A stretch of DNA of 64,000 nucleotides, from contig JADHYV010000066.1 of the NCBI GenBank assembly GCA_027604705.1, forward strand, positions 38,289 through 102,288, in the 5' to 3' direction. Origin of the DNA: Allomyces arbusculus. Its lineage: Eukaryota > Blastocladiomycota > Blastocladiomycetes > Blastocladiales > Blastocladiaceae. Shown here piece after piece: positions 1-64,000 of this stretch (within the stretch, counting starts at the first letter, position 1; each line of letters begins with the position of its first letter). The position numbers and the translations under genes were made by a program. The notes under the pieces were generated by a model. The model had not been told where the DNA came from and did not search any database. It worked only from the letters and a program-made list of their open reading frames with translations.

Positions 1-202
1 CACGGGGTGTTCATGTTGGTGGAGACGAAGTGGCGGAGGCGCGCGCCAGCTTGCGCTCATTTCACCAGTTTTTCTCGCGCATTTTTGTGGGTTGCGCAAA
101 CGCCCGTGCACACTGCCCCTCCTTGTTGCTTTTTCCAAGTCGCCATCCGTCGCCACACCATCGTCGACCGCCTATGCACGGCCCCCCGCACCCGGCCCTG
201 GG

Positions 203-208
203 TATAAA
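203..208 (+). promoter_or_regulatory. TATA box upstream of the secreted repeat protein
   Basis: TATAAA lies in a GC-rich context about 185 nt before the start codon at 392. The only start in a good ACCATGG context downstream is the one used for the secreted protein. A similar TATA box precedes egt1 and lies near the right edge of the window. Core-promoter role is inferred from motif and position only. Confidence 0.5.
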
Positions 209-391
209 GCCGCGGCCGCCCCCGCATGAGCTCGAACCCATCCCCGCTCTCTCCGACGACCAATCCACCCACCCCGCAGTCTCTCCGCCCTCGGCCCGGA
301 CGAGACGCAGTGTGTATAGACTTATAGACGGATCTTGGTCCTCGCCGCTCGCCCGCACCCGCACCACCCCCACCACCCCCAACTTTCCACC

Positions 392-2532
392 ATGGTCAAG
401 AAGACTGCGCTTTCGCTGGCCGTTGTTGCCTCGCTGATCGCTGCCACGTCGGCGCTCCCCGTTGCCGACGGTGCTGGCTACGGTGTGCCCGTCATTGTCC
501 CGACCACCACCCCGGCGGCGACGGCCACGACGCCGGCCGCCACGGTCGCTCCCTCGTCGTCGATCCCGGCCGCGACGTCGACCCCCGTCTGTACGTTCAC
601 TTAGCTTTTTTCTTCTCGCTCGGTTCGATGTCGCAATTTTGCTTGTGGCGAGAACCCTTGTGGATTGCGTGTGTGTGTTGTGTTTTGTGTGCGCCGAATC
701 ATGAACTCATCATTTGTGTCACGCACCCTCCCTGGCATCGCTCGTTTCATCAAATTTTTCTAGACGGCGCGACCACCGTGCCCTCGACCACGGCCAAGCC
801 CACGACCACGGCGCCCATTGCCGTTGACCCGACGCGCACGGCCACGCCCACGGCGCCCATTGCTGTCGACCCGACGCGCACGGCCACGCCCACGGCGCCC
901 ATTGCCGTCGACCCGACCCGCACCTCGACTGCTACGGCCCCGATTGCCGTTGACCCGACGCGCACGACCACGGCCACGGCCCCGATTGCCGTCGACCCGA
1001 CGCACACGACCACGGCCACGGCCCCGATCGCCGTCGACCCGACGCGCACGGCCACGACCGAGACGGTGCCCGCGCAGCACACGACCGCGCCCGTCGAGAC
1101 GCTCCCTGCTGACTGCACGACCACGATCGTGCAAGGTACGGTTGTGACCGTGACCAAGACGGTTACCGGCACCGCGCCCGCGACTGAGGAGCCCGCCAAG
1201 TCGACGCCCGTCGCCACGACGACGGCCGCCGTCGAGAACCCGTGCATCACCACGGTTATTGCCGGCACGACGGTTACGATTCCGATTGCGCCGACGGCCG
1301 CGCCCACGACCCCGTCGGGCGGCTACGACTACACGACGCCCGCTCAGCCGGCCCCGGCCACGCCCGAGTCCCCGTCGACCGGCTACAACTACGACTCGCC
1401 CAAGCCGTCGGCCGAGCAGCCCGCCGAGGGTTCGCCCGCTGCTCCGGGGTACGGCTACGATGCCGCGCCCGTGACGACCGTTATTGTCGGTGGTGACGAG
1501 CAGCCGATCACGTCGACCATCCTGGTCGCTGGCGAGGAGCCCACCAACGCTTACCCCGCTGGCGTGACGCCGCAGGCCACCTACCCGGCCGGCGAGCTGC
1601 CCGCCAAGAAGAAGTGCCACCGCAAGAAGAAGTGCACGGCGCCCGTCAAGTCGACGACCGTCGTCCCGACTGAGATCCCCGTCGTGACCGTGCCCGTGTC
1701 CTACTCGACCGTGCCCGTCGTCGTCGTGCCGCCCACGACTTACTCGACGGTCCCCGCGGTCGAGATCCCGACGGCCACGATCCCCGTTGCCCAGACGACG
1801 CCCTGCGTCGAGACCATCGTCTCGACGGTCCCCGTTGTCCCGGAATCGCCCAAGACCACGATCCCCGTCGCTCAGACCACCCCGTGCGTCGAGACTGTCG
1901 TCGTTTCGACCGTCCCTGTCGTGCCGGAATCGCCCAAAACTTCGATCCCCTGCACCAAGGGCCAGAAGACGACCACGGTCCCGTCGGCCGAGATCCCCGT
2001 CGCTACCGTGCCGGTTGCCACGGTCCCCGTCGCTCAGACCACCCCGTGCGTCGAGACGATTGTGTCCACGGTCCCCGTTGTCCCGGAATCGCCCAAGGCC
2101 ACGACGCCTTGCACCAAGGGCCAGACGACCGTCCCGGCCACTGAGATCCCGACCGCGACGGTGCCCGTCGCCCAGACGACGCCGTGCGTCGAGACCGTGA
2201 TCGTCTCGACCGTCCCGGTCGTGCCCGAATCGCCTAAGACGTCGGTGCCCTGCACCAAGGGCCAGAAGACGACGACCGTGCCGTCGGCCGAGATCCCGGC
2301 CTCGACCGCGCCCGTTGCGACGACGCCGTGCACCAAGGGCGCTCCCAAGCCCACGACGACGGTCGTTGTGCCCGAATCGCCCGCCAAGACGGAGGAGCCG
2401 TGCGTGACGACGATCACGCAGGAGCCTGCCAAGGCCACGACGACGACGTCGACGGCCACGGCCACGGCCGCGCCCACGACCGACGCGTACGTCAAGAAGC
2501 AGGTGGACGAGTCGTCGGACTCGCTCTACTAA
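392..2532 (+). CDS. Secreted Thr/Pro/Val-rich repetitive wall-type (mucin-like) protein with a basic Cys module
   Basis: Two exons, 392-590 and 764-2532, encode 655 residues. The intron has a GTACGT donor and a TTTTTCTAG acceptor, and phase 1 is kept. The N-terminus MVKKTALSLAVVASLIAATS is a clear signal peptide. Next come six 14-residue APIAVDPTRT-type repeats, then a Gly-Tyr-rich part (GGYDYT, TGYNYD, PGYGYD). A conserved-looking ITSTILV stretch is followed by a very basic module, KKKCHRKKKC. The C-terminal half alternates TTPCVET...TVPVVPESPK units with PCTKGQ...TVPSAEIP units, each with a single Cys. The protein ends SDSLY. No enzyme domain or GPI signal is visible. The composition is what O-mannosylated fungal wall or surface proteins have, and isolated cysteines could cross-link. 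Function is inferred from composition. It resembles the protein at 12439-14154. Confidence 0.8.
811..1062 (+). repeat. Six in-frame 42-bp tandem repeats in the secreted protein
   Basis: Six consecutive 42-nt units start at 811, 853, 895, 937, 979 and 1021. Each encodes a variant of APIAVDPTRTATPT. Differences are mostly third-position changes plus an A/T and P/T drift, so the array has been kept in frame. Such arrays typically vary in copy number between strains. Confidence 0.85.
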
Positions 2533-3648
2533 GCGATTGGTGTGTGATGCTTGAGAGGGAGGGCCGTTTTGATCGTGTCTAGAAGGCTAAATGAGTTAGT
2601 CGTGTTTGTTCAATGGTTTGGACCAAATTGAAATCATATTTGCGCTGGTTCGAACATCTTTCGGCTTCGTTGTCACATGCTGTGTGACTGTGCTGCGTGT
2701 GCGACTGAGTGTTGAGCGCGCTGCTGGTTCCGATGAACGACGTTGTGAGCTGGAGCGTGTTGTTGAGCGTGTTGTTGAGCAAAGGCCCATGGGTGACACG
2801 TTGCGGTCGGCGTTTCTTTTTTAAATTTGAGCACCAGGCAGGAAACGGAAAGGAGAGAGGAGCAACGACCAACTCGAGAACGTGGCGGGGAGAACGTGGT
2901 CCCCCTCTTCCCCGCGAACTGGTGCAGATAGAACTTGGTCGAGCGTGCTTCCGTCAAATCAAACAAGTGGAGAAGTGAGAGCACTGCTCGGCCATCGTAA
3001 ATGCCACTCTGTGTTGCGCAAAAAGCGGCGCGTCGGTAGAACCTTGCTGAACGGGCCGCGCTGCTGCAAAGCGCTGCAAAGTGCCGGTGCTTTACGTACG
3101 GGCCCCTTCGATGCAACCACCGATGGAGCAAAAAGACTTTGGCGGCATGATGTTGAGGAGTCGAACGTTGGTCCTCCGCGCCGCTTCTACCAGGACGGCT
3201 GTCGCGCGGGCATGGAGGGGCCAAGCAAGCGCAGGATCCACTGTCTGCGCATGCGTCATAGAGTTGCTCGGCCGCTCACAAAATAAACCGGTGGAGAGCT
3301 ACGATTATATGTCGGCCTGTGGATACTACGACGTGAAATGCTGGTGGTGAAGCAATGTTATTGCGCGCGATAATGACCACGCTCAAGGTCCTGTCAAACG
3401 ACACCGCGCAGCAAGTCGTGATGCTGAGGAAAAGTTAGCAAAGCTCAGCTGGAATCCAACTGTTTCTTTAAATTGCTATCGCGAATTATGTCGCTAACGA
3501 GAAGAAATGGTGGATTCCATGCGTGACTGCGCATGCTCACTCAAAATGAAAAGACACCGTGCTCAAAAAATTGGCCCGTCCCCGCGCGCATCTACAACAT
3601 AGAAAAAACTCACCAGGCGGATATCCGCGCTCGCACCGCGTGCGGCGC
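2533..3648. other. Convergent intergenic region, no gene recognised
   Basis: About 1.1 kb lies between the stop codons of the secreted protein (+) and the lipid phosphatase (-). It is less GC-rich than the flanking genes and holds only short open frames on both strands with no recognisable protein, signal peptide or motif. It probably contains both 3' ends. Nothing else is seen. Confidence 0.5.
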
Positions 3649-4989
3649 TCACACCGCGTCACGAAGCGTCGTCTGTTTCGTCAACTGATCGTGCGCAAAG
3701 AACGGCGCGCCTACGGGCCCCACGGGCGGCGGCGACGCCGCGAGGGGCCGGCCCATCCTGCTATCCATACTGCCGGCCGACAACGACGCAGCGGATTGGT
3801 GGTCGGCGAATGGGACCGCCGTGTACGGCACGGTCGGCCGGCCAAACACACTGCGGTACCACAGGTACGAGACGAGGATACCGAGGAGCGACCCGACGGT
3901 CACGTCTTGCCAGTGGTGGCGGTAGTCGGTCGTGCGCTATATCGGCGTGCGGGGTTCGGTCAGTTGGAGGTGGTGCAGGTGGGGTGGAGAGTGACGAGGG
4001 AGACGGACCGAAATGGCGACGAGGGCCGGAGGGACGAGGAAGAGCGCGAGGACCGATTGGACCCACGGCGACCGGCGCCAAGACGAGGCCGCGAGGGTGC
4101 CCCAAATGAAGAGCGCAGTAAAAATCCAGCCGGAAAAGGTGACTGTGGTGGGGCAGTTGGCGCGGTGAGCGAAAGCGGATCAGGGCCGAAGAGATCCATC
4201 GCAGACGACGTACGCGACGAATGGCCACTTGGGAAGCTGACGCGCCCATTGCGCACCAGGTCAGCATTGCCAGTGCACGTCCATGCGCCGTTCTTTTCGA
4301 CCGGCTAGCAATTCGCGTTGGGTCACGGTGAGCAGGAGACAAAAACGCCGCCTGAGCAGACAATATGGGGAGAAATCAGCTGGCAAATACCTTGCACCGA
4401 TCAAGAAAGTCGGGCCGCAGCCGGCCGACGACGACCTTGGTCACGTCAGTAACGGCCATGGTCCACGAGAGCGCCAGGTACAGGGCTACCGTCGGGTGAA
4501 GAAGCTCGATGAGGTCTTACTCGGGAGGTAGGGCGTGTGACGCGCGCAGATATGTACCGTTAAGGGAGTAGACCGTTTGAAGGAGGGAAAAGCGGCGCAC
4601 CCAGCTCCAGGCGAGCACCATGCAACTGGGCGCAACAAAAGAGAGCAACAGGAGATGCAGTGAGGTGACGGTCTCGCGCTGGGCCATGGGGTACTGGATC
4701 GACTCGTCGTCAACGTAAAACTTGCTAAAAAGGCGAGCGCGATGCCAATGGGGCGAGGGAAGTGAGCCGGCAAAATTGCCTTTAGGACAACCGTCGGTTG
4801 CTGGCAGCAATTTCGGGGCGAATCGCCCACGGTCAACAGCTCGTAATTGGCGAGAAATTAGCGATGGTGCCGTACGAACCGTTGGAAAACGGGGATATAA
4901 CGCGTGGCCAGAGCGATGCCCAAGAAAATGAGCGGAACGACGGCGATGCCGTCGCGGAGCAGCCGCAGCGGGTGCCATGATCCCACCAT
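3649..4989 (-). CDS. PAP2-family lipid phosphatase (DPP1/LPP1-like), integral membrane
   Basis: Six exons on the minus strand: 4989-4880, 4724-4558, 4515-4391, 4304-4214, 4142-4009 and 3936-3649, giving 304 residues (yeast Dpp1 is close to 290). All three catalytic motifs of the acid-phosphatase superfamily are present: KVVVGRLRP (about 119-127), PSGH (159-162) and SRTTDYRHHWQD (209-220), with the phosphate-binding and nucleophilic His residues intact. Five or six hydrophobic spans surround them. The early part FYVDDESIQYPMA matches the family's typical first loop. Enzymes of this family dephosphorylate phosphatidate, diacylglycerol pyrophosphate or related lipid phosphates in Golgi or vacuole membranes. 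Intron 2 is only 42 nt and removes an otherwise in-frame TAA. The start is the ATG just before the first span; a further upstream exon cannot be excluded. Confidence 0.88.
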
Positions 4990-6409
4990 GCTTGAAGCGA
5001 ATTTGCAGTGGAGACGGAAATGGTTGGAGAGAGCGTGAGTTGGGAGCGCTGGCGGCCGGTTTGGTCCAAATGCGATGCGTGCGTGCTCGCGCGCCAAGGA
5101 GGCGGGGGTGGACAAGGGCGAGCAGACGGCGGCGGCGGTGGTGCAGGTAGTCTTGTTGCGGATTATTGACCAGGGCGTGTGAGTATTGTCTTGGCGTTTG
5201 CGGTGCTCGGGACAGCTGGCCGTGGCGCAGCGGGGGAGGTATGGCATGGGCCGCATGGCATGGGCCGCGTTGGGCAGGGATGATCCGCCCAGATCGGCAT
5301 CGTGGTGCGTCAGCTGCGTCAGAGGCCCATCAGGGGGACGCTTCGTGGGCAGGAGGTTGCTGAAGCGTGGAATCCACGTGGACTGGCCCCTCTGTCTCGC
5401 ATCTCACGCGACGACGATTGCGCGTTCTGGTCACGCGTCCAGCGCGCGCTGCTGACGTCGAGTTCCTGCAGCAAGGCCGAGCAGCACGACGCGACTGTTG
5501 CGACCAGCGTTTACTCGCAAAGCTCTCCTGGGAAAGAAGCTCGACCGCTCGTCGTTTGGGTGCTCCGGTGCCGCTCTGAAGCTCCGCAAGAGGCGCTCGG
5601 CCGCCTCAGCACCTGTGAGCGGAGCGACCGAACCAGGCCAACCAGCTCGCGACCTGATCACTCGCTCGGCAGCCGTCAGTAGCGCGCAACATGAGCTTTG
5701 GGATGCACCGAGTTTCGGGAGAGCTGCTGCAATGCGCGCCCCAGGTTGGCTGTCGCCCACCGACGCTTGCGCGTGCCGTTTACTGGCTGTGCTGGCAAGT
5801 CGATGCGATCAATGCGAGCGCGATCACATTGTTGGGAGACTCCATTGCTGTTTCTTTGCTGGAAAAACAACCACTTTTTGCTTTGCGCCGTGCTCTTCTT
5901 TTGTGCTTGGCTACCCGCGACTCGCGACTCGCAAGCGGTCGATCAAGCTCGTCGCGCTTTGCCTCCGCCGCCAACGACCTGATCGCAGTCCCTCTGCTCT
6001 CGCTCTCTTCAATCACCAACGTCCATTGCCACTTGATTCCTGCCCTACCGTCACTGCCTTGATTGCCCTGCCGCCGCCGCTGACGCTGGGTCGCCACTCG
6101 ACTCCCACCCGCTGCGCCGGTTGCTCGACCCTTCCCCTGTCGCCTGTTGCTCGTGCCGACAGCGCCATTGTCGCCGCCATCTTCCTCAACCTCCTCTCAA
6201 CCTCGTCAAACGCTCCGCTGCCGACGCGCGGGGCCACACTTTATCGCTTCTTCGTCCATTTCTATCGCCATCTCGCCCCATTTTCCACATTGCACCGTCA
6301 TTTCCGTCCTTCCAACCCGCCGGACGCAGGACCTGCCGGCACCCGTTCGACTTGGTGGCCGCGTATTTGCGCCCGAAACCAGTTTAATTGACGATAATAC
6401 AAGGTCGCG
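4990..6409. other. Divergent promoter region between the lipid phosphatase and CDC25
   Basis: About 1.4 kb separates two divergent start codons. It contains pyrimidine-rich stretches near 6000-6350 on the plus strand, which look like 5' UTR of the phosphatase gene at 6410. The open frames here show no recognisable domain and shift composition freely, so they are treated as chance frames. Confidence 0.5.
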
Positions 6410-9013
6410 ATGATGCCGCCAAGCTTTGACGTGGAGATGGAGGAAGTGGGATCGTAAGTACTTCCGTTGCCCCACCCTCGACTCGCCCGCACTCATCGCG
6501 CTCGACTAGGCCCTTGAGCTCGCGCGGTGTTCCATGCGGCCCTCGCGCCGCGTTCGTGTTTGCGCGCAACGTGCCGGTGCCGTCGTCGCTTTCCTCGGCG
6601 GCTTTCCCGGCCCCTGTTGGCGTCGCGGCGCGCCGCCCACGGTTTTCGGGCCCTTTTTTGCGCGCAAGGGTGTCGACGCCCGTCACGTCGCTCGCGGCCG
6701 ACCTCGACTCGGGGTTGCTGCTGTCGTCGGGTCAAAAGTACGTTAGGCATTGCTGATTTGCTTAGTCTGGTTCCCTTCATTTTCGATATCCATGTCTTGC
6801 ATCTGGCGCGGGTTCATGGCGCCGATGTCCCTCCGGTCCGGGGAGAGAGAGGGTGGCCGGGTGCGGACCGGGCGGGCGCGGTCATGGTTTGCGGTCCTGG
6901 TGATGCTGGAGGATTGTTGGTGGATGGTGGTGGCGCGTGCGCGTGCACCGCCGTCGAGTGGGCCTCGCCGGCTTGCCCTTCCCTTATTTGTTCTCTTCTT
7001 GCCTTTTCTTCCGTGCTTGCTGTTGGTTTGAGTGGAGCTTGCGCACGGGAGCATCAAACCGCCGTCTCGTCTCGTCCCGTCTCGTTTTTGTTTCGCTTCT
7101 CGTCTCGTCCTTGCTGTTGTTGCTGTTGCTTTGCTCCTCGCCGTCTTGCTGTCGCGCTAACCGCCGGCTCCCCGCCGCTGCCGTCCGTCGCCGTCGTCGT
7201 TGCCCGCCGTTGTCGTTACCCGCCGTCGTCGACCATGATCAGGGCCATCCGCTCGCCCGTGTCGGTGCCGGTGCTGCACCACAGCTCGCCCGCGGCCGCC
7301 GTGAGCTCGCCGTCCTTCCTCAAGCCCGCAGCCGCCGCCACCATGAGCTCGCCGTCGCACGGCAGCAACACGCCACTCTCGTCGCTGCTCGGCACGCTCG
7401 GGCCTGTGCGGTCCGACCTGCGCCTGCAGTTGTCCGACGGCGAGTCCGACTGCGAGATCGACGCCGACGTCGAGGCCGACGCGCTCGATGACTTGTTGGC
7501 ACCCATGAGCGACGACGATTTTGGTCCCTCGGTTGCTTCGGACTCGCCGTTTGGCCCCTTCTCGCCGCCATGCGACCCACCCAGTACGCCGTTTGGCCCA
7601 TCCACGCCGTGCCCATACTCTCTCGCGTTCCCCGGCAACGCGGCGCCGGATACTGCCAGCACTACCCGCACTGTCGCGTCGCCCGCGAGCGCCGTCTCGG
7701 CACGCACCGTCGCGAGTACTATCAGCAGCACTAGCACCGTCTCGTCGAGCGCTAGCTCCGCGACCACGCCCGCCGCAAGCGTCGCTGATGCGCTGCTGCC
7801 GTCCCCGCACACGCTCTCGTCCCCAACGGGCTTCAAGGTTCCGCCCGCGGCCGTCAAGAGCAGGAAGGGTCTGTTCCCGACGACGCCCGCTCCCAAATTC
7901 CTGCGCACGCGGTCCGAGGGCAACGTATTGGCGCGCAAGCGTAACAATGCCATGGCCTTTGCCCAGAGCCCCGTTGCGAACCACGGTTCTGATATGGTCA
8001 TTGCCCCCGGCATGCCGCGCGCTATGTCGGCACCAACGTTCGATCTGACGACGCCCTCGCGCAGCACCGTCAACAACTGGGCGGGCAGCAGCTGCGACGA
8101 GCAGACGCCGTCGGCGCCGCGGCCCATCAAGCGGTCGAGGACCTCGGCGCCGCGGTCGCCCATGGTTGAGCTGGTACCGCATTACCAGGTGCACCATGAG
8201 CATTCGTCGAGCCTGCGCGCACTCTCGCTCGAGTCGGCCACGTTGAGTGCATCGACGCCCTCGGCCTCTGGTGCAATCCCGCGTATGATTCCGCGGCCGT
8301 CGCCCAAGCCCGCGGGCCCGCACCTGCTGCCGTCCAAGCCGGGCAAGTCCGACTCGATCCGGCGCATTACACCCGAGACGCTCGTCGATGTGCTGGAGCG
8401 CCGTGTCGCGGGCGTGACCGACTACAAGGTGATCGACTGCCGATTCCCGTTCGAGTACGAGGGCGGGCACATTCAGACGGCGATCAACGTGAACCGGTTC
8501 GAGGTGCTCGACGCCATGTTCACCAAGAACCCGACCCCGATGCACTCGACGGTCCTCATCTTCCACTGCGAGTTCTCGTCACACCGTGCACCTGCCATGG
8601 CCATGCACTTGCGCGCGCAGGATCGGATCCTGAACGTCGCGCGGTATCCGGACGTCTACTACCCGGAAATCTACGTGCTCGAAGGCGGGTACAAGGCCTT
8701 TTACCTGGCGCAGGCAGCACGGTGCGTACCGCAGGCGTATGTTCCCATGGACGCGACCGAGTACGTGGACCAGTGCCGCCGCGAAATGGCCGAGCGCAAG
8801 CGGTCGCTCGAACGCAGCAAGTCGTCGGCCGAGTCGTTTGGTCGACCTGTGCTCACTCGGGCCCGGTCGTGCCTCGCCACGATTCCAGCGTCGCCCGAGT
8901 CGCCCACCGTTCGTGGAGTCGCGCGCGCACTCGAGGATGCGGAACCCATCACGCTCTGTTCGTCGCCGCTGGTCAATTCGGACGCGACGGACCCGCTTGC
9001 CGCACAGGCATGA
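6410..9013 (+). CDS. CDC25 (mitotic phosphatase type): M-phase inducer phosphatase, CDC25 type
   Basis: Three exons, 6410-6453, 6510-6737 and 7243-9013, encode 680 residues. The first intron has a perfect GTAAGT donor; the second (505 nt) has GTACGT. The catalytic rhodanese-like domain lies at about 450-610. It contains the fold motif VIDCRFPFEYEGGHI and the HCEFSSHR active site (CX5R, Cys about 533), followed by the typical YPEIYVLEGGY. The long Ser/Thr/Pro-rich N-terminus is the usual regulatory region, with acidic patches and many potential phosphosites. CDC25 removes inhibitory phosphates from CDK1 to start mitosis in the nucleus. If the second splice is wrong, an ATG at 7235 would give a protein of about 592 residues with the full catalytic domain. 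The RasGEF also historically called Cdc25 is a different gene, here at 56874-59897. Confidence 0.9.
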
Positions 9014-10046
9014 GGGCACGCACGAGGTGGGCGCACTGGTGGCTGCGAGGACACTGTGCGTGCGTACGGTTCGCACTGGACGACCATCATCACAGGCTCG
9101 AGAGTTACCCGGCTTAAGTTGCCAGCCGACGCCGTGCATTTCGTTCACGCGACGCTCCCCTCCTTGATATCGCGCCCACCCCGCCCCACTATCCTTTCCC
9201 TCTCTCCCTCACCTCGGATCCCACTTCTACCTTTATGTCCATTGCTCGCACCACCTCCCGCGACGGCCATTGCCACGTCTCGGCGGCGCGTCAATCTCTC
9301 ACCTGCATTGATTGCCCTTGGCGCTCTTTTCGGAGCCTTCGTTTGCCCTGTCGCTGCACTTCTTGTCCCCTCATTTCTTTTGCCGATTCTTCCTGTTGCA
9401 CCTCAATCATCGACCCTTTGCGTTGCCCAAGTACTTTCATTTCATTTCGTTTCGACGCTGTCATCGTTTGCTTGTCCTTTTCCCTCTCTATTCTTTTATA
9501 TACACGGCCAACCCAGCGGCCCATTCGACGCGACTCGGGCGAACAATCAGCGGCGGGCGACTTGCGCGCATCGAGAAAGAGGGCGCATCGTCGTTTGGCA
9601 GGCCAGTTGGTTTGACATCAATGGCGGCGTTGCTCTCGTGCTTCCGCAGCAAGAGCGCCACCATCAAGTTGTGTCGTCGCCACGGCCGGGCGACTCGTTG
9701 GTTGCCATTTGCTTGATCCCTTGGTCGATCTTGTCGTCGCCTATTTCTCCAGCTCATTGTCGTCGCTGCTGCAACCCGCGCAACTTGCTGCAATCCAACG
9801 TACCGGCGCGCGCTGCCGTGATCCGTCTACGCGCGGAGACCGGCAGTCATCGCATTCCAGCGCTCCTGAACACAGCCGGATCACGGAACCTGTGTTGTAC
9901 TCGAGCAGGACCAGCCCGGCCGTCACCAAGCGCCAGCAACCCCGACGTAGCGCTCCGCACCACGCTCCTCGTCGTTGTCAACCCGACCAACCGCACGTGC
10001 GCGCTCGCGGCCGCTCCTCTACGCGCCCCTGACTCCCGCCAGCACC
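9014..10046. other. Intergenic and 5' flank of the kelch gene
   Basis: About 1 kb with CT-rich, AT-richer plus-strand tracts (9160-9500) typical of a promoter or 5' UTR in this window. It includes a TTTTATATACA element near 9494 that could be a TATA box for the kelch gene. No protein was recognised. An upstream exon carrying a signal peptide for the kelch protein could be hidden here but was not found. Confidence 0.4.
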
Positions 10047-12131
10047 ATGCCCGGGCAGACGGTCGACCCGCGCTACGCGCACTCTGCGGTCCTCGTCAAC
10101 CAGCAGCTGTACCTGCTCGGAGGCCATCTCGCGGGCGGCGGCGCGTCCCTCTCGCAAGTCCTCTCCGTCAATCTGACGACACCATGGGCGGTCTCTGGCG
10201 TGCCGTACGTGCAGCGAGCCGTGACGACCGCTGCGCCCACGGCCCGGAATGGCGTTTCGCTCTCGGCGTGTCGCGCGCAGTCACGGTCGGCGATCCGGTG
10301 TGTTGGTGGGCTCGAGGGTGGCGATGCGCTGCCGAGCGAGTTGCTCGAGTTGGTGTATACGCTCGAGGATAACAAGTGGACGGTCGTCAAGGGGCTCGGC
10401 ACACGGCCGGCGTCACGGTTCGGGCACGCGGTGGCCGTGACCAACGGGACGATGTATGTGTTTGGCGGCGCAACTGCGGTCCCGAATTGTATGTGCACTT
10501 CGCTTCGCTCGAATCGTCTTTGATGCGCGCACACGCTCGCGCGGCATCTGGTTGCCCGCTCTTCGCGGATCTCGCTGATCACGCTCCCCGTCACTTCCTC
10601 TGGTAGCGCTCTCCAACGTACCCGGTGGGATCATGGCCGACTTTGCGTTGCTCAATCTCGCGACCAACACCTGGTCGACGGGCCCTTCGGGTTCGTGGCT
10701 ACCGGCCGTTGCGCAAGGCACGCTCACGCCGATCCGTGCCGCACCCCACTTACTCGTCGCGATTGGCGGCGTCACGGCCAACAAGACGCTGCAGGACATG
10801 AGTTCCGTGTGGGTGTTTGATACGAAAACGCTCGCATGGACAAAGTACCACGTCGCCGACCCGCCACCTGCGGCCCGCCGTGGGCATGCCGCGTGCTCGC
10901 TCGGGGAGTACACGTATATTCAGGGCGGGACCGATTTAGCGGGGACGGTGCTGTATGCGGATATGTACGCGCTCGCGTATGCGGCGACGCCGGGACCATC
11001 GTTTCGGTGCGTTTTAGTCGATTGTCCCGCCTTGTTGTGCCCTGCTCACCATGAATGACTGGCGTCATCAGGTGGATCCCCATCTACGTGCCGACATCGA
11101 GCAGCGAAATTTCCAGCAACTCGATGCGGTACCCCAGCGGGCGCATGCTGCACGACATGACGTGCGCGACCAAGCAACTGTTCATGTCGTTTGGCCTCGG
11201 CGCGCCCGACGCGACCCCGCTCGACAACAACAAGCCTGACGGCCCAATCGCGTTCCACGGGACCGTTGCGCCGCTGTCCACCCTGCACGTCTACTCGATC
11301 GAGCCCGAACACGTCGGATGGGCCGAGTCGTACTCGCCGCTCTCGGCGCCCGTCATCGGGGACGAAGTGCCGAGCGGAGCAACCACAACTACGGGCGACG
11401 ACAACAGCGGACTGTCAGTACCTGTGATTGCCGGCATTTCTGTCGCGTGCTTTGCCGTGGTCGTGGCCTGCCTCGTTGCGTTCATCCTGTACCGGCAGCG
11501 GCACCGCGACAAGAAGGAGCAGCAAGAATTCTCGGCCGCGATCACGGCGATGCAAATCAGCAACAAGCCGCAGTCTGGAGCCAACCCGGCGACCTACGTC
11601 GACCAGGAGTCTGCGATCCTACCTGCCGCCGCACCCGTCCTCTCCCCACCCGCCACGGCCCTCTCGCGCGGCCCCTCCATGGCCGCCTCCGCCCGCCCAC
11701 CCTCGCACCCGCCGTCTCGCCCCATGTCCGCCGCGACCGGGGACGTGAACATCCTATACATGGGCCCTGCACAACCGTACCCGCCGATCGTGACGACGCG
11801 GCCCGTCGTGCCCGTTGTCGGAGTCGTGGGCAGCATGCACTCGCCGCCGCTCGGCGCGTCGCCGCAACCGCCGCCGCCGCCGATTTCCAACGTGCCCGTG
11901 ACCACGCCCGTCCCGCGGCGCCGGTCGTCCGGGAGCGGGTCGATGCGCGCGCCGTCGCGCGTGCCGACGCCCGGGGCCAGGGCGTCGCCGACGGTCCCGC
12001 CGCACCAGCCGGCAAGTGCGACAGTCGGAGGTGCGGGCGGGCCGGGGGCAGGACCGGCGCCGCCATTGGCCAAGGATTTGGACGACGCGGCGAGTATTGC
12101 GTCGGTCGAGAGCGGGATTCAGTTTGCGTAG
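10047..12131 (+). CDS. Kelch-repeat protein with single C-terminal membrane span
   Basis: Three exons, 10047-10488, 10607-11006 and 11072-12131, encode 633 residues; donors are GTATGT and GTGCGT. The N-terminal half carries kelch-type blades: YAHSAVLVNQQLYLLGG, RFGHAVAVTNGTMYVFGG, and RRGHAACSLGEYTYIQGG. A single hydrophobic helix follows (about 455-478, VIAGISVACFAVVVACLVAFI), then a basic stop-transfer RQRHRDKK. The cytoplasmic tail is long, Pro/Ser-rich and low complexity. This is the layout of fungal type I kelch surface proteins, whose propeller faces the outside. Oddly, no signal peptide is seen at the chosen ATG (good ACCATG context), so either an upstream exon is missing from the model or insertion uses the single span. 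The ligand is unknown. Confidence 0.78.
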
Positions 12132-12438
12132 AAACTCGCTGGTGGCTAGAGATAAGATGTTTTTTTTTGTTTTGTTTTGAGCTGTTCGTGCAGGGTTCGT
12201 TTTATGCGCCTGGCTGCCATGCCAGGTTTTTGGAGTTGCTGTGAATGTGCTATTGTTTTCTGATTTTTTTCTTCATTTTTTTTTTTTTGCGCTCTGTTGG
12301 AGACGATGCCGACCAGACACTCGGTTTTGAATTGGGACCACATAGAAGACGAATGAATGGGTTTTTACCGTATCTTTGGCACAACAGACTACAAACTAAG
12401 ATCAACGCGTGCGCGACACTCATGCGCACCTACTCCAC
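12132..12438. other. Convergent 3' regions with poly-T tracts
   Basis: About 300 nt lies between two convergent stop codons. It contains T-runs (TTTTTTTTTGTTTTG near 12160 and a 12-T tract near 12277-12288) and is the most AT-rich patch in the neighbourhood. It likely holds the overlapping 3' UTRs and poly(A) signals of the kelch gene and the acidic secreted protein. Confidence 0.5.
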
Positions 12439-14154
12439 CTAGTAAAAATTCTCTGACGTGCCAACGACCGGCGTGGCCGCCGGTGCCACTGTACTCGCCG
12501 TGGTGCTGGTTGACGTGGCTGCAGCGGCACTGGTCGACGCTGGCGCAACAGGTGCCGAAGGCGCCGCTGCCAACACCGTAGTACTCGTCACAGCCGCGAC
12601 TGTCGTCGCCAGCGGCGCGAATTCCGTGAGCGTCGCGTCAGCAACCGTCGTGCTGACTTCGAGCGCGCCCTTGGCTACGGGGTCTGCGCCGTCGCAGTCC
12701 TTTTCGACAACGACCGTCACGACTTCATCCTCGCAATCATCTTCGGCCGTGGGTTCCTCGTCGTCGCACTCGTCCTCGGCAGCTGCGTCCTCCTCGTCAT
12801 CACAATCCTCGTCCGCGCCCGACTCGGGTTCTTCGTCGTTGCAATCATCTTCCCCGCTCGCGGGTTCTTCGTTGCCGCACTCGTCCCCGTTCGCCGGCTC
12901 CTCATCATCGCACACGCAGTCGCACTTATCGTCCTTCCCGGCGCCGGGCGTCGATGGCGCGCCCGCTGTCGGCTGCTGCGTCGGTGCAGGGACCAGGATC
13001 GTCGACGTGATCACTTCCCCATCGACCACGATCGTCGTCACCGTCGCGATCGGAGTCGATGCCGCCGGATCCTGCGTCGCCGTTGGTGTTGGGCCCGTAC
13101 CCACGCCGAGATCGTACCCGGGCGAGACGGGCGAGGCCGCGGGCGGAGCGTTCGTGGGGCCGCTGCCGTAGACGTAGGTGCCCGTGGGCGGCGCGGGGGT
13201 CGCGCCGCTCGATTCGGAGCCGTAGATGTAGGTGCCGGTCGCGGAGGGCGCGGGTGGAGCGACGGTTGGGACGGGCGGTGCAGAGCTCGTCGGGGCGGGC
13301 AGCGCAGTGTCAGGGGGCAATGCGGTGCTGGTGATGGGACGCGTCGGGCCGTCCGCGGGCGGCGTGGTCGAGGGTGTGGGCGACGCGCTGCCGTTCGATT
13401 TGGAAGCGGGGGCAGTCGATGGCGACGGGTACGTAATGGTTGAGGTGGAGGTGATGGCCGACGTGGTCGCGCTCGACTGTGTGACCGTGCCGTACGCCGT
13501 GGTCGTGGTGATCGTGCCCATGCTCGTTGACAAACTGGTGGAGAGCGGTGCGCTGGTGGAGAACGTGGCGCTGGTGGTCGCTGATGCGGTCTCGGTCACG
13601 GTGCGCGTCGCGCTCGTGCTGGACGCCGATCTGGTCGTGATCGCGGTCCCAGTCGAGATAGTGGTCCCAGTCGCCAGCACTTGACCGCCAGTCGACGTCG
13701 ACGTGATCGCTGTCGAAGTCGTGCTCGCCGTCCCAATCGCCGTCGCTTGGCTGGTCGACAAAATTGGTGTCGAAGACGCGGGCGGCGCCGTATACACCGC
13801 CGTACTCGTCAACGCCGTCGTCGCGCTGGGCACGGACGACCGCGGCGACTCAGAGGCCGTCGGAACCGCGCTCGATTGCACCGTGCTGCTCGCGATCGGC
13901 GCGGAACTACTCGGCCGCGTAATCACAGGCACGGGCACGTCCGGCGTGCTCGATGCCGACGTGATGGGCGGGACGATCACGGGCATGGGCGGAGTTGTCG
14001 CGTTCGACGACGTGGGCGTGCTTGATGGCACGTCAACGGGCGGGCCGTACGGGTCGACGGGCCGCGCGTGCGCCGAAAAGGCCGCAAAGAGCGCGGCGGC
14101 GGCGAGGATCGCGAGAATGCGGGTGGGGCGCGGCCGGCAGGGTACGGTCGGCAT
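12439..14154 (-). CDS. Secreted Ser/Thr/Pro-rich wall-type protein with an acidic Cys-rich module
   Basis: A single exon encodes 571 residues. The start MPTVPCRPRPTRILAIL opens a signal peptide (n-region with Arg, core LAILAAAALFAAF, cleavage near AHA). A long Ser/Thr/Ala/Pro region follows, then tyrosine motifs GTYIYGS and GTYVYGS. A conserved-looking TTIVVDGEVITSTILV stretch comes next, followed by an acidic module of about 90 residues (about 400-490) rich in Asp/Glu with regularly spaced single Cys (DCDDEE, ECDDEE, DCEDEV). The C-terminus is SENFY. No catalytic domain or GPI signal is evident. Composition suggests a heavily O-glycosylated wall or extracellular protein; the acidic module might bind Ca2+ or a basic partner. 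In-frame ATGs upstream of the signal peptide are ignored because they would bury it. It appears distantly related to the protein at 392-2532. Confidence 0.78.
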   Translation of the reverse strand: MPTVPCRPRPTRILAILAAAALFAAFSAHARPVDPYGPPVDVPSSTPTSSNATTPPMPVIVPPITSASSTPDVPVPVITRPSSSAPIASSTVQSSAVPTASESPRSSVPSATTALTSTAVYTAPPASSTPILSTSQATAIGTASTTSTAITSTSTGGQVLATGTTISTGTAITTRSASSTSATRTVTETASATTSATFSTSAPLSTSLSTSMGTITTTTAYGTVTQSSATTSAITSTSTITYPSPSTAPASKSNGSASPTPSTTPPADGPTRPITSTALPPDTALPAPTSSAPPVPTVAPPAPSATGTYIYGSESSGATPAPPTGTYVYGSGPTNAPPAASPVSPGYDLGVGTGPTPTATQDPAASTPIATVTTIVVDGEVITSTILVPAPTQQPTAGAPSTPGAGKDDKCDCVCDDEEPANGDECGNEEPASGEDDCNDEEPESGADEDCDDEEDAAAEDECDDEEPTAEDDCEDEVVTVVVEKDCDGADPVAKGALEVSTTVADATLTEFAPLATTVAAVTSTTVLAAAPSAPVAPASTSAAAATSTSTTASTVAPAATPVVGTSENFY

Positions 14155-14419
14155 GTTGATGGTCAAATGGGTGGGGGATCGTCTACGGTTGCGCCGTGCG
14201 AGCAGAGGGAGGTCTATGAAGGCCGGGGAGGCTGCAGAGTGTGGGGGGAGCGTCGCGGTATTTGAACCCGTCTCTGAGAGTCTTGCCTCGTCATGAATGG
14301 CGCGTGCTCCGGTGCACGCATGCTGCTCACCCATGCACGCGGCCCATCAGTTCATGAATCAGTGAGCGCGAACTGGTGCTGGCGTCTATCGCAAGAAAAA
14401 CGGCAGGGGTGGACGGATG

Positions 14420-14470
14420 TTCAGGCAGTTTGCCTGAGATAGGCTCGCCAATGTGAGCAAACTGCCTGAA
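14420..14470. repeat. Perfect 14-bp inverted repeat (hairpin)
   Basis: TTCAGGCAGTTTGC at 14420-14433 is the exact reverse complement of GCAAACTGCCTGAA at 14457-14470, with a 23-nt loop. It lies about 270 nt upstream of the acidic secreted protein's start on the other strand. It could be a dyad regulatory site, the end of a lost mobile element, or chance; nothing in the sequence decides. Confidence 0.7.
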
Positions 14471-14499
14471 GACGCAATTAATCCCTTGGTCTCGACGCC

Positions 14500-15300
14500 A
14501 CCCACGGCGTCATGATTTTGGGCATTTTCTGGAGCAGTGTTGCTTTCCACCTTGCTTCTCCACCCGATTCTGATCCATTCCATCCTTCGGGTGTTCACGA
14601 TGCCGCGGCCAAGACGGCCCCATGGTGGTACCTCCCCAACTGTGGGTTGCTTTTGACGATTGCTTTCGCGACAGGCATGGATTACGACAAGATCTTTGAT
14701 GCTGGATCATGGCAAAGTCGCTGAGTTTGATTCGCCCAAGACGTTGCTGGCGGGCCAAGAGTCGGTGATTTAGTCGTTGGCCAAAGAGAGCAAGCCGATT
14801 TGACTAATTGGTTGACGTCTGCTTTGCAAAATTCCATTTCTGTTTGCATACGTGCCGCGGCAGTGTTCATTCAAATCAGGGTGTGCCCAGGATGGGGGAT
14901 GGGGCAGCATTTAGGCCATGCATGGGTCACCTCGAGCGGCGGCGGCGCATTTGACGTCAAATGCGAGCAACATTGCGCGTCGCCGCGACGACGGTGAGAT
15001 TCATTGTGCCACGTTGGCATACAGTTTGAAGACCAATGTCAACATCGGTCTGATCATCAACAGGACAGGCTCCAAACTCCAACAAGCTACGCATGTTAGC
15101 ATGAGGCCAAATCATACCTCATAGCAATGCCTGGATCGCGATGATGTTCGTGTCCAGGGGCACCTCAAGCGCGTCAGTGGTGCCCGCCCTCCGGTCATTG
15201 TCTTTGCTAAACGCCCGGATTTTGACGGCGACCCAGTATTTTCGGCGCAGCGCCATGCCGGTTACCAAGGCCAAGAACGACACGACCGTGGCACTCTGAA
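14500..15300 (-). pseudogene. Decayed protein-coding sequence, family uncertain
   Basis: Minus-strand segments read like coding sequence but are interrupted. About 15297-15127 reads ALRRKYWVAVKIRAF... and ends at TGA; it is preceded by a good CAGTTCAG acceptor. About 15088-14950 reads LLEFGACPVDDQTDVDIGLQ...; between them sits a 31-nt GTATGA...GCTAAC...TAG stretch that looks like a very short intron. Around 14740-14710 the motif GRIKLSDFAMI resembles the kinase DFG region (VKxSDF). Frames change and stops intervene. The segments may come from one broken gene (LLEFGA-type ankyrin plus kinase is one reading) or be chance. The identity is not established. Confidence 0.3.
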
Positions 15301-15711
15301 CTGAACATCAGTACTAGATAAGGGAATCAACTGCTGCAGCGAAGGCCAGGTTGCAATCAATGCTCTGCTCATCGGCGCGAGAGAAAAATAACTCTCGTCC
15401 ACCGGGATGCGGGAATGGAGATATCAGCGGTCGCCAAGAGAGCCGAATCAATCGGTGCGAGCTAGGTGGGGTAGGGTGGGCGGGCAAACGAAGACCAAAA
15501 AAGCGACCAGCAATCAAAGGAGAGAGCATGGTGGAAAAGATCCATCGTGATTAAGAAAAACCAATTGCGCAGCGAGCTGTCCGTGGGAATATGAAAAAAT
15601 GGATCAAAATTTGATGAGGAAGGAGTGGGTAGAGGGGTGCGGCAGCAATATGCCTTCATGCAGTGCGAACGACGACACTGGCCCGGAACGGCGGCAGCAG
15701 TACGAGATTGA

Positions 15712-17947
15712 CTACGGCACCGTCGTGATGTCCGCGGCAGGCCATGACGTGTGCCCGGCCGGTGCCCCAACGGTTGGTGTTGGTGGTGGCGAAACGAGTC
15801 CGGACCTTGACCGCGCAAGGCCGTGCAATTCACCCTCGAGAAACTCGATCCGAGGAAACAGTTCGTTCATTCGTGCCGCGCAAAACGCGACCGTATGCCC
15901 GGTTGTCGCCATGGCCGGGCTCGACACGTCGATCGCGAGCTCGCGGAAGAGGTGGTACCGCGCAATACTGCCCGACGTGGCGCCAGGTGCGGGCTCGAGG
16001 GTCGTCTCCGAATGGGCGAGGTGCGCGATCACGTTGAGCGCGACGTTAATGGTCGCGGCCGCGAGCACGACCGGGTGCGCGCCGAGAAGACTCGCGTCGC
16101 CGAGTGCCGCGATCAAGTAATGTTGTGCGATACCGATGAGCGGACTGAGCCAGCGTTGCGGCAAGAGCCCCTGCTGTTGCTCATCTTGCGACCCGATCGC
16201 GAGCTCGGTTGTCAACAGCAGCGGGCCAACGATCGGCTGCAGGAATGGCGCGAGGTAGGCGTCGAGTCCCGGCGTGCGCAGCAGCTCGTAGAGCGCGTCC
16301 ATGGCGGTCGGGCGACTGAGCTGGTACTCGAGTGTCACGGCCACGGACCGCTTGGCCTCGCGCACGCTGGCCGCCGTGTACTGGTCCAGCTCGACGATCG
16401 GAGCGAGGTCGGCGACAAGCGGGTCGTCGTACTCTTCTTCAATCACGGCAGCGAGGCTCAGGCATGCGACAGTGAGCAGCCGCCATTGCGGCGCGGCGAG
16501 CAGCGGGCGGGTCGGATGGTCGGCAGTGGCCTTGGCAGCAGCAGCAGCAGCAGCAGCAGATGCCGGCGCGTGCCCCGTGAAGACGCGCTGCGTGTAGGCG
16601 TCGATGAGGCAGACGGCGCGCATGACCGTCGGGGGCGAGTAGCGAAAGTTCTCAATCGACGTGTTGATCTGGTGGGTGAAGAGAAGGTGGGATCGGATCG
16701 GCAAGGCGAAGCCGCGGGTCAGTGTGTGCCAGGCCCAAACGGAACGTGGAACGGCACGGGGCGCGGGCGTGGGGTGGGCGCGACCATCGGTTGGGGGTGA
16801 GAGCGCGAACGGCGGCCGACTGCGCCACTGTGAGGGTGGCGTGGACGACGCGTCGTACAACTGCCTGCATTATGCACCTTCGGCGCTATGTGCCGTGCAG
16901 CGCATGCACACGCACAACGCACGTGCACGCCTGGTTGCACTGACATGGACGGCCATGATCGACATGAATGCGCCACGCCGACCGACCAACCGACTGGCCC
17001 GCGGCGACGAAGACCACGTCGTCGTGCTTCCGTGTTCTCCCGCGTTGCCCGTCCATCAATAAAAGAATGTCGCCACAAGTCACCGCAGGGCGCGCCGCCA
17101 AATCGCCCGTGTGCCCGCCCAACTGCCTGCCCAACGCGTTGCCGAGGTCGCCGGAGCGTAGCACACACGCTCGGTGACCTGAAGAGAGAAGAAGAAGACG
17201 AAGAAGGAGAAGAGGCGCAAAAACGCGTACCTGCTGGAGGGACTTGACGGCCACATAGCGTTGCGCAGCGTACTGGGGAATGGCAAGCATCACGGCCGGG
17301 TCGGTGGACGCCGCATGCGCCGTGTCAGCCGCCTTGATGAGCCTGATGAGGCTTGGGTGCAGTCGCAAGAACCGAGGCCCAGCGGCAGCAGCGTGATGGT
17401 CAGGGTGGTGGTGGTCGAGAAACCCACGAACATGCACCACGAGCTGCATCGGCGCCAGGACGGCAATGGCCGGGACCGACCAGAGCGGGGCCACAATGAT
17501 GAGCCAGCTTGACGGCAGTGATGGCAGCAGCGGTGGCTGGTCGGCAATGGCGGCAGTCGAAGAAGTGCGAGGGGAGCGTGACGCGGTCGCGGGCGTGGGG
17601 TTCGTGGGTCCCATGGCCCTCGTAATGGGTGCCGATGCCAGTGCCGCGGGGGCAGGGGCACTGGGTGGCGGGTGTGGTGCCGGCGCGGGCCCCGCGCTGC
17701 TCGCTGCCACGCTCGACGACGATGAGACTGGTGTGGTCGGGGTGAGCGGCTGCATCAAGGCGGTCGTGGCGACAACTGGTGCGGTCGCCGGCTGGGTGGC
17801 GCCCAGCGCCAGACCATCGGCCAAGTGCACCAGCGGCCGCAGATCGGCAGCGGTTGCGGCGGCGGCAGCAGCAACATTCGCAGCAACGGGCTTGGTCTCG
17901 CCGATAGCATCCCATCGCCTCGAGTGCGGTCGTGTGGCGGGCATCAT
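15712..17947 (-). CDS. Cyclin-domain protein (B-type-like cyclin box)
   Basis: Two exons, 17947-17231 and 16668-15712, are joined across a 562-nt intron with phase 0 on both sides; 557 residues. The N-terminal 130 residues are Ala/Pro/Ser-rich. The cyclin core follows: SPPTVMRAVCLIDAYTQRVF, then the helix pattern WRLLTVACLSLAAVIEEEY, and TAASVREAKRSVAVTLEYQL plus SRPTAMDAL, which corresponds to the family signature (tKxEIlxmExxILxxLxFxLxxPTpxxFL). A second repeat, GAHPVVLAAATINVALNVIAH, matches the C-terminal cyclin fold. Cyclins activate CDKs; which CDK or phase cannot be told. An Ala tract near 16535-16560 is a polyGCA run. The hydrophobic stretch WLIIVAPLWSVPAIAVLAP in exon 1 is unusual for a cyclin and may mean that part of exon 1 is mis-modelled. 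A broken copy lies at 31413-32260. Confidence 0.72.
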
Positions 17948-18563
17948 GGTCGAGTTCGGCTGGTGGCGGGTCGACGGGGTGCGTGGGTGTGGGCGAGGTG
18001 CACGCAAACGAGAGTGCGAGAGGACGCGCGCGGCGAGAGGCGAGAGCAACAAAAGGCGCGCGTGCGCAACAGCAGCAACAGCAACGGCGGAGGGACGACG
18101 AGACCGGGACAGGACGAGGGAGGCGCGCGATCTGAGCGTGATCCAGCCGAACGAGGTGGCGGGGCTGGAGTGGAAGCCGCGAGCGGAGTGGGGAGGGTGG
18201 AAGCACGAAGACGGTGGCCGTGGGCGAGAAAGGTGTGACGACGACGCGCGACGGTTAACCAGCGAGTGTGGCCTGACCAACCGACCGACCGATGCGGGGG
18301 GGATGCGCCCTTTTATCGCCGCGGCAGGCGGGCCACGATGGCGCCAGGCGACTGGCGTTGCCCACTGCCGCGCCTTGAACGATTTTCCGGCAGCGCGCGG
18401 ACGGATGCGTGCGCGCCTTGGTCGGGGGGTAGGGCGTATCTCCGCCCTCCGCCCTCTCGGGTCGCTCAACACTCGCCTTGATGCCTTGCGCGCCGCGTTG
18501 CGCGCCGCGCGACCATGTACCACACAACATTGGAACTCGGCGCGCGCACGCACGCTTTGGCGT

Positions 18564-18600
18564 GCTCTGCTCTGCTCTGCTCTGCTCTGCTCTGCTCTGC
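18564..18600 (+). repeat. (GCTCT)n pentanucleotide microsatellite
   Basis: About seven uninterrupted GCTCT units lie upstream of the cyclin gene, on the opposite strand from it. A single variant unit (TTTGC) follows. Read on the cyclin's strand it is (AGAGC)n. It may sit in the cyclin promoter or 5' UTR and should be length-polymorphic. Confidence 0.85.
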
Positions 18601-18660
18601 TTTGCCCCACCTGTTCATGCGTCCATCCATCCACGGCGGCCCGTCATGGCAAGTTATTGA

Positions 18661-20578
18661 CAGCGGTCGGCCCGCCTGCTGCTTGCGCTCGCGCGCATTG
18701 TGTACTGTGAGTCTCGCTCGCTCACAGCAAGCCAGAGCACAATGACCACTGCCAAGAAGGGTTTACCATGGCGCGCTCATTTTGCAAATACAGTGCTCTC
18801 TAGTCGCGCGGCGGGTCGTTCCGCAAGTGCAGCCATCCATTTCCAACGGCGCCGGGCGCGCCGCCGCACGTAAGTCGCGTGCTTGTCGCTGTCAGTGGCC
18901 GTGTGCCCTGACGGGCTCTCAAGGTTGGGTGCGGCCGGCAGGATTGCCACTTGCCAATTTGCTGCATGGTGGTGCGCGTTTGCCACCGCACCTTGCGATT
19001 GGTGCTGCGGTCCTCCTCCACTTCACGGTCAAGAGTCAAGTGAGATCTCGCGCAGCGGCTCACCCCCCACGGACGCCGCGCTCACGCGCCGCCGTGTCCA
19101 CCCAGCACAGTCGTTGCGCCAACCATTTCGACGCGTCGTACGTGGTGCGCACCGACAACATTGTCCCACCACCCACCCACATATTTAAGCTCCCTGCCGC
19201 GCACGCAACGGATCCGCCCGCCCGGTGGTCGACTGCCCCCCCTCCTCCTCCCCCATCACACCCCTCCTGAGCCCCTACCACCATGATTCTGAGCGCCCCT
19301 TTGATGCGCACGCAGCGCTTCCATGAAGAAGACAGACGCGTCCGCCCAGCGATCACTTGAGCCGCGTTGGACGATCGCTGCCCGTCGCCATCAAGCAGCA
19401 ACGGAAGCGTGCGTGAATGCATGGCGATGAAGCGATGTGCCTAACGCGGTCTTTCTTCTCGCGGGGACCGGTCGCGCCGGGCCGCGTAGGTTCCATTGGT
19501 GGGGTCCAGGTCACCATGACACTGGCCTCGTCTTTTGTGGAACGCGGGCTTGTGGTCGTGCGCATGCGCCCCTTGTGTGCTTTCCCTCCTTGTGGTGTGC
19601 TATGCGATGCGCGCGGCGCCCGGTGAGCGAGAATGATGGCGCGCGATGGGTGTGAATGGACGAGAAGTCATCAAAGGCCGCTTTCTTTCGACGCGCGCGA
19701 GACTTCAACGTGGAGCACTCGAGGTCCTGCTTCGATCAGTTCCCTTCACGCGGCATTTCACGCCGCGGCCCACAAGGGGGACGTACACGGCGTGCCCGAA
19801 GGCGGCAGCTGGCGCAGCGATGGGGACAGTGGCGCAGCGTTGAAGCGGCGCGGTGCCCCTCAATGGGGAGCGCGCTCGTTTGGTCGCCCCTTTGATGGTG
19901 TCGCAAGCACTCGTTTGCCGTTGCTGCGCCCAAGCGTGCCCTTGGTGTCCGCATAGCTGGCGGTGTGCGTGCTTGCAGAGCGTGCTCAATTGCCAGTCCA
20001 GGCGCATGCACCAGCGCCAATGGATTTCAACCTGATCGGCGATGCCGCGGTGCGCGGGACCGATACGGTACCCCCCTCGCAAACGCGTCTTAGACGCATG
20101 GGCGGTGTGCTGCAGCACAGTCGTCAGCAATGTACGCGCCGTGGTTGGCTGCTCGTTTCTTTCGTGGAAGTACTTTCTGGCGTGGAAGACGTCGACGACA
20201 ACGACGACGACGACGACAGCGACAGGCGAGAGAGAAGCGCGGCGCAAACGAGACGGCGGGTGGTGATGACGTTGTGATGGCGGTGGTGGATCGGTCGTGG
20301 TGCAATCGCAGATCGCGGATGCGCGTCGATTGAACATACTAGGTCGATTGGATAATGTCCTGCCAATTTGATAACGCCTTGTGCACGTTTTTAACCCTGG
20401 TCGCACGGCAGGCGTGGGATCGGCCGTGACGTGCGCCTCGTCGATCTGAGACAACGTTGCCAGAGGATAGCGGTGCCTGACAAGACCCGAACCCGCCCTC
20501 TGTAGGCGGAACGCCCGCGCCGACTTTTGCTCCCACACGTTCGAGGAACGGAGAGCATCACCATGTTTATGAATGAGA
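18661..20578. other. Gene-poor region with a possible promoter and short reading frames
   Basis: No recognisable gene. On the plus strand, ATATTTAAG (19181-19189) followed about 100 nt later by ACCACCATG (start 19283) looks like a core promoter with a good start context, but that frame is only 25 codons. A second ATG at 19323 opens a 35-codon Arg/Ala-rich frame ending at 19430. These could be a first exon, a short peptide gene, or a transcribed non-coding RNA. GAC-repeat tracts occur near 20195-20222. The rest reads as chance frames. Confidence 0.3.
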
Positions 20579-22823
20579 TCACTTCTTGACGACATCCACA
20601 AGGTGCGCGATCCCCTTTTCCTGCGCCCACTGCAGCAAAAATTTGCTCTGGTCGCCCTGGACCAGCACCTGGCCGTCGGCCACCGACACGGACGTGGCAC
20701 ACTTGACGGAAAACTCTTGCTGGAGCGCGGCGAGCTGTGCGGTCGAAAACAGGGCGCCGAGGTTCTTGAGCACCGACACCATTTTACGGCCCTGCCGCTT
20801 CTCAATCGACACGACGACGCGCACAAACTCGCCTTTCCGTACCTCGTCGGGACTCGTCGAGACGCAGTGGAACTTGCGCATCTTGTCGAGGATGGCCGCG
20901 AGCAGGTCGTCGCGCTTGGCCGTGGCCTGATCGCCGGCCGCGTACTTGTCGAGGTGCATGTCAACGGTAATAAACCGGCGGTTCAAAGTGGACACGAGGT
21001 CGTTGGCGTCGTAGTAGGCGTCGAGGTACTGCGCGACCTCGCTGCGTGTCAGGTACCGTGGCGCGGCCTTCGGGAACGCGAAGGACATGGCCGACGTTGG
21101 CTGGTAGAGCGATGTCACGGTCACCTTGTCGGCCGCGGATGTGGATGCCGCCGCCGACTTGGGCCGCGCACTCGCGGATCCTGATGCTCCCGCCGCGGCC
21201 GATGTTGCCTTGCTCGCCTTCCTCCCCGACAACGACGACGGCGCTGCGGCCGCGACCGTTTCCATGTGCTCGACGAGGCGCGGGTGCGTCTTGTTGACTG
21301 ACAGAATATGCGGCTCGCCCTTGACGTCCTTGGTCGTGATCAGCTTCTCATCCTTGTCGAGCGTCTTTAAAAACTTGGCCAGCTTCTTCCACTTAGTGTT
21401 CTTAAAGTCGAGATCCTTAGCGTATTGCTTGAGGTGCTTCGAGTGCAGCGTCGACGCAGAAATCGGCAATTCCAGGTGCGGCACGGACCGCAAAAACGCG
21501 TCCATGGCCACGTCGTCCTGCGACACGGCTTGCGGCTTGGCTGCAGGTGTGGGTGATGCGGGAGCAGCTGACGACATGGCGGGTTCGGGGTCCTGGACTG
21601 GCTCGGCTTCGACGACGGTAGCGTCATGGTCGGCAGCAATTTGCAGCTCCTCGACCGACTGCGCGAGATCGGAGACCGCATCGGCGGGCTCGTCTTGTGG
21701 CTGCTGCGACGGCTCGTCGATGACCTCGGTCGCGACCGAGTCATCTGCTCTTGCTTCGCCCTCGACCGCAGCGACGGCAGCAGTGGGGAAATCGGCGGGC
21801 GGCCGAGGTTTACCGCACTTTTCCCAAAGCGTGTCGCCGACGTAGTGGATGACCTTGACCGCCTTGCCCTTGCGCTCCCTGGCCATGGCCTCGCCACTCA
21901 TTTGCGCCACGCCGAGCGCGAGGACGAGGCTATTTCGAATCGCGCACGCGTGAGGACCAGGACACACGGCACAAGTTGATACGAAAATGGACGTACCGCG
22001 GGTTCCTGGACAGCGAAATACCGACAATGTCGCCCGGCTGGACGGGAGGGATGTCGCCAATGATGCCCGGCGCCCTGAGAGGAAAAGGGAAACGTCAAGA
22101 TTAGTGACCACGGCGGACTTGGCGCCGTGCGGGTAGATGGGCGGGGCCTCGACAAAGAGACAGACGCCGCCGCCGCGCGCGTGCGCGCCGGTCCACTGGT
22201 GTGTCAAATGGCGAACGTACATCAGGTCGGCAGCACCACAGATCTTCTGCATCACAAAGTCGTGCGTCATGATCACTGGCACGCAGTCGGGCGCCTAGTC
22301 GCAGAGTACAAGTTGGGTCACCAGTGCGCCTACCATGCAATCCAGTCACCAACCATGAGCGTGCATGCGTACCCGCCAGCACAGCATCAGCGACGGCAGA
22401 AACACGTCTTCGATCGGATCGAGTGCAAGCAGCTCGCTGTCGGCCGCGGCATAGAAGAGTGACCCGACATACTTTTCCGTCGCAAACTGGATGCGCTCAT
22501 TGATGACTTTGGACACGGCGGACAAGTGCGGCTCGAGCAGTGGGAATTGCGACACGAGTCGGTTACGGATTCCGCGCCATTCCGAGCTCTTGACGGGATT
22601 GCTCGATTTGACCGTGAACGCTTTCTATTCGACCGGCGGACACGCGAGGACATGATCAACACATAGGTTCTCGAGCGACTCCACCCGTGGTCGAGTCGTA
22701 GTGGTTGGTATTGCGTGCACGGTGCAGTGATCGCTGATTGTGTGGGGGCGGGGGGGGGGGGGGGGAGGACGACGCGCAGCGGCCAGTCATCCAGTTGTTG
22801 AGCACTGACAATACCCTAAACAT
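20579..22823 (-). CDS. TMA64: Translation factor eIF2D / ligatin (Tma64)
   Basis: Five exons: 22823-22815, 22624-22373, 22294-22221, 22074-21997 and 21929-20579; 587 residues, matching human eIF2D (about 584). The protein starts MFRKAFTVKSS, the family N-terminus. This is built from a 9-nt first exon (ATG TTT AGG) joined across a 190-nt intron. Next come the pre-PUA and PUA region (PDCVPVIMTHDF, GAADLMAPGI, QPGDIVGISL) and the linker YVGDTLWEKCG. A SWIB/MDM2-like domain follows (about 285-375, including SKHLKQYAKDLDFKNTKWKK), then a C-terminal SUI1/eIF1-like domain (about 490-575, with EKRQGRKMVSVLKNLG). eIF2D acts on 40S ribosomes, delivering tRNA independently of eIF2 and recycling post-termination complexes. 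All five junctions keep frame and reproduce conserved sequence, so the model is firm. Confidence 0.93.
22750..22765 (+). repeat. 16-nt poly-G tract inside the first eIF2D intron
   Basis: Sixteen consecutive G residues follow GGGGGC. The tract lies between the 9-nt first exon and the second exon of the eIF2D gene, where it is a C-run on the sense strand and so makes a pyrimidine-rich tract upstream of the acceptor. Homopolymer length here may be imprecise. Confidence 0.8.
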
Positions 22824-24213
22824 GGCTCTTGTGTTGCCGTTGTCGGGTTGCGCTTGCTTTCCGGGGCCGAGGTTTACAGGAGGATACAAACAGGACAGGC
22901 CGGGCAAGCTAGGGTGTGGCAGCTGGCAGACGGACTTGGCCTTGGCATCGAGGTCTGATCGTTGCTGGAGACTGTCGCAAAGCGACCCCCGCCTTGACTC
23001 GCGGTTTGCCACCTGTGTCCCACGTGCGCGAAGCGTGATGGTGCGAGACGCGTCCCACACCGACCCAATCATGGCGAACCGCCACGCGCCGCCCTACCTT
23101 GCCGACCCGCTGCCATGCACTTTCGAAACACCTCTCCCGGTCTCCTCTTGGCCTGTTGCGAGCACGCTCGAAATGTTGTTCCTGCCGCGCCGTAACGGCC
23201 CAGGCCCCACAGCCTGTGGGCGCCAGGCCATGCGACCCACCCACGGCCTGTTCTCACCCCCTCGCCACCTGTTATTGCCTCCGTTCGCACCCACCTCGAC
23301 AACACTCGCACCACGCTCGATGCGCTGCGGCTCGACACCCGCGACGCGCCGCCGACCGCCTCGACTCGGGCTATACACCCTTGGAGGAAAGGCGACCTGC
23401 CTTTGCCCTCCAAGGTGCGCGCTCTCCTCCTCTTGCTCCTTTCGATTCGACTTTCCGTTGCTTCGTTGTTCCTACATCCTCGCCGGCCCTCCGCGTCGTC
23501 TCGCAGAGCGCGTTCTCCTCCTTCGTGTTCTCCCATTTCTCTCGCCTTTCTTGCTGTTACGCGGGCCCGCCAACCAGTTGTTGGCCAACCGCCGTTTTCC
23601 TTGCTTTCCGTCGTCTGAGCAATCCAACGAGAAAAGCCCTTCGCAGAACGAGCGTAATATATTCACGGACCTGCCTTTGCCCTCTGAGACTGAACCTTTC
23701 GAGGCCCGCCGCGGCAGGTAAACCTAACCTCGTGCGCTCTCCACGACAAGAGAAGGTAGTGGCAGATGCCTGACTCCAGCTATCTGCGAGGAGAATCATG
23801 ACATGAGCTGCACATGACATGAGCTGCACTGTTTGGAGCACCGTCTGTTGCCCTTGCGGACGATGCTCCAAGTATGATACATTTGCCGTACCTGCGAGGC
23901 CTGGCTTCATGACGGTTTTGAAGAATCATCAGAGCAGCGGCCCCCAAGGGACAGCGATTCAACAGGCCAGCCCACAACCAGTCAGGCAAAAGCACACAGA
24001 CAGACTCGCGCTTCTGCGCCATGTCGAAGTCACTCTGGATGACCCCCAAAGTGGTAGAGAAGATCGCAAATATCATAACGAGCTCAGAATGGAAACCATT
24101 CTGGACCGTGAGGTGCAGCGGCGGCCACGTACAAATTAGAACAGTGCTATGGCTACCTGCAGTCTCCAACCCACGCACACCAGTCTACCTCCCTTCCCTC
24201 GATGTCCTCTCTT
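22824..24213. other. Intergenic region upstream of eIF2D; no gene recognised
   Basis: About 1.4 kb. The part near eIF2D is probably its promoter. Plus-strand open frames at 22738-23773 are Arg/Ser/Pro-rich without any recognisable domain. A hydrophobic minus-strand frame near 24100-24040 (LVMIFAIFSTTLGVI) has no good ATG and no splice support. Only the 16-bp direct repeat at 23797 stands out. Confidence 0.4.
23797..23828 (+). repeat. Perfect 16-bp tandem duplication
   Basis: CATGACATGAGCTGCA occurs twice, head to tail, with no mismatch (23797-23812 and 23813-23828). It includes the palindromic core GAGCTC-like GAGCTG. It is most likely a recent slippage or end-joining duplication. Confidence 0.85.
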
Positions 24214-25626
24214 TCACGCGACCCACCGGCTCGTGCTAGTCGTGGATCCTATTTTTTGTGCTTGGAGCGTGACGAGCACGGAAATGACGACAATCGACAC
24301 GACGCACAGCGACCAAAGGATAAGACGGCACGGCCAGCTCAAATCCATAGGCGATGACGGTGCCGTAATGGCGGAGCGCGCCGTGGAGCGGCGATGCGCC
24401 GGGGTGGAAACCGACGGGACCGAGCTGGAGGGGACCAAGGCCGCGGAGCTTGCCGACGCGGCGGCCGACACGGCGAGCGGCGAGCCAATCGACACGATCT
24501 TGTCCTCGGCAGGGTTCGAATTGGAATTGGCGGTCGGGATGCGCAGCGCACTGGGCTATCAGGCGAGCAAAGTGAACAAATTGTCTTCGAAACCATGACG
24601 ATGGTCATGCACGCGATTACACCGTACCCTGCTCCCAACCGACAGCCTCGCCCCCGGCCGCGACAGCGTGCTCTTGGACGGTTGCAGGGACCCAGGCACC
24701 GACGGCAACGGTGCCGGCCCATCAGCCTCTTCGCGAATCGTGATTCGGCGCACGCGGCCTGAAGCCATTGCCACCGTCGATCCGGTCACGTCCTCGATAC
24801 TCGTGGACACGCGGTTGATGATTTCCTCGAGCCGCGGGTCCGACAGACCGCGTACGGGCCCGCTCGTCACGGACGCGGCCAGCGATACGCGTCGGACCGG
24901 TGTCGACGGGACGTTTGGCGGCGACGACGACGGTGCTGGGGTTAGTTCGGCCGACCTGCTGTCGCGCGCCGCCGGATTGGCCGTGAAGCCCATCGGGCAT
25001 CCGCTGCCGGTGCCGGGCAACCGGATCACCGAGTCGAAGCTGCGGCGCTTGCCCGAGGCGGGACACACCCGTGGCGGATGGTGCATCGACCCAGAACGGT
25101 GCACCGACCCGGAACTCGTGAATCGCGGCGGGGTCGCGACAATGGCAGCGACAGCAGCGGCCGTGCCGCCTTGTTCCGGGACCATGGGCATGGTACTCGT
25201 CGACTGCAAGGTCTCGGACCCGACCTGCACGGACGGCGTGGACGAGGGCAAGATGGGCACAACGGGGAAGGGTGACTCGTGCGACTTGGCCGGCTTGATG
25301 CCAGACGGCAGCTTCATGTCGAGCACGCCAGTGGCAACGTGCAACGAATCCGACGACGAGCTGTCCATGTTGGCGGCAAGCAAAGGGCGCTGGATGCCGT
25401 CGTCGTTGTCGTCGGTGCGCGCGAGCATACGGACACCTCCCACCGCCGCACGAGAGAGTAAAGTCCAAGGGTTGTGCAAATCTGTCGGCGCGGTTGCGGC
25501 CAGCGTTGCGCGCGGCGACGGGGCTGCTGGTGAAGCGGACAGGGCCGCTTGAGCACCGTCGGCGTCGCTTGTCTTATTGCGAATGAACAGCAGCAAGCTC
25601 TTCAAGCTCGACGCAGCCTCGGACAC
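24214..25626 (-). CDS. Ser/Pro-rich tail-anchored membrane protein, function unknown (5' end not resolved)
   Basis: Two exons are supported: 25626 down to 24628, and 24555-24214, joined by a 72-nt intron (GTACGG donor, TGATAG acceptor) with phase 0 kept. The cytosolic part is Ser/Thr/Pro-rich and contains a possible helical segment DPRLEEIINRVSTSIEDVTG. One hydrophobic span, CRLILWSLCVVSIVVISVLV, lies about 19 residues from the C-terminus, so the protein should be tail-anchored in ER or mitochondrial outer membrane. The open frame begins at 25626 without an ATG: an acceptor-like TCAACCAG lies at its 5' side, so a first exon may be missing. Otherwise translation would start at the in-frame ATG at 25428. 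No known family is recognised. Confidence 0.6.
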
Positions 25627-26007
25627 TTGCGGATGATCACTGGTTGAAGATGCGAGTGTTTACTGATAGACTGGGAGGGACCGGCGGCGGGATTCGAATG
25701 CGGCCAGGGGAGACTAGGGAGACTGTTGACGGTCGCGAGCAAACGGCTGTGCTACCCCAGAAATGATTTTTGCAAGACCAAGATCTCATGCTGCTCGCGC
25801 TCGACGCAGTGCGCGCCCGAAAGAAATGCTCTCAAACGAATCGTTCGAGTGGGAGGGAGACGGAACAGCGCGCACGGGACGGCAGCTGCGACTGCTCGCG
25901 GCGAGCAACAGCTGTCAAGTCAAAAAGGCCAACAAAATTGGACCCGAGACGAGCATGTATTTTCATGTCAATCCAACACTCCGACGCGCGCATCAAGCAG
26001 AGCACAC
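25627..26007. other. Short intergenic region between the tail-anchored protein and eS4
   Basis: About 380 nt between two minus-strand genes, holding the eS4 3' end and the promoter or a missing first exon of the tail-anchored protein. A GGATTCGAAT motif near 25690 resembles a tRNA T-loop but its flanks do not pair. Confidence 0.4.
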
Positions 26008-27473
26008 TTAGGCCTTCTGGGCACGACGCTTGTCGCGCTCCTCGGCAATCGTGAGCTTGACACCACGGTCCTTGGGCAGCGAGATCCAGGGCTTGTTGCC
26101 CTGACCAATCGGGAACACGTTGGTGAGACGCGTCGCGAAGGTGCGGTCGAGCGCGTCCTTGATGTGGACAATGTCGAAACCGCCCGGGTGCTTCTCGCGG
26201 TGCGTGATGACACCGACGCGACCCATGTTACGCCCGCCCGTGATGAGCGCCAGGTTGCCCGACTCGAACTTGACAAAGTCCGTGACCTTGCCCGTCTCGA
26301 GGTCAAACTTGACCGTGTCGTTGACCTTGACCATCGGGTCCGGGTAGCGGATCGTGCGGCCATCGTGCGTGGCAATGACGGGGACGCCCTTGGCCGAGAG
26401 CTTGAGCTTCTTGACCTTGCACAGCTTGTACTTGGCCTCGTCGGCCGTGATGCGGTGCACCGTGAAGCGGCCCTTGACGTCAAAGATGAGACGGAAGTTC
26501 TCGCCCGTCTTCTCAATCGAGATGACGTCTGCACATAAGCAAACACAAACACGCGAGAGAGAGTACGCAAACGTAAGTTGGGACCGGATTGAGTCCAAGA
26601 GGAGCACAAAGTCACACGGCGGGAGAGATGGGGAATCGCTGCGTGACGCCGAGGCCAAAGGACCGAATCGACGGCGACGCAAGAAAATCGCGAACCCACG
26701 GACTCTAAGACCAGAGCGGCACTGAAATGGCCCGACCTCCAAGATCTGTATCCCCAGTTGCGCCGATCGAGCCGCCTGTCGACGAGCGAGAACCGCAAGC
26801 GAGAGAAACGGTCGTCGGACGACAACGCACAGTCCAAAAAATGCCCGAAGGCTGTCACTGTGGAGCTTCAAATTGGAGCGTCACGGCGGGCACTCGAGCG
26901 CAGAGCGAAGCGAGCGACCACCGTCAACGCTGCCGGTGAGCAGGATACGCAGACATCGGCTGCGACATCGGTTTTCAACGAGCAGGTCGCAAAAACACCG
27001 AGTCACCAAAATGACGGATTCCCCTTCTCATCCCGCACGTTGACATAATGCTTAAATCTCAAAAAACGGACCCATGAGACCGGCCGGGTACGTCGAGTCG
27101 GTGCGGACCTTGCCGTCGACCTTGACGAGGCGCTGCATCAGGATCGAGGTAACCTCCTTGTACGTCAGGGCGTACTTCAGGCGGTTACGCAGGAAGATGA
27201 TGAGCGGCAGGCACTCGCGCAGCTTGTGCGGACCAGCCGACGGACGCGGCGCCCAGGTGCCGGTCAGCTTGTCCAGCATCCAGTGCTTGGGCGCGGCGAG
27301 GCGCTTAAGGTGCTTCTTGGGACCGCGAGCCTGGGAAGCGTGCGAATTGGTGACGGATGGATAGGCATGGCCACGGTCAGCGACGGGTTTGTGGCGGTGA
27401 AATGAACGACGAGACGGAGCTGCAGCGTGTTGGTCGTGTGCTTGCAGCTTTCGGGTGGGTTGAGACTGACCAT
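26008..27473 (-). CDS. RPS4: 40S ribosomal protein eS4
   Basis: Three exons: 27473-27471 (the ATG alone), 27330-27072 and 26528-26008; 260 residues, the usual size. The first exon is only the start codon. It is followed at once by a GTCAGT donor and a 140-nt intron, and the second exon resumes with [20 protein letters not shown], the conserved eS4 N-terminus. The S4 RNA-binding region follows ([13 protein letters not shown]), then the central domain [15 protein letters not shown] and the KOW-type motif [18 protein letters not shown]. The C-terminus is [15 protein letters not shown]. The second intron is 543 nt. eS4 binds 18S rRNA on the small-subunit surface. It lies head to head with the gene at 27807, and the two share a promoter region of about 330 nt. 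Confidence 0.96.
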
Positions 27474-27806
27474 TTTGGTGGAATCTGTCGAGATCCGTGT
27501 GGGAAGAGAGGGAACAGTGACGGGCCAGCTCGATGAGGACTTTGATGATTCTGGCAAGACGGCAACCAAGTGTTGTTGACAAGGTCACGCCACAGTGACG
27601 GGTTTGACGTGATAGATAATACGTTGCGCCTTGATTTTTTGCATTGGCCACCCAGCTCCGAGGCACACCCGCGCCGCAATTCTCCTTTCCATGAGCAACC
27701 TTGCTATCCACGACTATCAACTTGCTGCAATAGACGCACCAGTGCTCCAGACCGCTCCTTGAGCTGTACCTGCCAGCTGCAACCCCGCGCCGCGCTCAAC
27801 ACCATC
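27474..27806. promoter_or_regulatory. Bidirectional promoter between eS4 and an unknown protein
   Basis: The 333 nt between two divergent start codons must contain both promoters and 5' UTRs. It is notably AT-richer (TGATAGATAATACG near 27610) than the coding flanks. No clear TATA box. Ribosomal-protein expression control is expected but no known element was recognised. Confidence 0.5.
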
Positions 27807-29696
27807 ATGTCGCGCCGCTCCACGATAACGCATCCCGCCTTGGCCGACCTTCTGTCGGCCTCACAGCGGCAGCCGATCCCAGAAGTGCTAGAGAAAATGG
27901 AGGAGACCTATCGAGGTAATGTGCCGATCGTGGCTCTCAAGCCGTGCTCGTTCCATGAGCTCACGGGCATGTTCCCGAACAGACGTCGACCAAACGTTCC
28001 GCGCCTTTCAACAACGCCGCAAGTCGTCGGTCCTTGAACAGGGCCCGTTCAACAACATCATGTCGCGGCTCATGGACGACGTGCAAGAGCTCGACGCCGA
28101 GTCTTTAGCACAGGACGAGCCGTCCCCCACCTCGCGCCGTGCCAGTGTCGCGTCGACGCGCGGCGGTGCCATCGGCACCCACTCCCCACGCAGACGAAGC
28201 TCCGCATCGGTCATGGCGGCCGCGCAGCTCATTTCTCAAATGGAAATCGTGACGGGTAGCGCGCAGGAACTCGAAATCAGCGGTGGCCGCGGCGCTGGAC
28301 GCACTTCGGCGCAAAATCCGAGCGGCAGTGCACCACCGAGTCCTGACGCGTCGGCGGCAGCAGCGCAGCTCAGACAACTATCCGGGATCACGGGCGCCGT
28401 CATGTCGGCCACGTCGGCGCTCGCCGGGTCGATTCTCCCTGGGCAAGTCGCCGAGGCGACGCTCGTGCCGGCGCACGCGTCCGAGCCGCCGTCGCGCGCT
28501 CCTTCGCCGGCTGGCCCATTTTCCATGCCGTCTCTACCCGCGGCACCTGTTGTTCTCCCGCCCCCACCCGTCGTGCTACCGTCACGCGACCCGTCGCAAC
28601 ACGGCAGCGGTTCGCCGCTCATCCCGGGCTCGTCGACGAATTCGGTCTCTTCGCCGTCGACGGCAGCGCCACCGCCCGTGTTCCAAATGATGGTGGCGGC
28701 CGAGGGTGAGGAGCCCAAGGCGCGCATCGACCTCGAGTTTATTCCGCTGACACCGAACCTCGGCAGTATGGCTACGCCGGAACCGCGGCGCATCCGCAGC
28801 AAGAGCATGGACGCGTCGAACCGGCCCGATGAACCGGTGGTGGGGTCGGTGACGATGGACTCGACTCTGAGTGTGCTCAAGAGTGGACCGGTATGTTGAG
28901 AGTTGTTGGACAGCCTTTGACTGCAAGGTCTGGCTGACTTACTCACCTCGCTGGTGCACTTCCTCTCCACCAGATCGCTGCGCGCGAGGGCGGCGTGGAG
29001 GGCGCAGTGAACACCTTCTCGTCGTTCCGCAAGTGGAAGTCGAGTGTCAAGAAAAAGAAGCTGTCGACCGAGCGGCAAAAGCGGCTCGAGCAAGCCACGG
29101 CGCGATTCAATCTCGAGGTCTGCGCGTGATTTCGCACCTCACCTTCGTCTCGACTGCACCACTCACACTCCATTCACGACCAGATCCCCGACTCGATCCG
29201 GTTCGACCTGGTCCGCGAAGCCCTGCCGGTCGTGCAGAAAATGGTCGACCAGTACCGTGCGCAACTCGGCGACCGCGACGCCGTCACGCAAGACGCAGTC
29301 GCGCACCTGCGGCGACTGCAGACTATGATGCCGGCGTCGCACGCGCACCACCAGCAGCCCGACGACGCGACGACGACCACCGACACAACGCCGTCCGTGT
29401 CGGACCTGTTGCCAACGCGGCGGTCATGGTCGCTGTCGCGCGCCCCGCCAACCGTGCGCCGCCCGATCCGCCGCTTGTCGCGCATCGTGGTCGGGAAACA
29501 CTCGACCGTGAAACCACTCGAACGACTCGATGATTTGCTCACGCCCGCGAACTCGACGGCGGCACCGGGTGGAGGTGGAGGTGGGGCGCCAGGGGTTGCT
29601 GCTGCCGCGCGCAGGAACTTGATGTCGGCCGTGCGCCGTCCGAATAACCGCGACGCGCCGTCAGCACCGCTGGCGTCGGGTGGGTTGGCGCGGTGA
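27807..29696 (+). CDS. Ser/Pro/Ala-rich protein with a basic helical segment, function unknown
   Basis: Four exons: 27807-27915, 27983-28890, 28974-29117 and 29184-29696; 557 residues. Donors are GTAATG, GTATGT and GTCTGC, and acceptors are AACAG, ACCAG and ACCAG; phases 1, 0, 0 are kept. The N-terminus includes a predicted helix PALADLLSASQRQ and RAFQQRRKSSVLEQGPFNNIM. The middle is Ser/Pro/Ala-rich with many RRxS and SP sites. Near 340-420 is a charged helical block, KWKSSVKKKKLSTERQKRLE, running into IPDSIRFDLVREALPVVQKM, which looks like a folded module. The tail has RPIRRLSRIVV and a polyglycine run. No membrane span or signal peptide. The basic Ser-rich repeats would suit kinase regulation or membrane binding. 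No family is recognised. Confidence 0.7.
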
Positions 29697-30112
29697 GAAT
29701 GATGGTGGACTGGGGACTGGGGTGTAGTGACACTACGATAAGGCACGAATCGTGATGACGGGAATGAATGGGTTTCACAAATTGTCTTTGTTTATTTCAA
29801 CGAGTGCTGCAGGTTGTGCAGCAGGTTGTGCGGCAGGCCGTGTGGTCTGCGATCACGCCGCATCACGCTCCACACCGCAAGAAATTACGTGAGAGCAACG
29901 GCGTGGTCCCCGCAAAGCTGTGAAGCACAGGTAGTTAACTGTATAGGCGAGTAGGTATGCGGCTGAGCAACTGAGTTGGTCGGATTGAACCACGCCAGTT
30001 GACGCTCTTTCTGTGACGCCCTCATGCTGATTGATCACGGTTGGAACAGACTCTCAACATTTTCTCTCCACCGGCTCTACAGATCACAGTACATCGCTCC
30101 ACCACGCACGTC
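29697..30112. other. Intergenic, no gene seen
   Basis: About 415 nt of AT-richer sequence following the unknown Ser/Pro-rich gene, including the direct repeat GCAGGTTGTGC (29808-29833 region, two to three imperfect copies: GCAGGTTGTGCAGCAGGTTG...). Probably its 3' UTR and the remains of the promoter of the broken F-box-like gene. Confidence 0.4.
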
Positions 30113-31243
30113 ATGATGCCAACCGACGAACCGCTCGAATCAACCTCCGCCCAGCAAAAAGTCGCGACTGCGGCCAAGCAAACAGGCGAGGCCGTGTCGC
30201 GCCCCATTCAATCACCGATTGCGGCCCTCGACCCATGGTTCCTCTACAAGATTGTCGATTGAGTGTCCGCCGCTTTCGACAACGATCCATTGGGTGTTGC
30301 GCGCGACCTTGTGCGGCTGGCCAAGACGTGTCGCGCTCTGCGCGCGCCGGCCATCCACACGCTTCATCGCTTGCTCGAAGTGGCACTTCGCATCGAGCCC
30401 GAGCTTGAGTCTGGCACACTCTGCCTCACTTTGCCTCGCGCGCGTACCACTCCATTGTCGGAGAATTACGCGGGCCAGTCAAAGTTGCCGAAAAGCTCAA
30501 CGATAACCATGATCCCGCGTCGCCGGACCACTTGATGCGAATGGCTGTGCATCCGACATGGATCAGGCGACTTGCCGTGTTCCCGCGCGACAACAATTCT
30601 GCTGCCGCCCAATTCCAAGGCACGCCCGCGTCCGGCACGATTTAAAAAAGGGAAGGAGTCGGTTCCGCCCGCCCCGCTCGCGACACTCCTGGCCACGCTG
30701 ACGTGCGTCGTGGAATTCGAGTGCACTGACCAGGACATGGTCGACACGATGGTTTCGCACGCACAAGATCTGGTGCAGCACGTGGTCGAGGTCAAGCTGC
30801 CGCCCAAGGACGTGCTCACGCTCGTGAAAAACGACGCAGCGTCCAAGTCCTTGTTTGGCGTCCGAGCCGTGCGCACTGCGCGGTTCGATACCAAGGTCAA
30901 AGAGCCTTTGGCATTAATGCGGCCGGAACCGCCCGTCATTGTGGCGCCCGCATTCACCCCGACCGTCCCGCCGCCAATGATCTCGGTGACGCATCCGGAA
31001 CAACTCGAAATGGTGCCGCCGGAACTTGATGTGACGGCGCCGCCAATGGTACTCCCGGAGCAGGCCCCACCCGTACAGCAGTGGGTCGGTGTTGAAACCG
31101 CACAGCTGATTGTCGATGAGATTCAGAATAATGCGGTTGGTAATTTTGCACTGGTGGATGTAGAAGTCATGATGGCTGCTGCAGTGCAGGAGATGGCGTT
31201 GTATCCTCATGAGGATGACGATGCTGTTCCTGGGCCAGAATGA
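30113..31243 (+). pseudogene. Broken F-box-like gene
   Basis: The frame opens MMPTDEPLES and soon reaches an F-box-like stretch LDPWFLYKIVD-stop-VSAAFDNDPLG followed by RDLVRLAKTCRALRAPAI. This matches the usual F-box pattern LPxELLxxIVxxL...LxxLxxTCRxLR. The interrupting TGA at about 30260 sits where Trp (TGG) would fit. Further on, the plausible coding frame shifts (HLMRMAVHPTWIRRLAVFP in another frame near 30531-30590) and then returns (VPPAPLATLLATLTCVVEFE... to stop at 31243). No GT-AG intron removes the stop or frame changes cleanly. This fits a gene broken by one nonsense and two frameshift changes; sequencing errors could also explain part. Intact F-box proteins bring substrates to SCF ubiquitin ligases. 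Confidence 0.5.
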
Positions 31244-31412
31244 GTTTTCCTGCGTAATAAGAGAAATGATCTATTTTTTCAAATATTTTCGGATGTTGGA
31301 GACACTGTGACAGGAGTAGACGAGCTGGGAGGAAGCATTGTGGCGACCACGTCCAGTTAAAACAGATGATAGCTTTGTTCATAACCACACCTGTGCACGA
31401 CGGCTGATACGT

Positions 31413-32260
31413 TTATTGTCCTACATCTGTATTGATTGACGCAAACGCTAATACTTTATACCAACTGAACCACGCCCAATCGCGCATGCGCGACTTGATA
31501 TTGCAGCAACAGCACCACGACAGTGAGGATGGGGGCGATGCAATACTGGCGCGTGCATCCTGTTTCGTGTGCGCAGTGAGAAACCGGGACATTGGGAGCA
31601 ACTCGACCATCTTGGCCATGCAATCGTCGGCCGTGTAGACGTTCACGGCTGTGGTCAGGAGAGGCACGCTAATGGCGAGTTCCAGGAGCAAGCGGTGATG
31701 CCGCACGATTCCGCCTGCCGGCGTGGGCACCACGACAGATTCCGAGTGGTACAGGTGTGCGACGACGTGGAGCGCAGCGTTGATGGCAGCAACCGCGAGA
31801 GCGACCGGGTGCGCAACAAACAGATCAGGATCAATGACACCAGCAAGAAGAAATTGCTCCGAAATCGCGACAAACGGGCCAAGCCATCAAGCTTGTGTGA
31901 CACTGCGCTGCTGTTCGTCCTGCCACCCTGCCGCCGGGTTTGGTGTAGGATCTGACAACAGACTGAACGCGCTCATCCACGTCAGTTGGTTGGGATGGAG
32001 ATGCTTTTTGGGCGCAGCGATGAGGTTTTTATGCGTAAAACTCGAGCAAAGCTCATCTCTGACGTCAGGCACATGGTGGTGGTGGCCACTTCCCAAATCG
32101 TGCCGGTCGTTACTTGGTCGGTGGTACTCAGCATCCCGTCCCAGCCGCTCGGCGTAATGAAAAATGACACGAGTGTAGTGCTGAACTGCTTCAAGCGAGG
32201 TTCGCCGACCTCCAGCTGTGTCTCGTTCCATGCCTTCTTGGACCCTAGAATGAATTGAAG
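31413..32260 (-). pseudogene. Broken cyclin paralogue
   Basis: Read on the minus strand, the sequence from 31915 to 31600 matches the C-terminal cyclin fold of the gene at 15712. WLGPFVAISEQFLLAGVIDPDLFVAHPVALAVAAINAALHVVAHL aligns with WLSPLIGIAQHYLIAALGDASLLGAHPVVLAAATINVALNVIAHL, and the flanking DEQQ and HHRLLLELAI also align. An in-frame TGA precedes the W (about 31888). Upstream, the related part LKQFSTTLVSFFITPSG (about 32190-32140) is in another frame and the cyclin-box N-terminal part is missing. So this is a truncated copy with a stop and a frameshift. It is oriented like the intact gene, and lies between a broken F-box-like gene and a KIN4-like kinase. Confidence 0.65.
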
Positions 32261-32755
32261 GCACGGTTCTCCACGTCCTCCACCCGGCTGTGTTCATGTC
32301 GCGACGTGTCGCGACCCTCGGCCCATACTTCCAGTTGCCAGCCGCAACAGCTTCGCTTGAAAAAATCCGCATGTTTTAGCTTTGCACGGGCGAGCGGTAC
32401 GCGATGAGCGTCGCCTTTTCATCTTCTGTGGAATTTATTCAATCTCTTGCGCTCTAAAATGCCCTGGAGCAGGAGCTGAACTTGGTGGAATACATATCGG
32501 AATGCTGGACACCGACCTGCTCCAATGCTCCAACACATCGCATCAGGCTGCGACTACACGCGACCTGTCAGCACGAACCGCGACGCGAAAATTCACTGCA
32601 AACCAAAAATGAATTGACGAGTGGAGCAACCAAAACCAACGCAAAAAGGCAACCAGAAACGACTCCCACCCAACCAAACCAAAGCGCAATGCGCCCTATG
32701 GGACCCTCGCTCGGCCCATGTCTAGTACCGAACCAAACCAAAAAATCCACCTCAC
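32261..32755. other. AT-richer intergenic region downstream of the KIN4-like kinase
   Basis: About 500 nt between the kinase stop codon and the cyclin relic. It contains short A-rich and CCAAACCAAA-type repeats (32670-32750), probably the kinase 3' UTR. No gene recognised; the missing 5' part of the cyclin relic is not found here. Confidence 0.4.
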
Positions 32756-35700
32756 CTAACTCTCCCCCAACAGCGCCCTGATCTTGTCATCCGACCGCTG
32801 CAACTTCCTCAACACCACCTGCTTGACGCGGCCATACGACACTGAACTCCCCTTAGTCCGCTGCATGACCAGCCCGACCACGCCACGGACCTGCGGCAGC
32901 GTGCACACTTCCAGCGTGAACAGCAGGTCCGACCCGAACGCAATACTGCGAATCTTGCGCAGCACGGGAGTCGCCGCCGTGATCGACTTGGGGCGCTTGG
33001 GCGTGACCACCGCGTCGGGTTCGGCCCCGCTGGTCGCGCGCGTCGCGGCCGACATGGTCGGCGTCGCAGAGTAGTAGCTCGAGTAGTGCAGCGAGACCGG
33101 TGCGTTGGCCCCGTCGGCCGGATGCCGGTACATGGCGTTGGCGGCCGCTGCGGCGTGCGGCGCGCGCGTGAGCAGGACGTGTTCGACGGCGCGCGTCGGC
33201 GGGACGGCGGGTGGCGCCGGAACGACGGCGGCTGCTTCGCTCCACTCGCCGGTGGCCGACGCGGCGGAGGTGGTCGCGGCGGACACGCCCGTGTTGGACC
33301 GCGCGAGCACCGGCGTCGGCGGCGCAGCTCCGTTGGCCTGTGCGGCAGCGACGGCCGCGGCAGCAGCGGGACCCGCGCGACCCGCGGCGAGCGCGGCCGC
33401 CACGTCCGGCTGCGCGTAGAGCGACGGGTAATCCTCGGGCAAATGCCCCGCGGACGCGGGCGCGGCGGCCGAGAACGCCGAGTAGACGGACAGCGAGTCG
33501 GCCCAGGAACTGGCCGACGACAGTTTGCGCCTCGGCATGACGGGGCTCGCGTGCGAGACCGACGGCGACCGGATCACGTTATCCGCCGACGACGGCGGGA
33601 CAACGGGCCACGCCGTGGTGGTCGTGGCACCTAAGTCAGCCAACGCATTCGGGTCGTTCTCGAGCAACGCCAACGTTTCGAGTTCGGCCTTGAGCCGTGC
33701 ATTGGTCAACCCGCGTTTCCCGAGCCGCACGCGGCACTTGAGTTTGAACCGACCTTCGCCGTGGCCCGGCGCGCCAGTGGCCGGGTCGCGGTCGTAGGCG
33801 ACGACGATCGCGCCGAGCCCTTCGAGCACCTTGCGCGCCTCGAAGAGGACGACTTCAGGCGACCGCGTCGTGAAACTCTCGGGCCCGAGCGTGCGCGCGA
33901 GTTCCTCCGACACGAGCCGCGGGACGACGTCGTCGAAGAACGCGGCAGAGAGCGGGGGCGGCGCCGAGTTCGACGATGTCGTCGCGGCGTTGGGGGTGTC
34001 GGACGTGGCATTGCGCAACTTGGCGAGCATCTTGTCGGTCAGAGACGGGCCCTTGTTCTTGGCCGGCACGGGCGGCGGCGTGGCCGTCTCAACGGCCGGC
34101 GGCACCCGTGGACTGGACCCTGGTGCGGGCGACCCGACCCGGTCCGCGTATACCGACACGTACGGCGCATGGGTCATATTGGCGGCGACGGGAAGCGGCG
34201 GGAGCGGCGGGACCTCGGTCTTTTCAAACACGGGCTCCTCGTAGAGACTCACCGACTTGCGCCGGATCTGCTCGAACAAGGATGTCCCGGCCGGTGCGGG
34301 GGTCGCAGCGGACGTCGATTTGGTCCGAGCGCGGCGGTCCGCGGTCCCTGCCACTGGCACGGCCGAAGACGAGGCTGGCGACATGGGCGTCGACGGTGTC
34401 GTGAGCGCGGCGACATCCTGCGCGCGTACATCCGTCTTGGTAAACACCTCATACTCGTCCTTGCGCATCCGGCCAAACACGGCGAGCAGCCCGGCGCCGT
34501 CCGACACTGGACGGGGCTTCGACTTGCCCTTCCCACCAGCTGGGGAACCGACATCCGAATCCGAATCTCCGGCTCCCGAGGCGGCAGCAGACGAGTCGCG
34601 GCGCTTGAGTTTCGCAAGCCCGGCCTTGATCCGCCCGACAAACCCGCGCTTTGCGGCGTTGGCGGCCGACGAGGACACGGCGCTGGCCGCCGATCCGCGC
34701 GGGGAGGCCAGGTGTGCCTGGACGGCGGGAGGGAGGGTGGTTGGGGATGCGGGTGGGAGCGCGGGGAGCGGGCGGATTTCAATGTCGGCGTTTTTCGGCG
34801 GCGGGGGCGGCGGCAGCAGCTGCGTTTGCACCTGCGGTTGCGGTGCCGGTGGCGCCTCGATGACCGACGCGCGCGGCGAGTTCGCATGCGACGATATCCA
34901 CGGCACGGGGGACGTGGGCGTCGGCGGCACGGAACTCGGCTGCGCCGGCAGTGCGACGACGGCCGGTGGCGCGATCACAGTGGACGGCGCAATCACGGAC
35001 GTCGGCCGCGACCCGGGCGCGAGCACCGACGTTGGCCGGGACCCGACGGCGGAGGTGGGCCGCGACAGCGCCGACCCGAGCCCGCTTTCGGCCGCGGGCG
35101 CGAGCACGGTCTCGGCGGAAGCCGCCGCGGGCACGTACAGCGCCGACGCGCGGTTGGCCGCGGCGGTCGCGAGCAACGACGCGCGCGGGACCGCCGGGGC
35201 CGACTGCGCAGCTGCCGCAGCTGCCACCGCATTCGCGTCCTTTTCCGGCACGCGCGGCGGGGCCTCGTAATCGACGTCGAGGACCGCGCGGTACGGCGCG
35301 AGCCACGGGTGTTCAATGACTTCGACCATGGTTAATCGTCTCTCCGGGTCCGGCACCAAAATTCGCGCGATCAAATCTTTCGCCTCGTCGCCCATTTCCG
35401 GCGGGAAATGCAGCGGCGTGGGCTCCGAGAGAATGTACCGGTAGAGCAGTGTGATATTATCCCCCTGCGGGTTCTCCGGGTCGTCGTCGAACGGCAGGTA
35501 CCCGGCGAGCATCGCAAAGAGAATCACTCCGCACGACCAGACGTCGGCCGAGGTGCCGACGTACCCGTCGGCGATCACGAGTTCGGGCGCTGCGTAGCAG
35601 GGGGACCCGCACGACGTGGCCATGAGAAAGTGGCGGTCGGGTACGTGCAATGCGCGGTCGGCGGACCCGCCCCAGGTGGAAATGATCGAGGACGCGACGG

Positions 35701-36581
35701 ATGCGCGGTGGTGCGTGGCCAAATGTTCGGGCGACCCGGGTGGCGGGAACTGGTTGGCGAACCCGAAATCGATGATAACAAGGTCCTTTGTGCTCGAGAG
35801 GAGCAGGTTTTCTGTTGCGATGGAGAAATGGCATGGTGAGCAAGGAAATCGTCAAAACGCAGCCGTCACACCGTCGCCATCAGCAGCACTACGTACCCAG
35901 CTTCAAGTCGCGGTGCACGACATTCTTCGAGTGCATGTAGTGCACGCCCTCGACGAGTTGCGCAAACAGCCGGCGCGCCTCGTCCTCGGGCAGGCACCGG
36001 TTGGCCAAGATATAATCAAACAGTTCGCCGCCCGACGCGTACTCGATGACGAGCCCAATCAAGTCGTCGGTCTCGACGACGTCGAACAGGCGCACAATCG
36101 ACTGGTGCACGACCGAATGCAAGATGTCAATCTCGCGCTGCAATTTCAGCCGTTTCTCGTCGTCGTCGAGCCGGGACCGCTTGAAGACTTTGATGGCGAC
36201 TTTGGTCCGCGTCGCCGAGTGAATGGCAAGCTTGACTTTGCCAAACTCGCCTTCACCGAGCGTCTCGTGCAGCTCGTAGCCGAGCGCGAGAAACGGTTGC
36301 CGGCGCGTAGATTGCACGAGTTGCTTGGAATTGCGCTTGCTCGAGGGCGCCGAGCCGACGCCATTGGCGGCAGGGACGCCGGCGCCATTCCCGCCCGTGC
36401 TCGACCGACGGCGGCGGTTGGTGGAGGATGTGTTGGAGGGCGTGCGCGAGGCGCGGCGCGATGCGGCCGAGGTTGGGCGCGGCACGGTCGGGGTCAGGTC
36501 CTCGACGTCCTCGTAGAGTGTGGCATCGTCGACGAGCATGGGGTCGTGCATGGGCTCGTTCGCGTTGGCGTGCGGGGCCAT
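32756..36581 (-). CDS. KIN4/Ppk1-like serine/threonine protein kinase with KA1-type C-terminus
   Basis: Two exons, 36581-35897 and 35811-32756, are joined in phase 1; 1246 residues. The kinase domain (about 98-410) is complete: GEGEFGKV glycine loop, VAIK lysine, HRDLKLEN catalytic loop (the intron lies inside LK|LEN), DFGFAN, and SCGSPCYAAPE. The stretch AGYLPFDDDPENPQGDNITLLYRYI is diagnostic of the KIN4/Frk1/Ppk1 branch of the CAMKL group. Between DFG and the APE motif is an insertion of about 28 residues not usual in the family. A long Pro/Ala/Ser-rich middle follows. Near 870-950 a mixed alpha-beta block (ARKVLEGLGAIVVAYDRD, FKLKCRVRLGKRG) looks like a KA-type domain. The end, LLFTLEVCTLPQVRGVVGLVMQR...KQVVLRKL, is another. 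Yeast Kin4 delays mitotic exit when the spindle is misplaced; that role here is inferred. Confidence 0.9.
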
Positions 36582-37837
36582 GGTCGTGGTGATGGTGGTC
36601 CAGCGTCAGGTTGGGCTGGGAGTCCTTGTGATGCGTGCAAAACGTGGTGGTGGTGGTGGTGGTGGTGAAGGTGGTGCAAGTGGTCGTGGAAGATGGTGCC
36701 AGTCGCACAGGCTGCTGTGCTGCGGATAAAGTGCGGTGGGAACGAGCGGCGAGTCGACGTGGCCGGGACTTGACTTGTCGATGGTGGTGGTTGGCGGTCG
36801 ATGTCGGGGCTGGCCAGCGACCACTTGCAGCAGCAGGGCGAGCGCACACAGTGCTGGCACGCGGGGGGGGGGGGGGGTGCGCGCGTGCGGCCGCAGTGAT
36901 GCGCGACGGCGCGGCGGTGGAGGTGGTGCGCAAGAGGAGACGAGCTACCGGCGTCGTCGAGGCCGCCGACGACGGCTGCCGCGGCCGCGATGGGCGAACT
37001 TTGGCGTTTGGGAAAAACGACGCACACGGGCGCGGTGCGTGTGGCTTGCTTTGGCGGCACGTGCGACTCCCACCGCAAGCGCACGGCGCGCCGCGCCGCG
37101 GCGCACAGTCGTCTCGCACCTGCACGTGCTCCGTCTCGGCTGGTCGTGCCCTTGCCGGGCAAGTCGGCCGCTTGCCGCGCGGCCACCACGCTCGCCTCGC
37201 GCGCACGCGCCGCGTCGCACCAGCACCAGCACGACGATCGCTCCTCATCGCGACCGGCCCCGTGCCACCGCTTGCACCGGGCGCGCCGGCGGCAGTCGCT
37301 TGATCTCGGCACAACGGCCGCGCCTAAACCAACCGCGTCTTCTCGCGCCCCGGCCGCTTGGCCCCATCAGCACCCACGACCCGCAGCAACCAGCGGCCAA
37401 CGCGTTGCCGCCCGACATGCCGCGGGGAGCGCGAGAGAACCACCGGCGCGAGACCACCGCCGTTCCAGACAAGGGGTTCAGCACGGATGCCGAGTGCCGA
37501 CCATCGCAGCGACCGGAGAGGCATCAGGCCGCACATCACCTCCACCACCAGTCTCGGCCTGCGGTTCTGCGGCGCCACGCGCCGATCCAGACGCGTCCTG
37601 CGCACGCGGGTCCGGACCACGTTGGGGTGCCGGCCCCAGGTCGCGCTGGATGCTGACCGAGCGCGCCACGCCGCGCACGGCGCCGCCTCACGCGCGTCGA
37701 TTCGATGCTCGGTGGACGGCCCGCGGTGGATCAAGTCCGTGCACGCTGCTGTCTCGGTCCGCGACCTGGTATAAAGCGCGCGCGGGCCCCATGTCCGCCG
37801 CCGGCCCCCATCCGCGAAGATCCGGCACCTGTGCACG
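36582..37837. promoter_or_regulatory. Divergent promoter region between the KIN4-like kinase and egt1
   Basis: About 1.25 kb. Near the kinase start the plus strand shows (GGT)n tracts (36640-36680; CCA repeats in the kinase 5' UTR) and further on a 15-nt G-run (36863-36877). A TATAAA at 37770-37775 sits 68 nt before the egt1 start. No recognisable gene; long GC-rich open frames on both strands have no conserved features. Confidence 0.5.
37770..37775 (+). promoter_or_regulatory. TATA box of egt1
   Basis: TATAAA in CTGGTATAAAGCGCG, 68 nt upstream of the egt1 ATG. Its context closely resembles GGGTATAAAGCCGCG upstream of the secreted protein at the left end. Confidence 0.6.
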
Positions 37838-40535
37838 ATGCTGGGCTCAACGACCGCGACCAACGGGACCAAGGCCAAGGCCAACGGGCACGCCTCCAAC
37901 GGCCATGCCATCATCAAGAACGGCCACGATACCAACGGGCATGCCGCGACAAACGGCCACCACGCTGCTGCCAACGGCAACGCCAAGTCGTCCAAGCTGC
38001 ACGCGCCCGCGCTCGACCTGATCGACCTCGCCGCCGCCTTTCGCGCCTCCGGCACCAATGTACCCGCACCGACCCTGCCGACGGTCTCCGACATTGTCTG
38101 GAACGCGTTCCGCCACCCCCACGGCGCGCCGACCGAGCCGCACGCGTCGCAGCTCGACCCATCCGAATCCGCGGGCCGGCGCACCCTCTCGCCCTCTCTG
38201 CCGACATGCCGGTTCGCGCTGCCCGCGTTCCTGCACTACGATGCGCGCGGCCTGCAGCTCTTTGAGCAAATCACGCACCTGAGCGAATACTACCTGACCG
38301 AAGCCGAAGCGAGCCTGCTCGACTCGGACGGTGCCGCGCGCACACTCGCCATGGCCTTGCCCGAGGGCGCGCTGGTGCTCGAACTCGGGTGCGGGTCGAT
38401 GCGCAAGACGGCAATCCTGTTGCGCGCGCTCGAGACGGCCGGGCACGAACGCGGGCTGAAACGGCCTTTCCAATTTTACGCGCTCGATCTGGACCGCGGC
38501 GAGTTGGCGCGGTCTTTGACGGCGCTCGAGCAACATCCGCCGCGTTTCAAGACCAAAACTGAGGGCACTTGGCAGCACGTTACATTCCACGGCCTCGTCG
38601 GCACCTACGATGCCGGGCTCGCGTGGCTCGCGCAGCAGAAATCGGTCTCACACAAGCTGGTTCTTTGGCTCGGGTCGTCGCTCGGCAACTTGACGCGCTC
38701 TGACGCCGTGGCGATGCTCGCGCAAATTCGCACATGCGGAAGTCTTGACAACTTGTCGCTCGTGCTCGGTGCCGACGGGCGGAATGATCCGAAGACGGTC
38801 GCGCGCGCGTACAACGACCCGCACGGCGTGTCGCGCGCCTTTGCGCTCAATCTCCTCGACCATATCGGGACGCATCTGCCCGGAGTCCTGCCGCGCGACG
38901 CGTTCGAGTTTGCGCCCGTCTACAATGAAGACGTGGGGCGGCACGAAGTCTACCTGCGCGCGACCCGAGACCTGCGCGTGCGGTCGCCCGATGGCGACGT
39001 GGACGTGACCCTCGCGCGCAACGAGTTGGTCCACGTCGAGTACTCGTACAAGTGGGCCATGGGCGATCTTTTCGAGCTCGCCTCGCGCAGCCAATGGCAA
39101 ATGGCGCGCGTCTGGACGCACGACGCGCCGGGACCGATCAAGTACTGGCTGCTGTGGCTCACACCGGCCGCTTTCACGCTCGACGCACCCACTCCACCAC
39201 CTACCACCACGCCCTTGCTCCCGAGCCTCGACGAGTGGAACCGCGTCTGGGCCGCATGGGACCACATCCTGCACACCGTCGTCGACCGCGCGGCGCTCGC
39301 GATTGCGCCGATCGATCTGCGGCACCCGCTCGTTTTCTACGTCGGCCACGCGCCGTGTTTCACGGACGTGCAGATTGCGACCGTGCTCGGCGAGCCCACC
39401 CTCGGGCCCGACGAGTTTCCGCGCATCTTCACGCGCGGGATTGATCCGGACTTGGATAACCCGAACCGGTGCCACGACCACTCGGAGGTGCCGGAAGCGT
39501 GGCCGCAGGTGAGTCGGATCGCTGAGTACCGCGACCGTGCCCGCGCGCGGGTGCGCGCGGTGTTGGAGCGCGCGGGGAAGGTGGATTTGGGTGGGAAGGT
39601 GATGCATGCGTTGAACATGGCGTTTGGTACGTTTTTTCCATCATTTCTCTGCGGCCTCGACTCGCACGAATTCTGACCATCGATTTCGTTCTTCAGAGCA
39701 CGAAATCATGCACCTCGAAACGCTCATGTACATGGTCACGCAACTCGACCCCGCGCACATCCGTCTCCCGCGTCCCACTGTCGCGGTCGACCGCGACCCG
39801 ACCCCACTCCCACCCGCGTCCCTCCTCATGCTGCCCGCGCAGACCGTGACTCTCGGCCGGCCGCGCGACTCCCCCGGGTTCGGGTGGGACAACGAGTTCC
39901 CCCAACACCAAGTCGCGATTTCCGCATGCCGCATCCAGTCCCGGCCCGTCTCGGTCGGCGAGTACGCCGACTACCTTGCGCAGCAACCCGCCACGGAGCG
40001 GTCGCGGCTGACACCGTCCGCGTGGCGCGCCACCGACGACGGCAAGGGATGGGAAGTGCGGTCGCTCATCCACGGCTGGCTCCCCACTTGTGCGGTCCGG
40101 AACCACCCGGCCGTCGTCTCGCGCGTCATGGCCGACGCCTACGCGGCGTGGTACGCCGCGACCCACAGCTGTCAAACGCGGCTCCCGACCGAAGCCGAAA
40201 TGCACGTGCTCCACTCCCTCCCGAACTTGCGCGACGGCACGCGGCACGTGGCGTTTGCCGGCCTGAAGTGGGGTACCTGCCCGATGGCCGACGTCGAGAC
40301 CGGGAAGGGGAATGTGTGGGAGTGGACGTCCACGCCGTTCGCCGGGTTCCCGGGTTTCGAAGTGGACCCGATGTATCCGGGGTATAGCGCGGATTTCGTG
40401 CATGGCGCGCACGCGGTCGTCGCAGGCGCCAGTTGGGCGACGCATCGCAGGGTGAGCGACCGGAGGGGGTTCCGGAATTGGTACCAGCCGGGGTACCCGT
40501 ACGCGTTTATTGGGTTCCGGATGGTCGTGGAGTGA
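37838..40535 (+). CDS. egt1: Ergothioneine biosynthesis protein 1 (Egt1), EgtD-EgtB fusion
   Basis: Two exons, 37838-39626 and 39697-40535, encode 875 residues, the same size class as Neurospora Egt1. The N-terminal half is the histidine N-alpha-methyltransferase (EgtD-like, DUF2260), with the SAM site LVLELGCGSMRKT, the strand-loop LWLGSSLGNLTR and the substrate region EFAPVYNEDVGRHEVYLRA. It makes hercynine from histidine and SAM. The C-terminal half is the EgtB-like non-heme iron sulfoxide synthase. A DinB-like helical domain carries the iron-binding HEIMHLET motif (Hx3HxE, formed exactly at the exon junction), followed by a formylglycine-generating-enzyme-type domain ending GNVWEWTSTPF, GASWATHRR and RRGFRNWYQPGYPYAFIGFR. 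It couples hercynine with cysteine and oxygen. A first poly-Asn/His/Gly stretch (about 1-55) is low complexity. The Egt2 lyase is not in the window. Confidence 0.96.
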
Positions 40536-42220
40536 GTGGTGTGGAGGGGGAGGGCGCGTAGGTGCGTCCCGGAGAGGAAGGGCGGGCCCGACCAGAGGCC
40601 GTGTATATATCATAATGCAGGGTGGGATGATGAATTTGCTGCCAGGGACGGACTGGACGGCAGTGCGCGCGCCCTCCTGCATCACCAAACCCGGCTCACG
40701 CCGCGCGACTACCACGGGTCGGTTGCGGTGTGCACGGCCCTCGCGATCCGGAATGACAAACTAGTGATCGATCGTCCTACGCCGGCCGCTGATGTGTCGT
40801 CAAGACGAACACGACACACGCGTTCATTCTCGCGCCATTGGCCGACAGGACAGCCTCGTCGCCGCGATGTGTGCGTGTCGGCGTCGGCGCGAGCAAGCGG
40901 CGAGGAGTCCTGGCGGCGGCGGGTGCCGTGATCCGCGCGGGGACGGCGGCGGGATAGCGGCCGCAGCGCCGGCGATATCACACTCGTCGGTCAGCGAAGC
41001 GCCAATTATCACCATTGATCGCAAGAACGCGCGATCCGGGTCCTTCAGAACGGGCCCAGTCCTCTTGGCCGACTGCCCGCTGGTCGTACACCGTGTCCAC
41101 GCGCTCAGGCTGACGCAAGCGGAGCACTTTCGGGTGGAGAAGCACAACAGAATAAAGAGGATAATCATGGATATCTTTCCCGTCGTCAGTGACCAGTACT
41201 TTTGTTGCACAGACGGACGCGACGGGGGAGAACGGGACGAAGCGGGCGTTGTGGGGTTGTCAGGGTGTCAGCGAGCACCTACGGCGCTGCGTCCGCGCGT
41301 CCTGACCCGGCTACAAAGCCACCTCCCCGACCTCAAGTCGCGGTCCGCGACCAGCATGCAGTGATCTCCAGGGCGCGCACGTCACGAGTCTGCCCCTGCG
41401 AAAGCTGTCGTGACCGGCCGGCAGTTCAATATTGACGCGAGTTTTCTTGCTGCCCTGAACTATGGGCGGTGTGCCGGCGCCACCCTGAACGGCAGGAGGA
41501 CCCACGCGTCAAACGCGCCGCAACCGTGCGGCACGAACGAATCACGACCGGCCCCACAATATGCAAACGCGAGCCGGTGGAGAAACACGACGTGCCAAGC
41601 ACCCATCGCTTTCCCGCGTGGTTGCTTCGTAGTTCACGGCATTTTGCACATGTGCCCGCGGCAACTGCACAACAGCGTCGTGGACGGCATGCTCATGTCC
41701 TGCTGGCCAACGCTGTCAACACGGCCGCGCTCGCCGCGGGCTTCAGAAGTCAGACAAGCACGACGTTTCCAAACTCAGGGTCGTCGTCGGCCACGTCGCC
41801 TGCCGGGTTTGCTTGAGGAGGGTCGCGTCGTGCCGAGTCGTGGGTGGCCACCCGTTTGCCGCGTGCGACACTGGATACCGTTCCATTCGATCCCTGCTTG
41901 CTGCTGGCCTGCTGGTAGAGTGTTCTTGTTGAAGGTGTTGATTTCTTGCTGGTTGAGGGCAAGATGATGTGAAGAAATGGGCCCCAAGCACCAACAAAAC
42001 GGTCGGAGTGCAAGGTTGGCCAGCAGAAGTTGCCACGGTGGCGAGAGAGCGCGTCTTGAAGACCAGGGCGCCGGATTCGACTTGGCCTCGGCACGTTTGC
42101 TGTGCCTTGATCACCACTACAGTCAGCACGCGCCGCCGCCGCCGTCCTCGCTCTCCGGACGACTGCTCCGGACTCGCGCTCGCGCTCAACAACAGACTGT
42201 CTGCAACCAACCAACTCGCC
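40536..42220. other. Intergenic region, no gene recognised
   Basis: About 1.7 kb between egt1 and the cytidylyltransferase. It contains a GTATATATC element (40602-40610), an AATAAA (41151) and several ATG-initiated frames up to 65 codons (for example from 41167, MDIFPVVSDQYFCC) without known domains. Codon composition looks unlike the neighbours. The last 150 nt before 42221 (GC-rich, CAACAACAG) look like the 5' UTR of the downstream gene. Confidence 0.4.
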
Positions 42221-43540
42221 ATGGCCGCCAAGCAGCAGCTCACGCCGTTCCCGGCCACCGCCGCGGCCCCCGCACCGGCGCCGGTCGCCGCTCTGCCTCC
42301 GCCCTACACGGTCGCCGAGGACGGCGCCATCTACGCGTCGGGCCGCAAGCCGACCGACCTCGTCACGGGCCCCGATGGCAAGCTGCGCAAGCCCGTGGTC
42401 GTCTGGGTCGACGGGTGCTTTGACATGATGCATTATGGCCACGCCAACGCCTTGCGCCAGGCCAAGGCCATGGCCGACATTCTCGTCGTGGGCGTGCACT
42501 CGGACGCGGAAATTCTCGTCAACAAGGGCCCGACCGTCATGAAGGAGCAGGAGCGGTACGCTGCCGTCGCCGCATGCAAGTGGGTCGACGTCGTCGTGCC
42601 CGATGCGCCCTACTTCACGACACTCCAGGTGCTCGACAAGTTCCACTGCGATTTCTGCGTGCATGGCGACGATATCACGACGCTCGCCGACGGCACCGAC
42701 TGCTACCAGGAAGTCAAGGACGCGAACCGGTACCGCGAGTGCAAGCGCACGCAAGGCGTTTCGACGACCGAGCTGGTTGGTCGTATGCTGCTCATGACCA
42801 AGGACCACCACAAGCGCCGGTCGTCGCTCGCGCAGTCGCCCATCACGCACTTCAAGTCCGAGGAGCTCGAGGGTTTCTCGTCGGGCGCGTCCAAGACGGC
42901 GCCCTACACGACCATTTCGCACTTTTTGCCGACCTCGCGCCGTATCGTGCAGTTTTCCGAGGGCCGCGAGCCGATGCCGGGCGACAAGGTCGTCTATGTC
43001 GATGGCGACTTTGACTTGTTCCATGTGGGCCACATTGAACTGCTGCGCGCGGCCAAGGCGCAGGGCGATTACTTGCTCGTCGGCGTGCACGACGACCAGA
43101 CGGTGAATGCAATCAAAGGGTCCAACTTCCCGCTCATGAACCTGCACGAGCGCGTGCTCTCGGTCCTCGCGTGCCGGTTCGTCGACGAGGTCGTCATTGG
43201 CGCGCCGTTCAAAGTGACCAAGGAGGTCCTCGAAAAGGTCTACAAGGTGGACGTGGTGGTCGTTGCCAAGCCCGAGCACGACATTGACGGCGCCGACCCG
43301 TACGCGCTGCCGCGCGCCATGGGCATTGCCGTGAAGCTGCCGGCCTCGGGCCGCGAACTCACGACCGACGACATTATCTGGCGTATTATCGAGCAGCGTA
43401 AGCTCTACGAGGAGCGGCAAAAGCGCAAGCTCGCCAAGGAGACGCAGATCGCCGACGAGTTTGACTTGCCAGAGTCGCACAAGGCGGCCGCGCAGGCGGC
43501 CAAGGCCGAGGCCCTTAAGGCCGCCAACGGGCACAAGTAG
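42221..43540 (+). CDS. ECT1: Ethanolamine-phosphate cytidylyltransferase (Ect1/Muq1/PCYT2)
   Basis: A single exon encodes 439 residues. It is the typical duplicated nucleotidyltransferase: the first domain has WVDGCFDMMHYGHANALRQA (HYGH, His about 71) and the second YVDGDFDLFHVGHIELLRAA (HVGH, about 268). Conserved HGDD, GVSTTELVGRML and VIGAPF follow in each half. The second domain also keeps HxGH, but in this family catalysis rests mainly on the N-terminal half. The enzyme makes CDP-ethanolamine from CTP and phosphoethanolamine, the rate-setting step of the Kennedy route to phosphatidylethanolamine. It is cytosolic, with no signal or membrane segment. A Pro/Ala-rich N-terminal extension of about 50 residues precedes the first domain. 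The start is the first in-frame ATG with context CTCGCCATGG; the frame is open further upstream but with poor sequence. Confidence 0.95.
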   Translation: MAAKQQLTPFPATAAAPAPAPVAALPPPYTVAEDGAIYASGRKPTDLVTGPDGKLRKPVVVWVDGCFDMMHYGHANALRQAKAMADILVVGVHSDAEILVNKGPTVMKEQERYAAVAACKWVDVVVPDAPYFTTLQVLDKFHCDFCVHGDDITTLADGTDCYQEVKDANRYRECKRTQGVSTTELVGRMLLMTKDHHKRRSSLAQSPITHFKSEELEGFSSGASKTAPYTTISHFLPTSRRIVQFSEGREPMPGDKVVYVDGDFDLFHVGHIELLRAAKAQGDYLLVGVHDDQTVNAIKGSNFPLMNLHERVLSVLACRFVDEVVIGAPFKVTKEVLEKVYKVDVVVVAKPEHDIDGADPYALPRAMGIAVKLPASGRELTTDDIIWRIIEQRKLYEERQKRKLAKETQIADEFDLPESHKAAAQAAKAEALKAANGHK

Positions 43541-43898
43541 ACGTTGCTTGCGCGCGGAGCCGCGCGACAGTGTATTTAATTTTTCCCTCTCGTCGTTCTT
43601 TTGCCGTTCGTTTCCCTGTAAGTACATGGACATACACGCCCGATTTTTTCTTATTTATCCCTTCGTTGTTGCTGCCCGCGGACGTCGTTCTTGTGCGATC
43701 ACTTGCTATTGCTCGACTCCGATGAAATGAAGTTGAAGTCAAGTTCAAGTTACTACACGTGAGCGCGACTCATGTCATTTTTGCACTCTTTTTCATCGTG
43801 CTCGCCCCAAAGTCGAATGATGAACGCGTTCTGGTTTTCCCTCCTCCTCCTCGACCTCCCGTCGACCCACCAAAGAACCATCGAGCCAGTACGCAACG
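43541..43898. other. Intergenic between the cytidylyltransferase and HOM2-type gene
   Basis: About 360 nt, T-rich, same-strand genes. A repeat of AAGTTGAAGTCAAGTTCAAGTT lies near 43728-43750. It should contain the 3' UTR of the first gene and the promoter of the second. No other gene seen. Confidence 0.5.
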
Positions 43899-45098
43899 AT
43901 GTCCAGCAACAGCAGCGACCAGCCCAAGCTCAAGGTCGGCATTCTGGGCGCGACGGGCACCGTCGGGCAGCGGTTTGTCGTACTGCTCGCCTCGCACCCG
44001 TACTTTGTCCTGCACGCCCTGTGCGCGTCTTCGCGCTCTGCCGGCAAGTCCTACCGCGCCGCGACCAAGTGGAAACTCGCGACCCCGATGCCCTCCTCGG
44101 TCGCCGACCAAGTCGTTGACTCGTGCTCGGTCACCAAGGAATCGCGGCTTCTCGAGTGCGACGTGGTGTTCTCTGGACTCGATGCGAGCGTTGCCGGCAG
44201 TATCGAGGCGGCGTGCGCCGCCGCCGGGCTCGCCGTGTTTTCCAACGCGAAAAACTTCCGCATGCACCCGAACGTGCCGCTCGTGGTGCCCACGGCCAAT
44301 GCCGAACACTTGGCCCCACTCATCGCCGCGCAGCGCGCACAGGGCGCGCAAATGTGGGTGCAGGAACTACTGCGCGAGGCGCCTGATGGGCACGCGGCCG
44401 ATTACATTGACCCGGAACTGTTTGTCGATGGCGGGTGTATCGTGACCAACTCCAACTGCTCGACGACGGGGCTCGTAGTCGTTTTGCGCGCCTTGCAGGC
44501 CGTGTTCGGGCCCGCGACGAAAGTGCACGTCACGACCATGCAGGCCGTGTCCGGTGCCGGGTACCCGGGTCTGCCGGTGCTCGACGTGTTCGACAATGTC
44601 GTCCCGCTGATTTCCGGCGAAGAGGAGAAACTCGAGACGGAGCCGCGCAAGATTTTGGGTTCCGTCGAGGGCGCGCGTGTCGCGGACGCCGAGTTACTCG
44701 TGGCCGCGGCGTGTAACCGCGTGCCGGTGCTTGACGGCCACACGCTCGCCGTCTCCGTCTCGTTCCGCGACTCGGCGAAGGTGGAGCCTGAGGCCGCGAT
44801 GGAGGCATTGCGCGCGTATGTGCCGCCCCCGGGCGAGGAAGTGTGGGCGCGCTGCCCGAGCTTCCCGCACGGCGTCGGCGCGATCCGTGTGGCCGAGGAA
44901 CCCGACCGCCCGCAGCCGAGGCTCGACCGCGAACGCGGCAAGGGCATGACAGTCTCGGTCGGCCGCGTGCGCAAGTGTAACCTGTTTGACCTCAAGTTTG
45001 TGGCCCTCACGCATAACACGATCTTGGGGGCCGCTGGCAGCTCGATTTTGAATGCCGAGATTGCCGTCGCGCAGGGGCTCATCAAGGGGAGCAAGTGA
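43899..45098 (+). CDS. HOM2: Aspartate-semialdehyde dehydrogenase
   Basis: A single exon encodes 399 residues; yeast Hom2 has 365. The NADP-binding GATGTVGQRFV is at about 17-27, SNAKNFRM about 111-118, the catalytic NSNCSTTG has Cys about 187, the substrate loop reads AVSGAGYPG, and GEEEKLETEPRKILG and SVSFRDSA follow. The enzyme reduces beta-aspartyl phosphate to aspartate semialdehyde in the cytosol, leading to threonine, methionine and, if present, lysine by the diaminopimelate route. It appears longer than the yeast enzyme partly because of an insertion of about 20 residues between HLAPLIAAQRAQ and GCIVTNSN (WVQELLREAPDGHAADYIDP), absent from familiar fungal sequences; the frame stays open and coding-like through it. 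The start ATG matches the expected N-terminus. Confidence 0.95.
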   Translation: MSSNSSDQPKLKVGILGATGTVGQRFVVLLASHPYFVLHALCASSRSAGKSYRAATKWKLATPMPSSVADQVVDSCSVTKESRLLECDVVFSGLDASVAGSIEAACAAAGLAVFSNAKNFRMHPNVPLVVPTANAEHLAPLIAAQRAQGAQMWVQELLREAPDGHAADYIDPELFVDGGCIVTNSNCSTTGLVVVLRALQAVFGPATKVHVTTMQAVSGAGYPGLPVLDVFDNVVPLISGEEEKLETEPRKILGSVEGARVADAELLVAAACNRVPVLDGHTLAVSVSFRDSAKVEPEAAMEALRAYVPPPGEEVWARCPSFPHGVGAIRVAEEPDRPQPRLDRERGKGMTVSVGRVRKCNLFDLKFVALTHNTILGAAGSSILNAEIAVAQGLIKGSK

Positions 45099-45284
45099 AA
45101 TGGAAAGATGGACGCGTGTAACGCGCGAGCGGACGCGTTCTTTTTTCATCTGAATTTTGATCCCAGTAAATACAGACGTCATGATCTATATTTGCGCAGC
45201 GATGCACCGGAACGGGTCGTCAAGACGTGAGAGCAAGGTGCGACATGAAGGAAGCATGTACGAATTTCACCGTCTCTGCGGCGC

Positions 45285-45801
45285 TTACTGCGGCTTCTTC
45301 TCGTTCTCCTTGCTCGGCTCAGCCGCCGACTTGGGCTTCCGCGGCTCAATAAACAACTGGCGGAGCACGAACACGCCCATCGTCACCGTGCCCACGAACC
45401 ACTTGGCCACATCCGCCGCCCTATAGTAGTTGAATCGATCGCGCGCAACCGCGTCAGGTCTCGCTCCGCTTGATCCGTGCCCGAACCCACTCTACGTACC
45501 GGTATCGGCGGCGCATGGTAATGACGGTCGCGACCGAGGCCTCGGCCAGGTGCACCAGAACCAATCCCCACAAGACCTTCTGTGCAACCTTGCGTGGAAT
45601 CCACGCGAGGAAGGCTGGGACCGTGCGCGCATGGCTCACGTAAGTCAGGACCGGGAACACGCCGGCCGTGACGAGGTAGGCGAGCGGAGGCGCGTGCGCT
45701 GGGGGCCGTGACTTGGGGGAGTGGGGGGAGTGGGTGGCGCGGGTCAGGCCGTGTGGTCGTCGGGGTGGAGAAGTACTTGAGGGTCGCGTGATACGTGCCA
45801 T
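45285..45801 (-). CDS. Small membrane protein, TMEM254/DUF4499-like, copy A
   Basis: Two exons, 45801-45500 and 45420-45285, encode 145 residues. After a Pro/Arg-rich N-terminus the protein has three hydrophobic segments: LAYLVTAGVFPVLTYVS, VLWGLVLVHLAEASVATVITM, and WFVGTVTMGVFVLRQLFI. A short charged tail follows (KENEKKPQ). The central VLVHLAEA motif plus AADVAKWFVGTVTMGVFVL is the pattern of TMEM254-type (DUF4499) proteins found in fungi and animals; no activity is known. The intron (79 nt, GTACGT...CTATAG) falls after RRRYR, at the same place as in the neighbouring copy at 46160-46622. The assignment to DUF4499 rests on pattern and topology, not on a search. Confidence 0.7.
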
Positions 45802-46159
45802 TATGATCGAGATGCAGTATGGGGATTCCGAGGGTCGGCGTCGTCAAAGGAGAGAGAGCGTCAGCAAGCTCAGTTAGGCCGGCGCTACAAGCAGCAAGAT
45901 CGCGTTGGGCTGAGCGATGAAAGAAGGCGAGCGACCAAGAAATAATCGATGCCGGTGAGGTTCGAACTTATGACTTGGACCCACTCGTTGCCGCACTGCC
46001 AATTGTTCGAACAAATCGACGACCGACGTGGATTTTCGCGTCGCGCTCGCTGCAACCCGTGCCAAGGCATCCCCAGGCACGCGAAGTGCTCGCCAGTGGG
46101 CCGTCAGGACGCAAGAGCAAGCTGCAGTTTGTTTCTATATTTCTCCATTCAGGCAGCGA

Positions 46160-46622
46160 TTATTGCGCCTTCTTCTTGCCCTTCTTGCCCTGCTTGGCCG
46201 CACCCCCGCTTGATGCCGGAGCGACCGCCGCCTTGTCAGGCCGCCCCACCATCGTCGGCTGTGGCTCAAGGAACAGCTGGTTGAGCACGAACCCGCCCAT
46301 CACCAACACGCCAATGAACCACTTGGCCACGTCCGCTGCCCTGTCAATATCGACCCAAGCGCGTTAGTCCTCCCGCTCCAGTACCCATCCCCTCGACAAG
46401 CAGTACAGCGTACCGGTATCGGCGGTTGGCGGCCACGACCGTCGCGACCGCTGCTTCCGCGAGGTGCAACAGAATCACGCCCCACCAGAGCTGTTGTGCG
46501 GTCTCGCGCGGAATCCACGCGAGCGAGGCCGGAACCGTCGGCGCGTGGCTTACGTAGGTGAGGACTGGGAAGAGACCGCCAACGAGAAGGTACGCGAGCG
46601 GATGCGCGTGCGACGGGGGCGA
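46160..46622 (-). CDS. Small membrane protein, TMEM254/DUF4499-like, copy B (N-terminus unresolved)
   Basis: Two exons are clear: 46622-46414 and 46340-46160, joined across a 73-nt intron at the same position as copy A (after ANRRYR). The visible part encodes 129 residues. Segments LAYLLVGGLFPVLTYVS, LWWGVILLHLAEAAVATVVAA and WFIGVLVMGGFVLNQLFL match copy A one for one. The tail is longer and very basic (KQGKKGKKKAQ), unlike the mixed-charge tail of copy A. The 5' end is a problem: the reading frame has no ATG, and the ATG at 46702 that corresponds to copy A's start (MARPIP, matching MARITR) is in another frame. No GT donor exists between 46702 and the possible acceptor at 46623. Either an upstream exon is used or this copy has a one-base frameshift. 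Confidence 0.6.
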
Positions 46623-46980
46623 CTATGGCCGGTAGCAGCGCGGGTCAGGCCTGGGTGGTCTGCGCGCTGGGCAGTAGCCGGTGGAATCGGGCGTGCCATT
46701 GCGAGGAAGGTAGGTATTGTCGAAGGCTGGTCGGTTCGAGGAAGCTGGTGCTGTCCAAGGAGAGAGAGAGAAAGCGTCGGCAATGGATTGCTACTGGTGC
46801 GTTGTCGGTCCTGGTGTTGTTGTGAGCTCTCGCGGCAAGTCGTTCGGCAAGCTCGGCAGGGAGAGCACCAAGAGCGGCAAGGCGAAATGAGCCGCGCACG
46901 CCAGGAGGGAAAACAACGACGCCATCAAGGTTCGAACCCAGGGCTTGGAGCCACACGGCGCCGAAAATCAACTACCTGTC

Positions 46981-47725
46981 AAATCCATCGCTCCACATTT
47001 TCCAACCGCTGCTCAACGTTGTCACGCTTGACCAGGAGTGCTCACCCTCTCCGACTTCGACATCCTCAAGCCTTCGAGGTCGGTACCAACCCCCGATCAC
47101 CTCAACAGCTCCAACCGACCGAAAGCCCACGTCGCAAATTTGTGCCCTCCACTCGGTCGCGCAGTCTCCTCAGAGACTATATGTGAGGCTCCTATTTAAG
47201 ATCTGACTTTTATAGGATGAAGACTCTGCGCGGCATGCCGCTGCTCGACGATTGGATCGTGCTCGTTTGGTGACGGGGAAAAGCACTCTGCGCAACGGAT
47301 GGACCGCCGTGCTTACCCTCGTCACCCTACTCACTTCCCGCCCCTCTATGGGCTGTTTCACGCGATCTGTGCTCCCGGCTGCTCGCCATGTCAATTGCGA
47401 CGGCTTTGGAGTGCTGGCGAGTGTTGAAACGGCTCATTTTGAGGTGGTGCGGTCGTGTGCCCGAGAAAATCGCACCTCTGGCCAAAATCCTTGTCGACCT
47501 CGGCGTGTGCTCCTTGTGCTTGCGCGGGTGCCGCGCGGGGTTCGACTGCCACGGGCGGGCGGGAGCTCGCTGCACTGGATCTGCCTTGGCAGTGACGGTG
47601 TAGTGGGCGACCGTCGAGTGGAGCGGCCAGAAACGACACTTTCTCTGGGGAAAATTGGCGCTCGAACTTACCTCTGCGCTCGTCGACCAATCTGTGCAGG
47701 TAGAAGCTCTCCCAGACCCGTCACC
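46981..47725. other. Intergenic region upstream of uS8
   Basis: About 750 nt, AT-richer at 47150-47230 (TATTTAAGATCTGACTTTTATAG), which could hold the uS8 promoter. A CAG|GTAGAAG junction at 47697-47705, 20-30 nt before the start codon, may be the acceptor of a 5' UTR intron, as is common for ribosomal-protein genes. No protein recognised. Confidence 0.4.
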
Positions 47726-48191
<466 letters not shown>

Positions 48192-48650
48192 GCGTCGCTG
48201 GATTGCGCACGCATCGTGCATCCTCGCCCGCTGCTGCCGTGCTCGGTGCTCGCTGCCTTGAACGTTGCGATGGTGTCGGAAAGGAATACATGAGCGTGTT
48301 CTCATTTTGATCTGTCTTCGCCCTTTGTCGCGATGCAGTCCAACAAGGTGGTTCGATTGGTGTTCAGCTTGGTTTTGCCCAAGCAACCTGTGCGTTGGAA
48401 TGATGCTTGGTCAGAAAACGAGGAAAACGTTGGTCTGGCTGCGCGCCACACCAACGTCAAGCCGTGCCATGTTCTCGAACCACACTCACTCCAACACCTC
48501 GAGGACCTCCGCCGCGCCGTCGCCGATTCAGTTTCGGCACCAACGCGCACCGACCCGCGGCCGCCAGTCCCAGCAATCCGTCCAGCATCAGGCCCCGCTG
48601 AGCGTCCCGACTCGCGCTTGGATCAACCCAGCATCAAACGCACGCCCACC
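48192..48650. other. Intergenic between uS8 and UBA1
   Basis: About 460 nt holding the uS8 3' UTR and UBA1 promoter and 5' UTR. CA- and CGC-rich from 48480 onward. No TATA box or other gene recognised. Confidence 0.5.
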
Positions 48651-51600
48651 ATGAAATTCCGCCTGTTCCGGTCCAGCAGCAGCGGCGACAAGGCCTCGCG
48701 CGGTCGCGGCCTACTTGACCTGTTGGGCATTGGCCGGCGCACCAGCGCTGGTGCCGCCCCCGCCGCCTCGCGCGCGGTTGCGACTGACGAGCACGCCCCA
48801 GCCGGTGCTGATGGGGATGCTGAGCCGACGATTGATGAGGGCCTATACTCGCGGCAAATGTACGCGCGGCATGGATGCATGCGAGAGAAGGGTGGAGAAA
48901 CGGGCGACTGACGCGACGGCTGTAGTTACGCGCTCGGGCTCGACGCGATGAAGAAGATGGCAACGTCGAATGTACTCGTGATTGGGATGAAGGGGCTCGG
49001 CGTCGAGATTGGTGCGTCCCTGAACGACATGGCGTTCGCGTGGAGGGCGCATTTGTATTCTGACCGTCCGAACCCAATAGCCAAGAACGTGATCCTGGCC
49101 GGCGTCAAGAGCGTCACAATTTACGACCCGGAACCCGTCCAGATTGCCGACCTGTCGTCGCAGGTACGCATGCATTGCGCGACAATGCATTGTGCCACGA
49201 CACGAACGATGGTCTCACTCATCGCTCCCGGAACGCTAGTTCTTCCTCACCGAAGAGGACGTCGGCAAACCGCGCGATGCCACGACGCACCCGAAACTCG
49301 CCGAGCTCAACGCCTACGTGCCCATCTCGGTCCTGCCGGCACCGCTCGCCATTGACGCGGCCACGCTCTCCCGCTTCCAGGTGATCGTGTGCACGTCCGG
49401 CGTCCTGCCGTGGTCGCAGCAGCGCACCCTCAATGCGTACACGCGCACGCACGGCGCCAAGTACATTGCCGCCGACACACGCGGGCTCGCGGGCATGGTC
49501 TTCTGCGACTTTGGCGACAATTGGGAATGTCTCGACGTGAATGGCGAGCAGCCCGTCACGGGTATGGTCGCGGCCATTGACGAGGAGGGCGTCGTCACCT
49601 GTCTCGACGAGTCGCGGCACGGACTCGAGGACGGCGATATGGTCACGTTCACAGAAGTCGTCGGGATGGAGGCGCTGAATGGCGCGCCGGCGCGTGCCGT
49701 GAAAGTGCTCGGGCCGTACTCATTCTCGATTGGCGACGTGGCCGAGCTCGGCACGTACGTCCGTGGTGGCACGTTCACGCAGGTCAAGGTCCCGCAAACG
49801 CTGCATTTTGCGAGTCTGGATGAGTCCGTCAAACAGCCCGAGTTCTTGGTCGCAGATTACGCCAAGTTTGATGCGCCGCCGAGTTTGCACGCTGGGTTTA
49901 TCGCGATCGCGCAGTACGTTGAGAAACAAGGCCGTGCGCCGCGTCCGCGGAATGCCGAGGATGCGAGCGCGGTGGTGGCGCTTGCGCACGACGTGGCCAA
50001 AACCATGAACCCGCCCGTCGAAATCAGCGACGATCTCGTGCGCGACTTGGCCATGCAGGCCGCGGGTGACCTGAACCCGATGGCGGCCGTCCTCGGTGGG
50101 ATCGTTGCGCAGGAAGTGCTCAAGGCATGTTCCGGCAAGTTTCACCCGATCCAGCAGTGGTTGTACCTGGACGCATTCGAGGCGATGCCGACCGACCGCG
50201 CGTCGCTCACCGAAGCCTCGTGCGCGCCGCAAGGGTCGCGGTACGACGGTCTGCGCGCGGTCGTCGGGTCGGCGTTTGTCGACAAGTTGCGCAACGCGCG
50301 CGAGCTGGTCGTAGGATCCGGCGCGATCGGGTGCGAGTTGCTCAAGAACCTGGCGCTTTCGGGGATCGGCACAGGTGCCAACGGCCACATTACTGTGACC
50401 GACATGGACTCGATCGAGAAATCGAACCTGAACCGGCAGTTCCTGTTCCGCCCCTGGGACGTGACCAAGCTCAAGGCCGTGACGGCGGCCGCCGCCGTGC
50501 AGCGCATGAACCCGGACCTGGTTGGACACATGACGGCCGCGACCGACCGTGTCGGGCCCGAGACCGAGGCGCAGTTTAACGACGAGTTCTGGGCCTCGAT
50601 TGACGGGGTCATCAATGCGCTCGATAACGTGGCCGCGCGGCGGTACATGGATTCGCGCTGCGTGTTTTACGAAAAGCCGCTACTTGAGTCAGGCACGCTT
50701 GGGACCAAGGGGAACACGCAGGTCGTCTTGCCGCACCTGACCGAGTCGTACTCATCGTCGCAGGACCCGCCCGAAAAGTCGATTCCGATGTGCACGCTCA
50801 AGAACTTCCCGAACCAGATCGAGCACACGATCCAGTGGGCGCGCGACGTGTTTGAGGGCCTGTTCCGCACGACCGCGGAGAACGTGAACGCGTTCCTTGA
50901 GGACAAGGACCAGTTTGTGGAGACAGCACTCAAGACGACGGCCAATGCCAAGGAGACGCTCGTGAGTGTCGAGACGGCACTGACCACCGACCGGCCCGCG
51001 AACTTTGACGATTGTCTGGTGTGGGCGCGGCACCGGTTCGAGCTGCAGTTTGTGCAGCCCGTCCTGCAGCTGCTGCACAACTTCCCCGTCGACGCCGTCA
51101 CGTCCACGGGCCAGCCGTTTTGGTCGGGCCCGAAGCGCGCACCTAAGCCGCTCACGTTCGACGCGGCCGACCCGCTGCACATGGAGTACATTGTGCACGC
51201 CGCGTACTTGCACGCATTCAACTACGGGATCGACACGCCAAAAGAGGCCGACGTGGCCGCGTGGCGCACGCTGGTCGCCGGGATCGAGGTGCCCAAGTTT
51301 GTCCCGCAGGACGGCGTCAAGATTGCCGTTGACGACAGCGACGACGCGGGCGGGAACGTCGAAGCCGCCGAATTGACGAGCGTCGTTGAGCATTTGCCGG
51401 ACCCGGCCAAGGTTGGCACGTTCCGCATGACGCCCGCCGATTTCGAAAAGGACGACGACAGCAACCACCATATTGACTTTATCACGGCGTGCTCGAACCT
51501 GCGCGCGGCCAATTACGCGATTGCGCCCGCCGACCGGCACAAGACGAAGTGGATTGCTGGCAAGATCATTCCGGCGATTGCCACGACGACGGCCGTGGTC

Positions 51601-52053
51601 GCCGGGCTCGTCACGCTCGAGCTCTACAAGGTGCTCGACGGTGCGCACCCGCTCGAGGACTTCAAGAACGGGTTTGTCAACCTGGCGTTGCCGTTCCTCG
51701 GGTTCTCGGAACCCGTCGCCGCACCGACCATGCGGTACGGCGAGACCAAGTTCACGCTGTGGGACCGGTTCAATGTCCCGGGCACCATGACGCTGCAGGA
51801 ACTCATGGACGAGTTTGAGAGAAAGCACGGGCTCGAGATCACGATGGCGTCATCGGGCGTTGCCATGCTCTACAGCTTCTTTATGGCACCCGACAAGGCC
51901 GGACCGCGTCGCCAGATGCCGCTACGCGAGTTGATCGAGGTGGGCACGCGCAAGCCGATCCCGCAGCATTCTAAGACGGTCGTGATTGAAGTGACGTGCT
52001 CGGACGCCGAAGGCGAGGACGTGGACGTGCCGCCGGTCATCGTGCATGTTTGA
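48651..52053 (+). CDS. UBA1: Ubiquitin-activating enzyme E1
   Basis: Four exons: 48651-48859, 48926-49011, 49081-49163 and 49240-52053; 1063 residues (yeast Uba1 has 1024). The core begins [20 protein letters not shown]. The inactive adenylation half follows, containing [20 protein letters not shown]. The active adenylation domain has [34 protein letters not shown] and [13 protein letters not shown]. The catalytic cysteine domain contains [23 protein letters not shown] (Cys about 644), and [16 protein letters not shown] and the ubiquitin-fold domain follow. It activates ubiquitin with ATP and hands it as a thioester to E2 enzymes in nucleus and cytosol. The three small introns near the 5' end (66-76 nt) each restore conserved residues. 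The N-terminal extension of about 65 residues is basic and Ser/Gly/Ala-rich ([19 protein letters not shown]) and is not typical of E1. Confidence 0.97.
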
Positions 52054-52808
52054 AGCGTGGTGTAGCACGCTCGCTGCTGTTTTTGCGTTTAATTTGCATT
52101 TTTCCTCGGCCTGCGCTGGGGTGCCCACGTCGCTTTGGGCACGGCGTTGTCATGTATTTCTTCTTGCTGCCGCACGTCTTGTCCACCTTGTTTTTGCTGG
52201 AAAACGCGGCTTTTGTAGCCTGTACTGATAGGATATTGGTTTTGCTCCTTCGTCTCGACTTGTGCGCTCGCGCAGTTGATTGATCACGACGTAATTCTAT
52301 CGGCCTTGCTCGCCATGAGGTTGGCCGTTCCCTCTGCGCATCGGCATTGCCGTCGTCGTGGACCCGTGCGGGGGCGGCGCGCCAAGGCAGACTCTTGTGT
52401 ATTTTCTTATGCTGGCCTGGCCGGCGGCGCGCAAACAGGCACAGTGCCGAACAATCGGCAGCGCCGCCACACTGGGCGCCGTTTGAGCACAAATCTCCAT
52501 GAACATAATTTCCAACGTCGTCAAGTACCGGCGGCGGCACCCAACCGCAGCACCACCCCCAATCGCATCGCGACTTGCTGCACTCTGCTCGCGCGCCAAG
52601 TGTCACCAAGTGTTTCCGGGTCCCGACGCGCTCAGTACTTCGAGTGCGCCATGGCGAGCGGCGACACGAACGGCCGAGACGACTAGACGCGACTTCCAGT
52701 ACCACAACACCCATTCCCGACGCCCATTTTGCTCAAGACCCATTGCGCGCCGCTGCTCTCCACCCGGCCCCGCCAACGTTAGTATCGCAACCGTCGCGCC
52801 AGTGCGCG
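52054..52808. other. Intergenic between UBA1 and the lipase
   Basis: About 750 nt with T-rich tracts just after the UBA1 stop (3' UTR) and a CA/GC-rich stretch before 52809. The open frames in it have no recognisable features. Confidence 0.5.
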
Positions 52809-55800
52809 ATGGCCGACTTCCCGCCAACCCGCGGATCCAGCCGCTCATCGGGCCCGGACCCGCCATACGCGCAACAGCCGCAGCAGCAACAACTGCCACC
52901 GCCACGCACGCGCGTGCTCTCGAACCCGCCGCGACGTCCGCCCGTCTCGGAACCGCCGCAGTACCCCGTCGTGCCCTCGTCAGCGGCGGCCAATGACGCC
53001 GGCACCCCGCCCCCACCGCGCGCTGCGAGCAGGGACAATCCCGCCAATGAGTGGCCGCTCGCGACCATGGTTGCCGCGAAGAAATTCGTCCCGGGCGCAA
53101 CTGCCGACGCGACGCTCGCTGCCGACCCGTACGGCGGCAGCAGTAGGAGCGCAGGGGGTCCGCCGTGGCCCGTGGACCAGGACTGCGCACCGGCGCAGCA
53201 GTATCCGCCGCAGCATCCGCAATCCACGCCTCCGCATTCCGAGCACCCGACGCTGGTCCCGAGCGTGACGGCGCTCCTGCACTCGTACGTCGGCGAGCAT
53301 GTGGGTCCACCCCCCAACACGCGGTTCCACCGCGTCGACGCCTGGCGACGCGCCGTGCAACTGATTGCGACGATCGCGATCATTGGCGGGTCGTCGTTTT
53401 TTGTAAGCCTTCTCGTGTGTGTGCTCGCGTCAATCGGGTACGCGACGTTCAAAGTGAACGTTGGCGACCTGGCCGCTTTGATCGTGTTCGGGTTCACGGC
53501 CTACGCGTACTGCATGGTCGCCATGTGCCGCACAGCCCTCCGCACGGCCGCGCGAATTATCGTGTGGGTTTGGGCCAATACGACGGGTGTGCCTGGCGGG
53601 AGCGACAACGGCGAGTGTGTGGACAACGCCGACACGGAACGGACGGCGCGCGCGCGGCTGCTGGCGGCCGTGCAGCCGAAAAAGCTCGCGTTCGATTACC
53701 CGACGCTGGTCTTTTTTGTGACGGTGCCCGGCCGCGTGGCCGGTGCGGTGCGCGACTCGATGGTGGATGCGCTCGTCGATTGTTTTTACCCGCGCAACGG
53801 CAAGCGGCAGCAGAAGCGCCTGCAGCGCCGCGCAACGCGTCGTGGGGCCGCGAGTGCCGACGCTGAGGACTTAGAGCGGGATCGCCGCGACTTGCATGCC
53901 AAGGTCAGTCGGTACCTATCGATTGCTGCGGCCGTAGCCGTGTTTGTGGTCCCATGCATGGCGGTTGCGGTGCTCTATGGGTACTACGCCATCGTGTCGA
54001 TTCTCGCAGTCGCGTTCGTTGGGAGTACGTTTGCGCCTTGGTGCTCGAGTCGAGAATGGGCGCGTCGTTGGCTGACGCAGATGTCTTCCATCCAATGTAG
54101 TTGCAGCGTGCATGGTCATTGCCGTGAACGCGTTGAATCGCATGTTCCGCACGCTTCGGTTCACCATGATTTTGTGGAAGAATCTGATTTCTCCGGAGCG
54201 TCGCCGCGCCATGTATGTTGCGAGTGTCGGGCAGGTGCGTCTTTCCCTCCCTGAACCGCTGCTGATTACGGTCCCCGAGAAGTCGAGCTGACGACAAATG
54301 CTTGCACACTCAATAGGACAGTCGCATCAACATTCTCGACTCGTTGACCGAGCAGGCCTTGAAGATTTCGACGTTCGTCCTGATGATTGGCATAGTGTTT
54401 GTCACCAATGTGCGTCTATATTGGCGAATTTCATACGGCTTTGCGGTGTCAACTCAACGATTCTACGCGCTGTAGAGCCGCACTACGCTCTTGATCTCCC
54501 TCGGCGGCGTCATCGCCGTCCTCGCCATCTTCCGCCTGCGCTCCATCTTGTGCTGCTGCTTCTACCGGTCGCGCCAGCGCAAGCACGCGCCCCACAAGCC
54601 GCCACCGGTGCTCGACCACGACGGCCACGCCCCGGTGGACGACGGCGACATCGACGATCCGGAAGAATCGAGCTACTACACTGGCGCGGGCACTCGCGTG
54701 CCCATCATCGTCTTCACGGCGCGACTCGTTTGCTGCGTGGTCGGTTTGACGGCGCTGGCGCTGACCGACTTCGCCGACGTGCAAACGTCAGCCACCAACG
54801 GCCCGGGCCTGACGAGTACGCTGGCCGACTTGTTCAAGCAGCAAGTCAAGCCGGGCGGGGTGCCCGTGAGCCGGCCGAAATTGTTTGGGTACCTCGGCGC
54901 GTTTGTTACGTGCTACCTCGCACACGATATTGCCCTGTTCGTCACCAAGATTCCGGCGCGTGCGGCCGCGCTTGTGGTCATGCTGTCGTATGCCGGCAAG
55001 GTCACATTCTCGGCACTGATCGTCAACCAGTACATTGGCCTGCTTTCGAGCGCGGTCGTGATGCTCACGTACCTGTCGTTCGACCTGCGCGACGGCCGCG
55101 CGCAATGGACGGCACGCGGGTTCAAGCGGCGGTCGCACTCGCAACGGCGCGCGCGGATCAACGCCATGCTCACGGTCGCCCTCCTCCTCGGCGGGATCCT
55201 GCTCTCGACGATCGTTGGGTTCCTCGTCGGATCAACCCAATCGCGCACATCTACGGCCGGAATCGACCCGACGTTTACACCCACGACCATGCCGTACCCC
55301 TACTGCACGGCGAAACCCTACGCGTCGCGGTTCCGTCTGGTCGACATGGTCACGCTCGCGGGCGCCGCGTACAAGCCGACGGTCGCTGCGGCCACGGCGT
55401 TTATCAAGACCAATAGCGCGCTGGCCGACGTGACGGTGGCGTTTGACAATGTCGACGATCCCAAGGGCGTGCGGTTCTGGGAGTTTCAGTTTACCAAGTC
55501 TCCGGGCGTCTCGGTCGTGGCCATCCGTGGCACATCGTCCATGGAGGACGTCCTGCAAGACCTGCACCTGTTCTCGACCCCGCTGGTCCTCCAAGCGTCG
55601 TCGTACTTTGGCACGCTAGTGAGTCTGTGGCCGCGGACCGTCGTCGCGCAAGTCGTGCACTGGGTCGCGCGGTACGTGGCGTTTTCAAATTTCGTGTACT
55701 CGCAGGAAGTCGAGGCGCGTACGGCGCGGCTCGTCGGACAGGATGTGAATATCACGACGACGGGAGTTGGGGGGAATACGACGATGACGACTGTTCAACG

Positions 55801-56192
55801 GCAAGTGGTGCTTGTCGGGCATAGTCTGGGCGGGGCCGTCGCGCAGGTGATTGGGTCGCGGCTCGGCGTGCCGGCGCTCGGCGTCTCGTCGCCCGGACTC
55901 GGGTTCTCGTACTTGAATTTTGGGACGACGCTCGAGAAGTTGACCGAGTGGGGGACGAATATCGTGCCGTTTTCTGATCCGGGTACGTTGCAAGCTTCAT
56001 TGTCCACCGGATTTCTCGTAACTGACGCGTTCCCTCCGCTTTGTAGTGCCCATGTGCGACGAACAGGTGAGCACGGTCGTTCACCTCCCGTGCTACCAAT
56101 CGGTCCCGTCCAACTGCCACAAGTGGAGGTCGACGCTGCGCACCTTGATCGACCTGTGCTCGGGCGTCGACCCGGCCGGGAACGCGACCTAG
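52809..56192 (+). CDS. Polytopic membrane lipase, class 3 (diacylglycerol-lipase-like)
   Basis: Five exons: 52809-54024, 54101-54234, 54317-54409, 54476-55982 and 56047-56192; 1031 residues. The first 170 residues are Pro/Gln-rich and presumably cytosolic. About ten hydrophobic spans follow, for example VQLIATIAIIGGSSFFVSLL, YLSIAAAVAVFVVPCMAVAV, LLISLGGVIAVLAIF, LFGYLGAFVTCYLAHDIALF and INAMLTVALLLGGILL. After the last span comes an alpha/beta-hydrolase domain (about 765-1031) with the nucleophile elbow VLVGHSLGGAVAQ (Ser about 928) and the strand FSDP before the likely catalytic Asp. The C-terminal part is Cys-containing (MCDEQV, LPCYQS, NCHKW), suggesting a luminal or extracellular lipase face. 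It probably hydrolyses acylglycerols. The combination of many spans with a C-terminal lipase is unlike ordinary secreted class 3 lipases. The start is the first ATG of a long open frame. Confidence 0.85.
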
Positions 56193-56873
56193 TCGGCGAC
56201 GCAGGGCTTCTTCTAGCGCGCCTTGGCCGCGTGGGGCCCACCGCTCCTCTCTCTTCCTGTTATTGTTTTGGTTTGCTCCTTCCTGTCCCCTCTTTTTTGT
56301 GTCTAGAGCTACCCGTTTTGCGTTGATCCATCACAGTTTTGTCGGCCCTCGGCCAGAAGACTTTTTTTTCTTTCTTGTCGAAATAGACCAGCATATTTGC
56401 AAACTTGCTGTTGTTTGTCACCACAGGGGAACGACGACACGTCCTCTTCTCGGACTGAGCAACTCACCGACCGGCTCGCACAGGCAAAAGGGGTCGCGTG
56501 GAGAAGCATTATATACACGTAGCGCCATTCAATCGCGCATCACGAGCTCACTTGGACGCGCACGCACAGATACAAACAAAATGCGATGCAATGAAGGTGG
56601 GGAAGGGGGATGGGATCGGTCACGCCCGCGCCAGCCAGCCGGCCGGCCACCGTGGTAAAAACAACATCGAGCACCGAATCGATGTGCAAGAAGGGGGTGG
56701 GTGAATGAAATGGGTGGAACGGGGTGGGTGATGAAGCGTGCGCCATGCTGAAACAAAAAGAAAAAAGGGGTAGATAATGAGGGAGGAGGGAACTTTTGCC
56801 GCCAAAGAGGGGGTCTATACCAACAAGGAGAAAACGACAAAGGGAAAAGCGAAGCAAACGCGAGCAAGCCGGT
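56193..56873. other. Convergent 3' regions of the lipase and the RasGEF
   Basis: About 680 nt with T-rich (56230-56400) and then GA/GT-rich sequence (56590-56800) between two convergent stop codons. No gene recognised. Confidence 0.5.
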
Positions 56874-59800
56874 TTACGGCTTGACGCGCTCGCACGCGTG
56901 CGACATGTCGCTGATTTCCGCGGGCGTCGCGACCCACAGGTACACGCAGTTCGCGTAGACGGTCACATCAATCGGCGCGTGCTGCGCCTGTGCCGGCGCC
57001 GGCCGTTTCTGGAACTGCCGGAACGCGTCAATGATCCCGGCCAGTTGCCGGAACTTGGTCCAGTTGATCAACGGTAATGCGACGGTCCCAACCGCATCGC
57101 TCGGGACCACGGCATTCACCGTGGCCACGACCGCGGGGGTCGCGCGGTTCAACTCGACATCGTGCACGAACAGGTACGTGAACGGGATCCCCGGCGTGCC
57201 CGACTCGAGCGCCTTGGCCATGGCCTGGCGCAACGGGTGGAAGTTGCCCGTGACTTGCGTGAGGGCCAGCAAGTCCTTGAACGCCTTCTTGTCGGCACTG
57301 CTGACCTTGGCCCACGTCTTGCGCAGCCGCTCGATCGCCGGGTTCTGCAAACTGGCCATGATCGCATATAGCGTCGCGAAATTGTGCCGTGCCGCACACT
57401 TGGCGGCAAGCTGGATGAGCCGCTCCATGACCTTGACGCGGTCGCCGACGTGCGTGTGCGCACAGACTTCGCGCATCGCCCAGAGCGTCATCGTGTTGAA
57501 TCGGTCGGTGAGCGCGCGGAGCGGCGCGGATTCGGCACTGCCGGCCTTGTGCGCGAGCAGGTCGTGCCACGGGACGCCGAGGAAGTAGAGTTCTTCGATC
57601 ACCGTGAAATGGTCGGCGATCGCGTCCAGCTTGAGCTCCAACAGGAACGACCGGGACGTGCACAGGCGCGCGGCCAAGGCCCGCGGGATCCGGGACCCCG
57701 GTGCGGCCGATGCGGCCGATGCGGCGAGTGCCGCCGCGGCCGCGGACGCGTCGAAATCAGCCACGTGGTCGCCGAGCTCGTCGCCGTCGTCGTGGTCGTC
57801 CGACGAGAACCCGGAATCGACCGACCCGGCAGACATGGGTCGCGCCGACGCCGCGTTCCGCAGCCCCAAGGCGACAACGCTCGCGACCGCGGCCATCGAC
57901 CCCGTCGACCCGGTGCGCACGAGCGCCGAATCCCGTGGCGCGGTCCCACCCGTTGCCGGGCCGGTCCCACTTGCGCGACGGCTACTCGCAGCGCTCGCGT
58001 TCGCCGACGCGGACGTGCGTTTAGTCGCGGCGTCGGCGGCCACGGCGGCGCGAATCGGTGCGTAGACGTGCGGGAACTGCTGTTCGAGCAGGTGCCGGTG
58101 GCGCCAGGCCGAGAAATCTTCGCCGGGCGCGGCGTTGGCCGCGTAGGACGGCAGCATTTCGCGGTGGTAGGCGTGTTCTTCGTCTTCGAGCAGTTTCGCG
58201 AGATTGGCCACGATCCGTGCCGAGTCAGACGCCGGGTGGTCCTTGACGGCCGGGTGCGCCTCGAGCGACGTGATGAACGCGCGCAAGTGCCGGTGCATGT
58301 CGGCCGAGGGCGCGAAATCGTGCAGATAGAAGTTGGTGATCCTATACCGTTGGTGAGAGGGTGAGTGTCATGAAATCATTGCGCGTGCAGGAAGAGCGAG
58401 AGGAGAGACGTACCAGAGCTTGAGAATCACAAAGATGCGCATGCGAAACTCGGCCATTTTCTTCTCGGTGTAGACCGGGTGTGATGCGAGCGTCCACTGA
58501 AACCGCAGCATCAACAGGCGCAGGAGTTGCACGGGTGTCATAAACTCGCGGTAGACGAGCAAGAACTCGTGGCCAAACTGGTAGTCGAGCGTGCTCGTCA
58601 CCAGCTCCACCAAGTGCAGCGTCGTGACTGCTGCCAACCGGCCGTCCGCATCAACGTGCACGTGCGCGCGCGCTGTCCGGCGGTGCGCGCGGTGCGCCGG
58701 TGTCGGAATCAGCGGCAGGCCTGAAGTCTCATCGAGATCAAAGATGCGAATGTCCGTCCAGAAGGCGTGATCCGCGGGCGGGAGCCCAAATTCGCCCTCT
58801 TGCGCTGGTGCGGGTGCGGGAGCAACAGGTGCATGTGCGGCAGTGGTTCTTGCCTCGACGGGCGAGACGCGCGCCGACGGCGAGAGCACGCGGTCTTCGG
58901 CAGTCGAGTCGTCAACAACACACATTTCAATCCCAAACTCGTCCTGCGCGCCGTGCACGACGAGGGGCGAGGGCGCGCGCGCCGGCGGGTTGGTTGGGAC
59001 CGACAGATGCGCGTCATCGTGCTCGTTGATCGCAAGCGCATACAAATCGTCTGCGAGCAAGTGCGTGTCGTCGTACGAACTGACCGACGACTTGTGCGAC
59101 GAGGCCGTGGCAGCGACCGAATCTGGGTACATGGCGGCCGTTGCCTGCATGTAGAGGTGGGCGCCCGCGGCGGATGCGGGCTCGAGTGACGAGAAGGACG
59201 ACGCGCGCGTGCGCACGCTCGCGGCCGTATCGTCGCGCACGGTGAAGGACGTGAACGAGGCGTCGTCGTCGTCATCGCTTGCGTCGCTCTGGTACCGCGC
59301 GCGCACGGGCATCATCGAGGGGGGCAGGTCGCGCGCGGCCGAGTTGCTGCGCGTTCGTGCACTGGCAGCACTGTGCGGCGGCTTGAGCAGGTCGAGTGAC
59401 TGCGCGGCACGGTCCTTGGCCGCGGCAATCTTGCGCATCTGCGACTTCCACCACGGCGCCGCGGCGGTGCGGGCAGAGCTGGTGCCGGAACCAGAACTGC
59501 TGCCATTGCTGGACCGGCCACCGACGGGCGTCGTGGGCGTGCTCGAGGACGTGACGGGTGTGGCCGAAAGGGACGAGACGGCAACGGGCGGCGGCAGGCG
59601 CTTGACGGCGCGCGGATCGGGCGCCGAGTAGTGCGAGGTGAGCGGCGGCGGCAGCGGCGTCTGCAGGGCTGGCAAGCTCGGTGCGGGCCGCGCAAGGAGC
59701 AGCGGGCCGAGCGGGTTGGCGTGCGCGGCCAAGGGAGCAACAATGACTGGGGCAAGCGCGTGCAGTTGGTGTCGCTGGGCGTCTTGCAGGTCGCTGGTCG

Positions 59801-59897
59801 CGACGGGCAGCAGCTGCACGTCGCGCGGCAGCAGCGGCGTGAGCGACCCAGCGGGCTTTTGTGCGTTCGTGCGCGACGAGGGCGACGGGGGCGACAT
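56874..59897 (-). CDS. Ras guanine-nucleotide exchange factor (RasGEF_N plus RasGEF)
   Basis: Two exons, 59897-58414 and 58341-56874, encode 983 residues. The N-terminal 410 residues are Ser/Pro/Ala-rich and disordered-looking, with one basic motif WWKSQMRKIAAAKDRAAQSL. RasGEF_N follows (about 435-560): LVTSTLDYQFGHEFLLVYREF, PVQLLRLLMLRFQWT, and RMRIFVILKLW, with the intron just after LKLW. The catalytic CDC25-homology domain is about 690-970: FTVIEELYFLGVPWHDLL, DRFNTMTLWAMREV, VMERLIQLAAKCAARHNFATLYAIMASLQNPAIERLRKTW, and GIPFTYLFVHDVEL. It should load Ras or Rap with GTP at a membrane. No SH3 domain is seen, unlike yeast Cdc25. An Ala/Asp/Ser-rich insertion (about 610-700) separates the two domains. 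A further in-frame ATG at 60146 would add 83 Arg/Pro-rich residues; the ATG at 59897 is preferred. Confidence 0.92.
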
Positions 59898-62160
59898 GGT
59901 ACTGCGAGGAGAGAGAGAGTCAGGCCGACTTCGGCGGCAACGGATTGGGCGTCTAGATATTGGTCGATCGGGTCGGCGGCGGGCCGCTGGGGCAAAGCGC
60001 GCAGGCGGGGAAGGCGGCTGCGGGGCGGGCGGGCGGACGGACGGGCGGCGGCGGCGGCGACGGCGAGGTAGGGCGCGGGAAGAGTGATCGGGGAGCGGAG
60101 GGGAGAGAGAGAGAGCGCGCGGTGAAGGAGCGCGCGGTTGGTTCATGGCAGAGGGCGACGCGGTCAGTCGCCGTGGTGGTCGGTGGTTTTGTCGCCAGAG
60201 CGCGATCACAAACGCAAAACCGAAAAAGTGGAGCCCGCTCGCTTCCCCCACGGCAAAGTCCACCAACCCAACCCAACCCAACCAACCCAATACAGGGACG
60301 CGAACTTTGATGCGACGCCACCTCCCGACTCATGCGCTCCCTCCCTTCCGCATACAGGCGCCCAAGGGCCCTCGTCGGCACCACGTCCCTGGACGTGACC
60401 GGCCCGAGGGGCAGAGGCTGCGCAGCCCTTGCGGACCCTCGACGACGGCGCCTTGACCCTGCCTGTGTCTCGCCGGCCCACCAGTGGCTCGGCCGAACAC
60501 GCGCCCAAAGCTTATTCAATGAAATCCAATGATCCACGTCCTTCTTTCCCCTTCCTCTCTCCACTTCTCCCCCCAGTCCCCTCTTCGTCCACAAGCAAGT
60601 TGCGTCGGTCACGTTTTGATCCATTGTGAGTGATCGCCCATCTGATTGACCAGCCAGGTTTCCCCATCACCCTCCATGCTCCCGTCCCCCTGTTCGTCAG
60701 GAAACAGTGTTCCACTGGCTTGATCCGCAGTCGCCACGTCGCCATGGACATCCGGGCCAATTATGGACCAAAGGACGCATCCAAGACGCGTCACTGTTCG
60801 TGCAAAATTCATCATCAAACACGTCTCTGACTTCAACCAAAAGAACCAAAGGCTGCAGCGATGCACGCTTGATTTACCGCGCGCGCAAGTCAGGCACGAG
60901 CGTTGCTGTCGCGCAACTCTCGCAGGGATCCGATTTACCGCAGCACGCGCCCGCCGTCGTTCCCGCGCGGGTCCGCGGTAAATAACGGTTGTCGGTGATG
61001 CGCGTCGGTGGGCGTCTGGCGGCTGGGTGCGCAGGATGTGCAGCTGCACCACCAACCGCGCGCGTATTTCACCACACGCAACCACGTCAACGCAAACCGG
61101 CATTCCCCGTATCCACGACCGCTACCGATCAGAGCGGTACCAGTTGGCAACGGCGCAGACGCGGAAAGGAACATCGTTCGACGTCAAAACATATTGGGCG
61201 ACGCGTCAAATTAGTATCTGAGTGATATACAGAATGGACGTAACGGTCAGTCACCTCACGACGGGTACGGATCGACTGGTCACGGCCCATTTCGTTTTGT
61301 AATTATGGATGTTAACACGGCCGCACGACTCGCCGTGATCCACCGTGACTAGGAGTGACAGCGGGAGTGGCAGCGGGTGGTGGCGGCGGGTGTCAAAAGC
61401 AGATGCATGCGAGGGACAAGGGTCAAACAATGTGGAAGCGTCTGGCGCCTGCCCAAGCACCGCTGTTCTCGAAGTTGCCACCGAGGGCCGTTGCTTGGCT
61501 CGCAAAATGAAATGAAATGATTGCAACTGTAGCCAGCTCTTGCTGGCCCAAGGGGCACGCGCACGCGGTTGGGCATCTCAAAAGGAATTACCAACAGGTT
61601 GGACGCGGGTTCGTCAAGGAAACCCGCCAGAGGAGGGCATATGGCACGGATCACACTCCTCGCGTCGGGTCAATTACTGGACGTGAGGTCGTTTGCCATC
61701 ATCGGCTCCACCCTCTACTGCAGCAAGGGGATCAGAAGTGGCCTCAGCGCGCAATCAGTCAAGTGCCGCTGCCCAAGTTGGCCACACCACAGCGCGATGC
61801 GACCCGGGGCCTTGAATCACTCATGTCACGCATGCTTCGCGTGAGAACGAGAGGGACGGTCATGATCATGCGAGTCGAGGCGGGGGATCCGCGCGTGCTG
61901 CCAAGGTGGCGCGGCCAAGGCGGTTCAGCCGGCAAAAAAAAGAGCAGCATTCGATCTGGACTGACATCCGGGGCAAGCACTGATCGCAGCATGTCGGCAG
62001 CGTGCGTGTGTCGGTCGCGGGGCGGGTGTTGGCCGCGGGGCGGGGGTGCCTTGGTACCAGTTTGTGCAGGTCGCTTGCGCGTTGCAATCGTGATCAGTCC
62101 TCGCTTTGTCATGTCAATTCATCGACACAGCTGATGGCGCGCCGAGCGTGTGGAGGAGGG

Positions 62161-62178
62161 AGAGAGAGAGAGAGAGAG
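62161..62178 (+). repeat. (AG)9 microsatellite
   Basis: Nine uninterrupted AG units in a purine-rich context. Shorter GA-runs occur at about 46760 and 59905-59915. Confidence 0.85.
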
Positions 62179-62613
62179 CCCAAGCGCACGCAAGTCGGTG
62201 CGCACCGTTGAACACGGCGTGTGGCGCGATACGGCCGTCGCCTTTCTCCCCAACATCCCATGGCGCGCGTTGCAATAGTCGCGCGAGCAACGTTGACCCT
62301 CACAGTCCCCGTCAAAAACTAGAGGGATCAAGGCACAGAACGTATCACTTTGACCCCCGACTTCTCCAATGCGATTCGTGCCTCGATCCGCTGCGCCGCA
62401 TGTGTCTTTCGTTCTCCACCCACCCGCGCCGCGCAGCGGGTCTGACGCTGCATGTGCCCACATCTCCACCCGGTCCGGCCCGCATTGCATGTCGTGGCGC
62501 GACGCATCAGGAGACCCGTATGGGCCACAATCGACGCTGAATGGTGCGCCATCGCCGCAGTCTTGGCAATGGCAGCGCTGTGCAGGACGGCGGCGGCGGC
62601 AGCGGCGGCAGTC

Positions 62614-62659
62614 CACGACGGTGGCAGCGCACGACGGTGGCAGTGCACGACAGTGGCAG
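62614..62659 (+). repeat. Three 16-bp tandem units
   Basis: CACGACGGTGGCAGCG, CACGACGGTGGCAGTG and CACGACAGTGGCAG follow head to tail, next to GGC and CAG runs. On the minus strand they read as repeated CTGCCACCGTCGTG. No conserved protein frame is evident. Confidence 0.75.
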
Positions 62660-63696
62660 CAGCAGCGTCTCGAAACATGGCTTTGGCAGAGGTGGTTGGT
62701 TGGTGTCCCAGGTCCGCGGGAAAATTGGTACGACGTTGCCGTTAGGTCCAATTATTGGCAACCGACCCACGTTTTATTGGCATTCATGAGCGTCGGTCGG
62801 GTCGGCGTCAACGGTGCAAGCAATGGCGACACGGCCGTGGCGGTCGCCGCCGGCGCATCGGGGCGGGCGCGACCCGGCGCGCTGGGCCCGCTTGCTCGTG
62901 GGGTGGATAGTGTTCAAATTCGTTGATCTCTTCTGCGTCGCGTTGATGAGGGCAAGACAGTGCAGCAGGACTGTTCATTTCTGGTTGAGCGCAAGCTGCA
63001 TGGCGACCGGCGCCGCGAGGAGGAAGATTTGGCAAGGACGGCGATTTTGGGGTGATCGAGCGTCGCTCGGTTGACGACGGCAGGAGGTGCGAACACAGGC
63101 CGAGCTGGACGCGGACACGGAGGCGCCGGCGGTGTGGCTTGCGGTGGGAACGAGGTGGCGTGCCAGTGCCCGTCCTGAAAAGGGAAGCCTGCTGTGGCAG
63201 TTTTCAGGCGGGCACGCCGCCCAGGTGCACGCAATCGCGCGTCTGTGCTCGTTGGAACTGCCGCAACGCTGAGCGCTGGAACAACCACGTCAAGGTCACC
63301 ACGACCGCCCGCTGCAACACCAGTCACCACCACTGTCCACCCCCGCAGCAGCGAGAAGAGGAAGCGCAAAGGCGCGAGAGAGAACCTGGGCGCGGCCACC
63401 GCCGACTGCTGCCTATCGCGCCACTGCAACCGGCAAAAAGTGGTGGTGCGCCGTGCAGGCTGCCTGTGGAACCGGGCAACAGCAGGCCGCGCAGGCCGGC
63501 CGGCCGGCCGACGCGCTTTGACGAAGGAGAGCGAAAACGCGCACAACCATCTCCGAAGAAGAAGGCAGAAACACATGCCATGCGGCGGCTTTCAGGCGAT
63601 TTTGCACAACAGGCCGGCGCACGCAGCGCAGCGCAACGCTGGCCAGCCAAGACGGCACCACCACGCCGGCTCGCTGGCTGCGCTCCACCGCGCCGG

Positions 63697-63703
63697 TATA
63701 AAA
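63697..63703 (+). promoter_or_regulatory. TATA box of a gene starting beyond the right edge
   Basis: TATAAAA in GCCGGTATAAAACCG is followed by CT-rich sequence (CATTCATTCTCTCTCTCCC) like a 5' UTR. The context resembles the TATA boxes at 203 and 37770. No start codon with a long frame is present before the window ends, so any gene would continue outside, or be interrupted by the homopolymer block at 63891. Confidence 0.45.
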
Positions 63704-63890
63704 CCGTGTGCACCCCCGCACCCTCGGCCCCCGCTCCCAACCATTCATTCTCTCTCTCCCTCGCTCGAGTCGCTCTCTTCACGCTCACGAGCTCCAGGAT
63801 CTCTCCGCTCCGCGACGCAGCTGCAGGTGTGGACCGCCTTCTCCACTCCTCCCACGCGCGCTTTCGTCGCGCTCGAGTCGCGCGTTTCGC

Positions 63891-63919
63891 GGGGGGGGGG
63901 GGGGGGCCCCCCCCCCCCC
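63891..63919. other. G16-C13 homopolymer block, possible assembly join
   Basis: Sixteen G followed directly by thirteen C form a near-perfect palindrome. Such a block is very hard to sequence through and is a common sign of a mis-join, reverse-complement artefact or filled gap. Confidence 0.7.
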
Positions 63920-64000
63920 ACACCAGGGCCGATGAGATGATGAGGAACGAGGAACGGTATGGAAAGTGGGGTCGCATACCGATCGCACGCAAAGCACCCT

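Follow-up and report, generated by a model that had tools for sequence, protein, structure and literature searches.

Structure of the two genes and their products

Two genes encoding Ser- and Thr-rich proteins (28.9% Ser plus Thr in protein 1 and 32.0% in protein 2) are found in the window, by which we mean the whole analysed stretch of 64,000 nucleotides. Gene 1 lies on the forward strand, and splicing of its one intron of 173 bases (392-590 joined to 764-2532) yields a protein of 655 amino acids. An unbroken open reading frame from 392 to 2532 was ruled out, since nine stops are met when the sequence is read straight from 392 and an intron is present. Gene 2 lies on the reverse strand. The features are the following.

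392..590, + strand: gene 1 exon 1, with a signal-type N-terminus at residues 1-20
479-514, + strand: mature N-terminal segment of protein 1, YGVPVIVPTTTP, within exon 1
591..763, + strand: gene 1 intron, GTACGT...TTCTAG, the removal of which gives a 655-codon frame
764..2532, + strand: gene 1 exon 2, through the stop codon
800..1056, + strand: 42-bp tandem repeat of gene 1, 6.1 copies, encoding an APIAVDPTRT-type array
1312..1458, + strand: Y-x-Y array of protein 1 (GYDY, GYNY, GYGY)
1471..1527, + strand: core of protein 1, VTTVIVGGDEQPITSTILV, containing ITSTILV
1606..1635, + strand: basic patch KKKCHRKKKC of protein 1, with a C-x5-C spacing
1775..2297, + strand: tandem repeats of 84 and 141 bp of gene 1, with TTPCVET and PCTKGQ
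12439..14154, - strand: gene 2, a single open reading frame of 571 amino acids with a signal-type N-terminus
13108..13236, - strand: Tyr array of protein 2 (GTYIYGS, GTYVYGS, PGYDL)
12991..13044, - strand: core of protein 2, TVTTIVVDGEVITSTILV, a predicted beta-hairpin (strands 369-377 and 380-388)
12667..12936, - strand: acidic Cys array of protein 2, 90 residues, net charge -39

The coordinates and frames of both genes agree with those proposed in an earlier note on this DNA, with the intron in gene 1, and the signal-type segments, the Ser/Thr/Pro composition, the Tyr motifs, ITSTILV, KKKCHRKKKC and the acidic Cys array that it had described were all recovered. The aromatic C-terminal ends which it had likened to each other, SDSLY and SENFY, are present, although only two of their five residues are identical.

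The tandem repeats of gene 1 (arrays 800-1056 and 1775-2297) are Ser/Thr-rich, with one Cys per 21-32 residues in the second array, and those of gene 2 are short, with about two copies each (12794-12872, 13535-13577, and 13634-13673). In gene 1, Tyr units one and two themselves make up a 60-bp tandem repeat (1295-1413) and thus do not count as independent. The acidic array of protein 2 contains nine Cys residues, at spacings of 2, 2, 11, 12, 13, 12, 11, and 13. Neither Rfam matches nor tRNA genes (the latter sought in the bacterial setting) were detected within the window.

Secretion signals, family profiles and predicted structure

The N-terminal ends and C-terminal tails were judged by hydropathy. 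The highest 12-residue value near the N-terminus is 2.49 in protein 1 and 2.83 in protein 2, which indicates a secretion signal in each, while a hydrophobic GPI-type tail was found in neither (mean hydropathy of the last 20 residues, -0.88 and 0.32, respectively). For lack of this tail, an identity as GPI-type adhesins of the Als/Flo kind was rejected. Judging from composition, repeats and signal-type N-termini, it is reasonable to regard both proteins as secreted and wall-type.

Pfam, which includes the PIR, CFEM, and hydrophobin families, returned at E ≤ 1 no family for protein 1 and Pox_Ag35 alone for protein 2 (E 0.083, 13.1 bits, with a cut-off of 28.3); at this threshold neither protein matched a PIR, CFEM or hydrophobin profile, an adhesive N-terminal domain or a flocculin/Als repeat. 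In the searches for relatives protein 1 was represented by its exon 2 product (588 of 655 amino acids). No PDB chain was matched at E ≤ 0.1 by this product or by protein 2. Pattern stretches were detected in prokaryotic contigs (335 for protein 2 and 54 for protein 1 exon 2) and in viral contigs (53 and 11), of which none was confirmed; since the collections are prokaryotic or viral, these misses say nothing on fungi. A literature text search for ITSTILV found no paper.

AlphaFold2, run on the single sequence of protein 2, gave a mean pLDDT of 37.5, with 15 of the 571 residues between 70 and 90. The two blocks 371-380 and 381-390 reach 76 and 73, and their two strands fall on the core, which is predicted to form a beta-hairpin and is the sole confidently predicted structure of this protein. 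Folding of the protein 1 exon 2 product by itself left all 588 residues below a pLDDT of 70; no strand is predicted in its core (pLDDT 27-29), and the strands that do appear, at low confidence, fall in the repeats. When windows were ranked by aggregation tendency, ITSTILV was 4th among the 12 highest-scoring ones listed for protein 1; in the list for protein 2, TVTTIVV took 3rd and VITSTIL 4th place.

Similarity between the two proteins

The earlier note had also attributed a shared ordered plan to the two proteins. ITSTILV is present in both; however, some shared 7-mer arises in 7.7-13.2% of 3000 shuffles in each of five shuffle models, so that such a match is weak by itself. Comparison of the protein 1 core segment with the whole shuffled protein 2 gave P values of 0.0003-0.007. 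With composition weighting, the top local match between the mature proteins is exactly ITSTILV, and its score is reached in 0.006-0.014 of 500 shuffles; shuffle values are 0.001-0.013 for the region of the Y array plus core and 0.003-0.013 (300 shuffles) for the whole mature proteins. All Y-x-Y occurrences (three of three in protein 1 and two of two in protein 2) lie at most 75 residues before the core, an arrangement reproduced jointly in 0.001 of 20000 global shuffles (post hoc), and the N-terminal match YG-x-PV-x-VP-xx-TP has a P value of 0.0125-0.019. These values are not to be multiplied, since the stretches were picked after inspection.

It is quite conceivable that the two are unrelated mucin-like proteins, in which convergent low-complexity composition is accompanied by a short match spotted by eye. 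Besides the frequency of shared 7-mers, this is favored by the result of masking the core (protein 1 residues 301-330), after which the highest-scoring local alignment left over does not rise above shuffles (0.498 of 500), and by the reversed protein 2 control, which scores 264 versus 281 for the true order. BLASTP with composition statistics and SEG on places the core at an E value of 0.13, second to a 0.10 stretch in another register, and with SEG off the core is not among the matches. Looser versions of the protein 1 core also occur within protein 1 itself (residues 182-200 and 229-240), so that sequence of this kind makes the motif type easily. The low P values of the core segment, and the same order of Tyr array and core in both proteins with its joint value, speak instead for kinship. 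Scanning all six frames of the window with a core-like pattern gave two hits, the protein 2 core and residues 229-240 of protein 1, but missed the core of protein 1 itself, which has a longer turn; the scan is thus a poor gauge of motif frequency. BLASTP without composition correction gave 9e-31 over almost the full length, a composition-driven value in which core is not aligned to core; the excerpted text of PMC6023273 cautions that low-complexity proteins of this sort readily give false results when used to look for homologues.

On these comparisons a common layout appears supported at a modest level, and distant relationship of the two proteins is the likelier, though unproven, conclusion.

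Charge, codon bias and gene arrangement

The charge opposition which the earlier note had seen between the two Cys-bearing modules is local and lopsided: the 90 residues of the acidic array carry -39, the Lys patch of protein 1 has ten residues with a charge of +7 (the highest value in 2000 shuffles was +5), and both mature proteins are negative overall (-13 for protein 1 and -48 for protein 2). Codon bias is much stronger in gene 1 than in gene 2 (ENC, 28.9 and 42.6), with A-ending codons at none of 504 fourfold positions in gene 1, at 39 of 409 in gene 2, and at 72 of 1462 in four other open reading frames of the window, which suggests unequal expression. A distance of 9.9 kb, in which at least three unrelated genes are found, separates gene 1 from gene 2; a divergent pair was ruled out by their orientation (+, then -) and by these intervening genes.

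We consider it very improbable that the two proteins join in the wall as had been suggested, with the Lys patch of protein 1 receiving the acidic array of protein 2 and a cross-link through their cysteines forming afterwards. The local charges are opposite, and Cys residues occur in both charged regions, both downstream of the core, although the free state ascribed to them is not readable from sequence. A precedent for Cys-dependent binding between distantly homologous wall proteins is offered by Aga1 and Fig2, the Saccharomyces cerevisiae mating proteins: according to the excerpted text of PMC10144551, Aga1, which is apparently unstructured, binds its distant homologue Fig2 at the wall surface, conserved Cys motifs are needed in both, and disulfide formation is possible but untested. 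Aga1 and Fig2 are GPI proteins that carry WCPL/WCPY and CX4C motifs, whereas neither of the two proteins studied here contains Trp or CX4C, and protein 1 has one C-x5-C. The statement that no such wall system had been described is therefore too strong for Cys-dependent pairing, while for the charge-paired form no case was found in a literature search directed at it, as judged by title. Pairing by charge is disfavored by the very different codon bias, by the negative net charge of both proteins and by the position of the genes, which are neither adjacent nor divergent, and charge is the sole result connecting the two regions.

These objections would change their meaning if protein 2 were a scarce, multivalent cross-linker gathering several abundant protein 1 chains, an idea to which we give hardly any credence. 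Each of the five to seven acidic repeats of protein 2 with a single Cys (about -39 in total) would dock one Lys-Cys patch (+7), and the network would be fixed by disulfides at the docked cysteines and by self-association of the hairpin cores. Under this reading the differences in codon bias and in size of the charged regions would reflect stoichiometry and not count against pairing.

It is rather unlikely, but less far-fetched, that the acidic Cys array binds metal ions and that the Lys patch serves for proteolytic processing, with no connection between the two proteins. One Cys per 11-13 residues stands within the Asp/Glu-rich repeat, but no metal-binding family was found in Pfam at E ≤ 1 and no PDB chain at E ≤ 0.1. 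All dibasic pairs of protein 1 fall in the patch except those at residues 3 and 644. Lys-Arg is the site that Kex2 prefers, and the patch is without any Lys-Arg pair, which argues against processing there. Dibasic motifs are given as potential processing sites in adhesins in the excerpted text of PMC6023273. These two roles are compatible with the explanation that we prefer, set out below.

Comparison with fungal adhesins

As summarized in the excerpts of PMC6023273, adhesins commonly have high Ser/Thr content, tandem repeats, Cys-rich regions, dibasic motifs and Ile/Val/Thr-rich amyloid cores. The Als/Flo adhesins of Candida and Saccharomyces resemble proteins 1 and 2 in their signal peptide and Ile/Val/Thr-rich aggregation core, and protein 1 in their Ser/Thr-rich repeats (PMC6023273, excerpts); they differ in that many have a folded ligand-binding N-terminal domain, for which our proteins gave no Pfam match, plus a GPI signal. 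BAD1 of Blastomyces likewise has tandem repeats with regular Cys, of 24 residues each in the same excerpts, but compared by description its repeats are disulfide-stabilised, contain a helix and bind heparin. The 23 adhesion-related families of fungi, without expansion at early nodes in the excerpted text of PMC6733946, have no bearing on proteins 1 and 2.

Proposed roles of the two proteins

Alongside the gene structures, composition, motifs, codon bias and predicted hairpin of protein 2 reported above, the explanation towards which we lean, with moderate confidence, is that a high-GC fungus secretes both proteins as largely disordered, mucin-like Ser/Thr/Pro-rich glycoproteins, probably O-glycosylated, of its surface or wall, the wall placement being by inference, and that the two probably belong to a single, loosely conserved family as distant members. 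Their layout would comprise a signal peptide, a short YG-PV-VP segment, a Ser/Thr/Pro stalk and a tyrosine array, followed by one Ile/Val/Thr-rich hairpin-like core, a Cys-bearing charged region, a further stalk and a terminal Tyr. The core would most likely act as a point of weak self-association by beta-aggregation, and the cysteines may form disulfides within or between chains. Each charged region may have a separate ligand: the Lys patch of protein 1 would bind acidic polysaccharide or serve as a cleavage site, and the acidic array of protein 2 would bind metal ions or basic surfaces. The abundant one of the two is probably protein 1, with protein 2 a minor one.

A tyrosine array with the core downstream of it provides a specific signature for searches, which could reveal whether such a family exists. 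Should the fungus belong to an early-diverging lineage, a guess on our part, proteins 1 and 2 would be concrete candidates there.

Genes, frames, and neighborhood

The two signal-bearing, Ser/Thr/Pro-rich proteins and the features around them are as follows.

392-2532, plus strand: gene 1, from the ATG at 392 to the stop at 2532, with one intron (591-763); spliced product (protein 1), 655 amino acids
3652-3936, minus strand: piece matching PAP2 phosphatase (E = 1.4e-5; 25.3 bits, below the cut-off of 27.2)
7217-9010: rhodanese-domain protein (E = 2.7e-12), Cdc25-like by eye
10041-10520 and 10579-11055: two matched stretches of a Kelch-repeat protein
14154-12439, minus strand: gene 2, a single ORF; product (protein 2), 571 amino acids
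12667-12936, minus strand: acidic array of protein 2 (residues 407-496), with 9 Cys and net charge -39

The spans of both genes agree with the earlier note. A likelihood score for synonymous codons, with four further ORFs from the window as its training set, supports rather than proves the frames given here: these score highest in both genes, although one antisense frame comes close (0.390 versus 0.339 for gene 1; 0.188 versus 0.175 for gene 2). Signal-type N termini, an intron with the usual ends, and long open frames add to the case for both.

At least three unrelated genes lie between genes 1 and 2. By eye, the Kelch-repeat protein (10041-12128) has a single transmembrane segment (SVPVIAGISVACFAVVVACLVAFILY) as well as a long tail rich in Pro and Ser; for the tail part at 11055-12128, a Pfam search matched no family. 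Judging by Pfam, the remaining genes of the window look ordinarily eukaryotic, and elsewhere in it we detected cyclin, eIF2D, protein kinase, histidine methyltransferase, cytidylyltransferase, ubiquitin E1, RasGEF, and aspartate-semialdehyde dehydrogenase. The histidine-specific methyltransferase (37775-39673; Pfam E = 1.4e-73, plus a weaker DinB_2 match) we take to be ergothioneine-type. GC content per 2 kb is 57 to 68% across the window, and a TGCTC pentanucleotide array (8.6 copies, 97%) occupies 18563-18605. The source is probably a fungus; Blastocladiomycota would be a guess based on the GC content.

Resemblance of proteins 1 and 2

The ITSTILV core that the earlier note considered shared is indeed present in both proteins and is their longest common word, but a common 7-mer of any kind arises in 7.7 to 13.2% of shuffles, since both proteins are built from the same few residues. 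With composition weighting, the best local match of the mature proteins is exactly ITSTILV, equalled in 0.6 to 1.4% of 500 shuffles. Further shuffle tests, which like the other shuffle tests here were picked after the sequences had been inspected, gave 0.0003 to 0.007 for the 22-residue core segment of protein 1 against whole shuffled protein 2, 0.001 to 0.013 for the Tyr array plus core, 0.0125 to 0.019 for the mature N terminus, and 0.003 to 0.013 of 300 shuffles for the whole mature proteins. All Y-x-Y motifs fall in the 75 residues that precede the core (three of three in protein 1, two of two in protein 2; joint shuffle frequency, 0.001); part of the Tyr array in gene 1 consists of a 60-bp tandem repeat.

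Other comparisons speak against kinship. When BLASTP was run with SEG on and composition statistics applied, the core (E = 0.13) came behind a stretch in another register (E = 0.10), and with SEG off the core was absent from the matches between the proteins. Uncorrected BLASTP gave 9e-31 without aligning core with core, a value that reflects composition. Once the core was masked, no similarity beyond shuffles remained (0.498), and the whole-protein score (281) slightly exceeded that of a reversed control (264). On balance, a distant relationship, unproven as it is, seems somewhat the more probable reading of the two sequences.

Core and charged regions

In a model of protein 2 built from one sequence (mean pLDDT, 37.5), the core is the sole confidently predicted structure, with strands at 369-377 and 380-388 (block pLDDT, 76 and 73). 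Exon 2 of protein 1, folded alone, showed no strand in the core (pLDDT, 27 to 29), low-confidence strands falling in the repeats instead; a core hairpin in protein 1 is putative, drawn from its sequence. Protein 1 also carries two looser core look-alikes (residues 182-200 and 229-240). On an aggregation scale, the core halves rank within the 12 highest windows listed per protein, though not at the top. Neither protein has the hydrophobic C-terminal tail of GPI adhesins, and a Pfam search at E <= 1 gave no adhesin, PIR, CFEM, or hydrophobin match; in kind, they resemble the Ser/Thr-rich, repeat-bearing surface proteins covered in PMC6023273, which names Ile/Val/Thr-rich segments as amyloid cores of Als and Flo adhesins.

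The acidic array begins with CDCVC and continues as a degenerate Asp/Glu repeat with Cys at intervals of 11 to 13 residues, for which no Pfam family at or above the cut-off and no PDB match was found. The basic patch of protein 1, KKKCHRKKKC, carries +7 over ten residues (maximum of 2000 shuffles, +5), and of the 11 Cys outside it, 9 lie in the C-terminal repeats (residues 414-613). Of the oppositely charged Cys modules previously proposed, the opposite local signs, the Cys, and the position after the core stand, but the two regions differ about nine-fold in length and mature protein 1 has a net charge of -13 despite its patch, and they are not simple mirror images.

Codon bias and the proposed pairing

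Aga1 and Fig2, two distantly homologous wall proteins, bind each other in a Cys-dependent way (PMC10144551), but their Cys motifs are missing from proteins 1 and 2. Gene 1 uses A-ending codons at 0 of 504 fourfold sites (ENC, 28.9), a zero with a probability of 9e-12 at the rate of four other ORFs (72/1462), while gene 2 uses them at 39 of 409 (ENC, 42.6). In eight further ORFs from the window, open frames that possibly include some noncoding sequence, ENC lies between 36.9 and 43.3. The bias persists outside the large repeats of gene 1 (0/246; ENC, 31.0), and therefore repeat homogenization alone is not the explanation. The same extreme bias shows in Ser, where TCG makes up 92% of 39 codons, unlike in the nine other ORFs measured.

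Strong codon bias usually accompanies high expression, so the two proteins are probably made in unequal amounts. This speaks against an equimolar pair, in which the opposite charges would join the proteins one to one; it is no argument against a scarce multivalent linker, whereby a few molecules of protein 2 would each gather several chains of protein 1 in the wall.
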